Assembly (NCBI RefSeq): GCF_016863135.1
Contig: NZ_BOOH01000024.1
Coordinates: forward strand, 1-49,386
DNA: 49,386 nt
Direction: 5' to 3'
DNA from: Planobispora longispora
GTDB taxonomy: Bacteria > Actinomycetota > Actinomycetes > Streptosporangiales > Streptosporangiaceae
The notes under the pieces were generated by a model, which was not told the DNA's origin, made no database searches, and saw only the letters and a list, made by a program, of their open reading frames with translations. Shown in pieces: positions 1-49,386 of this stretch; the first letter of the stretch is position 1, and each line of letters begins with the position of its first letter. The position numbers and the translations under genes were made by a program.

Positions 1-138
1 GAGCCGGTAGCCGCCGACGACGGCCGCTGCGCCCTTCCGGAGAGGCGGGCGGGATTATCCGGCGGCAGGTCTTCCCATTGACCGGGCATGTGGGCGCATA
101 GTGGGTGAAAGGGCAATCGATCCCCACACGGAGGCCCC

Positions 139-768
139 GTGTTCGAGCGTTTCACCGACCGTGCCCGTCGCGTCGTGGTCCTGGCCCAGGAGGAGGCCCG
201 CAGGCTCAAACACGACTACATCGGCACCGAGCACCTCCTGCTCGGCCTGATCGGCGAGGAGGACGGCATCGCCGCCCGGGCGCTGCAGAGCTTCGAGATC
301 AGCCTGGAGGACGTGCGCCGCGACGTCGAGGAGATCATCGGTCAGGGGTCGACCACGCCGTCCGACCACATCCCGTTCACCCCGCGCGCCAAGAAGGTGC
401 TGGAGCTGTCGCTGCGGGAGGCCCTCCACCTGCACCACGACTACATCGGCACCGAGCACATCCTGCTCGGGCTGGTCCGCGAGGAGGAGGGCGTCGCGGC
501 CCAGGTGCTCACCAGGCAGGGGGTGGAGCTGGAGGCCGTACGGGCCCAGGTGATCGACCTGCTCCGGAGCTGGCGCCGGGAGCGGCCCGGGAGCGGGCAG
601 GAACCGTTCCTGCCCCCGGGGATGTCGTTCGCCAGGGGGGCGTCGCTCGCCGCGCGGCTGGATCAGATCCAGGAGAGCCTGGACCGGATCGAGCGGCGCC
701 TGGACGCCATGGGCGCCCCGCCGGATCCGGGCGCGCCGCGCGAGGAGGAGCCTCCGGAGAAGGACTGA
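139..768 (+). CDS. Stand-alone double Clp N-domain protein (ClpC-like adaptor)
   Basis: Encodes 209 residues from a GTG start with GGAGG five bases upstream. Two consecutive Clp N-terminal repeats are visible, at about residues 1-67 and 78-145, each with the hallmark HDYIGTEH(L/I)LLGL motif. No AAA+ ATPase domain follows: after residue 150 there is only a charged linker and a short heptad-like segment (LDQIQESLDRIERRLD) that could form a coiled coil. In ClpC/ClpA this domain docks substrates and adaptors on the unfoldase, so an isolated copy may modulate Clp proteolysis or bind phosphoarginine-type or unfolded substrates. That role is inference; the domain assignment is secure. It is transcribed alone and ends in a double stem-loop shared with the convergent acetyltransferase gene. 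Confidence 0.85.
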   Translation: MFERFTDRARRVVVLAQEEARRLKHDYIGTEHLLLGLIGEEDGIAARALQSFEISLEDVRRDVEEIIGQGSTTPSDHIPFTPRAKKVLELSLREALHLHHDYIGTEHILLGLVREEEGVAAQVLTRQGVELEAVRAQVIDLLRSWRRERPGSGQEPFLPPGMSFARGASLAARLDQIQESLDRIERRLDAMGAPPDPGAPREEEPPEKD

Positions 769-795
769 CATGCGCGGAGATCCCTGAGGAAGAAG

Positions 796-832
796 CGGAG
801 TCCCCCGGCGAGGGCTCCGGGCGGGGACTCCG
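796..832 (+). terminator. Stem-loop downstream of Clp-N gene
   Basis: Ten-base arms (796-805 and 823-832) pair perfectly around a 17-nt loop, 27 nt after the stop codon. There is no U-run. It is the first of two consecutive hairpins in the gap between convergent genes. Confidence 0.5.
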
Positions 833-868
833 GGAAGGGCCCGCCCGGAGCCCCCGCCGGGGAAAGCG

Positions 869-912
869 CTCCGCCGATCCGGGAACCCCTGAGCTCTCCC
901 GGATCGGCGGAG
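869..912. terminator. Bidirectional terminator, 16-bp perfect stem
   Basis: The arms 869-884 and 897-912 are perfect 16-base inverted repeats around a 12-nt loop. It lies between the 3' ends of the Clp-N gene (+) and the ACT-GNAT gene (-), so it can serve both. Confidence 0.75.
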
Positions 913-923
913 CCGGTGATGGG

Positions 924-1958
924 TCAGCTCGGGGACGCCGCCGCCATCACGCCTATCGCCAGCCTGGCTTCCACCACGCCGGGGTCCTCGGTGTAGCCCA
1001 GCGTCGCGCCGAGCGAGAGCAGCAGCCTGCGCATGCGCGCGTTGTCCGAGAGCAGGGTCGCCCTCACCTCGGCGAAGCCCAGGTCGCGGGCCTCGGTGAG
1101 GATCATCCTGGCCAGCGCCGTGCCCAGTCCCCTGCCCTGCCAGCGGTCCTCGACCAGGAAGGCCATCTCGGCGATCCCGGGGTCGGGGGTGAACATCAGG
1201 TTGGCCAGCGCGATCACCTGGCCGTCGGACCCGGCGACCAGGGAGTGGCCGCGGGTGCGGTCGCAGAGCCGGTCGAAGACGCGGTCCGGCAGCGCGGGCA
1301 TCGAGGTGAAGTAGCGGAAGCGGCGGGTCTCGGGCGAGCAGCGGTCGTGCAGGTCGCGCAGGGCCTCACGGTAGAGCCGGGTGAGCGGTCTGACCTGGGT
1401 CTCGGTGCCGTCCGCCAGCTTGACCACGCGCTCGGCGGAGCCGGCCGGGTCGGCCGGGGGCTGCGCCAGCCGGACGAACGAGGCGGCCCGGGCGGCCTCG
1501 GTCAGGGTGAAGGGCAGCTCGGCGCGGCGCAGCCGGATCGCCCGGCGGGGGGCGACGGGCACGGTCAGCAGGGTCGGGTCGGGCAGGTCGCTCATGTCGG
1601 AACCGTAGACCCAGCGGGCGTCGTCGGTGCGCAGCAGCTCCTTCAGGAGTTCGGGCAGCCGCCAGGGCGCGGTCCGCAGCCGGGAGGCGAGCAGCAGGAC
1701 CCGGGTGGGCTCGTCGGTCAGCTCGTGCGCGGTGGCGGGGACGACCCGCACCCGGCGCCCGCCCGCCGCCTCCAGCGCCTCGCGTACGGCCTCCGGCCCG
1801 GCCGGGATCTCCGCGACGAACTCGTCCACGGTGCCGTCGGTGTCCGGCTGGACGCTCAGGCCGAGGATGTTGCCGCCCTTGTCCGCGAGCGCGGCGGCCA
1901 GCGAGGCCAGCCGTCCCGGTCGCTCGTCCACCGTCGTACGAATCCTGAGAAACCCCAT
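924..1958 (-). CDS. GNAT N-acetyltransferase with N-terminal ACT domain
   Basis: Encodes 344 residues. An ACT-type ligand-binding domain occupies about residues 1-70 (FLRIRTTVDERPGRLASLAA, then a second strand-helix unit). A variable linker follows. The GNAT fold lies at about 190-335, with the acetyl-CoA pyrophosphate loop in EDRWQGRGLGTALA (R/Q-x-x-G-x-G/A pattern). ACT domains usually bind amino acids, so the acetyltransferase may be allosterically controlled, as reported for some actinobacterial protein-lysine acetyltransferases; the substrate cannot be read here. GGAGG lies about 9 nt before the ATG. The gene diverges from the FAD oxidoreductase and shares an upstream region of about 130 bp with it. 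Confidence 0.8.
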   Translation of the reverse strand: MGFLRIRTTVDERPGRLASLAAALADKGGNILGLSVQPDTDGTVDEFVAEIPAGPEAVREALEAAGGRRVRVVPATAHELTDEPTRVLLLASRLRTAPWRLPELLKELLRTDDARWVYGSDMSDLPDPTLLTVPVAPRRAIRLRRAELPFTLTEAARAASFVRLAQPPADPAGSAERVVKLADGTETQVRPLTRLYREALRDLHDRCSPETRRFRYFTSMPALPDRVFDRLCDRTRGHSLVAGSDGQVIALANLMFTPDPGIAEMAFLVEDRWQGRGLGTALARMILTEARDLGFAEVRATLLSDNARMRRLLLSLGATLGYTEDPGVVEARLAIGVMAAASPS

Positions 1959-2089
1959 CAGAACGCTCCCTCCGTCACGGACAAGCCTGCCGGGGGGCTG
2001 TTACGGCGCCGCTACGTGAGGGTGAGGTCGCCGTTACGTCCGCGAAGATCACTCATGACGCGGTTGTACAACGGTTTTCGTAGGACGCT

Positions 2090-3526
2090 ATGGCCGAATT
2101 GACGGATATAGCAGGATATGGGGCCATGAGCACGCGCGTTCCCCTGTCTGACGGATTCGTTAACGGAGACGTCTCCTTCTGGTTCCGGTCGTCCGGCCTC
2201 CCCCCGGCGGGCGCCCCCCTCGACGGCGATCTCGAGGCCGACGTGGTGATCGTCGGCGCCGGGTACACCGGCCTGTGGACCGCGTACTACCTGAAGAAGG
2301 CCTCCCCCGCCCTGCGCGTCGTGGTGCTGGAGAAGGAGTTCGCCGGATACGGCGCGTCCGGGCGCAACGGCGGCTGGCTGGTCGGCGAGCTGGCCGGGAC
2401 CCCCGAGCGCTACGCGAAGAGCCACGGCGTGGAGCCGGCCAAGCGCTTCCAGCGGGTGATGTTCGAGGCGATCGACGAGGTCGTCGCCGTCGCGGCGGAG
2501 GAGGGGATCGACGCCGACCTCGTCAAGGGCGGCGTCACCACGGTCGCCACCAACGCCGCCCAGGACCGGCGGCTGCGCGGGGTGCTGTCCCACGCCCGCC
2601 ACTGGGGCTGGACCGAGGACGACGTGCGGCTGCTGGAGCCGGCCGAGCGGGAGGAGCGCCTGCGGGTCAGCGGGGCGGTGAACGCGATCTGGAGCCCGCA
2701 CTGCGCCCGGGTCCAGCCGGCCAAGCTGGTGCGCGGGCTGGCGGAGGCCGTGCGGGAGCTGGGCGTGGAGATCTACGAGCGGACCCCGGTCACCGAGATC
2801 GCCCCGCGCACGGCGCGCACGCCGTACGGAACGGTCGGCGCCAAGCACGTCATCCGCGCCACCGAGGGCTTCACCGCCGGGCTGCGGCAGTACCACCGCG
2901 CCTGGCTCCCGATGAACAGCTCCATGATCGTCACCGAGCCGCTGGGCGGGCTGTGGGACGCCATCGGCTGGGAGGGCTGCGAGCTGCTGGGCGACATGGC
3001 CCACTACTACATGTACGCCCAGCGGACCGCCGACGGCCGCATCGCCTTCGGCGGGCGCGGCAAGCCCTACCTGTACGGCTCCCGCGTGGACGACCGGGGC
3101 CGCACGCACGAGTGGACGATCGAGGCGCTGTGGGACCTGCTGACCGGGATGTTCCCGGCGGTCAGGGAGTCCCGGGTCGCGCACGCGTGGTCCGGGGTGC
3201 TGGGCGTGCCGCGTGACTGGTGCGCGACCGTACACCTGGACCCCGCCACCGGGATCGGCTGGGCGGGCGGCTACACCGGCCACGGGGTGACCACCGCCAA
3301 CCTCGCCGGCCGCACCCTGCGCGACCTGATCCTGGGCGAGGAGACCGAGCTGACCTCGCTGCCCTGGGTCGGCCGGAGAGTGCGCAACTGGGAGGTCGAG
3401 CCGCTGCGCTGGATCGGCGTGCACGCCATGTACGACCTGTACCGCCGGGCCGACGCCCGGGAGAAGGACGGGCTCGGCCGCACCTCGGTGCTGGCCCGGC
3501 TGGCCGACTCCATCACCGGCCGCTGA
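2090..3526 (+). CDS. FAD-dependent amine/amino-acid oxidoreductase (DAO family)
   Basis: Encodes 478 residues from the ATG at 2090, or 466 from a second ATG at 2126; each has an AGGA upstream, so the start is unsettled. The N-terminal Rossmann motif VVIVGAGYTGLWTAYYL binds the FAD ADP moiety, GASGRNGGW is the second conserved flavin motif, and GWAGGYTGHGVTTANLAG is the C-terminal flavin-contact motif. This is the pattern of the D-amino-acid-oxidase/PuuB (gamma-glutamylputrescine oxidase) group, which oxidises amines or imino acids with release of H2O2. The substrate is not determinable. The amidohydrolase starts about 30 nt downstream on the same strand, so the two are probably cotranscribed and may act on one N-substituted substrate (inference). 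Confidence 0.8.
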   Translation: MAELTDIAGYGAMSTRVPLSDGFVNGDVSFWFRSSGLPPAGAPLDGDLEADVVIVGAGYTGLWTAYYLKKASPALRVVVLEKEFAGYGASGRNGGWLVGELAGTPERYAKSHGVEPAKRFQRVMFEAIDEVVAVAAEEGIDADLVKGGVTTVATNAAQDRRLRGVLSHARHWGWTEDDVRLLEPAEREERLRVSGAVNAIWSPHCARVQPAKLVRGLAEAVRELGVEIYERTPVTEIAPRTARTPYGTVGAKHVIRATEGFTAGLRQYHRAWLPMNSSMIVTEPLGGLWDAIGWEGCELLGDMAHYYMYAQRTADGRIAFGGRGKPYLYGSRVDDRGRTHEWTIEALWDLLTGMFPAVRESRVAHAWSGVLGVPRDWCATVHLDPATGIGWAGGYTGHGVTTANLAGRTLRDLILGEETELTSLPWVGRRVRNWEVEPLRWIGVHAMYDLYRRADAREKDGLGRTSVLARLADSITGR

Positions 3527-3555
3527 TCAGATATCGGACAATGGAGATTATGACC

Positions 3556-5175
3556 ATGGGCATGACGGACCTGCTGTTCCGCGGCGGGCGGGCGTTCCTG
3601 GCCGCCGGCGCCTTCGCCGAGGCGGTGCTGGTCCGCGACGGCCGGATCGCCGCCGCCGGCGCCGAGGCCGACGTGGCGCGGCTGGCGGCCCGCGGGTGCG
3701 AGACCGTGGACCTGGAGGGCGGCCTGCTGATCCCGGGCATCACCGACGCCCACATGCATCCGGTCCAGGCCGGGCTGGAGCGGGCCAAGTGCGACCTGTC
3801 GGAGGTCTACGGCCTGGACGCCTACCTGGCGGAGATCCACGAGTACGCGGCCGCCCATCCCGACCACGAGTGGATCGACGGCGGCGGCTGGGACATGTCG
3901 GCCTTCCCCGGCGGCCTCCCGCACCGCTCGCAGCTCGACTCGCTCGACCGGCCGGTCTACCTGATCCAGCGCGACCACCACGCCGCCTGGGTCAACAGCC
4001 GGGCCCTGGAGATCGCCGGGATCACCCGGGACACCCCGGACCCCGCCGACGGCCGGATCGAGCGCGACGCCGACGGCTCCCCGAGCGGGGTGCTGCACGA
4101 GGGCGCGATGGACCTGGTGGGCCTGCTCACCCCGCGCCCGACCGAGCGGGACCTGATGGACGCGCTGATGGACGCCCAGCGGCACCTGTTCTCCCTCGGC
4201 ATCACCGGCTGGCAGGACGCCATCGTCGGCTCCTACGCGGGCTCGGACGACCAGCTGCCCACCTACGTCGCGGCGGCGGCCTCGGGCAGGCTCAAGGCCC
4301 GGGTCGTCGGCGCGCTCTGGTGGGACCGGGCGCGCGGCGCCGAGCAGATCCCCGAGCTGATCGAGCGCCGCAAGTCGGCCGACGGGCTGGAGACCTTCCG
4401 CGCCACCTCGGTGAAGATCATGCAGGACGGCATCACCGAGAACTTCACCGCCGCGGTGATCGAGCCCTACTGCCGCTGCGGCGGGACCGGACTGTCCTAC
4501 GTGGACCCGCAGCTTCTGAAGGAGTACGTCGCCGAGCTCGACCGGCACGGCTTCCAGGTGCACTTCCACGCCATCGGCGAGCGGGCCGTCCGAGAGGTGC
4601 TCGACAGCCTGGAGGGCTCCGACCCCGCCAACCGGCACCACGTCGCGCACCTGCAGATCGTCGAGCCGTCCGACGTGCCGCGCTTCGCCCGGCTCGGGGT
4701 GACCGCCAACCTGCAGCCGCTGTGGGCCACCCACCACGCCCAGATGGACGAGCTGACCATCCCGTTCCTGGGCGAGGAGCGCTCGGCCTGGCAGTACCCG
4801 TTCGCGGACCTGCTGCGGGCGGGCGCCCGGTTCTGCGCGGGCAGCGACTGGCCGGTGTCGAACGCCGACCCGATCCAGGGCATGCACGTCGCGGTCAACC
4901 GCACCGAGCCGGGCGGTTCGGTGCACGCGGACTATCCGACGGCCCAGACGCCGTTCCTGCCGGGGCAGCGCCTGGACCTGGACACGGCGCTGACGGCCTA
5001 CACCGCCGGCTCGGCCTGGATCAACCACGACGACGAGGCGGGCGCCATCGCCGTCGGCAACCGCGCCGACCTCGTCGTCCTCGACCGCGACCCGTTCACC
5101 GAGCCGCAGGCCGACATCTGGCGGACGAAGGTGACCATGACCTTCGTCGGCGGGGAGCAGGTCTACCGGATGTGA
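3556..5175 (+). CDS. YtcJ-type metal-dependent amidohydrolase
   Basis: Four in-frame ATGs lie between 3541 and 3562. The one at 3556 is preferred because GGAG sits 9 nt upstream, giving 539 residues, the usual length of the YtcJ/amidohydrolase-3 family. A small beta-sandwich at both ends encloses the TIM barrel. The metal-binding HxH is in DAHMHP near residue 65. The sequences HFHAIGE near 337 and GSDWPVS near 433 carry the later His and Asp ligands. The family hydrolyses amide or ester bonds of varied substrates; no specificity can be read. It follows the FAD oxidoreductase closely. A short inverted repeat (TCTTCCG...CGGAAGA) lies between it and the chemoreceptor gene. Confidence 0.85.
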   Translation: MGMTDLLFRGGRAFLAAGAFAEAVLVRDGRIAAAGAEADVARLAARGCETVDLEGGLLIPGITDAHMHPVQAGLERAKCDLSEVYGLDAYLAEIHEYAAAHPDHEWIDGGGWDMSAFPGGLPHRSQLDSLDRPVYLIQRDHHAAWVNSRALEIAGITRDTPDPADGRIERDADGSPSGVLHEGAMDLVGLLTPRPTERDLMDALMDAQRHLFSLGITGWQDAIVGSYAGSDDQLPTYVAAAASGRLKARVVGALWWDRARGAEQIPELIERRKSADGLETFRATSVKIMQDGITENFTAAVIEPYCRCGGTGLSYVDPQLLKEYVAELDRHGFQVHFHAIGERAVREVLDSLEGSDPANRHHVAHLQIVEPSDVPRFARLGVTANLQPLWATHHAQMDELTIPFLGEERSAWQYPFADLLRAGARFCAGSDWPVSNADPIQGMHVAVNRTEPGGSVHADYPTAQTPFLPGQRLDLDTALTAYTAGSAWINHDDEAGAIAVGNRADLVVLDRDPFTEPQADIWRTKVTMTFVGGEQVYRM

Positions 5176-5260
5176 CGGAGCCGTCCACCGAACGTGACGG
5201 CGAACCCTCAGATGATCTCTTCTTCCGCCGAAATCTTAGGCCGACGGAAGAGAGGTCCTC

Positions 5261-7222
5261 ATGCACAACATTCGCACGCGGCTGGTGGCGAGCGTTCTAA
5301 CGGTCGTCGTGCTCGCCATCGCCGTGCTGTTCGCCATCGTGACGGTGGAGAGCGGCGACCTGTCACGGCGGCAGGCCGAGAAATACGCCGAGGAACTGGC
5401 GCGCCGGGAGGCCGGTGAGGTGGCACGCCTGATCGACGGCGCCGCGCACGCCGCGCACGCGCTGGCCGGAGTGATGGCGTCGTTGAAGTCGGCCGGCCGC
5501 ACCGACCGCGCGGCGGTGAGCAACCTGGTGCGCGACACCCTGGCCAGGCACCCGGAGTTCGTCGGCATGTCCACCGGCTGGGAGCCCGGAGCCTTCGACG
5601 GCCGCGACGCCGCCTTCCGCGGGAGCGCGCAGAGCGACGCCACCGGCCGGTTCATCCCCTACTGGTATCGCGACGGCGGGGAGCTGAAGGTCGCCGCGCT
5701 CACCGACTACGAGACGCCCGGCGCCGGCGACTGGTACCTGGTGCCCCGGGAAACCGGCAAGGACCTGGTCGTGGAGCCCTACGTCTACCCGGTCAACGGC
5801 GAGGACGTGCTGATGACCACCGCCACCGCCCCGATCATGGTGGACGGCGCGTTCCACGGCGTGGTCACCGTCGACCTGGCCCTGGCCGACCTGCGCACCG
5901 CCCTGCTGGCCGAGAAGCCGTACGGCACCGGATACCTGGCCCTGGTCACCGCGGCCGGTTCGGTGCTGGCGCACCCGAAGCAGGACCTGCTCGGCAAGCC
6001 GCTGCCCGGGGCGCTGGCCGCGGACATGAAGAAGGTGCTGGAGGGCAAGGACACGCTCCGCACCACCAGGCACGACGAGCAGTTCGGGGAGGAGGCCACC
6101 GCGGTGGTCACCCCGGTCACGCTGGCGACCGGCGACACCTGGGCGCTGGCCGTCAGCGTGCCGGAGGGCACGATCGCCGCGGAGTCCGACGGGGTGCGGC
6201 GCACGGTGCTGCTGGCCGCCCTCGCCGCCTGCCTGGCCGCCGGTGCGGTGGTCTGGTTCCTGGGCACCGGTCTGACCCGGCCCATCGTACGGCTGCGCGA
6301 CCGGCTGGCGGAGATCGCCGACGGCGACAGCGATCTCACCCAGCGGGTGGACGAGGCGCGACGGGACGAGATCGGCGCCCTGGGGGCCGCGTTCAACCGC
6401 TTCACCGCCAAGATCGCTGATATGGTGCGGCAGATCGACGACAAGGCCGAGGGGGTGACGGCGTCCGCGCGCTCCCTGTCCATGATCAGCAACGAGCTGC
6501 GCGACGGCGCCGAGCGCACCGCCGGCCGTACCGAGGCCGTGTCCGGGGCCGCGACCAAGGTGTCGGCGAACATCGAGACGGTCGCCGCCGGCGCCGAGGA
6601 GATGGACGCCTCGATCCGCGAGATCGCCTACAGCACCACCGAGGCGGCGCAGGTCGGCACGCGGGCCGCGGAGGTCGCGCAGTCCACCACCGAGACCATC
6701 GCGAAGCTGGGGGACTCCTCCACCGAGATCGGCGCGGTGGTCAAGACGATCAACAGCATCGCCGAGCAGACCAACCTGCTGGCCCTGAACGCCACCATCG
6801 AGGCGGCCCGGGCCGGCGACGCCGGCAAGGGCTTCGCCGTGGTCGCCTCCGAGGTCAAGGACCTGGCCCAGGAGACGGCCAAGGCCACCGAGGACATCAC
6901 CAGCCGGGTCAGGGCCATTCAGGACGACACCGATGCCGCCATCGCGGCGATCCACGAGATCGTGCAGGTGGTGGACCGGGTCAACGGCCTGCAGACGACC
7001 ATCGCCGGCGCCGTGGAGGAGCAGAGCGCCACCACCAGGGAGATGAGCCGCAACGTCGCGGAGGCGGCCGCCGGCTCCGCCGACATCGCGTACACGATCG
7101 GCGAGGTCACCGGGGCGGTGCAGGCCACCACCGCCGGCAGCGGCGCGACCGAGCAGGCCGCCCGGGAGCTGTCCGTCCTGGCGGGCGAGCTCAAGTCGCT
7201 GGTGGGACGCTTCCGGTTCTGA
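5261..7222 (+). CDS. Methyl-accepting chemotaxis protein with dCache sensor
   Basis: Encodes 653 residues. TM1 is at about 8-30 and an extracellular Cache-type sensor at about 35-300 (the WY...P...PYVYP signature near 157-178 resembles dCache_1 amine or amino-acid sensors). TM2 is at about 315-338, HAMP follows to about 390, and then comes a long helical signalling domain. The highly conserved hairpin tip ([20 protein letters not shown]) lies near 500-520. This is a classical transmembrane chemoreceptor. No cheA, cheW or flagellar gene is present in the window, so it is an orphan here. In Streptosporangiaceae motile spores occur in some genera, which could explain its presence (inference). 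It ends in a strong terminator. Confidence 0.9.
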
Positions 7223-7226
7223 CCCT

Positions 7227-7270
7227 GAGTCCCCCTCCCCGGTCCGCTTCATCCCCGGGGAGGGGGACTC
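7227..7270. terminator. Terminator after chemoreceptor, 16-bp stem
   Basis: Perfect 16-base arms 7227-7242 and 7255-7270 enclose a 12-nt loop, starting 4 nt after the chemoreceptor stop. It has the same stem/loop geometry as the hairpin at 869-912. It lies between convergent genes and is probably bidirectional. Confidence 0.75.
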
Positions 7271-7329
7271 ATCTGGAAATCTCCCGGCCGGGAGCGCGGA
7301 TCCGCGGGGACGGACCCGGCCCGCCCGGC

Positions 7330-7692
7330 TCAGCCGCGCCGCCTCCTGCGCCTCTTGACGGTCATCCGCACGATCGCGCGGGCGGTGAGCAGCAGGATGA
7401 CGCCCACGATCTGGCCGCCCAGGACGATCCGGTTGACGTCGACCGCGGGCTGCCAGCGGACGTCGCCGTCCTTGATGACGAACACCCCGGCCGGGGTCGC
7501 GCTGAGGCCGTACCCTCCGCCGGCCCCCTCCCCGGCCTTCTCGCCCTCCTGCTTGCCCCTGCCGCCGCCCCCGCCGCTGGCGATCTTGGCGACCGGTACG
7601 ACCGTCACTCCCTCACGGGTGATCGGCTCGCCGAAGACGCGGCTGACGGTGGCGTTGTCCTTCGCCTGATCGATCACATCCATGATGTCCAT
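7330..7692 (-). CDS. GerW/YtfJ-family sporulation-type protein
   Basis: Encodes 120 residues. The N-terminal half (DVIDQAKDNATVSRVFGEPI, then GVTVVPVAKIASGGGGG) matches the YtfJ/GerW pattern of a beta-rich domain with a Gly-rich loop. GYGLSATPAGVFVIKDGDVRW is the second conserved block. A predicted transmembrane helix at about residues 88-105 and an Arg/Lys-rich tail follow, so this version is probably membrane-anchored with its tail inside. In Bacillus the family is linked to spore germination; the actinomycete role is unknown. It is monocistronic with about 150 nt to the next gene. Confidence 0.75.
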   Translation of the reverse strand: MDIMDVIDQAKDNATVSRVFGEPITREGVTVVPVAKIASGGGGGRGKQEGEKAGEGAGGGYGLSATPAGVFVIKDGDVRWQPAVDVNRIVLGGQIVGVILLLTARAIVRMTVKRRRRRRG

Positions 7693-7846
7693 CGTGACTC
7701 CCTCGGTGTCTCCGGCATGGCATCCCCCGACGGCTCCACGCTAGCCAACGGTTCACCCGCCGGACAGACGCGTCCGGCGCGCCGGATCGGACAGGCGGGC
7801 CGGTCCGCCGGATCGGGCAGGCGGGCAGGCGGGCCGGGACGGCGGG

Positions 7847-8305
7847 TCAGGAGGCCACGACCAGCGCCTGCGGGGCGGCCTGCTTCATCCGGGCGCCCAG
7901 CCACTCCATCTGCGCGGCGGTCTCGCCCTCGCAGCGGCGGACGACCTCGAGGAGCCCGGTGTCCCTGGCTCCCTGCGCGGCCTGCCCGATCAGCGTCCAG
8001 GCCATGTCGCACTCGGCGGCCATGAGGTACAGGTCGTGCAGGTCGCGCAGGAGGCCGACGGGGCCGGAGCGGGTTCCGGAGAAGAGGGTCGAGTGCAGCC
8101 GCTCGGGCTCGTCCACGGCCTCCTCCGAGTAGCGCTGGACGAACGGCTCCAGAAGCCGGGCGTGCTCGGTGCACTGCACGGCCAGCCGCTCGCAGATGTG
8201 GTGGATGTCGGGCTCGTCGTCATGAGCCCGTCCCACCTCGCAGAAAGCGCCGGCCAGCTCGTTCTGCGAGCGGTGCAGCAGCCCCAGGTAGTGGGCCAGG
8301 TGCAT
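7847..8305 (-). CDS. Small all-helical partner of the Mo oxidoreductase
   Basis: Encodes 152 residues starting two bases after the stop of the upstream molybdopterin oxidoreductase gene (TGA-CC-ATG), so the two are translationally coupled. The sequence reads as four amphipathic helices (about 1-27, 32-59, 83-113, 117-143) rich in His, Glu and Cys (H2, H5, H11, E16, H35, H36, C38, E39, C45, E47, H48, E98, C125, E126). It resembles a ferritin-like or hemerythrin-like four-helix bundle, but no strict ExxH pair or canonical hemerythrin motif is present, so no metal site can be claimed. An electron-transfer, chaperone or maturation role for the neighbouring enzyme is inferred only from the operon. 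Confidence 0.65.
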   Translation of the reverse strand: MHLAHYLGLLHRSQNELAGAFCEVGRAHDDEPDIHHICERLAVQCTEHARLLEPFVQRYSEEAVDEPERLHSTLFSGTRSGPVGLLRDLHDLYLMAAECDMAWTLIGQAAQGARDTGLLEVVRRCEGETAAQMEWLGARMKQAAPQALVVAS

Positions 8306-8307
8306 GG

Positions 8308-10956
8308 TCAGTCCTCCTCGAACCACCGTGACGTCTCGAACTTCTCCGGCGAACCGGACCGGTCCCGGGGCCGGTCCCCGGTCCCGGCCGTTCCCGAATA
8401 CTCCCCGGCCCCGGACCCGGCCCACTCCGTGTGCTCGTCCGCCTCGGTCCACTCCCGCGCCTCGGCCTCCGGCCCGCCGGCCGTGACGGGCACCCGCGGG
8501 TCGTGCGGGGAGGCGGCGCCGGTGGTGGGCGCGGCGGAGAGCACGCCCAGGGCGTCGGCCGCCTTGCTCACCCGGACCGCCGCGACCTTGTAGTACGGCT
8601 GCTTGGACACCGGGTCCCAGCCGGTGGCGGTCAGCTCGTTGGCGGCGCGCGGAACCCCGTCGCCGGGGCCGGAGTCCCCGCGGTCCCAGTAGCCGTAGTG
8701 GAACGGGACGAACACCACCCCCGGCCGGGTCCCGCACACCCGCGCCCGGGCCTCCAGCGTCCCCCGGGGCGACTCGACGCGCACCACGTCGCCCTCGGCC
8801 ACGCCCAGCGCGGAGGCGTCGCCCGGGCTGAGCTCCACCCACGGGTCCGGCGCGGCGGCGTTCAACTGGGCGGCCCGGCCGGTCTTGGTGCGGGTGTGGA
8901 AGTGGTAGACGGTGCGGCCGGTGGTCAGCAGCATCGGGTGGTCCCCGCCCGCGGTCTCGGGCGGCGGCTCGTACGGCGCCGCGTGCAGGAAGGCCCGCCC
9001 CCGGGGCTCCTTGGCGCGGTACCGCTCCTCGGTGTGCTCGGCGCCGGTGAGCAGGTCCTGGCCGTAGGTCTCGCAGTAGTCCGGGTCGGTGTTGAACCGT
9101 CCCCCGGCGTACAGGCGCTCGGTCCCGTGCCGCGCCCCCGGCGCGCAGGGCCACTGGACGCCTCCGCCGCGCAGCATGCCGTACGTGATGCCGGTGTAGT
9201 CGCACGGGCGCCCCGCCGAGCAGGCCTTCCACGCCTCGAACGCCGACTCCGGGTCGTGCCACTTGATCAGCGGCGCCCCGTCCTTGTCGCGGAAGTCCAT
9301 CCGGCGCGCGTAGTCGAGGAAGATGTCCAGGTCGGAGCGGGCCTCCCCGGGCGGATCGACCGCCTTCCCGGAGAGGTGGACCGTGCGGTCGGCGTTGGTG
9401 AACGTCCCCTCCTTCTCCCCCCAGGTGGCGGCGGGCAGGACCACGTCGGCCAGCCGGGCCGTCTCGGTCAGGAAGATGTCCTGGACGACCACGAACAGGT
9501 CCTCCCCGGCCAGGATGCGGCGGATCCGGGCCAGGTCGGGCAGGGAGACCGCCGGGTTGGTCGCCGAGATCCACAGCAGCTTGACCGAGCCCTGCTCGGC
9601 GTAGCGGAAGATCTGCATGGCGTGGGTCGGCGGCGCCCAGTGCGGGATGACCGAGGGCTCGACGTTCCACAGCCCGGCCAGCTCGCGGATGTGTTCGGGG
9701 TTGTTCCAGTTGCGCATGCCCGGCAGGTCGCCGTCGGCCCCGGCCTCGCGGGTGTTCTGCGCGGTGGGCTGGCCGTTCATCTGCAGCACGCCCGCGCCCG
9801 GGCGGCCGAGCATGCCGCGCAGCAGGTGGATGTTGTTGACCTGGCAGGCCGCGGCGGTCGCCTGGTGCGACTGGTAGAACCCCTGGAGCACGGTCGAGAG
9901 CAGGCGCTCCGAGGACCCGATGATCTCCGCGGCCCGCTCGATCGCGCTCGCGGGCACGTCGCAGATCTCCGCGGCCCACCGGGGCGTGCGGTCCGCCACG
10001 ACCTTCCGGAGCTCCTCGAACCCGATCGTGCGGGCCCGGACGTACCTCTCGTCGTACCAGCCCTCGTCGATCAGCACGTGGATCAGGGCGTTCATCAGCG
10101 CCAGGTTCGTGCCGGGCCGTACGGCCAGGTGCACGTCGGCCTCCCGCGCGACCGGCGTCTCCCGCGGATCGACGACGATCATCGCCGGGGGCCGCGGCCC
10201 GTGGCGGCGGTCGAGCATCCGCGCCCACAGCACCGTCTGCGTCTCGGCCACGTTGTGCCCCCACAGCGCGATCGCGTCGCAGTGGTCGACGTCGGCGTAG
10301 GAGCCGGGCTGCCCGTCGGTGCCGAAGCTCAGTTTGAGCGCGGCGGCGGACGTCGCCGTGCACAGGCGCGTGTTGCCGTCCATGTGGGGCGTGCCGATGC
10401 CCGCCTTGCCGATCACGCCGAGCGTGTAGCACTCCTCCAGGAACAGCTGGCCGCTGGTGTAGAACGCGAGGTTCCCCCACCCTCCCGGGCCGTCGAGCAG
10501 CGCCTTCGAGCGCGACACGATCAGGTCCATCGCGGTGTCCCAGTCGGTCTCGGCCAGCTCGCCGCCGCAGCCGCGGATCAGGGGGCGGGTCAGCCGGTCG
10601 GGGCTGGCGTTGGCCTGCCAGCCGTACAGGTCCTTGGGGCCGAGCCGCCCGTGGTTGACGCGGTCGTCGGCCCGGCCGCGCACGCCCACGATGCGGCCGC
10701 CGGAGACCGCGATGTCCATCGCGTCGCCGTTGGAGTGCAGGATCGAGGCGGACGGCACCCACGCGTCGACGTCGTCCTCGGTGACCCCCTCGGCCAGGAA
10801 GGCGTCCACCCGGACCGGCCAGGGGCTGCGCCGGCCGAAGTCGCCGGGCAGGAAGTCCTTGAGGCGGCCGGGCAGGGCCGCGGCGAGCCGTTCCACGGTC
10901 GCGGGCGGGCCGTACGGCGTGCGGCTCCCCCACGGGTCGGCGATCCGGTCGGACAT
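8308..10956 (-). CDS. Molybdopterin oxidoreductase lacking the [4Fe-4S] cysteines
   Basis: Encodes 882 residues of the bis-MGD oxidoreductase superfamily, closest in layout to NapA/formate-dehydrogenase-type catalytic subunits. Recognisable blocks are GRIVGVRGRADDRVNHGRL (N-terminal domain), FYTSGQLFLEE, NTRLCTAT with Cys199 at the NapA Mo-ligand position, ALWGHNVAETQ, QMNGQPTAQNTRE, LFLTETARLADVVLPA, and a C-terminal MGD-binding domain (LLTTGRTVYHFHTRTKTG). The usual Cys-x2-Cys-x3-Cys-x27-Cys cluster is replaced by Ser71, His74, Asp78 and Gly106 at exactly the expected spacing. No Tat signal is seen, so it is probably cytoplasmic. The last 110 residues are an acidic, low-complexity tail. It is cotranscribed with the helical protein downstream. 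Substrate unknown. Confidence 0.85.
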   Translation of the reverse strand: MSDRIADPWGSRTPYGPPATVERLAAALPGRLKDFLPGDFGRRSPWPVRVDAFLAEGVTEDDVDAWVPSASILHSNGDAMDIAVSGGRIVGVRGRADDRVNHGRLGPKDLYGWQANASPDRLTRPLIRGCGGELAETDWDTAMDLIVSRSKALLDGPGGWGNLAFYTSGQLFLEECYTLGVIGKAGIGTPHMDGNTRLCTATSAAALKLSFGTDGQPGSYADVDHCDAIALWGHNVAETQTVLWARMLDRRHGPRPPAMIVVDPRETPVAREADVHLAVRPGTNLALMNALIHVLIDEGWYDERYVRARTIGFEELRKVVADRTPRWAAEICDVPASAIERAAEIIGSSERLLSTVLQGFYQSHQATAAACQVNNIHLLRGMLGRPGAGVLQMNGQPTAQNTREAGADGDLPGMRNWNNPEHIRELAGLWNVEPSVIPHWAPPTHAMQIFRYAEQGSVKLLWISATNPAVSLPDLARIRRILAGEDLFVVVQDIFLTETARLADVVLPAATWGEKEGTFTNADRTVHLSGKAVDPPGEARSDLDIFLDYARRMDFRDKDGAPLIKWHDPESAFEAWKACSAGRPCDYTGITYGMLRGGGVQWPCAPGARHGTERLYAGGRFNTDPDYCETYGQDLLTGAEHTEERYRAKEPRGRAFLHAAPYEPPPETAGGDHPMLLTTGRTVYHFHTRTKTGRAAQLNAAAPDPWVELSPGDASALGVAEGDVVRVESPRGTLEARARVCGTRPGVVFVPFHYGYWDRGDSGPGDGVPRAANELTATGWDPVSKQPYYKVAAVRVSKAADALGVLSAAPTTGAASPHDPRVPVTAGGPEAEAREWTEADEHTEWAGSGAGEYSGTAGTGDRPRDRSGSPEKFETSRWFEED

Positions 10957-11278
10957 GTCGGCTGCTCCTTCCCGGCGGACGTGCCCGCGTGCTCCCCGCC
11001 GGGCGTACGGCGCCGCCCGGCGGCCTACCCTGCCGCGATTCCTTCACACACCTCCGGCGGATAGGTGGCAGCGAGGCGGGCGTGCGGGCCGCCGGGAACG
11101 GCTGACGGGAGATCGCACGGTGTGCCGCACGAGGCTGAGCCCCGTGCGGCATCACATCATTTCTCTCAGCACATCGGTAACCACTCTCTGCAATAATGAC
11201 TGCATCCCTGTGAAGCAGGAAACACGCCGATATCTGCTCATCTCAGCTCGGTTGCGAGCTCCCCCGGAGAGAGGCCAG
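10957..11278. other. Divergent intergenic region, 322 bp
   Basis: Contains no convincing gene. It separates the Mo oxidoreductase operon (-) from the DUF4870-like gene (+). A 9-bp perfect stem (11123-11131 with 11143-11151) and the relatively A+T-rich stretch 11150-11250, by far the lowest GC here, are the only visible structures and are the likely promoter area. Confidence 0.5.
11123..11151. promoter_or_regulatory. 9-bp inverted repeat in divergent promoter region
   Basis: TGCCGCACG at 11123-11131 pairs with CGTGCGGCA at 11143-11151 across 11 nt. It sits between two divergent genes, so it may be an operator rather than a terminator. The binding factor is unknown. Confidence 0.35.
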
Positions 11279-12427
11279 ATGGAATTCGCCGTGGCACTGC
11301 TCGGAGTGCTCGGCGCGGTCGCGGGCATCGTCCAGGCGGTGGTGGCCGTCACCGAAAGAGCGGACCGCAAACGCCGCACCGCGGCTCCGGACGGCTCCGC
11401 CGGTGGTCAGGCCCCCGCCCCGGCATCGCGCGATGGCCGTGCCGCCACGGTGAGTTCTCCGTCCCTCCGCGAACCGCCGCGTGACCACGACGCGTTCGCC
11501 GTGGCCTGGCGTTCCGCTCTGGCCTACCTGCTCGGCCTCCCCGGAGGCCTGATCCTTCGCAGAAGCGCGCACCCTCAGGTGCGCTTCCACGCGGCGCAGT
11601 CGATTCTGCTCGACATCGTCGCCGTCCTGTATCTCTGCGTCACCATCCTCCCCGCGGGGATCTACGCGTCCCTCCGCTACCCCCGGGCCGACATCCCGCC
11701 GGACGACATCGTGATGTGGACCTGGGCTCTCACCGCGGTGGTAGCGCCTCCCCTCGTCCACGTCGTGCTGGCGTTCCTCGTGGTGATCGGCCGCCACCCC
11801 CGCCTCCCCGTGCTCTGGAGGGTCGCCTCGGCCAGCAGTGACCGGCGAGCCTCCTCCGAGGCCGTACCCGCCTCCCCTTCCCCGCAGCCGCCGGACATGC
11901 GGTCCCGGCCGGTCCGGCGGGCGGAGGCGCCCGCCGCCCTCCCGTCCCCCGAGGAGTTCGACCGGGTCTGGCGGCGGATCACCGAGCACGCCGGTGAGGA
12001 GTTCCGGCAGGTACGCGGCGGTGTGTTCCGGTTCTCTGTGGAGCGCGACAGGGTGTCGCCCGACCGCACCACGGTCTCCATCCCCCGCGCCCACTTCGCC
12101 CGCGCGTGGAGCATGATGCCGCTGAAGGGGCCCGGCGAGATCAGCCGGGACGTCATGGGACCGTCCTACGTCTACGCCATCCTCACCGACCCGCGCATCC
12201 ACCCCGGCGCGACCGCGCGCGACCGGAGGATGAGAACCCGGATCATCCGGGAACAGCCCTTCGACGCCCGCCTCCACAACAGCCCGCTCGCCTCCCGGGG
12301 AAGGTGTTCCTGGCACGGGGCGACCTGCGAGGAAGAGGTCGTGGCCAGCGTCCTGACCCGGGACGGAGGAGGCGACACCTGGCACGCGGTCTGCGATCGC
12401 GCACTGCGCTCGCTGCGAGCGGGCTGA
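11279..12427 (+). CDS. DUF4870-like membrane protein with conserved C-terminal domain
   Basis: Encodes 382 residues from an ATG preceded by GGAGAGAGG. Residues 1-22 form a hydrophobic helix. A DUF4870-like block with about three membrane segments follows at about 75-180 (AYLLGLPGGLILRR, then VRFHAAQSILLDIVA). After a Pro/Ser linker, the soluble part at about 225-305 contains AGEEFRQVRGG, FRFSV, IPRAHFARA and GPSYVYAILTDPRI. I recognise this pattern as a conserved actinobacterial domain of unknown function. A Cys/His tail (GRCSWHGATCEEE...WHAVCD) at about 335-375 could bind metal. The combination of membrane anchor, unknown cytoplasmic domain and Cys-rich tail suggests a membrane-tethered sensor or effector, but no function is assigned. 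Confidence 0.7.
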   Translation: MEFAVALLGVLGAVAGIVQAVVAVTERADRKRRTAAPDGSAGGQAPAPASRDGRAATVSSPSLREPPRDHDAFAVAWRSALAYLLGLPGGLILRRSAHPQVRFHAAQSILLDIVAVLYLCVTILPAGIYASLRYPRADIPPDDIVMWTWALTAVVAPPLVHVVLAFLVVIGRHPRLPVLWRVASASSDRRASSEAVPASPSPQPPDMRSRPVRRAEAPAALPSPEEFDRVWRRITEHAGEEFRQVRGGVFRFSVERDRVSPDRTTVSIPRAHFARAWSMMPLKGPGEISRDVMGPSYVYAILTDPRIHPGATARDRRMRTRIIREQPFDARLHNSPLASRGRCSWHGATCEEEVVASVLTRDGGGDTWHAVCDRALRSLRAG

Positions 12428-12509
12428 CCCCCGCCGGTGGCCGCCGTACATGCCGCCCTCGCCGGGTTCTCTATCGCCCCGGCGATGGCACCGGCTCCGA
12501 GAGCCCGGG

Positions 12510-13613
12510 TCAGGCGTCCTCGACGCGGACGTCGACGGCGGCGGCGTCCGGTTCCAGGAAACGCAGAAGCTCCTCGCCCTCCTCGCGCAGCGCGGAGACC
12601 GCCTCCCGCGGGAGCGTCTCGAAGGCGGCCATGCGCAGGACGGCGGTCTTGCGCTTGAGCTCCGTCTGCCAGGTGCCGCGCACGCGGCCGTCCCAGAGGA
12701 ACGTGGCGCGCACCCGCAGGTTCTTGGTGGTGACCTGCCCGCGGTGCTCCTCGTCCAGCAGGCGGGCGCGGTCGGCGTGCGCGAGGACGAGGTTGTCGAA
12801 GTCGGGCAGGAACCGCGCGGGGGCGGGGACGTCCTCGTCCGGGCGCGGGGCGTCGGGCAGGTCGAACAGCTCCCGGCCCTTCTCGTCGCGGAAGACGGCC
12901 AGCTTCGGGCGCAGGCCGTCCAGCACGGCGCGCAGCCCTTTCAGGCCCGACCAGGTCTGCGCGTCGGCGGCGGTGGCCGGGCCGTACGCCGCCAGATAGC
13001 GCAGCACCAGTTCCTCCACCGGATCGCCCGGAGCCGCCTGGCGGGTCCGCCCCTCCAGCCGGCTCTCCGCCAGGGTGAAGTCCGCCGCCTGCGGGAAGGA
13101 CCAGCGGTCCTCGGTCGGGACCATGACCAGCGGCAGCCGGGTCCGTACGGCGTAGCCCAGCGCGCGGTCGTCGGCCTGCGGGAACTTCTCCTGGAGCAGG
13201 GCGCGCAGCGTGGTGAAGTCGCGCGGCCCCTCCGTGAGGATCTCGCGGGCGACCGGCAGGAGCGCCTCCAGGTCCAGCCCGGCGGTCAGCCGGCTCCGCC
13301 CGTTCAGCGCCGCGGCGAGCACCGGGTCCAGCGCGGGGCGGAACCTCGCGTAGTCGGCCGCGCTCACCAGGTGCAGGGTGGCCCGCATCATCGTGGCCCG
13401 GACGACGTCCCGCCCGTGGAGCGCCCGGTGCAGGTCCTCCCTGCGGAAGCCGTCGACCCGCGTCCACAACCCGGCGAAGGGGTGTCTGGCCTCCTGCGCC
13501 TGCATGCCGCCGAGCCGTTCCACCGCCGTCGTGACGTCGCTCTTCTCCCGCGCGAGCAGCATCTGCCGGGCCAGCGTCGCGCGGTTGAGCCGCCGTGCCG
13601 TCAAGGTCTCCAT
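12510..13613 (-). CDS. HTH_42 winged-helix protein, AlkZ-like DNA glycosylase family
   Basis: Encodes 367 residues. The N-terminus (TARRLNRATLARQMLLARE) and the block VERLGGMQAQEARHPFAGLWTR are typical of the HTH_42 family that includes the AlkZ/YcaQ glycosylases. Gln38-x-Gln40 (MQAQ) matches the catalytic Q-phi-Q motif of AlkZ, which removes bulky or crosslinked alkylpurines. Three winged-helix-like units precede the C-terminal beta barrel (GTWQTELKRKTAVLRM). The ATG at 13613 is the first one aligning with the family N-terminus. Whether it has glycosylase activity or is only DNA-binding is open. It is monocistronic; the 3' gap to the neighbour is short and lacks a clear hairpin. Confidence 0.8.
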   Translation of the reverse strand: METLTARRLNRATLARQMLLAREKSDVTTAVERLGGMQAQEARHPFAGLWTRVDGFRREDLHRALHGRDVVRATMMRATLHLVSAADYARFRPALDPVLAAALNGRSRLTAGLDLEALLPVAREILTEGPRDFTTLRALLQEKFPQADDRALGYAVRTRLPLVMVPTEDRWSFPQAADFTLAESRLEGRTRQAAPGDPVEELVLRYLAAYGPATAADAQTWSGLKGLRAVLDGLRPKLAVFRDEKGRELFDLPDAPRPDEDVPAPARFLPDFDNLVLAHADRARLLDEEHRGQVTTKNLRVRATFLWDGRVRGTWQTELKRKTAVLRMAAFETLPREAVSALREEGEELLRFLEPDAAAVDVRVEDA

Positions 13614-13797
13614 GGACTCATCATGGCGACCGTACCTGACAACCGATGGCAGGTACGGCCGCGGCACCGCCGGCCCACCACCCGCACGGACAGGCCGTTC
13701 TCCGCCCGGCGCCCCGGGCCGCATCCGTTCCCCGGACCAAGGCCGTCCGGGCGCGTCACCCCGCCGAGGACCATCCAGGAGGCGTAGATTGCCCGGT

Positions 13798-14232
13798 ATG
13801 AGCAACACCTGGGATCCCCAGGCGCAGGGCGTGCTGCGCCTGCCGTCGGGCCGCCTCATCCGGGGGCGCGGCCTGGCGCGGCCCCTGCCGGACGGCCCCG
13901 AGCCCGAGTTCGCCCTCTACCTGCTCGGCCATCCGCCGCAGGCCGTCACCTGGACGGCCCGCTGGGTCCGGTGGCCGGACTTCCGCCTCCCGGCGGACCG
14001 GGCCGACGCGACCGCCGCGCTGCGCGAGGCGTGGCGGCGGGCCGGGAGCGAACGGGTCGAGGTCGCCTGCGCGGGAGGGAAGGGCCGCACCGGCACGGCG
14101 CTGGCGTGCCTGGCGATCCTCGACGGCGTCCCCGCCGGCGAGGCCGTGCGCTACGTCCGGGAGCGCTACGACCGCCGGGCGGTGGAGACCCCGTGGCAGA
14201 GCCGGTACGTACGCCGCTTCCCGCCCGACTGA
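13798..14232 (+). CDS. Small protein-tyrosine/dual-specificity phosphatase
   Basis: Encodes 144 residues. The phosphatase P-loop is complete: Cys91-AGGKG-Arg97-TG (CX5R). A WPD-type general-acid loop is visible at WPDFRLP with Asp61. The protein is about the minimal size of actinobacterial tyrosine-phosphatase-like enzymes and has no signal or membrane segment. The ATG at 13798 is preceded by AGGAGG at somewhat long spacing (about 14-16 nt). Nothing around it identifies a substrate. It is followed by the truncated oxygenase gene. Confidence 0.8.
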   Translation: MSNTWDPQAQGVLRLPSGRLIRGRGLARPLPDGPEPEFALYLLGHPPQAVTWTARWVRWPDFRLPADRADATAALREAWRRAGSERVEVACAGGKGRTGTALACLAILDGVPAGEAVRYVRERYDRRAVETPWQSRYVRRFPPD

Positions 14233-14306
14233 CCCGCCCCTCCCCGCAGGACTCCCAGGGAGATCAATAGCTGTAGTGGACCGGTCGTCCCACGGGTCGG
14301 ACGGGT

Positions 14307-15050
14307 ATGCCGGGCCGCGTCTTGAGGCGACCGTCGGCTAAATGTACTTTCAGTCCAATAAGAGTCGTCCGCGCGGCCGAGCTGGCCCTCACGGCGGGAC
14401 TCGTCGGCCACGCCGCGGCGACGCCGTACCAGCAGGCGCACTGGGCGTACGCGCTCGTCGAACTCGAGGACGAGTGCAGGCATTCGCGGATGTTCGCCCG
14501 GATGATCGGCACTTACGGGCTCCGGCCGCGGCCGCCGCTCTGGTGGCAGCGGCTGGGCGTCCGGATCGCCGCGATGCTCGACGACCCGCTGAGGCTGTTC
14601 GCCGCGGCGCTGGTGGTGGTGGAGCTCACCGACGCCTTCCAGCGCGTGGCGATGACGGACGAGACGATCCACCCGATCACACGGCAGATCTCCCGCATCC
14701 ACGTGATCGAGGAGGCCCGGCGCATCAAGTACGCCCGCGAGGAGCTGAAGCGCCAGGTGGTCCACCGGTCGGCGGTGCGCCGGCGCGTCGGCGGAGCCAT
14801 GATGGCCCGCCTGACACGGACCCTGCTGGACACCATGATCCGCCCGGACCGCTACCGGGCCGTGGGCCTGGATCCGGAGTTCGCCCGGCGGACCGCCCTG
14901 CGCAGCCCGCACCGCCGGCAGGTCGAGCGGTGGGCGCTCGCCAAGTGCGTCCGCTTCTTCCACGAGGTGGGAATGGCGGACGGCCGGGCGCGGGCGGCGT
15001 GGGTCAAGGTCGGCCCGCTCCCGGACGAACTCGCACGGGGAGACCGGTGA
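14307..15050 (+). pseudogene. 5'-truncated AurF-like diiron N-oxygenase
   Basis: An open frame of up to 247 residues covers the middle and C-terminal parts of an AurF/p-aminobenzoate N-oxygenase-type diiron protein. ELEDECRHSRMF carries the ExxH ligand pair, VVVELTDAFQR is a further Glu-bearing helix, and IHVIEEARRIKYAREEL is the characteristic H..EE.R....AR block. Family members are usually about 290-330 residues; the first 70-90 residues are missing. An in-frame TAG at 14268 and the upstream phosphatase gene leave no room for them. The first 20 residues before VRAAELALTAGL do not look like the family, and an operator-like repeat sits inside the frame at 14343-14357. A 5' deletion that fused a former promoter region to the gene interior would explain this (inference). 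It may be dead. Confidence 0.6.
14343..14357. promoter_or_regulatory. Imperfect operator-like repeat TGTACT-TTC-AGTCCA
   Basis: Six-base arms with one mismatch around a 3-nt spacer, in an A+T-rich patch inside the annotated start of the truncated oxygenase. Similar dyads are common as TetR-type operators in front of such oxygenase genes; this identification is tentative. Confidence 0.25.
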
Positions 15051-15068
15051 CAGGCGGCGAATAATATT

Positions 15069-15082
15069 CAACCTTTTGGTTG
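15069..15082. promoter_or_regulatory. Operator 1 of ArsR operon: CAACC-N4-GGTTG
   Basis: A perfect inverted repeat with TTTT spacer that overlaps the putative -35 hexamer. Its core matches that of the larger palindrome centred exactly 40 bp downstream. Confidence 0.7.
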
Positions 15083-15108
15083 TACATAGGAGGGCCACCC
15101 TCTATCCT
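15080..15108 (+). promoter_or_regulatory. Putative leaderless promoter of the ArsR operon
   Basis: TTGTAC at 15080-15085 and TATCCT at 15103-15108 are separated by 17 bp. The expected start of transcription is at or next to the A of the ATG at 15116. The only Shine-Dalgarno-like sequence (AGGAGG, about 15088-15093) is more than 20 nt from the ATG, which supports leaderless translation. Confidence 0.6.
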
Positions 15109-15133
15109 CAACCATATGGTTGAGGATAGAGGG
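15098..15133. promoter_or_regulatory. Operator 2: perfect 36-bp palindrome over the start codon
   Basis: Positions 15098-15115 are the exact reverse complement of 15116-15133. The core is CAACC-ATAT-GGTTG, as in operator 1. The palindrome covers the putative -10 hexamer, the transcription start and the first six codons of the ArsR gene, which fits tight autorepression. Confidence 0.75.
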
Positions 15134-15466
15134 GCGCTGGACGACGTGTTCCACGCCCTGTCCCATGACGCGCGGCGCAGCATGTTGCGTCGCCTCGCCG
15201 GCGGCGAGCTCTCGGTCGGCGAACTGGCCGCACCGCTGCACATGTCCCTGGCCGCGGCGTCCAAGCACGTGAGGGTCCTCGAACAGGCCGGGCTGGTGCA
15301 GCGCACCGTCACCGGGCGGCGGCACGTGTGCCGGCTGCGGCCCCGCCCGCTGTCCGACGCGATGGCCTGGCTCCGCTTCTACGAGGGGTTCTGGGACGCC
15401 CGGCTCGACGCCCTGGAACACGTCCTCGGCCCACCGCACCCGTCCGCCAGTGAGGAGACACCATGA
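15116..15466 (+). CDS. ArsR-family winged-helix repressor
   Basis: Encodes 116 residues. The winged helix covers about 8-90: LDDVFHALSHDARRSMLRRLA, ELSVGELAAPLHMSLAAASKHVRVLEQAGLV (recognition helix SLAAASKHVRVL) and the wing TVTGRRHVCRL. No metal-binding ELCVCDL motif is present, so it belongs to the metal-independent group that commonly pairs with SRPBCC proteins. The start at 15116 lies inside the palindrome and probably on the first transcribed base. Its stop overlaps the next gene's start (ATGA), so the operon is translationally coupled. Autoregulation through the two operators is the natural reading. Confidence 0.88.
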   Translation: MVEDRGALDDVFHALSHDARRSMLRRLAGGELSVGELAAPLHMSLAAASKHVRVLEQAGLVQRTVTGRRHVCRLRPRPLSDAMAWLRFYEGFWDARLDALEHVLGPPHPSASEETP

Positions 15467-15933
15467 CGTCCGAGCTCGCCGTTTTCCCCGCCGTACGGCG
15501 CGAGCGGATCCTTCCCGCGCCCGTGCACGCGGTCTACCGGGCCTGGCTGGATCCCGCGATCCTGCGGCGGTGGCTGGCGCCCGGCTCTCCGGAGCGCGCG
15601 CACGCGGAGGTGGACGAGCGCGCAGGCGGCCGGTACCGCATCCGGCAGACCGACTCCGACCAGCCCGTGGGCGGTTTCGACGCGGAGCTGCTCGAACTCG
15701 TGCCGGACCGACGCATCGTCTGGCGCTGGGGGTTCATCGGTCCCGACCGGGACGCCGGTCCGGTGTTCGACTCCCTGCTGACCGTCACCCTCGACGAGAC
15801 CCCCGCGGGCGGGACTCGCCTGCTCCTCGTGCACGAACGGCTCGACGCCCTGGCCGTCGCGCTGCCCCACGTCGCCGAGCAGGTCGGCGCCGGCTGGGAC
15901 GGCGTCCTCGGCCGGCTCACGGAGGTGATCTGA
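15463..15933 (+). CDS. SRPBCC/AHSA1-family protein
   Basis: Encodes 156 residues of the START-like/AHSA1 fold: RERILPAPVHAVYRAWLDPAILRRWLAPGS at the N-terminus, GGRYRIRQTDSD, then ELLELVPDRRIVWRWGF, and a C-terminal helix ending EQVGAGWDGVLGRLTEVI. Such proteins form a deep hydrophobic pocket for a small ligand or, rarely, catalyse. The gene overlaps the ArsR stop by ATGA and is followed 2 nt later by the TIGR03086 gene. ArsR-SRPBCC pairs are widespread and usually of unknown ligand. Confidence 0.88.
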   Translation: MTSELAVFPAVRRERILPAPVHAVYRAWLDPAILRRWLAPGSPERAHAEVDERAGGRYRIRQTDSDQPVGGFDAELLELVPDRRIVWRWGFIGPDRDAGPVFDSLLTVTLDETPAGGTRLLLVHERLDALAVALPHVAEQVGAGWDGVLGRLTEVI

Positions 15934-15935
15934 CC

Positions 15936-16547
15936 GTGACGACCGACCCGCGTCCCGCCACCGCCGTGCTCAGCGCTCTCATCGGGCGGGTCCGCGACGA
16001 CCAGCTCGCCGTGCCCACGCCCTGCGGCGGCATCACCGTCGGCGAGCTGCTCGACCACATCGACAGCCTCTGCGCCGCGTTCACCGCGGCCGCCGTCAAG
16101 ACTCCCCTGGAGGGAGGCGGCCGCGCCCCGGTGCCGGACGCGTCCCGGCTGGGCGATGACTGGCGCCGCCGCATCCCGGCCCGCCTCGACGAGCTCGCCC
16201 GGGCGTGGCGGGCGGAGTCGGCGTGGACCGGCACCACCGAGGTCGGCGGCAACGAGCTCCCCGCCGACGTCGCCGGTGCGGCCGCGCTCGACGAGGTCAT
16301 CGTGCACGGCTGGGATCTGGCCGTCGCGACCGGGCAGCCCTACCCGGGCGCCGACCCGGCCCTGACCGAGACGCTGACCGAGGCCCTGACCACCGCGTAC
16401 CGATGGGTCGGCGCCGTCGCCGCCCAGAACCCGGACGGCAGCCCCGGCCTGTTCGGGCCGCCGGTGCCCGTTCCCGGCGACGCGCCCCTGCTGGAGCGGC
16501 TGCTCGGTCTCACCGGCCGCGACCCCCGCTGGACGGGCGCGTCCTGA
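15936..16547 (+). CDS. TIGR03086/mycothiol maleylpyruvate isomerase-like protein
   Basis: Encodes 203 residues from a GTG start 2 nt after the SRPBCC stop. The N-terminal PTPCGGITVGELLDHI and the helix ALDEVIVHGWDLAVATGQPY carry the conserved His/Glu/Asp positions of the DinB/MDMPI metal-binding fold (His57 in DHI, then EVIVHGWDLA). Family members use a divalent metal and sometimes mycothiol as cofactor. As the third gene of an ArsR-controlled operon it may detoxify or modify the compound sensed; this is inference. Confidence 0.82.
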   Translation: MTTDPRPATAVLSALIGRVRDDQLAVPTPCGGITVGELLDHIDSLCAAFTAAAVKTPLEGGGRAPVPDASRLGDDWRRRIPARLDELARAWRAESAWTGTTEVGGNELPADVAGAAALDEVIVHGWDLAVATGQPYPGADPALTETLTEALTTAYRWVGAVAAQNPDGSPGLFGPPVPVPGDAPLLERLLGLTGRDPRWTGAS

Positions 16548-16560
16548 CCGGCCGGGGCGC

Positions 16561-16582
16561 GATGGAACGGAATGTCACGCCT
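16561..16582. repeat. Copy 1 of a 22-bp motif containing GGAAC and TGTCACG
   Basis: Matches positions 21979-22000 at 21 of 22 bases. Here it sits just after the TIGR03086 gene and does not precede a gene on the + strand, so its promoter function, if any, is doubtful at this copy. Confidence 0.45.
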
Positions 16583-16621
16583 CAGATATGAGGGCGGTGG
16601 ATCGCATCGTCACCCCGATGG

Positions 16622-16646
16622 ACCGTCCGCGGGCCACCCGGACGGT
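16622..16646. terminator. Stem-loop between convergent genes
   Basis: 8-bp perfect stem (16622-16629 with 16639-16646) and 9-nt loop, lying between the TIGR03086 gene and the convergent LuxR-type regulator gene. Confidence 0.5.
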
Positions 16647-16708
16647 TCACATCCCCCACCGCGATGCGTTCCCCGCCCTCGGCGCGGAGGCCGGCGGCGC
16701 CGGCCGGG

Positions 16709-19291
16709 TCAATAGTGCTTGACGACCCCCACCCCGAGGGGGAAGCCGGGGCCCTCCACCTGTCCGGCCGGGGGTGTGCGGTACCCGGCCGCGAAGGCGG
16801 AGTCGAAGACCGCCGGGCCGAGCCGGTCGCGCAGTGCCGCGGGCAGTCCGGGGTCGGGGACGAGGTCGTCCCCGGTCGCGGGATCGAGCCGTTCGGCGGC
16901 GCCGAGCAGGGCGGCGGCGCGCTCGAAGTGGCCGGTCGCGTGGTCGGCCCCGGCGAGCAGGCGCAGGCCGAGCGCGATGATGCGCACGTCCCCGAGGCCG
17001 ATGGCGATCCGGGTGCCCTCGGCGAAGTGCCGCCGCGCGCTCGCGTGCTCGCCGTCGGAGAGCGCGGCGCGGCCCATGCCGAGCAGGCAGCGGACCGCGC
17101 AGCGCAGGTCGCCGATCCGCCGGAACTCGGCGAGCAGCCCGCCGAAGCGGGTCTGCACGGTCGCGTGCTCTCCGCTGTGCCGGCCGACGGCGGCGGTCGC
17201 GTGCTCCGCACCGTGCCGGCCGATGGTGGCGGTCGTGTGCTCTCCGCCCTGCTGGTCGAGGGTGGCCTGGTAGAGCTCGGCGTGCAGCCGTTCGTGGTTG
17301 TTGCCGCTGCCGCGGGCCAGCCGCGTGGACTCGGCCAGCCAGCCGGGCACCTCCTCCAGGCGGGTCCGGCCCTCGATCGCCCGGATCGCCATCTGGTTGA
17401 GGCAGTTGGCGCGTTTGACGTGGTCGCCGAGGCGGCCGAACAGTTCGGCGGCGTGCGCCAGCGGGGCCAGGCCGGTCCGGGCGTCCGTGACGGTCCCGTA
17501 GTTGGACAGCGCCAGGGCGTGGTGCCAGTCGTCGCCCAGCCGCGCGAAGAGCTCGACCGCCCGGACCAGGTGCTCGGACGAGTCCGCGCGCTGCTTGCCG
17601 TACTGCTTCGTCCAGCCGAGGGTGAGCAGGGCGAGCGCCCGGTCGTGGTCGGTGCCGCCGGCCGCCATCCGATGCGCGTGCTCGGCGAACTCCCGCGCCC
17701 GTTCCGCGTCCTGGTAGCACAGCACGACGGCGCAGGTGATCGCGGCCCGGAAGCCCAGGTCGCCGTCCGGCAGGGGCCGCTTGAGCAGGATGTCCAGCCA
17801 GTCGAACAGCTCGCCGTTGCAGCCGACGACCTCCCACGCCGTGCCGAAGCCGGCGATGAACTCCCAGGCGGCCGTGGTGTCGTCCAGGCCGAGCGCCCAG
17901 CGCAACGCGACTCTCAGGTCCGCCGAATGGTGCTCGATCCAGCGGAGCGCGGCGACCTGGTCCCGGCCGCGCAGGTCCGGCACGCCGGCCACGGCGCGGC
18001 GCAGGTGGTGGCGGGCATGCTGCTCGCGCGCCGTCTCCGCGGCGCCGCGCGCGAGCAGCCTCCGGTGCGCGAACTGCCGGACGCTGTCCAGCAGGCGGTA
18101 TTCGGTGGTCCCGTCCCGGCGGCGGGAGGAGATCAGCGACCGGTCCAGCAGGCGCGAGAAGATCCGGAGCAGGTCGGCCGAGTCCAGCGGCGGATGGGAG
18201 AGCACCTGTGCCGCGGTGTCGTAGTCGAACCCGCCGGGGAACACCGAGCAGCGTTCCAGCAGCAGTTTCTCGTCCTCGGCCAGCAGCTCGTAACTCCAGG
18301 TGAGAGCCTCCTCCAGGGTACGGTGCCGGTTCGGTGAGCCCCGCGCCCCGTCGGTCAGCAGGGCGAAGCGGTCGTCCAGCCGGGTCAGCAGCTCGTCCGG
18401 GGTGAAGAACCGGATCCGGGCGGCGGCGAGTTCGATCGCCAGCGGCAGGCCGTCCAGCCGGTCGCAGATCATCGCGACCTGCCGGGCGTTGGCGGCGGTG
18501 ATCTCGAACCCCGGCGAGGCCGCGGCGGCGCGGTCGGCGAACAGCCGGCCGGCGCCGGAGCCCAGCACCGCGGCCGGGTCGTCGATTTCGGCGGGCAGCG
18601 GCAGCGGCGGGATCTCGTAGACGACCTCCCCCGCCAGGTGCAGCGCCCCGTGGCTGGTGGCCAGCACGTGCAGGTGGTCGGTGGTGGCCAGCAGATCGGC
18701 CAGGAGCGCCGCGACCGGGGCCGTCACGTGCTCGCAGTTGTCCACCACGAGCCAGTGGCGGCCGTCGGCGAGGGTCTCGCGGATCAGGGCGCGCAGCCGG
18801 TGTTCCTCCCCGGCTATGCCCAGGGAGTCGGCGAACGCGCGCTCCACGGGGTCTCCGGGGGTCAGCGGGGCGAGATCGATCAGGACGGCCGGGGGCAGCG
18901 TGGTCACCGCGTGGGCCAGGTGCAGGGCCAGGCGGGTCTTGCCGGTGCCGGCGGGGCCGGTCAGCGTCACCATCCGGTGCGCGTCGAGCAGCCGGCGCAG
19001 GTCGCCGATCTCCCCGGCCCGGCCCACGAACGACGACAGCGGCCTGGGCAGGACGCCGCGGGGCTCGCGGCCGGCGCGGAAGCGGGTCGCCGCGTCGATC
19101 AGGGCCAGCCGGTTGCTCCCGCCGAGCTTGCGCAGCAGGGACGAGACGTGGCTCTCCACGGTCCGTTCCGACAGCCGCAGCCTGGCGGCGATCTCCTGGT
19201 TCTGCAGGCGGTCACCCACGAGCCACAGGATCTCCACCTCGCGCGGCGTCACGCCGGACTCCCGGAGATCGGGGAAGACGTCCGCACCCAT
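16709..19291 (-). CDS. Large LuxR-type regulator: N-terminal HTH, P-loop ATPase, TPR
   Basis: Encodes 860 residues from the ATG at 19291; a longer start upstream cannot be excluded. The LuxR HTH is at the N-terminus (about 11-66: TPREVEILWLVGDRL, NQEIAARLRLSERTVESHVSSLLRKL). An AfsR/NB-ARC-like ATPase follows, with Walker A GPAGTGKT near 104 and Walker B WLVVDNCEHV near 165, then GLPLAIELAAARI. The C-terminal half is alpha-helical TPR-like. LAL/MalT proteins normally carry the HTH at the C-terminus, so this is the inverted arrangement seen in some actinomycetes. A 36-bp tandem repeat encodes residues about 681-711. It diverges from the DsrE gene and may control it. Confidence 0.85.
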   Translation of the reverse strand: MGADVFPDLRESGVTPREVEILWLVGDRLQNQEIAARLRLSERTVESHVSSLLRKLGGSNRLALIDAATRFRAGREPRGVLPRPLSSFVGRAGEIGDLRRLLDAHRMVTLTGPAGTGKTRLALHLAHAVTTLPPAVLIDLAPLTPGDPVERAFADSLGIAGEEHRLRALIRETLADGRHWLVVDNCEHVTAPVAALLADLLATTDHLHVLATSHGALHLAGEVVYEIPPLPLPAEIDDPAAVLGSGAGRLFADRAAAASPGFEITAANARQVAMICDRLDGLPLAIELAAARIRFFTPDELLTRLDDRFALLTDGARGSPNRHRTLEEALTWSYELLAEDEKLLLERCSVFPGGFDYDTAAQVLSHPPLDSADLLRIFSRLLDRSLISSRRRDGTTEYRLLDSVRQFAHRRLLARGAAETAREQHARHHLRRAVAGVPDLRGRDQVAALRWIEHHSADLRVALRWALGLDDTTAAWEFIAGFGTAWEVVGCNGELFDWLDILLKRPLPDGDLGFRAAITCAVVLCYQDAERAREFAEHAHRMAAGGTDHDRALALLTLGWTKQYGKQRADSSEHLVRAVELFARLGDDWHHALALSNYGTVTDARTGLAPLAHAAELFGRLGDHVKRANCLNQMAIRAIEGRTRLEEVPGWLAESTRLARGSGNNHERLHAELYQATLDQQGGEHTTATIGRHGAEHATAAVGRHSGEHATVQTRFGGLLAEFRRIGDLRCAVRCLLGMGRAALSDGEHASARRHFAEGTRIAIGLGDVRIIALGLRLLAGADHATGHFERAAALLGAAERLDPATGDDLVPDPGLPAALRDRLGPAVFDSAFAAGYRTPPAGQVEGPGFPLGVGVVKHY
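17158..17248 (-). repeat. 36-bp in-frame tandem repeat (about 2.5 copies) inside the LuxR-type gene
   Basis: Units begin at 17158, 17194 and 17230. They encode a 12-residue repeat of the form GEHAT-xxx-GRH. The period is a multiple of three, so copy-number change keeps the frame. Confidence 0.75.
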
Positions 19292-19512
19292 GAACCCGAG
19301 TATGTCTCCATCCGGGCGGATGTTCACTGTCCAACACTGAGTGGGTTTTCCGTACTGAGCACGGATGTGAGGTCTGCGATGTACGCGATGAAATAACGGC
19401 ATTCATCGCCCAGCCCTTCACGCGCCGGCATCCCCTGCCCAGAGGAGACCGGTGACGCGCGAGCGCTTGGCACGTTCCACGGATCCATCGAAACGGGAGC
19501 AAGGAGAGAGAC

Positions 19513-19878
19513 ATGGCAGGCAAGGCTGTCATCAGTTTGACCACCGGACTGGAGGACCCCGAGCGGGTCACGGTGGCGTTCCTGGTCGCGGTCGGCGCGG
19601 CCGAGCAGGGCCGACCGACGTTGATGTTCCTCACCAAGGAGGCCACCCGCCTGGCCCTGGAGGGGGTCGCGACCGGCGTCGCGTGCGACGGCTGCCCGCC
19701 GCTGGCGGACCTGCTGGCGCGGTACGCCAAGGCGGGCGGGAGCTACATGGTCTGCCCCATCTGCTTCGACTCCCGCAAGCTCGACAAGAGCGGGCTGATC
19801 GAGGGCGCGGAGCTGGCCGGCACCGTCCCGATGTGGCAGTGGATCGGCGACGAGGGCGCCACGACCTTCAGTTACTGA
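19513..19878 (+). CDS. DsrE-family small protein
   Basis: Encodes 121 residues with a strong ribosome site (AAGGAGAGAG) 6 nt before the ATG. The Rossmann-like DsrE/F fold is visible: VISLTTGLEDPERVTVAFLVAVGAAEQG, PTLMFLTKEATRLAL, then a Cys-rich part with CDGCPP (Cys57 and Cys60) and CPICFDSRK (Cys81 and Cys84), ending ELAGTVPMWQWIGDEGATTFSY. DsrE-like proteins are sulfur carriers, or small redox or regulatory proteins; the two CxxC pairs here suggest a metal or thiol-redox role (inference). It is divergent from the LuxR-type gene and 101 nt upstream of the TPR regulator. Confidence 0.82.
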   Translation: MAGKAVISLTTGLEDPERVTVAFLVAVGAAEQGRPTLMFLTKEATRLALEGVATGVACDGCPPLADLLARYAKAGGSYMVCPICFDSRKLDKSGLIEGAELAGTVPMWQWIGDEGATTFSY

Positions 19879-19979
19879 CGCCGTTAAGCGACCGTCAAGT
19901 CAGCGCATACCGGGGCGTCGCATCGTTGGACACCGCGGCCGGGCGGGGGACCAGGACCCGGCGCGGCTGGGGGGATCTC

Positions 19980-21929
19980 GTGAATGTCGCGTACCACCTG
20001 GAAGAACGCCCGGACGCCCACGGGGATGTCGAGTCATCCCTCACGGCGGCCGAGCGCGCCCTGCACGCCGAGGGCGACCTGCAGACCGCCCGATGGTGGT
20101 TCGATCTGGCCTACAGCGCGGCCGAGCGGCTGGACGACGGTCCGGCGATGGCCCGGGCCGCCCTGGGGCTGGGCGGGGTGTGGGTGCAGGAGCACCGCAC
20201 CGCCGCGGAGGCCGCCATGGTGCGGGCGCGCCAGCGCCGCGCCCTGGCGGCCGTCGACCCGGCCGGCCCTCTGGCCGTACGGCTGCGCGCCAGGCTCTGC
20301 GCCGAGGAGGACTACCGCCGCGGCACGCACGGCACCGTCCTGCGGGCGCTGGCCGAGGCGAGGGAGAGCGGTGACGCGGTGGCGACGGCCGAGGCGCTCA
20401 GCCTGGCCCACCACTGCCTGATGGATCCGCGGTACCGGGAGCTCCGGCTGGAGCTGGCCCAGGAGCTGATCGGCCAGGCCTCCTGGACCGGCCGCCGGAG
20501 CGACGTGCTCATGGGGCTGCTGTGGCGCAGCGTCGATCTGTTCCTGGCCGCCGACGCGCACGCCGAACGGTCCCTGCACGAACTGCGCGACCTGCTGGCG
20601 GTGGAGGACCATCTGGCGGTCGGGTTCGTGGTGAGCGCGATCGAGGTCATGCTCGCCGTCCGCGCGGGGCGGTTCGCCCACGCCGAGGCGCTGGCGGCCT
20701 CCTGCGCCGAGCGGGGTCACGCCGCCGGCGATGACGACGCCGTCGGATGGTACGGCGCCCAGATCGCCGTGATCCGCTGGTACCAGGGCCGCATCGGCGA
20801 ACTCGTCCCGGCCCTGGAGAAGCTGGTGCGGACGCCCGCGCTGGGCTCGGCCGACTACGCGTACTTCGCGGTCCTGGCGGTGGCCGCCGCCACCGCCGGA
20901 GACCAGCACCTGGCCCGCGGGATGCTGGCCCGGCTGCGCGGAGCCGGGCTGGCGGAGCTGCCCCGCGGCAGGAGCTGGCTGGCGGCGATGCACGGCGTGG
21001 TGGAGGCGTCCCATCTGCTCGACGACGCCGGCACCGCCGCTCAGGCGTACGACCTGCTCGTGCCGTTCGCCCATCTCCCGATGATCGCCAGCCTGGGGGT
21101 GGCGTGCTTCGGCTCCACCCACCTGACCCTGGGCACGGCCGCACTCACCGCCGGCCGGATCGACACGGCTGTGGAGCACCTCGGGCAGGCCGTCGACGGC
21201 AACCTCGCGCTCGGTCACTGGCCGGCCGTGGTCCTGTCCCGCCTGCGGCTGGGCCACGCGCTGACGCTGCGCGGCGGGGCGCACGGCGAGGCGGCGCGGG
21301 CGGAGCTGGCCCTGGCCGAGCAGGAGGCCGCCAGGCTGGGCATGGCGCTGCCCGCGTGGACGGCGCCGCACACGGCACGGCGCAGCGGCGGGCCGGTGGC
21401 CGTGGCGTGCCGCCGCCACGGCCGCCAGTGGCGGCTGGAGCTGGCCGGCCGGAGCGCCCTGGTCGACGACAGCGTGGGCATGCGGCACCTGGCGGTTCTG
21501 ATCGCCAATCCGGGCCGGGAGATCCGCGCCGTCGACCTGGTGACGGGCCCGTCCCTCCCCGACGAGGGGGTCTCCGGCGACGAGGCCGTCTCGGCCCAGC
21601 CGCTCCTGGACGACCAGGCCAGGCGCGCCTACCAGGAACGGCTGTCCCAGCTGGAGGCGGAGATCGAGGAGTTCGAGTCACTCGACGACGCCCAGCGCGC
21701 CGCCGCCTCCCGCGCCGAGCGTGACTGGCTGCTCGCCGAGCTGGCCGCCGCCACCGGCCTGGGCGGGCGCGCGCGCCGGTTCAGCGACAGCGAGGAGCGC
21801 GCCAGGATCGCCGTGGGCAAGGCCGTCCGGCGCGCCCTGGCCCGCGTCACCGCGTCCAGTCCCGTGATCGGCGAGGAGCTGCGCGCCACCGTCCACACCG
21901 GCCTGCGCTGCTCCTACCACCCCCGCTGA
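19980..21929 (+). CDS. TPR-rich regulator-like protein with conserved C-terminal domain
   Basis: Encodes 649 residues from a GTG preceded by GGGGGGA. Residues 1-470 are helical repeats of TPR type (Ala/Leu-rich pairs of about 34 residues). The last 170 residues match a domain common at the end of actinobacterial AAA/cyclase/LuxR regulators: GMRHLAVLIANPGREI, then DDQARRAYQERLSQLEAEIEE, AERDWLLAELAAATGLGGRARRF and ERARIAVGKAVRRAL, closing with TGLRCSYHP. That C-terminal unit is winged-helix-like and is usually fused to an ATPase or cyclase; here neither is present. It is likely a signalling or ligand-sensing protein acting with the nearby regulator or DsrE protein (inference). Confidence 0.7.
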   Translation: MNVAYHLEERPDAHGDVESSLTAAERALHAEGDLQTARWWFDLAYSAAERLDDGPAMARAALGLGGVWVQEHRTAAEAAMVRARQRRALAAVDPAGPLAVRLRARLCAEEDYRRGTHGTVLRALAEARESGDAVATAEALSLAHHCLMDPRYRELRLELAQELIGQASWTGRRSDVLMGLLWRSVDLFLAADAHAERSLHELRDLLAVEDHLAVGFVVSAIEVMLAVRAGRFAHAEALAASCAERGHAAGDDDAVGWYGAQIAVIRWYQGRIGELVPALEKLVRTPALGSADYAYFAVLAVAAATAGDQHLARGMLARLRGAGLAELPRGRSWLAAMHGVVEASHLLDDAGTAAQAYDLLVPFAHLPMIASLGVACFGSTHLTLGTAALTAGRIDTAVEHLGQAVDGNLALGHWPAVVLSRLRLGHALTLRGGAHGEAARAELALAEQEAARLGMALPAWTAPHTARRSGGPVAVACRRHGRQWRLELAGRSALVDDSVGMRHLAVLIANPGREIRAVDLVTGPSLPDEGVSGDEAVSAQPLLDDQARRAYQERLSQLEAEIEEFESLDDAQRAAASRAERDWLLAELAAATGLGGRARRFSDSEERARIAVGKAVRRALARVTASSPVIGEELRATVHTGLRCSYHPR

Positions 21930-21978
21930 CCTCCCCGTACGGCCCGCGCACCCGGGGAGTTCCACGCGTCCGCCCGGG

Positions 21979-22000
21979 ATGGAACGGGATGTCACGCCTT
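21979..22000 (+). repeat. Copy 2 of the 22-bp GGAAC/TGTCACG motif, upstream of secreted-protein gene
   Basis: Lies about 130 bp before the secreted-protein ATG. TGTCACG is followed 17 bp later by CGTC, close to but one base longer than the ECF41-type promoter pattern TGTCACA-N16-CGTC. A GGAAC (-35-like for SigE-type ECF factors) overlaps. An extracytoplasmic-function sigma promoter is possible but not proven. Confidence 0.4.
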
Positions 22001-22130
22001 CCGGTCGAGGCGCCGTCATCGAAGACGGCGCCCGGACCGAGGCGGACCCGGTGACCCCCGGGCCCTCGTTCCCGTTCCCGCCCGGCGGCTTCCGCCCTCC
22101 GGGCCGACCTTCCGTTCCAGGAGGAGCTCG

Positions 22131-22655
22131 ATGCACCGTCCGATCCGCACCCTGCTCGCCGCGGCCGTCGCCGTCGGCGCCGCGGTCCCCGCCGGCGTCG
22201 CCGCCGCCGCCCTCGCACTCCCCGCCGCCAACGCCTCCGTGGGCACGGTCACCGCCGAGCCCGCGCCCGACGTCACCGTCACCCACGACCCCGCGCACTA
22301 CCCGTGGGGGCCGTACTCCGCCAAGCACGACCGGGCCAAGGCGCGGGGCACTGTCCAGCTCGAAGAGGCCAAGAACGGCTCATACAAGATCAGGGTGAAG
22401 GGAGAGCTCTGGGACCTGGACCACCACCCCCGCAAGTGCGCCTATGTCGAGTTCAAGGTCCAGCGCATCGGCGCTCCCCATGGCAAGTGGTATGACGCCC
22501 GTTCCTACAAGTGGTGCCACTACGGCAAGCACCCCAAGGAGTTCGCCTTCTGGAAGACCGATGTGAGCGCCGTGAAGGTCCGGGTGAGCCAGATCGGCAA
22601 GCATGGCCACCACGTGTTCAACAAGGGTGAGTGGCACTCCATCCCCGAGGCCTGA
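22131..22655 (+). CDS. Small secreted basic protein, unknown function
   Basis: Encodes 174 residues with AGGAGGAG 6 nt before the ATG. An Ala-rich signal peptide (about 1-36, cleavage near ANASVG) is followed by a His/Lys/Trp-rich beta-type domain (DPAHYPWGPYSAKH, then YKIRVKGELWDLDHHPRKCAYVEFKV). Two cysteines, in RKCAYVEF and KWCHYG, probably form a disulfide. No family was recognised. The ECF-like motif at 21979 would fit an envelope-stress or extracellular-response gene. It is followed by a terminator. Confidence 0.7.
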   Translation: MHRPIRTLLAAAVAVGAAVPAGVAAAALALPAANASVGTVTAEPAPDVTVTHDPAHYPWGPYSAKHDRAKARGTVQLEEAKNGSYKIRVKGELWDLDHHPRKCAYVEFKVQRIGAPHGKWYDARSYKWCHYGKHPKEFAFWKTDVSAVKVRVSQIGKHGHHVFNKGEWHSIPEA

Positions 22656-22691
22656 CGGCCGGTCCCCGTGACCTGACGGCCGACCGGTCCC

Positions 22692-22726
22692 CCGCCGCCC
22701 GCGCCCGCCGGAGGGCGGGGCGGCGG
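22692..22726 (+). terminator. GC-rich stem-loop after secreted-protein gene
   Basis: CCGCCGCCC at 22692-22700 pairs with GGGCGGCGG at 22718-22726; the loop contains an extra short GCCC/GGGC stem. There is no U-run. Confidence 0.5.
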
Positions 22727-22848
22727 CCCGGCCGAACGGGAGGTCACGGCCTTCCTCTAGAGTGCTTCCGTCCCCTGCACGCGACTGTGGCGCCGGGCCC
22801 GGCGGCGCGTGCCGATCCCCCGCGCGCGGGCCCGAGCGAGGAGCGACC

Positions 22849-23691
22849 GTGACCGACCTGGCGTCCACGTCCCTGCCCACCCCCCTGCAGCGGGAGATCG
22901 CCCGGGATCTCCAGGTGAGCGCGTCCTTCGACGCGCGGCAGGAGATCGAGCGGCGGGTGGCCTTCCTCGCCGGGCAGCTGACGTCCACGGGCCTGCGCTC
23001 GCTGGTGCTGGGCATCAGCGGCGGCGTGGACTCCATGACCGCGGGACGGCTGTGCCAGCTCGCGGTCGAGCGGGTCCGCGCCGCCGGGCGGGAGGCGACG
23101 TTCTTCGCGATGCGGCTGCCGTACGGCGTGCAGGCCGACGAGGGGGACGCGCAGCTGGCGCTGGAGTTCATCCGGCCCGACCGGGTCCTGACCGTCGATG
23201 TGCAGCCCGCCAGTGACGCCGCGCTGGAGGCGCTGCTGGCCGGCGGCCTGGTCTTCCGCGACGCGCACCACCAGGACTTCACGCACGGCAACGTCAAGGC
23301 CCGGCAGCGCATGATCGCCCAGTTCGCGGTGGCGGGCGCGAACGAGGGTTTGGTCGTGGGCACCGACCACGCCGCCGAGGCGGTCTCCGGCTTCTTCACC
23401 AAGTTCGGCGACGGCGCGGCCGACGTGGTCCCGCTCACCGGCCTCACCAAGCGGCGCGTGCGGGCCGTGGCGGAGGCTCTGGGCGCGCCGTCCGCGCTGG
23501 TTCACAAGACCCCGACCGCGGACCTGGAGACGCTCAACCCGGGCAGGCCCGACGAGGAGGCCCTCGGCGTCACCTACGACGACATCGACGACTTCCTGGA
23601 AGGCGAGCCGGTCGGCGAGGCCGCCTTCGCGGCAATCGTCGGCCGCTACCGGCTCACCGAGCACAAGCGGCAGCCGCCGATCGCCCCCTGA
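22849..23691 (+). CDS. nadE: Ammonia-dependent NAD+ synthetase
   Basis: Encodes 280 residues from a GTG, with GAGCGAGGAGCGA just upstream. The PP-loop ATP-binding motif LGISGGVDS is near residue 46. THGNVKARQRMIAQFAVAG, VVGTDHAAEAVSGFFTKFGDGAADVVPL and LVHKTPTADLE are the signature blocks of the short, ammonia-using NadE, which amidates deamido-NAD as the last step of NAD synthesis. There is no N-terminal glutaminase domain. The gene is monocistronic and closed by the terminator at 23713. Confidence 0.95.
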   Translation: MTDLASTSLPTPLQREIARDLQVSASFDARQEIERRVAFLAGQLTSTGLRSLVLGISGGVDSMTAGRLCQLAVERVRAAGREATFFAMRLPYGVQADEGDAQLALEFIRPDRVLTVDVQPASDAALEALLAGGLVFRDAHHQDFTHGNVKARQRMIAQFAVAGANEGLVVGTDHAAEAVSGFFTKFGDGAADVVPLTGLTKRRVRAVAEALGAPSALVHKTPTADLETLNPGRPDEEALGVTYDDIDDFLEGEPVGEAAFAAIVGRYRLTEHKRQPPIAP

Positions 23692-23704
23692 GCCGATCCC
23701 GTCA

Positions 23705-23784
23705 GCCGGTCGGGGGAGGCGGAGACGACCGCCTCCCCGCAAGCCGGTCCCGCCGGCCGGTCGGGGGAGGCGGAGACGACCGCC
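23705..23784. repeat. Two 29-bp direct repeats, 51 bp apart
   Basis: Positions 23705-23733 and 23756-23784 are identical. The first copy forms the left arm of the nadE terminator; the second has lost the matching right arm. It looks like a local duplication of a terminator unit. Confidence 0.8.
23713..23738. terminator. nadE terminator, 10-bp stem and 6-nt loop
   Basis: GGGGAGGCGG at 23713-23722 pairs with CCGCCTCCCC at 23729-23738, 22 nt after the nadE stop and facing the convergent crotonase gene. Confidence 0.7.
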
Positions 23785-23805
23785 GCCCGGGACGGGAGGG
23801 GTCCG

Positions 23806-24594
23806 CTAGGCGTCCGCCGGGCCGCCGAACGAGCCGTGCCGGCCGGCTCCGGCGGTGAAACGGGCCGCACCGGCGATCGCGTCGGCCGCCAGTGAGACCC
23901 GGCCGTGCCGGAACTCCGCGGCCAGCGCCTCCGGCTCGTCCAGGCCGTGCTGGTCCAGGACCGAGGCCCGGTCGCGGCGCATGCAGGTCTGCGGGAACGC
24001 GGCCAGCCCCGCGGCCAGGTCGCGGGCCGCCTCCACCGCCCGCCCGGCCGGGACGACCCGGTTCGCCAGCCCCATCCGCAGCGCCTCGGCCGCGTCCACC
24101 GGGCGGCCGGTGAGGATCATGTCCATCGCGTGGCTCTGGCCGATGAGGCGCGGGAGCCGTACGGTGCCTCCGTCGATCAGCGGGACGCCCCACCGGCGGC
24201 AGAACACCCCGAAGACGGCGGTCTCGTCGGCGACCCTCAGGTCCGCCCAGACGGCGAGTTCGAGGCCGCCCGCCACGGCGTGCCCGCTGATCGCGGCGAT
24301 CACCGGCTTGGACAGCCGCATCCGGGTCGGGCCCATCGGGCCGTCGCCGTCCGGTTCGGCGCGGTTGCCATCTTCAGTGCCCAGCGCCCGCAGGTCGGCG
24401 CCCGCGCAGAACGTCCCGCCCTCGCCGTACAGGACCGCGACGGAGGCGTCCGGATCGGCGTCGAAGGCGCGGAAGGCCTCGGCGAGCGCCCGCGCGGTCG
24501 GGCCGTCCACGGCGTTGCGGCGCTCCGGCCGGTTGATCCCGATCAGAGTGACCGGCCCCTCCCGGCGCACCACGACCGTCGCCCGTCCGGTCAT
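23806..24594 (-). CDS. Crotonase-superfamily enoyl-CoA hydratase/isomerase-like protein
   Basis: Encodes 262 residues. The oxyanion-hole motifs GEGGTFCAGADLRAL and ISGHAVAGGLELAVWADLRV are present. The first catalytic-type Glu (in GGLELA) is kept. The segment where crotonase carries its second catalytic Glu reads FGVFCRRWGVPLIDGGTVRLPRLIG, with no Glu at that place, so hydratase chemistry may differ. This FGVFCRRWGVPL variant is common in actinobacterial homologues. No neighbouring fatty-acid or CoA genes help to fix the substrate. Confidence 0.85.
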   Translation of the reverse strand: MTGRATVVVRREGPVTLIGINRPERRNAVDGPTARALAEAFRAFDADPDASVAVLYGEGGTFCAGADLRALGTEDGNRAEPDGDGPMGPTRMRLSKPVIAAISGHAVAGGLELAVWADLRVADETAVFGVFCRRWGVPLIDGGTVRLPRLIGQSHAMDMILTGRPVDAAEALRMGLANRVVPAGRAVEAARDLAAGLAAFPQTCMRRDRASVLDQHGLDEPEALAAEFRHGRVSLAADAIAGAARFTAGAGRHGSFGGPADA

Positions 24595-24782
24595 CGGCGT
24601 CCCTCCCGTCCGGTACGGCCGCCGCCCGGAGCGCCGGCTCGGCAGGAGCCTATCGGCGGCGGACGACGGCGATCACCCCCGCACGCGAACAGCGATCATG
24701 AGACGGAACGGCGGACCGCCCCCGGGTGTCACGGCCGCCTGGTAGAACCGACCTGCTGATCGATCACTCGGAAAGGACGATC

Positions 24783-25916
24783 ATGACGGAGTCCCCCTCC
24801 CCGGCCGTGCCGTACGGCTCCCGCGTCCGGGGCTGCCTGCTCGGCGGCGCCGTCGGCGACGCCCTCGGCAATCCGGTCGAGTTCATGTCGCTGGGCGCGA
24901 TCCGCTCGCGGTTCGGGCCGTCGGGGCTCACGGAGATGGTCGAGACCGAGATCACCGACGACACCCAGATGACGCTGTTCACCGCCGAGGGCCTGATCCG
25001 CGCCCGGCTGCACGGCGGCGACGCCCTGACCGCCGTGCGCGACGCCTACCTGCGCTGGCTCGACACCCAGGAGCACCGGGCGCCGCTCCCCGAGGGCGGC
25101 GGTTTCCGCACCGGGGAGTTGCGCACCCAGCGGTGGCTGTACGCCCGCCGCGCGCCCGGAAACGCCTGCCTGTCCGGCCTGCGCTCCGGAATCGTGCCCG
25201 CCCCGCCCGGGTTCCCCCTGGACCACGGGCCCGTCAACCCCCGGTCCAAGGGCTGCGGCACGGTGATGCGCTCGGCCCCGTTCGGCCTCCTCCCGGACAT
25301 GCGGGACCCGGGCACGGGGAACGGCGACGGGACGGCCCCGGAGCCCGGATCGGCCGGCGACCCCGCCACCCTGGCCGCCGCCGCCGCCCGCATCACCCAC
25401 GGCCACCCCACCGCCGCCGTCTCCTCCGGCGCGCTGGCGTGCCTCATCGGCCGGCTCGTCCGGGGCGACTCCCTGACCCGGGCCGTCACGATGACCGAGG
25501 GATGGTTGTCCGCCTTCGACGGCCAGGACGCCGAGCACCGGGAGACCGGCCTGGCGCTGCGCACCGCCCGGCGACTCGCCGCGAAGGGCGATCCCACCCC
25601 GGAGAAGGTCGAGAGCCTGGGCGGCGCCTGGGTCGCCGAGGAGGCCCTGGCCATCGCCGTCTACTGCGCCCTGGCCGAGCCCGACCCCCGCCGGGCCCTG
25701 CTGCTGGCGGTCAACCACTCCGGCGACGCCGACTCCACCGGCGCGATCTGCGGGAACATCCTCGGCGCGGCGTACGGCGAGCACGCCCTGCCCGCCGGCT
25801 GGGCGCACGCGGTCGAGGGCCGCGACGCCATCCTCCAGGTCGCCGACGACTTCGTCACGGCCTTCACCGGCGCCTCCGCCCCGGCCGGCGACCTCGTCGT
25901 CCGCTACCCGTCGTAG
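24783..25916 (+). CDS. ADP-ribosylglycohydrolase family protein
   Basis: Encodes 377 residues with AAAGGA 6 nt before the ATG. The two Mg-binding signatures of the DraG/ARH family are clear: TDDTQM near residue 59 and NHSGDADSTGAICGN near 320. GCLLGGAVGDALG at residues 17-29 is the usual N-terminal block. A non-conserved acidic insert (GTGNGDGTAPEPGSAGD) lies in mid-protein. Members remove ADP-ribose from Arg or Ser, or hydrolyse related ADP-ribose metabolites; the target is unknown. It is only 1.1 kb from nadE, but the intervening gene is on the other strand, so a functional link to NAD is weak. Confidence 0.9.
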   Translation: MTESPSPAVPYGSRVRGCLLGGAVGDALGNPVEFMSLGAIRSRFGPSGLTEMVETEITDDTQMTLFTAEGLIRARLHGGDALTAVRDAYLRWLDTQEHRAPLPEGGGFRTGELRTQRWLYARRAPGNACLSGLRSGIVPAPPGFPLDHGPVNPRSKGCGTVMRSAPFGLLPDMRDPGTGNGDGTAPEPGSAGDPATLAAAAARITHGHPTAAVSSGALACLIGRLVRGDSLTRAVTMTEGWLSAFDGQDAEHRETGLALRTARRLAAKGDPTPEKVESLGGAWVAEEALAIAVYCALAEPDPRRALLLAVNHSGDADSTGAICGNILGAAYGEHALPAGWAHAVEGRDAILQVADDFVTAFTGASAPAGDLVVRYPS

Positions 25917-25931
25917 CGCGACCGTCAGCGC

Positions 25932-25967
25932 CCTGACCAGGATCTCCGTACGGCAAGCCTGGTCAGG
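25932..25967 (+). terminator. Rho-independent terminator after ADP-ribosylglycohydrolase gene
   Basis: CCTGACCAGG at 25932-25941 pairs with CCTGGTCAGG at 25958-25967 across a 16-nt loop, followed by a short TTTT run at 25973. It lies 15 nt after the stop. Confidence 0.75.
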
Positions 25968-26102
25968 ACGCGTTTTCGCCTCTCGACGCCTTCTGCTGGT
26001 TTCCAGGGTTTGTCGCCCGCATGTGCCCTGGATGTGCCCTGCGATCTTCCTTCCGAGCGAGATCAGCTTCAGCGGTGAGCGCCTACTCCAGCGGTCTTCA
26101 GC

Positions 26103-26525
26103 TCATCGGCCGGCCAAGTGAAGGTCACCTTCGAAACTCCACGCGACTACGCTTCCCGTCTCGAAGACGAACTCCGCCCCCACGCCCTGGTCGGGGTCCT
26201 CGGCATCGAACTCCTCGACCACGCGTACAAGCCGCTCCCCGACATGCCGCGCGGAGGAAACCTCCACGGAAGCGGGAACGATGTCGACGCGGCTACCGAG
26301 TTCCGGCATCGTGTAGCTCTCCCCAGGCTCGTCCGGCGCGATGTGAAACGTCCAGTCAGCGGCGACACGGACCACGACGGTCACCGTCTCCAGGCGGAGC
26401 CATAGGTGCAGGAGCTCGGGGGTATCTGTCCCATGGACGAACAGGGCCGCAGCGACCGCCATCAGGCGCTGATGCTCCAAGCTTGGAAGACTCACCGCTC
26501 CATCATTCTCACGCTGTCCTAGCAC
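26103..26525 (-). CDS. Orphan hypothetical protein, probably 5'-frameshifted
   Basis: Encodes 140 residues from a GTG at 26525. No family was recognised; it looks like a compact alpha/beta protein (LRLETVTVVVRVAADWTFHIAPDE...GAEFVFETGSVVAWSFEGDLHLAG). The same frame continues upstream as readable protein (GPEITQIYEGRGPLVLQVAGA) to a TGA near 26600. In the adjacent frame an ATG at 26622 begins MIERFLQVTG with no stop before that point. One base change in a G-run near 26590-26600 would restore a gene of about 172 residues. Either it is a frameshifted gene or the shorter start is used. It lies at the edge of the insertion-sequence island. Confidence 0.5.
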   Translation of the reverse strand: MLGQRENDGAVSLPSLEHQRLMAVAAALFVHGTDTPELLHLWLRLETVTVVVRVAADWTFHIAPDEPGESYTMPELGSRVDIVPASVEVSSARHVGERLVRVVEEFDAEDPDQGVGAEFVFETGSVVAWSFEGDLHLAGR

Positions 26526-26620
26526 GGCTCCAGCGACCTGAAGGACCAGCGGCCCTCGCCCCTCGTAGATCTGGGTGATCTCCGGCCCCTGCCCCGGTCA
26601 CCTGCAAAAACCGCTCGATC

Positions 26621-27449
26621 ATGCCGCCGAGCAGGGGTTACCTCTGTGGTCGCCTCGCGTCGCTTCTCACTGTTTTCGGCGCCCTCACGGAACAGCGACG
26701 GAACACGGTGCCTTACTGGCCGGCCGGCCACTTACGCGGGCATCGCGCTCTACGAGGCTGCAGATGGCGCCGCCTGACATCGGGTCGCCAGGCACTTCTC
26801 ATCATGACCCACCTGCGCAACGGCGACACCTTCGCCTGCTCGGCCAGTGGATTCGGCATCGGCACCACCACTGCCTGGCGCTACGTCCGCGAAGCCGTCG
26901 ACCTCCTCGCCTCGCTCGCCGACAACCTGCAGTCCGCCGTCAACCGCGCCGCCAGGCTGGCCTACGCCGTTCTGGACGGGACCCTCATCCCCACCGACCG
27001 GCCGGCAGACGGGAAGCCGTACCACTCCGGCAAGCATCACCGGCACGGCGTCAACGTGCAGGTCCTGGCTGACCCGGCAGGTCGGCTGGTGTGGGCCTCG
27101 CCGGCGCTGTCCGGGGCCACCCACGACCTGACCGCAGCCCGCACCGTCGCTCTCGTCGACGCGCTGACCGAGATCAGCATCAAGACCTTCGCCGACAAGG
27201 GTTACCAGGGGGCCGGGGCACCATTCGCACCCCTTCAAGCGGCATCGGCACCGTCCACGCCTGTCACGCAACCAGAAGTCGGTCAACCGGGCCCATGCCC
27301 GCATCCGCGCCATCGGCGAACGAGCCGTCGCCACGCTCCAGACGTGGGAGGTCCTGGCCCGTCTACGGTGCTGTCCCCACCGCGCGACCAGGATCGTCCA
27401 GGCGATCCTCGTCCTTCAGACTGTCCAAGACGGCCGCCAGCCAGGATGA
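26621..27449 (+). pseudogene. IS5-like (DDE_Tnp_4) transposase, frameshifted
   Basis: The N-terminal HTH (RWRRLTSGRQALL, then FGIGTTTAWRYVREAVDLL) and the DDE core are readable: first Asp in AYAVLDGTLIP, SGKHHRHGVNVQVLADPAGRLVWASP, second Asp in SGATHDLTAARTV, and TFADKGYQGAG. At about 27212-27232 the frame is lost. The tail continues in another frame (RLSRNQKSVNRAHARIRAIGERAVATLQTWEVL, with the catalytic Glu in GERAVATL) to a TGA at 27447-27449. The offset fits two single-base losses. The extreme N-terminus also departs from the family. No terminal inverted repeats could be identified, so the element's ends are not given. Confidence 0.75.
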
Positions 27450-27455
27450 AAACAC

Positions 27456-28264
27456 TCATTGAGGATGTCCCAGCACCACACCAGCGGCGCACCGCCGAGC
27501 TGCCAATGCGTCGAGATGATCAGACCCCGGTACTGCCACCAACGGAAACTCTTCGCCTCGCCCGTGCGACCCCGGCAGTGTGCAGCGCATAAAACAGGTG
27601 CGCGCGCCCACCAGGACGAAAGCAGACCGCCCCGGCCACGATCACTCGCCCGGTGCTCCGGCCGCGCACGACCACCACCGGCCGCGCCCCACGCGGGGCG
27701 CCGGTACGTGCTTTCGGCGACCTCAGCCCCTGGCCTGTTTCTTCGGCGAAGCAGATCTAGGCGCTCAGGTCCGCCGCGATGGCTTTGCCCGCGGCCGCTC
27801 CTTCTCCTGCCATACCCCGATGACCTCCTCATCGCGTTCGACGGCTCGCCGCAGCGGTATCTGAGCCGACCAGCCGTGCCGCCTGAGCAGCTTGGCTACG
27901 CCCTGGACGGTGTAGCCGAGGTGGAACATCCGGCCGATCACCGTCTTGATGCGGCTCAGCGTCCAGTGCTGGTCATCGGCAACGCCATGAGCCAGCGTCC
28001 CGCGCTTGAGTTCAGCCTCCCGCTTGGCCCAGGATTGCGCCGACAGCCATTCTCGGGAGACCGGGCCGGCCGAGCGCAGCGCCTGCTCACCGCCCTGTTG
28101 TAGCAGGCGCGCCGGCGCCGTACCGAACGCGCGGTGACCCGTAACTCTTGCGCGATGAGCATGGTGTTCTCGCCGCGCGCGAAGCACTCAGCGGCCTGCA
28201 GTCGCACCTGCTCGCGTCGTTCTTGCTCGACGGGGGTGCACCCGCCCCGTTGCGCGTATCGCAT
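27456..28264 (-). pseudogene. IS630-family transposase remnant, truncated and multiply frameshifted
   Basis: Read on the minus strand, it starts MRYAQRGGCTPVEQERREQVRLQAAECF at 28264 with an HTH (MLIAQELRVTARSVRR). A frame change near 28100 leads into the winged helix (WTLSRIKTVIGRMFHLGYTVQGVAKLLRRHGW, then RRAVERDEEVIGVWQ). A further change leads to KSFRWWQYRGLIISTHW and WCWDILN, the second DDE block. It stops abruptly at about 27456, directly against the end of the IS5-like element, and the C-terminal part with the catalytic Glu is missing. Insertion of, or recombination with, the neighbouring element most likely removed it. Confidence 0.7.
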
Positions 28265-28350
28265 GTCTCGGCAGTACAGCCGGAAGCGCCAGGCGTCACG
28301 ACCCTGCGGACTCTACGAGTTCAACCGGAGTCACCTGACGAGAACATCCC

Positions 28351-28959
28351 ATGAGGTTACCTAGAGTCATTTCGAAAGCCGTCACGATCACCTCCGTGGC
28401 CATCGTCGCACTGGCATCCTCAACCGCCTCTTCCAGTGCCGACACGTGGCCCTTCAACGGTTTGCAGCCAGATGGCGGAAACCACATCTATTGCTATGCG
28501 GGAACCGTTCCATCCACTCTCCAGGACAATATGCAGTCAGCAATTAATTACCTGTACTCCGCAACCAATACCGTGACTCAGCTGCACTCCTCATGCAACC
28601 TCAGCGGCTCCGGTCAGACGGACATGGTCTGGATGAATTATGTACTGGGCAGCGGCCAGTACGGCGGCACCAGATGTGACGTCTGGTGGGATGACCCCTA
28701 TGCCGACCGCTGCGACAGATTCCGCGCGGTTGTCGACAAGAACTTCATCGACTCGGCGACGTCCAACCGCGAGAACCAGTACACCAAGACCGCCTGTCAC
28801 GAACTCGGCCACACGGTTGGCCTGGCTCACTACGACCCCATGCTGCCTGCTCCCGCAGAAGGTCACGACTGCATGCGCAGCGGCCTATGGGCCGACGGTT
28901 CCGCATGGACGCGGACGTACAACAGCCACCACATCGACCATATCAACGCCTGGTTCTAG
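28351..28959 (+). CDS. Secreted metzincin-like zinc protease
   Basis: Encodes 202 residues with an Sec-type signal peptide (about 1-30, SSSA before DTW). The zinc motif His150-Glu-Leu-Gly-His154-TVGLA-His160 is the full HExxHxxGxxH consensus, and Met175 (DCMRS) is placed as the metzincin Met-turn. Six Cys residues outside the signal peptide could form disulfides. The protein is small and has no recognisable prodomain. Base composition is clearly lower in GC than the flanks (for example around 28530-28570), which suggests recent acquisition. A lipoprotein gene follows 33 nt downstream. Substrate unknown; the exact metzincin family was not assigned. Confidence 0.82.
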   Translation: MRLPRVISKAVTITSVAIVALASSTASSSADTWPFNGLQPDGGNHIYCYAGTVPSTLQDNMQSAINYLYSATNTVTQLHSSCNLSGSGQTDMVWMNYVLGSGQYGGTRCDVWWDDPYADRCDRFRAVVDKNFIDSATSNRENQYTKTACHELGHTVGLAHYDPMLPAPAEGHDCMRSGLWADGSAWTRTYNSHHIDHINAWF

Positions 28960-28992
28960 GCTCAGATAACCCTTCAGACCGAGGAGTGTCGG

Positions 28993-29691
28993 GTGCCCAT
29001 ATCGAAGCCACGTATCACGCTATGCCTGACCGTTGCCGCCCTTGCAATCGCTGGTTGCGGTGCATCGACGTCCGTCACCCACACGGACAACAAACCAACA
29101 TCGGCCCAGGCCATCCGCACACCGGGCCAAAAAATCGATGTATCCGTTCTCCGGGCAACACATTTCGACTCCGACCACAAGGGATCACCCGAGGAGCTGG
29201 TCAAGGCGCGTGACCACGCCGTGATCGCAGTCGGAAGGGTGGAAGGCTTCGAACAGGGCCGCGATATATACGCCATGGAAAACGATCCTTATCCCGAGAA
29301 GCGCATCGTGATGCACGTGAAGGTGGAGGAATCGATAAAGAATCACGGCCTCGTCAAGGATGACCGCGTCTATGTTGATTTGGACCAAGGAGGGGTCTAC
29401 CACGATGGGACTCCTCGCACGTCCCTTGAGGACTTCCGTAAGGCCATCCCGGCAGGCACAAAGGTGATGCTGTTCTTGTTCGAAGACCGGCGTACAGCGT
29501 TCCGCATCGACGGAGAACGGAACGGTCTGCCCGACGGCGGCCGCCTGACGGTTCCCGATCCGCAGGGCATCATCTTCGAGACCGGTAACCAACTGCTCGG
29601 GGGACAGGAGGACCTCGACGCCCGGTGGCAGCGGCTCGACAGCATCGACGCCGTCGCCGAACGAGTCCGCAAAACCGTAACGGAAGACTGA
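28993..29691 (+). CDS. Putative lipoprotein, unknown function
   Basis: Encodes 232 residues from a GTG with GAGGAGTG upstream. The lipobox LAIAGC places the lipidated Cys at residue 22, predicting an outer-face membrane lipoprotein. The mature part is charged and looks alpha/beta (VIAVGRVEGFEQGRDIYAM, VMHVKVEESIKNHG, VYVDLDQGG, KVMLFLFEDRR). No family was recognised. It lies 33 nt after the secreted protease on the same strand, shares its lower GC, and is probably cotranscribed. A role as protease inhibitor, anchor or immunity factor is speculative. Confidence 0.7.
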   Translation: MPISKPRITLCLTVAALAIAGCGASTSVTHTDNKPTSAQAIRTPGQKIDVSVLRATHFDSDHKGSPEELVKARDHAVIAVGRVEGFEQGRDIYAMENDPYPEKRIVMHVKVEESIKNHGLVKDDRVYVDLDQGGVYHDGTPRTSLEDFRKAIPAGTKVMLFLFEDRRTAFRIDGERNGLPDGGRLTVPDPQGIIFETGNQLLGGQEDLDARWQRLDSIDAVAERVRKTVTED

Positions 29692-29959
29692 CCCCGAGGT
29701 CCGCAACAGCGAGCCCCTGCGACGTAATCGGCTAAGGGCCGTCCCTCATTCGGCGAAACCGGGTCGCAGGCGGATGAAGTTATGTGCCCCACCCGTTTCG
29801 TGGACTTCAACAGCGCGCATTCCATACCGAGAGCCGCAGTGGACGCCGCGGAGGAACGAGGGTGCCCCGCGTCCAGGACTGCAGCCATCTCACCATCCGA
29901 GAATGCATCGGCCTCGCCCATCAGATCCTGCGAATTCAGGTAGAGCACGAACTGACGGA
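29692..29959. other. 268-bp gap at island edge, no convincing gene
   Basis: Open frames exist on both strands but none shows a start signal or recognisable product. The lower GC of the island ends here and the high GC of the alcohol dehydrogenase gene begins. Confidence 0.4.
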
Positions 29960-31012
29960 TCAGGGGGTGAGGACCAGGCGGACGGGGTTGCCCTCCTTGC
30001 GCTCCAGGCGTTCCACGGCGACGGCGGCCTCGGCCAGGGGCAGAGTGCCGCTGATGGAGCCGCCGAGGTCCAGGCGGTGGTGGCGGGCGAGCTCGACGAG
30101 CTGGATGACGTGCTCGGGAGCGGAACCGTAGTGGCCGAGGATCTGCTGGCCGAAGTAGGAGAACGGGATGCTCTGGGCGATCGTCAGCGGGGCGGGGGTC
30201 AGGCCGACCAGCACGAGCCGCCCGCCCGCGGCCAGGCAGGAGACGGCCTGTTCCCGCACGGCGGCCACCCCGGCCATGTCGAAGGCCAGGTCCAGGCCCC
30301 GGCCGCCGGTGGCGGACAGGACGCGGTCCCTCAGGTCGGGCGCGGCGGCGTCCAGGGCGAGGTCGGCGCCGAGGGCGAGGGCGCGCTCGCGGGCGGCCCC
30401 GATCGGATCGACCGCGATGATCGGGGCTGCTCCGACCAGGCGGAGCAGCTGGACGGCGTGCGCCCCCAGCCCGCCCACGCCCCAGACCCCGACCGGCCGC
30501 GCGGGCGCCGCCCCGCCGGTGGCGACGATCGCGGCCCACGGGGTGGAGACGGCGTCGGGGATGATCGCCGCCTGCTCGAACGGCAGGCCGTCGGGGACGG
30601 CCACGAGGGTGTGGTGGGTGGCCAGGGCGTACTCCGCCCAGCCTCCGTCGTAGTCGACCCCGCGGGTGCGGACCTGCCGGCACGCTCCGACGAGGCGCAC
30701 GCAGTCGGCGCACCGCCCGCACCGCTCCCCCGCCTGCAGGAGCACGCGCTGCCCGGCCGTCCAGCCGGCCGGGACGTCCGGGCCGAAGGCGTCGATGACG
30801 CCGGAGACCTCGTGGCCGAGGGTGACCTTGTCCGAGGAGAGGAAGAGGGGGTTCAGGCTGCCGTCGATCAGGTGGACGTCCGACAGGCACACGCCGGCCG
30901 CCTTCACCTTGATCCTGACCTGCCCCGGTCCGGGCTCGGGGACGGGCACTTCCTCGACGGCGAAGGTCTTGTTCCGGACGTCGAGCCGTCCGGCCAGCAT
31001 GGTTGCGGTCAT
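29960..31012 (-). CDS. Zinc-dependent alcohol dehydrogenase (MDR family)
   Basis: Encodes 350 residues. The catalytic-zinc residues are in GVCLSDVH (Cys) and TLGHEVSG (His-Glu). The structural zinc loop is GERCGRCADCVRLVGAC (CX2CX2CX6C). The nucleotide motif GVWGVGGLGAHAVQLLRLVGA follows near 175. The acidic residue after the second strand (AVDPIG) and the lack of a basic residue there favour NAD over NADP, tentatively. This is a medium-chain dehydrogenase of unknown alcohol. It is monocistronic with about 180 nt before modC on the same strand. Confidence 0.9.
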   Translation of the reverse strand: MTATMLAGRLDVRNKTFAVEEVPVPEPGPGQVRIKVKAAGVCLSDVHLIDGSLNPLFLSSDKVTLGHEVSGVIDAFGPDVPAGWTAGQRVLLQAGERCGRCADCVRLVGACRQVRTRGVDYDGGWAEYALATHHTLVAVPDGLPFEQAAIIPDAVSTPWAAIVATGGAAPARPVGVWGVGGLGAHAVQLLRLVGAAPIIAVDPIGAARERALALGADLALDAAAPDLRDRVLSATGGRGLDLAFDMAGVAAVREQAVSCLAAGGRLVLVGLTPAPLTIAQSIPFSYFGQQILGHYGSAPEHVIQLVELARHHRLDLGGSISGTLPLAEAAVAVERLERKEGNPVRLVLTP

Positions 31013-31121
31013 GAGGTCTTCCCTACGGGTAAGTGGTGTCGCACGGCCACGCGATCTCCGGTGAAGATACGCCGCCCACGCCTCCCTCACCCGGTGGACC
31101 CGCCGGGCGCGGCGGCATCAG

Positions 31122-31195
31122 TCTTCAGCGCCGGGACGGCGGCGCTCATGCCGGGCGGGCGTGGGTCTCCAGCGCCGGGACGGCAGTGCTCACGC
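31122..31195 (-). repeat. 30-bp imperfect direct repeat at the modC 3' end
   Basis: 31122-31151 and 31166-31195 match at 26 of 30 bases, 44 bp apart. The second copy contains the modC stop codon, so the end of the gene appears to have been duplicated downstream. Confidence 0.6.
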
Positions 31196-32233
31196 AGGGT
31201 AGGCGTGGGTCTCGGCGGCCTTGACCGACGCCCACACCTGCCGGCCCGGGCTGAGGTCGAGCTCGGCCACGGCGGCGGGGGTGACGTCGGCGACGACCGG
31301 GAGGGGGCCCCGCAGGTGGACTCGGACGTTGTCGCCGTGACGCTCGACGCCCTCGATCGCGCCCTGCCACAGGTTGCGGGGGCTGCCGTCGGGACGGCTG
31401 CGGTACAGCGCGACCGCCGCGGGCGAGAAGGCGACGAACGCCGGGCCGTCGATCGGCTCGGCGGTGTGCATCAGCAGCTCGCCGACCTTGACCCGGGTCC
31501 CCTCGGCCGCACCCCGGTACAGGTTGAGCCCGACCAGGCGGGCGACGTAGTCGGTGCGCGGGCGGCGGGCGATCTCGGCCGGGCTGCCCTGCTGCACGAC
31601 GGCCCCGTTCTCGATGACGACCAGGCGGTCGGCCAGGACCATGGCCTCCAGCGGGTCGTGGGTGACCAGGATCGTGGCGCCGTCGAAGTCGGCCAGATGG
31701 CGGCGGAGCCGGGAACGGGTCTCCAGGCGGGTGTGGGCGTCCAGGGCGGCCAGCGGCTCGTCCAGCAGGAGCAGGCGCGGCCGTACGGCCAGCGCCCGGG
31801 CCAGCGCGACGCGCTGGGCCTGCCCGCCGGACAGCTGCCGGGGTTTGGCGGAGGCGCGTTCGGCCAGGCCGACGCGCGCCAGCAGTTCGGCGGCGGCGCG
31901 GCGGGCCTCCGCCTTGGAGGCGCCCTGGCAGCGGGGGCCGAAGGCGACGTTGTCCAGCGCGGACAGGTGCGGGAACAGCAGGTAGTCCTGGAAGACCACG
32001 CCGATCGGCCGGTTCTCGGGCGGCAGGGTGTGCAGGAGGCGGCCGTCGAGGGTGATCTGCCCGTCGGACAGGGCGATCAGCCCGGCCAGGGCGCGCAGCG
32101 CGGTGGTCTTGCCCGCGCCGTTGGGCCCCAGCAGCGCGACCACCTCCCCGGCGCCCGCCTGAAGATCGATGTCGAGGCGGAAGGCGGGACGGTCCACGAC
32201 GAGACGGGCGCTCAGGATCACCGGCGGGTTCAC
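31190..32233 (-). CDS. modC: Molybdate ABC transporter ATP-binding protein
   Basis: Encodes 347 residues from a GTG that overlaps the modB stop (GTGA). Walker A LLGPNGAGKTTALRAL, Q-loop VVFQDYLLFPHL, ABC signature LSGGQAQRVALARAL, Walker B LLLLDEPLAALD and the switch His in ILVTHDPLEA are all present. The C-terminal 110 residues form a Mop/TOBE-type domain (WQGAIEGVERHGDNVRVHL) that binds oxyanion and gives feedback in ModC proteins. Its place after modA and modB makes the assignment firm; tungstate cannot be excluded. Confidence 0.92.
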   Translation of the reverse strand: MNPPVILSARLVVDRPAFRLDIDLQAGAGEVVALLGPNGAGKTTALRALAGLIALSDGQITLDGRLLHTLPPENRPIGVVFQDYLLFPHLSALDNVAFGPRCQGASKAEARRAAAELLARVGLAERASAKPRQLSGGQAQRVALARALAVRPRLLLLDEPLAALDAHTRLETRSRLRRHLADFDGATILVTHDPLEAMVLADRLVVIENGAVVQQGSPAEIARRPRTDYVARLVGLNLYRGAAEGTRVKVGELLMHTAEPIDGPAFVAFSPAAVALYRSRPDGSPRNLWQGAIEGVERHGDNVRVHLRGPLPVVADVTPAAVAELDLSPGRQVWASVKAAETHAYPA

Positions 32234-33069
32234 GCGCCGCCCACCCACCTCTCCCGCAGGCTGGCCAGGATGATCACCGAGACGGCCAGCAGCACCAGGC
32301 TGAGCACGACGGCGGCCTCCGGTTCGGTCTCCAGCGCCAGGTAGACCGCCAGCGGCATGGTCTGGGTGGTGCCGGGGAAGTTGCCGGCGAAGGTGATGGT
32401 GGCGCCGAACTCCCCCAGGGCCCGCGCCCAGCACAGCACCGCCCCCGCCAGCACGCCCGGGGTGATCAGCGGCAGGGTCACCCGCCGGAACACCGTCCAG
32501 CGGGAGGCGCCCAGCGTGGCCGCGGCCTCCTCGAAACGCCGGTCGGCGCCGCGCAGCGCGCCCTCGACGCTGATCACCAGGAACGGCATCGCCACGAACG
32601 CCTCGGCGATGACGACCCCGGCGGTGGTGAAGGGCAGGGTGACGCCGAAAGTCTGATCCAGCCAGGAGCCGACCAGCCCGCGCCGGCCCAGCACCAGCAG
32701 CAGCGCCACGCCGCCGACCACCGGCGGCAGCACCAGGGGGACGGTGACCAGGGCCCGCAGCAGGCGCCGGCCGGGGAAGGCGGTGCGGGCCAGCAGCCAG
32801 GCCAGCGGCACCCCCAGCAGCAGGCAGATGGCGGTGGCGACGGTGGCGGTGACCAGCGAGAGCCGCAGCGCCTGGAGCACCTGGGGTTCGGCCAGCCGCG
32901 CCGGCAGGGTGGACCAGGGGGCGCGGATCAGCAGCCCGGCCAGCGGCAGCACCAGGAACACCAGCCCGAGCACGGCCGGGACCACCAGCGGCCGGGGCAG
33001 CCGGCCGGACACGCCGCCCGGTTCCCGGCCGCGGGTGCGACCGGGAACCGGGGCGTTGGAGGTCCTCAC
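32230..33069 (-). CDS. modB: Molybdate ABC transporter permease
   Basis: Encodes 279 residues with about six transmembrane segments. The cytoplasmic coupling motif EEAAATLGASRWTVFRRVTLPLITPGVLAG is the canonical EAA loop of binding-protein-dependent permeases. ARALGEFGATITFAGNFPGTTQTMPLAVY is characteristic of ModB/CysT-type channels. The first 25 residues are a charged cytoplasmic extension. It starts 3 nt after the modA stop and overlaps modC by 4 nt. Confidence 0.93.
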   Translation of the reverse strand: MRTSNAPVPGRTRGREPGGVSGRLPRPLVVPAVLGLVFLVLPLAGLLIRAPWSTLPARLAEPQVLQALRLSLVTATVATAICLLLGVPLAWLLARTAFPGRRLLRALVTVPLVLPPVVGGVALLLVLGRRGLVGSWLDQTFGVTLPFTTAGVVIAEAFVAMPFLVISVEGALRGADRRFEEAAATLGASRWTVFRRVTLPLITPGVLAGAVLCWARALGEFGATITFAGNFPGTTQTMPLAVYLALETEPEAAVVLSLVLLAVSVIILASLRERWVGGA

Positions 33070-33072
33070 CGG

Positions 33073-33867
33073 TCAGGGGACCTGGAAGCCGGCTCTGGTC
33101 AGCACGTCCTTGCCCCGGGCCGAGAGCACCAGGTCGACGAACTGCCGGGCCGTGGACCCGGCCGGGGCCCCGGTCAGCGCGGCGATCGGGTAGTCGTTGA
33201 TCGCCTGGTCGGCCTCGGGGAAGTCGATGCCGGTCACCTTGCCGCCGGAGGCGATCACGTCGGTGGCGTAGACGAGCGCGGCGTCGACCTCGCCGAGCTC
33301 GACCTTGGTCAGGGTGGCCTTGACGTCCTGCTCCAAGGTGACAGGGGTGACCTTCAGCCCGGCCGCCTCCAGCGCCTTGACGGCCGCGGCGCCGCACGGC
33401 ACCTGCGCGGCGCACAGCGCCACCTTCACCTTCGCGTCCGCCAGGTCCTCGAGCTCGCCGACTTCGGCGGGGTTGCCGGCCGGCACGGCGATCTGCAGCT
33501 TGTTGCGCGCGAAGGTGGCCGGCGCGCCCGCCAGGGCGGCGTCGGTGACGGTCTTCATGGTGGCCGGGCTGGCCGCGGCGAACACGTCCGCCGGGGCGCC
33601 CTGGACGATCTGCTGGGCCAGGGTGGCGCTGGAGCCGAAGTTGAACTCCACCGTGACGCCGGGATGGGCGTCCTTGAACGTCTTGCCGAGCTCGGTGAAG
33701 GCCCCGGTCAGCGAGGCCGCGGCGAACACCGTCAGCTTCTGCGCGTTCCCGCCGGCCGCCGGGGCGGACGCGGTGGAGGCGGCGCCCGGTTCGCCGGCGC
33801 CGCACCCGGGCACGAGGGCGAGCAGGACGGGCAGGGCGAGGGCCCAGCGGAGCAGACGCCTGGACAT
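33073..33867 (-). CDS. modA: Molybdate-binding lipoprotein
   Basis: Encodes 264 residues. A signal peptide with lipobox (ALVPGC, lipid Cys at about residue 22) precedes a Ser/Ala linker and the ModA fold: LTVFAAASLTGAFTELGKTF, FNFGSSATLAQQI, GAPADVFAAAS, and DAALVYATDVIA near the C-terminus. The Ser and Tyr positions used for oxyanion binding in ModA are present in AAASL, GSSATL and LVYATD. It is the first transporter gene of the operon and lies 16 nt after the regulator gene. Confidence 0.93.
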   Translation of the reverse strand: MSRRLLRWALALPVLLALVPGCGAGEPGAASTASAPAAGGNAQKLTVFAAASLTGAFTELGKTFKDAHPGVTVEFNFGSSATLAQQIVQGAPADVFAAASPATMKTVTDAALAGAPATFARNKLQIAVPAGNPAEVGELEDLADAKVKVALCAAQVPCGAAAVKALEAAGLKVTPVTLEQDVKATLTKVELGEVDAALVYATDVIASGGKVTGIDFPEADQAINDYPIAALTGAPAGSTARQFVDLVLSARGKDVLTRAGFQVP

Positions 33868-33883
33868 CGAAGGGGACTCCTTG

Positions 33884-34297
33884 TCAGTTTCCGGCCGCGT
33901 GTTCGAGGCCGGGGGTCTCCACGACGACGTTGGTGGACTTGACCACCGCGACGGCCACCACGCCGGGCTCCAGACCGAGTTCGTCGGCCGCCTGGCGGCT
34001 CATCAGCGACACCACCCGGAACGGCCCGGCGGCGATCTCCACCTGCGCCATCACCGCGTCCCGGATCACCTCGGTCACGATCCCGCGAAAACGGTTGCGC
34101 GCGGAGGAGCGCCCGGCGCCGTTCTCCGGCGTCCCGGTCTGGGAGCGGGCGAAGGCGGCCAGGTCGGCGCCGTCGACGCGCCGGTGGCCGTGCTCATCGC
34201 GCTCGGCCGTCAGCCGGCCCGCGTCCACCCACCGGCGCACGGTGTCGGCGCTGACCCCGAGCAGCGCGGCGGCCTCGCTGATCCGGAATGTCGTCAC
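33884..34297 (-). CDS. Molybdate-responsive regulator: MerR/excisionase HTH plus TOBE
   Basis: Encodes 137 residues. The N-terminal HTH FRISEAAALLGVSADTVRRWVDAGRL with a short wing (RDEHGHRRVDGADLAAFAR) is of the MerR/excisionase type. The C-terminal half is a single Mop/TOBE oxyanion-binding domain (NRFRGIVTEVIRDAVMAQVEIAAGPFRVVSLM...VVKSTNVVVE). The architecture matches actinobacterial ModE-like regulators, and it lies immediately upstream of modA on the same strand. It most likely senses molybdate and controls modABC, perhaps binding in the upstream 246-bp region. Confidence 0.85.
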   Translation of the reverse strand: MTTFRISEAAALLGVSADTVRRWVDAGRLTAERDEHGHRRVDGADLAAFARSQTGTPENGAGRSSARNRFRGIVTEVIRDAVMAQVEIAAGPFRVVSLMSRQAADELGLEPGVVAVAVVKSTNVVVETPGLEHAAGN

Positions 34298-34490
34298 AAG
34301 TCCTCACCATACCCTCCGCACATTCGATGTGTAGCATCCGGATACCGACGCAGTAGCGATGCGATCCGTAGCAATGCCCTCGCATCCGCGAGATCGGGTC
34401 CGGCCCGTGGAACCTGCCTCCCTCCGCGGCCAGGCTATGGAGGGTTGACGGTTCCGCCGTCGATATCCGGGCAGGAAGCGAGGGACCAGA

Positions 34491-34519
34491 CCGTGTCCGT
34501 ACATACGGTACGGACACGG
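34491..34519. promoter_or_regulatory. 29-bp palindrome (12-bp arms, 5-nt centre)
   Basis: 34491-34502 is the exact reverse complement of 34508-34519. It lies 25 bp before the ATG of the small protein gene at 34544, and about 195 bp from the divergent mod regulator. It may be an operator or a transcript hairpin; the factor is unknown. Confidence 0.55.
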
Positions 34520-34543
34520 ACACAACAGATAAGGGGGCGGTCC

Positions 34544-34795
34544 ATGCCTCTCATCGACCGAGAATGCGTCCGGAAGCTGCTGGATTCATCGGACCCCGAC
34601 GCCACCCTGGTGTTCGTCCGGGGAGACTGCCTGGTCATGCCGGAGCGGGAGATCGACGACGCCCACCGAGGGCTGGTCGTCATGAGCCGCAAGGACCTGA
34701 CCAGGGTTCTTCCGGAGGGCGGCACGATCACCGAGCAGCAGCTCGACATGCTGGCCGACCGGCTCGACAACATCGTCCGGGATCTGGGCGCCTGA
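34544..34795 (+). CDS. Small conserved-type hypothetical protein (83 aa)
   Basis: The ATG is preceded by AAGGGGGCGG. The 83-residue product (LIDRECVRKLLDSSDPDATLVFVRGDCLVMPE, then LVVMSRKDLTRVLP and DMLADRLDNIVRDLGA) is soluble, acidic and alpha/beta-like with coding-type third-position GC. No family was named with confidence. The strong palindrome immediately upstream suggests dedicated regulation. It diverges from the mod regulator, but a functional link is not shown. Confidence 0.6.
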   Translation: MPLIDRECVRKLLDSSDPDATLVFVRGDCLVMPEREIDDAHRGLVVMSRKDLTRVLPEGGTITEQQLDMLADRLDNIVRDLGA

Positions 34796-34955
34796 CCGGA
34801 GTCACCGGGATCCGGGCGCGCCGGACGGCGGCGGGCCCGGATCCGCGGTCAGGCCCTGGATCTGAGCGGGGCCGGGACCTCAGCGGGTCCGGGGCGGAGA
34901 TCGGGGCCCGGACCGGGGTGCGGCCCGGGTCTGGAGGGGGTCCGGGGCGCGGCGG

Positions 34956-35162
34956 TCAGTCCTGCGCCATCATCCTGACGAACTCCTCGAAGGAGAACCG
35001 CCCGTCGCCGTCGGCGTCGGCGTCCTGGCGCAGCGAGCCGATCGCCTCGGCCGGGAGGTCCGGGAAGTGCCGGACGAGTTCCTTCTCCGTGATGAAGCCG
35101 TCGCCGTCGCCGTCGATGGCGGTGAACGCCGTCCGCAGCTCGGCCAGCCGCTCCTCCGACAT
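34956..35162 (-). CDS. Two-EF-hand calcium-binding protein
   Basis: Encodes 68 residues. Two canonical 12-residue EF-hand loops are visible: DGDGDGFITEKE and DADGDGRFSFEE, each flanked by helices (LAELRTAFTAI; AIGSLRQDADA; FVRMMAQD). It is the minimal paired EF-hand module found as small calerythrin/CabA-like proteins in actinomycetes. It is cytoplasmic with no signal. It is convergent with the small gene at 34544; the 160-bp gap is a GC-rich stretch of short GGGTCC/GGGCC-like repeats. Confidence 0.85.
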   Translation of the reverse strand: MSEERLAELRTAFTAIDGDGDGFITEKELVRHFPDLPAEAIGSLRQDADADGDGRFSFEEFVRMMAQD

Positions 35163-35285
35163 GTGCCCTGCCTTCCGTAGTCCGAGTCAGCAGACAACCT
35201 ACGGGATTCCCGGAGAGGCGACGACTCCGGCCGCTCCCGCGACGGCCACGAACGATTGTGCGGTGCACAACGATGCTTCGCGAAC

Positions 35286-35315
35286 ATGACAACGGGCCCC
35301 GGTTCCCCCTACGTT
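35286..35315 (+). promoter_or_regulatory. Putative leaderless promoter of the D-aminoacylase operon
   Basis: ATGACA at 35286-35291, an 18-bp spacer and TACGTT at 35310-35315. Seven bases separate the -10 from the GTG at 35323, so transcription would begin at the start codon. No Shine-Dalgarno sequence is present. Confidence 0.5.
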
Positions 35316-35322
35316 GACCGGC

Positions 35323-36849
35323 GTGTTCGACGTGCTCATCCACGGCGGCCGGGTGATCGACGGCACCGGCGCCGCGCCGTACCCCGCCGACGTCGGTGTC
35401 CGTGACGGCCGCGTCGAGGCGGTCGGCGACCTGTCCTCCGCCGGCGCCCCCGGCGCGGTCCGCGTCGACGCCGCCGGCAGGCTGGTGGTCCCCGGCTTCA
35501 TCGACACCCACGTGCACGGCGACGCCACCGTGCTGGACCCGGAGGTCCAGCTGGCGGCCCTGCGGCAGGGCGTCACCACGTTCGTGCTCGGGCAGGACGG
35601 CCTCTCCTTCGCGCCGTCCTCCCCTCGGACCCTGCGCTTCGTCACCCGCTACTTCGCCGCGATCAACGGCGCCCACCCGGCGCTGGACGGCGGCCCGGTG
35701 AGCGTGGCGGAGCTGCTGGCCTCCTACGACCGGACCACCGCCCTCAACACCGTCTACCTGGTCCCGCACGGCACGGTCCGGCACGCCGCCGCGGCCGACC
35801 CGGGCGCGATGCTGCGCATGGTGGAGCGGGGCCTCGCCGAGGGCGCGGCCGGACTGTCCAGCGGCCTGGAGTACATCCCCGGCCGGTACGGCGACGCCGC
35901 CGAGCTGGCCGCGCTGTGCGCGCCCGTCGCCGCGGCCGGCCTGCCGTACGTCACCCACATGCGCGGCTACGAGGAGGCGGCGGCCGCCGGCCTGGCCGAG
36001 GCCCGGCTGATCGCCGAGAGGTCCGGGGTGGCGCTGCACGTCTCGCACTACCACGGTCCCGGGGCGGAGCTGGCGGGGATGATCGACGACGCCCTCACGG
36101 CGGGCCTGGACGTCACCTTCGACAGCTACCCGTACCTCAGCGGGTTCAGCATCCTGGCGATGGTGGCCCTCCCCCGTGACCTGGACGACCCCGATCTCGA
36201 CCGCATCGTGGAACGCCTGCACGATCCGGAGGTGCGGCGCCGCCTGGCCCGCGAGGCCGACCCCACCCTCTGGCACCGCGCCGTGCTGGCGCACGTCCCC
36301 GGCGCCGGGCTGGCCTGGGCCGAGGGCCGGAGCATCGCCGAGGCCGCGGCCGAGGCCGGGCGGGAGCCCGCCGCGTTCTGCGCGGACCTGCTGATCGCGA
36401 CCGGCCTGGCCGCGAGCTGCGTGTTCGCCCAGCCGCCGGGCAACGACGACGCCTCCATGCGCCTGCTGCTGCGTCACCCGGCCCAGCTGGGCGGATCCGA
36501 CGGCATCCACATCGGCGGCCACCCGCATCCCCGGGCCTTCGGGGCGTTCGCCCGCTTCCTCGGCCGCCACGTCCGCGAACTGGGCGACTGGACCTGGCAG
36601 GAGGCGGTCGCGCACCTGGCCTCCGGCCCCGCCCGCCGCTTCGGCCTGGCCGACCGGGGCGGGATCCGGCCCGGCATGGCCGCCGACCTGGTCGTGATCG
36701 ACCCGGACCGGGTGACCGACACCGCCGACTACTCCCGGCCGCGCGTCCTGGCCGAGGGGATCGACGACGTGCTGGTCGGCGGCGTCCCGGTGCTGGCGGG
36801 CGGCGCCCTGACCGGCGCGCGGCCCGGGCGTCCCCTGAGGCCGCGATGA
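35323..36849 (+). CDS. D-aminoacylase-like N-acyl-D-amino-acid amidohydrolase
   Basis: Encodes 508 residues from a GTG (a TTG 9 nt upstream is less likely). The segments [12 protein letters not shown] (His63, His65), [37 protein letters not shown] and [17 protein letters not shown] align block by block with D-aminoacylase. At the position of the zinc-ligand Cys in GNCGxSxAP this protein reads GQDGLSFAP, with Asp92. The reaction would be deacylation of N-acyl-D-amino acids or a related amide. The IclR gene overlaps its stop (ATGA) and a sugar kinase follows, suggesting use of a D-amino-acid- or sugar-linked substrate. Confidence 0.85.
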
Positions 36850-37787
36850 GCGCCCCAGGCTCCGGCTCCGATTCCGGCTCCAGCCCCGTTCCCGCCTCCG
36901 GTCCCGGTCCCGGTCCCGGTTCCGGCTCTGGTCCTGGTCCCGGTTCCGGCTCTGGTCCCGGTCCCGGTTCCGGCTCTGGTCCCGGTCCCGGTCCCGGTTC
37001 CGGCTCCGGCTCCGGCTCCGGGCGCAACCAGTCGGCCTCGCTCCGCCGGGCGCTGTCCGTGCTGGAGTACGTGCGCGACCACACGAGCACCGGGCAGGGA
37101 CTGTCGCTGTCCCGGCTCGCCGGGGCGCTCGGCCTGTCCAAGAGCACCGTGCTGCGGCTGGCCGCCCCGCTCGTCGAGACCGGGCTGCTGGACCGCGACC
37201 GCAGGACCGGCGCCTACCGGCTCGGGCACGGCGCGCTCCGCCTCGGCCAGGCCTACCTGTCCACGCTCGACCTGCGTTCCGTGGCCGCGGAGGAGACCCG
37301 CGAGCTGATGCGCGAGGTCGACGAGACCGTGCACCTGGTCGTCTACGAGCCGCCGTACGTCGTCTACATCGACAAGGTCGAGAACGAGGGCAAAGTGCGC
37401 ATGGCCTCCCGCATCGGCAGCCGGGGGCGCCTGTACTGCACCGCCGTCGGCAAGGCGATCCTCGCCTGGCAGCCGGAAGCGGTCGTGGAGGAGGCCGTGG
37501 CCGCCGGGATGCCGGCCCTCACCCGCCACACGATCACCGATCCGGTACGGCTCCGCACCGAGCTGGCCCGGATCCGGCAGCGCGGCTACGCGGTGGACGA
37601 CCGCGAGAACGAGCCCGAGGTCCGCTGCGTGGCCGCGCCCATCTTCAACCACGACGACGCCGCGACGGCCGCCGTCTCCGTCTCGGGCCTGACCTCGAGG
37701 ATCACCGCCGCCCGGGTGCGCGACCTGGGACCGCTGGTGGCGCGGGCCGCCCTGCGCATATCCAGGAAGCTGGGGTCGTCACGATGA
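36846..37787 (+). CDS. IclR-family regulator with repeat-encoded Gly/Ser/Pro N-terminus
   Basis: Encodes 313 residues; its ATG overlaps the upstream stop. Residues 1-58 are a GP/GS low-complexity tail encoded by a tandem DNA repeat. A winged helix follows at about 62-125 ([43 protein letters not shown]). The IclR effector domain follows, with [36 protein letters not shown] and [21 protein letters not shown]. IclR proteins usually regulate the catabolic genes around them, here the amidohydrolase and the kinase. The extra tail is not part of the family and may be a flexible or variable extension. Confidence 0.88.
36900..37020 (+). repeat. Tandem repeat encoding the IclR N-terminal tail
   Basis: A basic 6-bp unit of the GGTCCC/GGTTCC/GGCTCT type is organised as a 24-bp higher-order unit with three copies starting at 36912, 36936 and 36960, followed by partial copies. 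All periods are multiples of three, so length changes stay in frame. Confidence 0.85.
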
Positions 37788-37789
37788 CG

Positions 37790-37945
37790 GCTCTCCCGGC
37801 CTCCCAGCATCCCCTCGCCTCCCAGCGTCCCCTTCGACCCCCTCGCCTCTCCTCACCCTCACCTCCCGGCGCCCCCTTGCCTCCCGGCCTTTTCCCGTCT
37901 TCTCCGCCCCCGGCGTCTTTCCCGTCCCTCCCGACAGAACCGGAG
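37790..37945 (+). other. Pyrimidine-rich spacer between IclR and kinase genes
   Basis: About 155 bp in which, by eye, more than 80 percent of + strand bases are C or T, with short CCTCCCAGC(A/G)TCCCC and CCTCCCGGC repeats. There is no gene. The function is unknown. Confidence 0.6.
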
Positions 37946-37953
37946 CCCGCCCG

Positions 37954-38988
37954 ATGACCGACCTGGTGACGCTCGGCGAGACCATGGCCCTGTTCACCGC
38001 GCGGCGCGTCGGCGCGCTCCGGCACGCCCGCGACTTCGACCTCGGCGTGGGCGGCGCGGAGTCGAACGTGGCGATCGGCGTCACCCGCCTGGGTCTGCGG
38101 GCCGCCTGGATCGGCAGGGTGGGGGCCGACGAGTTCGGCGAGCTGGTCCGCTCCACCCTGGCCGGGGAGCACGTGGACGTCTCCCGGGCCGTCGTCGACC
38201 CGGACGCGCCCACCGGCCTGATGGTCAAGGGCCGGCGCACCGCCGACCTGGTGGACGTGCGCTACTACCGGTCGGCGAGCGCCGGCTCCCGGCTCCGCCC
38301 CGCGGACCTGGACCCCGAGCTGATCCGCTCGGCCCGGGTCCTGCACGTCACCGGGATCACCCCCGCGCTCTCGGCCACCGCGCTGGAGGCGGTCCGCGCG
38401 GCGGTGGCCGAGGCGCGGGCCGCCGGGGTCCCCGTCTCGATGGACGTCAACTACCGTCGCGCCCTGTGGCCGCCCGACCGGGCGGCCGCCGTGCTGAATG
38501 AGATCGTCAGAAGCTGTGACGTGCTGTTCGTCACCGAGGCGGAGGGGCGCATGCTCGTCGAGGGCGTCGCCCCCGCCGCGCCGGCCGCGGGCGACGGCCC
38601 CGGCGTCCCGGCCGCGGGCGGCAGCCTCGCCGACGTGGCCGCGGCGGGTGACCCCGCGGGGCTGGCTTCGGCCCTGGCCGCTCTGGGCCCCCGCCACGTG
38701 CTCGTCAAGCTGGGGGCGCGGGGCGCGGTGGAACTCTCGGCGGGCGAGGTACGGCACGGCGCGCCCTACCGGGTCACCGAGCTGGACCCGGTCGGCGCCG
38801 GGGACGCCTTCGCCGCCGGCTGGCTGGCCGGCTGGCTGACCGGGGCGGACCCGGAACGGCGGCTGGACACGGCCTGCGCCGCCGGGGCGTTCGCGGTGAC
38901 CGCCGGCGGGGACTGGGAGAGCCTCCCCCTGCGGGCGGACCTGGAGTCCCTGGCCCTCGGCGGCACGGGCGACGCGGTGCGCCGCTAG
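37954..38988 (+). CDS. PfkB-family sugar kinase, KDG-kinase-like
   Basis: Encodes 344 residues. The N-terminal block LVTLGETMALF and GGAESNVAIGVTRLGLRAAWIGRVGADEFG form the PfkB sugar-binding lid and first signature. VSMDVNYRRALW and the C-terminal ELDPVGAGDAFAAGWLAG carry the catalytic Asp in the GAGD anion hole. The pattern (GET...NVAIG...D.NYR..LW) is that of 2-keto-3-deoxygluconate kinases. A proline/alanine/glycine insert of about 30 residues (near 205-235) is unusual. It is third in line after the amidohydrolase and the IclR gene, separated by the pyrimidine-rich spacer. Confidence 0.85.
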   Translation: MTDLVTLGETMALFTARRVGALRHARDFDLGVGGAESNVAIGVTRLGLRAAWIGRVGADEFGELVRSTLAGEHVDVSRAVVDPDAPTGLMVKGRRTADLVDVRYYRSASAGSRLRPADLDPELIRSARVLHVTGITPALSATALEAVRAAVAEARAAGVPVSMDVNYRRALWPPDRAAAVLNEIVRSCDVLFVTEAEGRMLVEGVAPAAPAAGDGPGVPAAGGSLADVAAAGDPAGLASALAALGPRHVLVKLGARGAVELSAGEVRHGAPYRVTELDPVGAGDAFAAGWLAGWLTGADPERRLDTACAAGAFAVTAGGDWESLPLRADLESLALGGTGDAVRR

Positions 38989-39110
38989 CCGTACCCGCCG
39001 CTACCCGTACCCGCCGCCGGCCGTACCGCACCTGCCTCTAGCCGTACCGCACCCACCGCTACCCGTACCCGCCTCCGGCCGTGTCGCCTCCGGTGCCCGG
39101 CGGCCGAACC
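38989..39110 (+). repeat. Degenerate CCGTACC-type repeats after the kinase gene
   Basis: An 18-bp sequence occurs at 38998-39015 and again at 39056-39073, with several further TAGCCGTACC and GGCCGT copies around them. It overlaps no gene and sits before the terminator at 39169. Confidence 0.6.
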
Positions 39111-39168
39111 ACGCGGACATCGCCGGCCCGACCGCCGGAGCACCGATGCGGCAGCGCCCCCGATACGG

Positions 39169-39201
39169 AAAGGACCCCCGTGACGATCACGGGGGTCCTT
39201 T
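39169..39201. terminator. Strong bidirectional terminator, 15-bp stem, 3-nt loop
   Basis: Arms 39169-39183 and 39187-39201 are perfect and are followed by T-rich sequence on the + strand and flanked by A's on the other side. It separates the kinase gene (+) from rbpA (-). Confidence 0.88.
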
Positions 39202-39244
39202 TCCGCGTTGCGGCCGTACCGGCCCCGGCGGGGCCGTACGGGCC

Positions 39245-39592
39245 TCAGTAGATCGGGCGCGAAGAAGAGCGCAGCCGCTCCAGGGCCTCGGCCAGGATCT
39301 GCGCGCCGTCCTTGTCGCTGCGGCGCTCCTTCACGTAGGCCAGGTGCGTCTTGTAGGGCTCGTTGCGCGGAGGCGCGGGCGGGTTGGCCTGGTCCTGACC
39401 GGCCGGGAGACCGCAGCGCGGGCAGTCCCAGAACTCGGGGACGGCCGCGTCGCTGGCGAAGCTGGGGCGCGTCTCATGCATGTTCGCGCACCAGAACGGG
39501 ACCCTCACACGGGGAGCCGCCTCGCCACGCTCAGCCTCTCCCATCGGGCCGGCGCCGACGCGGCTGCCACGGATCGCGTTGCCACTACCCAC
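39245..39592 (-). CDS. rbpA: RNA polymerase-binding protein RbpA
   Basis: Encodes 115 residues. The whole protein matches RbpA: GSGNAIRGSRVGAGPMGEAERG (core linker and basic region), VPFWCANMHETRPSFASDA...FWDCPRCGLPAGQDQANPP (zinc-type core with Cys35, Cys57 and Cys60), and NEPYKTHLAYVKERRSDKDGAQILAEAL (sigma-interaction domain). RbpA binds the principal sigma factor and RNA polymerase and stabilises the open complex in actinobacteria. It is monocistronic and lies downstream of secG in the same orientation. Confidence 0.95.
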   Translation of the reverse strand: MGSGNAIRGSRVGAGPMGEAERGEAAPRVRVPFWCANMHETRPSFASDAAVPEFWDCPRCGLPAGQDQANPPAPPRNEPYKTHLAYVKERRSDKDGAQILAEALERLRSSSRPIY

Positions 39593-39678
39593 GGATGAAC
39601 TCCTCGCTCGATGGCCCCGCCGCTCGGGATACGGGGGGCTTAACCACTGTCACGCTTCCGGCGGACCCGGATCGGGGC

Positions 39679-39909
39679 CTAGGGCTTAAGGAGCAGGCCC
39701 AGGGCGATGATGCACACGAACCAGACCACCCCGGTGATGATGGTGAGCCGGTCAAGGTTGCGCTCCACCACGGAGGAACCACCGAACGACGACGAGAAAC
39801 CACCACCGAACAGATCCGACAGACCGCCGCCTTTGCCCTTGTGGAGCAGGACGAGCAGGATCATCAGCATGCTCGACAGAATGAGGGCGATGGAGATTCC
39901 GATTGTCAC
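39679..39909 (-). CDS. secG: Preprotein translocase subunit SecG
   Basis: Encodes 76 residues with two transmembrane helices (SIALILSSMLMILLVLLH and LTIITGVVWFVCIIALGLLL) separated by the conserved GKGGGLSDLFGG loop and an NLDRLT turn. SecG is the auxiliary subunit of the SecYEG channel. Its position after tpiA is the usual actinobacterial order; a terminator-like hairpin separates the two here. Confidence 0.95.
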   Translation of the reverse strand: MTIGISIALILSSMLMILLVLLHKGKGGGLSDLFGGGFSSSFGGSSVVERNLDRLTIITGVVWFVCIIALGLLLKP

Positions 39910-40009
39910 CGTTGGACCTGTTTCCTTGTTGCGCGACCCGCGTCCGGGCGCGACCCCTTATGTACGACTCTACGACGCCGTATGACGTGACGATTCAAAC
40001 TTGCTCTAA

Positions 40010-40041
40010 GAGGGTACGACCTGTTGTCAAGTCGTACCCTC
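40010..40041 (-). terminator. Terminator after tpiA, 11-bp stem
   Basis: Perfect arms 40010-40020 and 40031-40041 around a 10-nt loop, starting 12 nt downstream of the tpiA stop in the minus direction and followed by T-rich sequence. It probably ends the gap-pgk-tpiA transcript. Confidence 0.75.
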
Positions 40042-40053
40042 CGAACGGCTCGG

Positions 40054-40839
40054 TCAGCCGGTCATCTCGCCGAACCGGCAGATCTTGACGAACTCTCCCG
40101 GGTCGAGGCTCGCGCCACCGACCAGGGCCCCGTCGACGTCTTCCTGGGCCATGATGCCGGCGATGTTGTCCGACTTGACCGAGCCACCGTAAAGGATACG
40201 GACCTTGGCGGCCACCTCGCCGTCGTACAGCTCGGCGAGCCGGGCCCGAAGCGCCCCGCAGACCTCCTGGGCGTCGGCCGGGGTCGCCACCTCGCCGGTG
40301 CCGATCGCCCAGACCGGCTCGTAGGCCAGGACGATCGAGGCGGCCTGCTCGGCCGGGACGTCGCGGAGCGCCCCGTCGAGCTGCGCGACGCTGTGCGCCA
40401 CGTGACCGCCGGACTGGCGGACCTCCAGGCCCTCCCCCACGCACAGGATCGGCGTGAGCGAGTGCCGGTAGGCGGCCTTCACCTTCGCGTTGACCAGCGC
40501 GTCGTCCTCGCGGTGGTACTGCCGCCGCTCGGAGTGGCCGATCGTGACGAAGGCGCACCCGAGCTTGGCGAGCATGGCGCCGGAGATCTCCCCGGTGTAC
40601 GCGCCGCCGTCGAAGGGCGACAGGTCCTGCGCGCCGTACACGATCCGCAGCTTGTCGCCGTCCACCAGCGTCTGCACGCTGCGCAGGTCGGTGTACGGCG
40701 GCAGCACGGCGACCTCGACCTTGTCGAAGTCCTTGTCGTTCAGCCCGAACGCCAGCTTCTGGACGGTGGCGATGGCCTCGAGGTGGTTGAGGTTCATCTT
40801 CCAGTTGCCGGCGATGAGGGGTTTGCGCCCTGCGGTCAT
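40054..40839 (-). CDS. tpiA: Triosephosphate isomerase
   Basis: Encodes 261 residues of a complete (beta/alpha)8 enzyme. [13 protein letters not shown] carries the catalytic Asn/Lys, [10 protein letters not shown] the catalytic His, and [13 protein letters not shown] the catalytic Glu followed by the flexible loop; [15 protein letters not shown] closes the barrel. It interconverts dihydroxyacetone phosphate and glyceraldehyde 3-phosphate. It starts 3 nt after the pgk stop and is the last gene of the gap-pgk-tpiA operon. Confidence 0.97.
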
Positions 40840-40842
40840 CTG

Positions 40843-42029
40843 CTATGCCTCCAGCGCGGCGAGTCCGGGCAGCGTCTTGCCCTCCAGGTATTCGAGGCTG
40901 GCCCCGCCACCGGTGGAGATGTGCGAGAACCCGTCCTCGGGGAGGCCGAGCCGGCGCACGGCCGCGGCCGAGTCGCCACCGCCGACGACGGTGAACGCCT
41001 CAGCCCGGATCAACGCCTCGGCGACCGCGCGGGTTCCCCCGGAGAACGCCTCGAACTCGAAGACGCCCATCGGGCCGTTCCAGAACACGGTCTTGGCGTC
41101 GGCCAGCTTGCCCGCGAACAGCTCGCGGCTGCGCGGGCCGATGTCCAGGCCCTGCCGGTCGGCCGGGATCGCGGTGGCGTCGACCACCTCGTACTCGGCG
41201 TCCTCGGCGAACTCGACGGCCGCCAGCACGTCGACCGGGAGGACGAGCTCCACGCCACGCTCGTCGGCCTCGCGCAGGAAGCCGCGCACCTGGTCGAGCT
41301 GGTCCTCCTGGAGCAGCGACTGCCCCACCTCGAAGCCCTGGGCCGCCAGGAAGGTGTAGGCCATGCCGCCGCCGATGAGCAGCCGGTCGACCTTGGTGAG
41401 CAGGTTGGCGATGACGCCGAGCTTGTCGGAGACCTTCGCGCCGCCGAGCACCACGACGTACGGCCGGGCGGGGTCCTCGGTCAGGCGCTTGAGCACCTCG
41501 ACCTCGGTGACGATCAGCCCGCCGGCCGCGTGCGGCAGGATCTGCGGCACGTCGTAGACGCTGGCGTGCTTGCGGTGCACCGCGCCGAAGCCGTCGCCGG
41601 CGTAGAGCTCGGCGAGCGAGGCCAGCCTGCGCGCGAACTCCCCGCGCAGGACGTCGTCCTTGGACTCCTCGCCGGCCTCGAAGCGCAGGTTCTCCAGCAG
41701 GGCCACCTGGCCGTCTCCCAGGCCCGCCACGACGGACTGGGCCGAGTCGCCGACCACGTCACCGGCGAAGGCGACGTCGGTCTCCAGGAGCTCGCTCAGG
41801 CGGCGCGCCACCGGGGCCAGGGAGTACTTCGGGTTCACCGAGCCCTTCGGGCGGCCGAGGTGAGCGCAGACGATCACTTTCGCGCCGCGCCCGGCCAGGT
41901 CCCTGATGGTGGGCAGCGAGGCGCGGATGCGGCCGTCGTCGGTGATGACGTCCCCCTCCAGGGGGACGTTCAGGTCGGCGCGCACGAGCACGCGCCGGCC
42001 CTTCACGTCGAGCTGGGACAGGTCCTTCA

Positions 42030-42030
<1 letters not shown>
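40843..42030 (-). CDS. pgk: Phosphoglycerate kinase
   Basis: Encodes 395 residues. [29 protein letters not shown] (N-terminal substrate site), [36 protein letters not shown] and [11 protein letters not shown] with [10 protein letters not shown] (nucleotide site) are all present. It transfers phosphate from 1,3-bisphosphoglycerate to ADP. The ATG at 42030 shares one base with the gap stop (TGATG), so translation is coupled. Long overlapping frames upstream of this ATG are not used. Confidence 0.97.
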
Positions 42031-43100
<1,070 letters not shown>

Positions 43101-43109
43101 TCATCACGA

Positions 43110-43139
43110 ACACTAGCGGAACCCGATTGGTTTAGACCA
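43110..43139 (-). promoter_or_regulatory. gap promoter region with dre-like (DasR) operator
   Basis: On the + strand 43128-43139 reads TGGTTTAGACCA, one base from the palindromic dre core TGGTCTAGACCA bound by the GntR/HutC regulator DasR. A -10-like TAGTGT (minus strand, 43110-43115) lies 17-18 bp away, so the operator would cover the -35. The operator match is direct; the promoter and the regulator are inferred. Confidence 0.6.
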
Positions 43140-43195
43140 TTGGCGGTCCCCCCTTTGCCTGACCCCGCATTTCACACAAATTCCGAGTTATCGCC

Positions 43196-43215
43196 GGACT
43201 TTTCGAGTAAAGTCC
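43196..43215. promoter_or_regulatory. Inverted repeat GGACTTT-N6-AAAGTCC before membrane-protein gene
   Basis: 7-bp perfect arms in the A+T-rich leader about 45 bp before the ATG at 43259. Possible operator or promoter element; factor unknown. Confidence 0.4.
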
Positions 43216-43258
43216 CGCACTCGTCACAGTAAGCACCTCGACCGCACAGGAACCCGCG

Positions 43259-43771
43259 ATGACAGACATGACCCCCCAACCCCGTAGCGGCCTGGTGCCC
43301 GGCATCGTCGTCGGACTCCTCGCCGCCGTCCTGGGCGCCGCCGCCTACGGCGCCTTCATCACCGTCACCGAGCTCGAACTGGGCCTCATCGCCATCGGCG
43401 TCGGCATCCTCGTCGGCCTGGCCATGATGGCCGTCAAACCGACCAGCCCGGTACTGCCCGCACTGGCCGCCGTTTTCTCCCTCGCCGGCGCGGCCCTGGG
43501 CACCTTCCTCGGCGGCGTCGGCTCGGTGGTGAAGGCCACCGGCGGCACGCTGTCCTACGGCCAGGCCGTGAGCCTGGTCGCCGACATCTTCCCCACCGCC
43601 ATCGAGGAAGACCCCAAGACCCTGCTGTTCTGGGCCCTCGCCGGCGCGGCCGGCTTCGCCTTCGTGAACAAGCGAGTCAAGGCCGCCCGCCAGGCCTTCG
43701 CCGCGCCCTCCTACCCGCAGCAGAAGGGCGTGACGCCCGTGGACAACTTCAAGCCCCACAACCAGGGATAG
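43259..43771 (+). CDS. Small multi-pass membrane protein, unknown function
   Basis: Encodes 170 residues with about four hydrophobic segments (LVPGIVVGLLAAVLGAAAYGAF, LGLIAIGVGILVGLAMMAV, VLPALAAVFSLAGAALGTFLG, LLFWALAGAAGFAFVN) and a polar C-terminus with basic residues. It resembles small membrane proteins with Gly-rich helices often found near actinobacterial glycolytic genes, but no function is known. It is the only + strand gene in the core block between gap and whiA and is convergent with whiA. Confidence 0.7.
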   Translation: MTDMTPQPRSGLVPGIVVGLLAAVLGAAAYGAFITVTELELGLIAIGVGILVGLAMMAVKPTSPVLPALAAVFSLAGAALGTFLGGVGSVVKATGGTLSYGQAVSLVADIFPTAIEEDPKTLLFWALAGAAGFAFVNKRVKAARQAFAAPSYPQQKGVTPVDNFKPHNQG

Positions 43772-43850
43772 GCGGTACGGCAGCCGCCCGCCTCCGCCCG
43801 GACCGCACAGAGCGGGAGGCCGGGCGCGGGCCGCGGCCCATGACACACGA

Positions 43851-43895
43851 GAGCCGCGGGGCGCGGGACTTCTGAAGTCCCGGACCCCGCGGCTC
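43851..43895. terminator. Long hairpin between the membrane-protein gene and whiA
   Basis: An outer 11-bp stem (43851-43861 with 43885-43895) and an inner 8-bp stem (43864-43871 with 43875-43882) form one extended hairpin. On the + strand it is followed by TTGTC. It serves convergent genes. Confidence 0.85.
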
Positions 43896-43981
43896 TTGTC
43901 GCGTTCGCCGTGCCGCCATCGCGTTCGCCGTGCCGCTACGGGGCCGGGCCGTCCCTCACGGAGACCAAGCCGGGCCGTTCC

Positions 43982-44962
43982 TCACGGGGCGAGCATGTCC
44001 ACCGTGAGGTTCGCCTCGGTGTTGGGGATGCCGATGTCCTGGGCCCGCTTGTCGGCCATGGCCAGCAGGCGGCGGATCCGCCCGGCGATGGCGTCCTTGG
44101 TCAGCGGCGGGTCGGCGAGCTGGCCGAGCTCCTCCAGTGAGGCCTGCTTGTGCTCCACGCGGAGCCGTCCGGCGACCACCAGGTGATCGGGGGCCTCGTC
44201 GCCGAGGATCTCCAGGGCGCGCTGGACCCGGGCGCCGGCGGCGACCGCGGCGCGGGCCGAGCGGCGGAGGTTGGCGTCGTCGAAGTTGGCCAGGCGGTTG
44301 GCGGTGGCGCGCACCTCGCGGCGCATGCGGCGCTCCTCCCAGGCCAGCACGCTGTCGTGGGCGCCCAGCCGGGTCAGCAGCGCGCTGATCGCGTCGCCGT
44401 CGCGGACCACGACCCGGTCGACGCCGCGCACCTCGCGGGCCTTGGCGTGGATCTTCAGGCGCCGGGCGGACCCGACGAGCGCGAGCGCCGCCTCCGGCCC
44501 CGGACAGGTGATCTCCAGCGACATGGACCGGCCGGGCTCGGTCAGGGACCCGTGCGCGAGGAACGCGCCCCGCCAGGCGGCCTCGGCGTCGCAGGTGGCG
44601 CCCGCGACGACCTGGCGCGGCAGGCCCCGGACCGGGCGGCCGTGGTTGTCGATCAGGCCGGTCTGGCGCGCCAGGGCCTCCCCGTCGCGGTAGACCCGCA
44701 CCAGGTAGCGGGAGCCTTTGCGCAGCCCCGCCGGGGCGAGGACGAGCACCTCGGCCCTGTGCCCGAACACCTCACCGATGTCCTTGATGAGCCGGCGCGC
44801 CGTGACGTTGGTGTCCAGCTCCGCCTCGATGACGATCCGCCCGCCCACCAGGTGCAGCCCGCTCGCGAACCGCAGCAGCGTCGAGACCTCGGCCTTGCGG
44901 CAGCAAGGCTTCAGAACCGGGAGCCTGCTCAGCTCGTCCTTCACCACACCTGTCATCGCCAT
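43982..44962 (-). CDS. whiA: Sporulation/cell-division regulator WhiA
   Basis: Encodes 326 residues. The N-terminal homing-endonuclease-like domain is visible ([29 protein letters not shown], then [21 protein letters not shown], the degenerate LAGLIDADG part). The C-terminal HTH ([30 protein letters not shown]) completes the protein. WhiA acts with WhiB to switch on sporulation-septation genes in Streptomyces. It is the last gene of the uvrC-rapZ-yvcK-whiA run, 92 nt after yvcK. Confidence 0.96.
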
Positions 44963-45054
44963 GCGCGTTCGTCCTCCCCCATGTGAACCCGTGCGGCCCG
45001 GAATACACCAGGCTCACAGAAGTTTCTCGCACTCGCGAGCCGCACCGGCCAGGA

Positions 45055-46152
45055 TCACCGCTTCTCATGGAAAATCTCGTTCAGGACCGAGGCAAGACGA
45101 CGTGGGTCGTGCCTCGGAGAGCCGTCCGGGACCGCGACGTCGGCCAGGACGAGCCGGCCGCCCAGTCCGACCGCGGTCTTCTCCAGCCCGTCGGGGTCGT
45201 CGACCACCCCGGTGTCGGCCAGCACCACGTCGATCGCCAGATCGGGCGCGTGCTGCCAGAGCACCTCCAGGTGCTGCTGGGGGGAGAAGTCGTCGGTCTC
45301 CCCCGCCTGGGGCGCCAGGTTCAGCGTGACCAGCCGCCGGGCGCGGGTGGTGTGCAGGGCCTCGGCGAGCTCGGGCACCTTCAGGTGCGGCAGCACGCTC
45401 GTGAACCACGACCCGGGGCCGAAGACGACCCACTCGGCGTCCAGGACCGCCTGGACCGCCTCGGGGCAGGCCGGGGGATTCTCCGGGACGAGCGAGATGG
45501 CCTGGACCCGGCCCGGGGTGAGGGCGCAGGCCACCTGACCGCGCACGGTGCTCACCTCGCCGTCCAGCTCCACCTCGGCGGCGATGTCGAGCGGGACCGA
45601 GGACATCGGCAGCACCCGGCCGTGCGCGCCGAGCAGCCGCCCCAGCCAGTCGAGCCCCGCGACGGTGCCGCCGAGCTTCTCCCACAGCGCCACGATGAGC
45701 AGGTTGCCGACCGCGTGACCGTGCAGCTCGCCCTCGCTGCGGAAACGGTGCTGGACGACCTCGCTCCAGGTCCGGCCCCACTCGTCGTCACCGCACAGCG
45801 CGGCCAGCGCCATGCGCAGGTCACCGGGGGGCACCACGCCCAGCTCGCGGCGGAGCCGCCCGCTCGACCCTCCGTCGTCGGCCACGGTGACCACCGCCGT
45901 CAGCTCGCAGGTGACCCGCCGCAACGCGGTCAGCGAGGCGTACAGCCCGTGCCCGCCGCCGAGCGCGACGACTCTGGGCCCCTCGCCCGGCTGCTCGGGC
46001 AGGACGGCTCCGGACCCGTCACCCGTCTGTGCGCCGACGCCGGCCCGGCCGCCGGCCGCCGGCTCCCGCCCCGGGCCCATGCCCCCGGGTCTCCCACCCG
46101 GCTGCCCCGGACCTCCGCCGGCGCCTCTCTCTCCGCGCTTCGCCCCGCTCAC
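45055..46152 (-). CDS. yvcK: YvcK/CofD-like gluconeogenesis factor
   Basis: Encodes 365 residues from a GTG. The UDP-sugar-binding glycine loop VVALGGGHGLYASLTALRR is near residue 61, followed by VVTVADDGGSSGRLRRELGVVPPGDLRMALAAL, the core of the YvcK family, and FGPGSWFTSVLPHL. The first 55 residues are a Gly/Pro-rich extension absent from Bacillus YvcK, so a downstream start is possible. YvcK is needed for growth on gluconeogenic carbon and for cell shape. It lies 29 nt after rapZ, with short repeats spanning the junction. Confidence 0.93.
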   Translation of the reverse strand: MSGAKRGERGAGGGPGQPGGRPGGMGPGREPAAGGRAGVGAQTGDGSGAVLPEQPGEGPRVVALGGGHGLYASLTALRRVTCELTAVVTVADDGGSSGRLRRELGVVPPGDLRMALAALCGDDEWGRTWSEVVQHRFRSEGELHGHAVGNLLIVALWEKLGGTVAGLDWLGRLLGAHGRVLPMSSVPLDIAAEVELDGEVSTVRGQVACALTPGRVQAISLVPENPPACPEAVQAVLDAEWVVFGPGSWFTSVLPHLKVPELAEALHTTRARRLVTLNLAPQAGETDDFSPQQHLEVLWQHAPDLAIDVVLADTGVVDDPDGLEKTAVGLGGRLVLADVAVPDGSPRHDPRRLASVLNEIFHEKR

Positions 46153-46185
46153 CCCCGCTCACCCCGCTCTCTTCGCCCCGCTCAC
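46138..46185 (-). repeat. 15-bp direct repeats at the rapZ-yvcK junction
   Basis: CTTCGCCCCGCTCAC occurs at 46138-46152 and 46171-46185, with a third partial CCCGCTCACC between them. The copies contain the yvcK start codon and the rapZ stop codon respectively. Confidence 0.6.
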
Positions 46186-47054
46186 TCCCGGCCCACATCA
46201 CGGTGGCTGACCTGCACGTCCATGCCGCCCCTGTCACGCAGGCGGGCGGCGATCTGCTCGGTCATGGCCACGCTGCGGTGCTTGCCGCCCGTGCATCCGA
46301 CGGCGAGCGTGGCGTACCCCTTGCCCTCACGGGTGTATCCGGCGGCGATGATGCCGAGCACCTCCTCGTAGGCGTCGAGAAGCTCCTTGGCGCCCGTCTG
46401 GTTGAGGACGTAGTCCCGCACGGGGGCGTCGAGGCCGTTCATCGGGCGCAGCTCCGGGACCCAGTGCGGGTTGGGCAGGAACCGGCAGTCGACGACCAGG
46501 TCGGCGTCGACGGGCAGGCCGTACTTGAAGCCGAAGGAGACCACGTTGACCCGCAGACCCGGGCGGTTCTCCCCGCCGAAGAAGGCGACGATCTTGCCGC
46601 GGAGCTCGTGGACGTTCAGGTTGGAGGTGTCGATGACCAGGTCGGCGTTGGCCCGGACCTCGCGCAGGATGCCGCGCTCGCGAGCGATGCCGTCGACCAG
46701 GCGGCCGTCACCCTGCAACGGGTGGGGACGGCGGACGTTCTCGAACCTGCGGACCAGCTCCTCGTCGCTGGCCTCCAGGAACACGACCCGTACGGCGACG
46801 CCCCGCCCGTCCAGCTCCTCGATCGCGGCGTTGAGATCGGTGGTGAAGGCCAGACTGCGCACGTCGACCACCGCGGCGACCTTGTCCGCGGCGAGCTTGA
46901 CCCGCCCGGCCTCCTCCGCCATGGCGAACAGCAGCCCCGGCGGCAGGTTGTCGATGACGAACCAGCCCAGATCCTCCAGAGCCTTGGCCGCCGTGCTCCG
47001 CCCCGCACCGGACATGCCGGTGACGACAACGAACGCCGGCTCTCTCCCGCTCAC
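46182..47054 (-). CDS. rapZ: RapZ (YvcJ) nucleotide-binding adapter
   Basis: Encodes 290 residues. The N-terminal P-loop is VVTGMSGAGRSTAAKALEDLGWFVIDNLPP, with Arg in place of the usual Walker-A Lys. VVFLEASDEELVRRFENVRRPHPL and the C-terminal VGCTGGKHRSVAMTEQIAARL, the strongest family signature, follow. In enterobacteria RapZ directs RNase E to GlmZ; in Gram-positives YvcJ is a GTPase of less certain role. It sits between uvrC and yvcK in the conserved order. Confidence 0.95.
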   Translation of the reverse strand: MSGREPAFVVVTGMSGAGRSTAAKALEDLGWFVIDNLPPGLLFAMAEEAGRVKLAADKVAAVVDVRSLAFTTDLNAAIEELDGRGVAVRVVFLEASDEELVRRFENVRRPHPLQGDGRLVDGIARERGILREVRANADLVIDTSNLNVHELRGKIVAFFGGENRPGLRVNVVSFGFKYGLPVDADLVVDCRFLPNPHWVPELRPMNGLDAPVRDYVLNQTGAKELLDAYEEVLGIIAAGYTREGKGYATLAVGCTGGKHRSVAMTEQIAARLRDRGGMDVQVSHRDVGRE

Positions 47055-47118
47055 GCCGCCTCCTCCGTCGGCCGCGTCCGCGACGCTACCGTGCCCATGG
47101 CCCGCTCGCTCCGCTCGC

Positions 47119-49230
47119 TCACGCTGGGTTCTCCCCCTTCAACGCCGACACGATCGTCTCGGCCGTCGCGGGGCCGATCCCGGGAACCTGGCAGATCTCG
47201 GCCGCGGTCGCCTCACGCAGCCGCTTCACCGATCCGAAATGCTTGATCAGAGCCTGCCTCCGAGCCGGACCGAGCCCGGGCACGTCGTCCAGGGCACTCT
47301 CCCGCACGCTCTTGGAGCGTTTGGAACGATGGTAGGCGATCGCGAAGCGATGCGCTTCGTCACGGACCCGCTGCAGGAGGTAAAGGGCCTCGCTGGAGCG
47401 GGGAAGGATGACCGGGAGGTCCTCGCCGGGCAGCCACACCTCCTCCAGCCGCTTGGCCAGTCCGCAGACCGCGACGTCGTCCACGCCCAGCTCGTCCAGG
47501 GCCCGCTGGGCGGCCGCCGCCTGGGCCGGGCCGCCGTCCACGACGACCAGGTGGGGCGGGTAGGCGAACTTGCGCGGCCGGCCCGTCTCCGGGTCGATGC
47601 CCGGCGACGAGGGCTCGGCGGCGACGTCGCCCCCGGCTCCCTCTCCGGCGTCCTCCTCGAACGCCACGGGCCCCGCGCCGCCTCCGGGACCGGCAGAGCC
47701 CACGGAGCCCGCGGAACCCAGGACCTCTCCATCGCCCCCCTCGGGCCCGGAGGACTCCGCGGGCCCGGCGCCCGCCTCCGCGAGCTCCGCGGCCTCCCCG
47801 AGCTCCGCGAGCTCCCCGGTGGCCACGCGCTCCTCCAGGTAGCGCTTGAACCGGCGGGAGATCACCTCGTGGATGGACGCGACGTCGCCCTCGACGGAGC
47901 GGACGGAGAACCTGCGGTATTCGCTCTTGCGGGCCAGGCCGTCCTCGAACACCACCATCGACGCCACCACGTTGGTGCCCTGCAGGTGGGAGACGTCGTA
48001 GCACTCGATGCGGAGCGGCGCCTGGTCCAGGTCCAGCGCGTCGGCGAGCTCCTGCAGCGCCTTGCTCCGCGCGGTCAGGTCGCTGGACCGCTTGAGCTTG
48101 TGCTGGGCCAGGGACTCCTTGGCGTTGCGCTCGACGGTCTCCATCAGCGACCGCTTGTCGCCCCGCTGCGGCACGCGGATCTCCACCCGGGATCCGCGCT
48201 GCTCGCCGAGGAGCTCGGCGACGGCGTCCGCGTCGGGCGGGAGCACCGGCACCAGAACCTCCCTGGGCAACGTCTCGGGGGTGGCCTCGCCGTACATCTG
48301 CAGCAGGAAGTGCTCGACCAGCGCGGCGGGACCGGTCTCCTCGATCTTGTCGACCACCCAGCCCTGCTGCCCCCGGATCCGCCCGCCGCGCACGTAGAAG
48401 ACCTGGACGGCCGCCTCCAGGGGGTCCTCCGCCAGCGCGATGACGTCGCAGTCGGTGTTGTCGCCCAGCACCACGGCCTGCTTCTCCAGCGCCCGCCGCA
48501 ACGCCTCGATGTCGTCGCGGAGCCGGGCCGCCCGTTCGTATTCCTGCTCGGCGGCGGCCTGGCGCATCTCGCCCTCCAGCCGCTTGATGAACCGGCCGGT
48601 GTTGCCCGCCATGAAGTCGCAGAAGTCCTCGGCGAGCGCGCGATGCCCGGCCGCGGTGACACGGGAGACGCACGGCGCCGAGCACTTGTCGATGTAGCCC
48701 AGCAGGCAGGGCCGCCCGATCTGCGCGGCCCGCCGGAACACCCCGGACGAGCAGCTCCTGATCGGGAACACCCGCAGCAGCAGGTCGACGGTCTCCCTGA
48801 TCGCCCAGGCGTGCGAGTAGGGTCCGAAGTAGCGGGTGCCCTCGCGCTTGGCGCCGCGCAGCACCTGCACACGGGGGAACTCCTCCCCCATGGTCACCGC
48901 GAGGTAGGGGTAGGACTTGTCGTCGCGGTATTTGACGTTGAACCGCGGGTCGTACTCCTTGATCCAGGAGTATTCGAGCTGGAGCGCCTCGACCTCGGTG
49001 CCGACGACCGTCCAGTCGACGGCCGCGGCGGTCGTGAGCATGGTCTGGGTGCGCGGGTGCAGCCCCGCGAAGTCGGCGAAGTAGGAGTTGAGCCGCTGGC
49101 GCAGGCTCTTGGCCTTGCCGACATAGATGACCCGGCCCTCGGGGTCTTTGAACCGATAGACGCCGGGAGATTCGGGGATCGACCCCGGACTCGGCCGGAA
49201 GCTCGCCGGACCGCCTGCAGATCTCGCCAC
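47119..49230 (-). CDS. uvrC: Excinuclease ABC subunit C
   Basis: Encodes 703 residues. The GIY-YIG nuclease domain is at about 13-95 ([27 protein letters not shown]). The four-Cys-type region near 150-200 contains CSSGVFRRA and [14 protein letters not shown]. The UVR/UvrB-binding motif is at about 205-245. The RNase-H-like half has Asp in [12 protein letters not shown] near 413 and in [10 protein letters not shown] near 563. A helix-hairpin-helix pair ([34 protein letters not shown]) ends the protein. A non-family acidic Gly/Ser/Glu-rich insert occupies about residues 465-547. It makes the dual incisions in nucleotide excision repair. Confidence 0.96.
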
Positions 49231-49386
49231 GGTGAAAGCCTATCGGCCCTCGCCGACAGATCCCGGCCTCGCGTCCGCGCCCCGTGACCCGGACGGCGCC
49301 GCACATCCCGGGGCCGCGCCTGCGTCCCCGATCCGCGTCCCCGGCATACGCCCCGGCCCGTGTCTCCGCCCGCGCGCCGGCGGGCC

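Follow-up and report, generated by a model that had tools for sequence, protein, structure and literature searches.

How would a molybdenum enzyme exchange electrons if it had lost the iron–sulfur cluster beside its cofactor and kept the cysteine that binds the metal? Members of the superfamily that carry the proximal cluster are usually taken to pass electrons in or out through it. The window analysed here, a stretch of 49,386 nucleotides of Planobispora longispora (contig NZ_BOOH01000024.1), holds a gene that raises this question, and with it that of whether the loss is an oddity of one gene, a mark of decay or the trait of a group. A first-pass annotation had proposed a cluster-free, Cys-ligated bis-MGD enzyme whose electrons might pass through a coupled helical partner.

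The protein and its place among known enzymes

The window protein is a member of the DMSO reductase (MopB) superfamily. It matches Pfam Molybdopterin (PF00384) with 188.7 bits and Molydop_binding (PF01568) with 103.8 bits, both above cut-off, and its AF2 model (mean pLDDT 86.3) gives Foldseek fold matches that include NapA and formate dehydrogenase (FDH), with E values down to 7e-65, the best being NapA 2v45 (E 7e-65, TM 0.92, target-normalised). By sequence, the best PDB match is NapA of D. desulfuricans (2jim; 369 bits, phmmer). In the phmmer alignment, S71, H74, D78 and G106 fall exactly on the cysteines of the NapA CxxCxxxC...C motif, K108 falls on the NapA Lys, and C199 pairs with the Cys of RLC; the first-pass annotation had thus correctly read the four substitutions, with their exact spacing, and the retained Mo ligand. 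The N-terminal Fe-S motif that is usual (not universal) in the superfamily has 0/4 of its cysteines in the window protein, and Pfam Molybdop_Fe4S4 (PF04879) reaches 14.8 bits against a cut-off of 22.7. We consider it very probable that the cluster is absent from this enzyme. NCBIfam scores all lie below their cut-offs (Fdh-alpha 455 of 666 bits, NasC 385 of 1100, NasA 357 of 1000, NapA 306 of 904), those of TorA (79.3 of 1465 bits) and the bisC family (118 of 1018 bits) being low, and the window protein is therefore no standard member of the superfamily. Inspection by eye of the oxidoreductase revealed no twin-arginine signal.

Table 1. Features of the oxidoreductase locus, in window coordinates
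Feature	Position	Strand	Basis or remark
Cluster-free molybdopterin oxidoreductase, 882 aa (P0001)	8308..10956	minus	ORF from ATG at 10956 to stop at 8308-8310, uninterrupted
Former Fe-S site, codons 71-109	10630..10746	minus	NapA alignment and column counts over 174 sequences
S71 codon	10744-10746	minus	former site
H74 codon	10735-10737	minus	former site
D78 codon	10723-10725	minus	former site
G106 codon	10639-10641	minus	former site
K108 codon		minus	former site
D109 codon	10630-10632	minus	former site
Cys199 codon, predicted Mo ligand (NTRLC)	10360..10362	minus	pairs with Cys of NapA RLCM
Helical partner, 152 aa, predicted four-helix bundle, seemingly ferritin-like	7847..8305	minus	begins 2 nt past the oxidoreductase stop codon

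With NapA, NasA and NasC, the window protein shares the Cys Mo ligand and the aligned GQP and R-E/D-x-G pocket motifs; it differs from them by the absence of the cluster cysteines, and by T200 and N394 where NapA has Met and Thr. In FDH, a His that follows the Mo ligand and an Arg of the active site have functional roles, whereas the window protein has T200 and N394 against the His and Arg of the aligned FdhF-type 7bkb, and T/N occurs in 106/106 cluster-free sequences. These two residues are marks of the family, since outgroups carry Met or His at the first and Thr or Arg at the second. TorA and BisC are bis-MGD enzymes without the N-terminal cluster, as is proposed for the window protein, but in both, as in DorA, the Mo ligand is Ser and not a Cys such as Cys199. 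Cluster loss as such is already known: passages of PMC10100899 describe DorA as a bis-MGD enzyme without the N-terminal cluster and several superfamily members as lacking it. For NuoG/Nqo3 of complex I, a passage of PMC5123574 describes the equivalent cluster, N7, as not strictly conserved; NuoG has lost the Mo cofactor, whereas the window group keeps the Mo ligand and has lost the cluster ligands. Within the titles, abstract openings and passages of the open-access literature, we found neither a described cluster-free Cys-ligated member nor biochemistry on this enzyme group.

The former cluster site and its history

We collected relatives from three samples. A set of 100 relative genomes, the window's own included, gave 20 loci at 57% identity or more (the window's and 19 others, 3 of these in the same genus). 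A scan of named genomes gave at least 557 confirmed stretches, the best 80 of which were analysed; these are the nearest to the query, and the proportions of classes among them are therefore not those in nature. In the window's taxonomic family, the gene was found in 84/341 genomes (E <= 1e-150), which added 70 loci not already in the set; two full copies occurred in none of these 84 genomes at the same threshold, G172 having two abutting matches on one contig. The total of 170 loci (20 + 80 + 70) includes the window's own and some duplicates, and 169 are readable at the site. We classed 174 sequences as cluster-free with Cys199 (106, the window's included), three-Cys (36), degenerate (24) or outgroup (8), after exclusion of L110 (N-terminus cut off), L187 (broken, in two frames), L156 (a duplicate of L106) and L075 (identical to L014). 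The eighth outgroup row, L028, stands in the table and was excluded from the trees and from the definition of the core; this core, drawn up from the three-Cys and four-Cys sequences, comprises 95 positions, 91 of them outside 71/74/78/109.

Loss of the cluster ligands is a group-wide trait and not the peculiarity of one odd gene. No cysteine is found at any of the four cluster positions in 106/106 cluster-free sequences, which carry S (77), T (18) or A (11) at position 71, H (105) or S (1) at 74, D (106) at 78, and G (66), D (39) or E (1) at 106; position 108 is K in 105 and T in 1, and position 199 is C in all 106. Three congeners of the window organism likewise lack the ligands, with SHDG in one and SHDD in two. 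The median pairwise identity inside the group is 0.70, and its 52 named loci (within the best 80 of at least 557) are all from Actinomycetota. The first-pass annotation had asked whether the substituted set is conserved as a clade, and had named close homologues with four cysteines as a refutation; the loss is conserved in the group, and a four-Cys site occurred in 0 of the 169 readable loci of 170. A sequencing or assembly error is ruled out, the loss being common to 106 distinct sequences.

The nearest cysteine-bearing relatives, 36 sequences in all, have CxxCxxxC together with Gly at position 106 in 36/36. This three-Cys form is 55–68% identical to the window protein (tblastn span, 37 loci); the four-Cys outgroups are only 32–38% identical to it. 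Its 26 named loci (within the best 80 of at least 557) comprise 18 from Actinomycetota and 8 from elsewhere: Bacteroidota (3), Pseudomonadota (2), Nitrospira (Nitrospirota), Ktedonobacteria (Chloroflexota) and a Deltaproteobacteria/Myxococcota MAG. We found no characterised member of the form. It shares with the cluster-free form the helical partner and every pocket letter compared, and differs by having three of the four cluster cysteines and G109. Compared column by column over 882 positions, with a residue counted as fixed differently when it reaches at least 85% in each form, the two forms differ only by C74H, C78D and G109D. The ligand change, as these columns read, is therefore not a random loss but a defined new set, H74/D78/D109, fixed in 105/106, 106/106 and 106/106 cluster-free sequences, respectively, and we regard this as the most informative outcome of the comparison. 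Seven plasmid-borne members outside this count fit it, 4 with H/D/D and 3 with C/C/G at 74/78/109. D109 adjoins K108, at a position that does not bind the cluster in NapA, and changed together with H74 and D78, position 106 being already Gly in the three-Cys form. Since the nearest cysteine-bearing relatives have three cysteines and Gly106, the ligands were probably lost in two steps, the fourth (position 106) first and the other three later. Neither these relatives, with the two-step loss, nor C74H, C78D and G109D as the sole fixed differences had been noticed in the first reading of the gene.

Outside the site, conservation is high. C199, T200, N394, G395, Q396, P397, R403 and E404 are kept in 106/106 cluster-free sequences, 81/95 core positions are kept in at least 95% of them, and only C71, C74, C78, G109 and S729 fall below 50%. 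At most 5 core mismatches (of 91) are found in 105/106 cluster-free sequences, the remaining one having 19; the window protein retains 90/91 core residues outside 71/74/78/109 (the single mismatch is D618G), which rules out simple decay of its gene. Values of dN/dS, rough because they come from a simple Nei-Gojobori calculation on GC-rich genes, are 0.09–0.30 for ten cluster-free pairs from genera other than the window's and higher within the window genus (0.52, 0.33, 0.32 and 0.25 in four pairs). With a degenerate clade as neighbour, these higher values make a relaxed function in the window genus possible.

That clade is represented by 24 sequences; all 15 from one genus belong to it. K108 occurs in 0/24, C199 is still Cys in 4/24, and 12–35 of the 91 core positions are mismatched, with a dN/dS of 0.15–0.30 in fourteen pairs and of 0.17 and 0.40 in two more; the sequences look like maintained pseudoenzymes. 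According to a passage of PMC10100899, the superfamily has lost the Mo cofactor three times, and the degenerate clade may be a further case. As the first-pass annotation held, the conserved fold speaks against decay of the window gene, but the neighbour clade has decayed further, and the oxidoreductase gene is deleted or broken in two relatives. When the ligand columns were left out, the tree grouped the degenerate sequences in a single clade; it lies within a set of 30 rows (SH-aLRT 96), six of which are cluster-free and include the window's row. In the free tree, 18 three-Cys sequences fall among the cluster-free ones and the starred branches require 3 changes or more; L110, with its N-terminus cut off, was wrongly counted there as cluster-free. 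In a tree of 173 rows, starred branches require 2 changes or more for the cluster-free class. Constraining the form to one origin lowered the log-likelihood by 11.26 (AU p 0.295, L110 dropped), and with 173 rows the quick free tree scored 42.47 below a one-clade tree (p-AU 0.783, no mixture model); neither test rejects a single origin. We prefer a single origin of the cluster-free form to several independent ones, as a preference and not as a proven history.

The helical partner and the neighbourhood

The first-pass annotation had coupled the helical gene to the oxidoreductase, and the coupling is nearly constant: the partner is present at 90/100 loci and at 69/70 further loci, that is 159/170, with the three-Cys, cluster-free and degenerate forms alike. 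In ten genomes without an adjacent copy, the partner was found elsewhere in 0/10 among the matches listed, the same query giving matches in 20/20 genomes with a close family member. L095, one of these ten, shows a partner remnant by eye. We obtained 21 candidate fusions, 18 of which are overlaps in another reading frame; coordinates and tails place the partner in frame with the three-Cys enzyme in the other three, from Nitrospira moscoviensis (L092), Dankookia (L105) and a Xanthobacteraceae MAG (L109). Because the partner is fused in frame at these three loci, they argue for a physical complex of the two proteins.

The AF2 model of the partner (pLDDT 94.6) is a four-helix bundle with helices at residues 3–27, 34–60, 81–112 and 116–150. 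Among its best 50 Foldseek rows, 48 are ferritins or bacterioferritins and the others are YciE (3ogh) and 3hiu; these matches are weak (E 0.006–0.016, none below 0.001), with a TM of 0.57–0.75 to query length. No Pfam or NCBIfam family matched above cut-off, the nearest being DUF2383 at 14 of 30.8 bits. The predicted bundle of the partner resembles that of ferritin and bacterioferritin, but an alignment of 59 partner sequences (A2) gave no conserved set of diiron ligands (Glu/His): L89, Q108, W135 and Q146 are invariant in it, and L17, H28, L85, L86, D88, W103, A110, L118, Q132 and L148 nearly so. The suggestion that the partner replaces the cluster as electron route did not hold up. It is as faithful to the three-Cys form (29/31 loci), which rules it out as a substitute for the lost cluster, and, since it also has no conserved diiron ligands, it appears a poor candidate for such a route; a role as redox relay is unsupported.

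No other gene family accompanied the pair at more than 20 of 100 loci, and no conserved electron-donor gene was found nearby, in a clustering weak enough to recover the partner itself in only 41/100. In Curtobacterium, the three-Cys form adjoins Moco-synthesis genes: its neighbours are moeA, a ThiF-family gene, moaE and a moaA-like gene at one locus (L078) and, on a plasmid (L192), genes for an HPP-family protein, an NTP-transferase and a molybdopterin-binding protein, and the sole PF00384 match of one genome (G409) sits at the position of the three-Cys gene. HPP proteins are known as nitrite carriers. On a Deinococcus plasmid (L190), the pair is followed by an FNT transporter and an HPP gene. 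In phmmer searches, HPP-like proteins occurred at 10/173 loci, namely L190, seven other three-Cys loci and a near-identical cluster-free Micromonospora pair (L032/L074), and FNT-like proteins at 3/173, namely L190 and the cluster-free L038 and L039. HPP-like genes lie near 7/37 three-Cys loci and on 3/3 three-Cys plasmids, against 0/4 cluster-free plasmids, and both HPP and FNT are absent from the whole window. In PLSDB, an automatic and unproven label, 'nitrate reductase', stands on 12/15 listed rows of plasmid members, and on all three three-Cys plasmids examined. These contexts suggest a nitrate/nitrite setting for the three-Cys form and weakly suggest one for the cluster-free form. A search for MobA says little, since it gave only below-cut-off matches in 27/27 genomes and matches in 14/14 controls as well.

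Competing readings of the cluster-free protein

The cluster-free protein is likely to be an active bis-MGD enzyme. We lean, if only slightly, towards the fuller reading of an active bis-MGD molybdenum enzyme, probably located in the cytoplasm, that would belong to the Nas/Nap/cytoplasmic-Fdh branch and would lack a proximal Fe-S cluster. Such an enzyme would bind Mo and bis-MGD and would share its chemistry with the three-Cys sister form, with reduction of a nitrate-like oxyanion as the likeliest reaction. H74, D78 and D109 would form a polar network filling the emptied cluster cavity beside K108 and the proximal pterin, and electrons would pass to Mo directly from a donor, as in TorA/DorA. 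That the substrate is nitrate-like and the electron donor direct is a tentative proposal, which we hold with some doubt. We infer that the ferritin-like partner would serve structure or maturation and would not relay electrons. In favour of this reading stand the retained pocket and core residues, the H/D/D set seen again on four plasmids, the low dN/dS outside the window genus, the finding of two full copies in none of the 84 genomes and, for the three-Cys form, the Moco-synthesis neighbours in Curtobacterium and the sole PF00384 match of G409. Against it stand the failure of the weak clustering to show a conserved donor gene, the higher dN/dS in the window genus, the degenerate neighbour clade, the member with 19 core mismatches and a nitrate-related context found mostly with the three-Cys form.

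The alternative that survives best is that the protein is a pseudoenzyme or scaffold, which carries out no redox catalysis and persists as partner or regulator of the ferritin-like protein; we think it rather unlikely. It gains from the neighbour clade, whose 24 sequences are without K108, mostly without C199 and with 12–35 of the 91 core residues lost, yet have a dN/dS well below 1, as well as from one relative (G008) in which the partner gene is intact beside a deleted oxidoreductase. Passages of PMC10100899 also describe Mo-less superfamily members with other roles (Nqo3, FhcB and ActB). In contrast to the degenerate clade, however, the cluster-free sequences keep the Mo-pocket residues in 106/106, which a scaffold would not need.

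Under another reading, H74, D78 and D109, joined by S/T71 in most members and by D106 in 39/106, would bind a single Zn, Fe or Mn in place of the cluster, keeping the fold or relaying electrons. A His with two carboxylates is a common metal-binding set, and C74H, C78D and G109D are the sole fixed differences although the group's sequences have diverged as far as their median identity indicates. But position 74 is Ser in one member, a network of salt bridges or hydrogen bonds would be conserved just as well, and 228/882 positions are kept in at least 105/106 cluster-free sequences, so that strict conservation alone is not rare; a metal at this site is in our judgement distinctly unlikely. A wider proposal leaves the Cys-ligated bis-MGD enzyme otherwise intact and has its proximal cluster exchanged for an H74/D78/D109 site that would hold a mononuclear metal or form a proton-coupled network; we judge it slightly more probable, though still unlikely. 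An active Mo enzyme without net redox change, needing no electron relay, as in acetylene hydratase and transhydroxylase, which are non-redox or substrate-coupled members of the superfamily, would fit the lack of a conserved redox partner gene in the weak clustering of 100 loci, but is highly improbable given pocket letters equal to those of the three-Cys form, which keeps a cluster-like motif.

In NarG, cluster insertion is described in a passage of PMC5123574 as a prerequisite for Mo-cofactor insertion. A Cys-ligated member that has the Mo-pocket residues and lacks the cluster ligands would be a natural experiment on both electron entry and Mo-cofactor insertion, and the graded series among living species offers a way to test in which order the cofactors were lost. 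If the exchange of the cluster for the H74/D78/D109 site is true, that site would give the superfamily a third way of letting electrons in, next to the cluster and to the Ser enzymes that have none, and the living series would run from three-Cys through His-Asp-Asp to Mo-ligand-less forms.

Additional cysteine in the three-Cys form

Alignment of the sister sequences that carry CxxCxxxC together with Gly106 (three-Cys form) revealed an additional cysteine at position 80, giving CxxCxxxCxC, in 16 of the 36. In these 16, Cys80 might serve as a fourth cluster ligand where Gly106 cannot.

Fusions, remnants and neighbouring genes

The oxidoreductase and its ferritin-like partner are joined in a single reading frame at three loci (L092, L105 and L109). 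In genome G008 (L111), the partner gene is intact and the adjoining oxidoreductase is reduced to an N-terminal remnant; in G060 (L114), stretches are missing from both genes. No oxidoreductase match was seen within the 10 kb inspected around each of the partners of G006 (L112) and G058 (L113).

A GerW/YtfJ-like gene was seen next to the two genes in all four genomes of the window's genus and at no other locus, though many of the other loci have short flanks. On three actinobacterial plasmids encoding cluster-free members (L189, L193 and L194), a MarR-family regulator is encoded no more than about 1.5 kb away from the two genes; large plasmids are among the carriers of the oxidoreductase family.

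Gene neighbouring the pair in the window
Feature	Position	Strand	Remarks
GerW/YtfJ-like sporulation-family protein	7330-7692	minus	Pfam 38.7 bits; downstream of the pair

A degenerate clade

Twenty-four distinct sequences (L141-L160, L018-L020, L106 and L128) form a degenerate clade, in which Lys108 and many core residues are gone and the Mo-ligand cysteine is mostly gone. L128, with K108R, the cysteine kept and 12 core mismatches, looks like an intermediate. The helical partner is retained in the clade, and dN/dS is 0.15-0.30 (0.40 in one pair). On these sequence features, the degenerate-clade oxidoreductase is probably a maintained pseudoenzyme.
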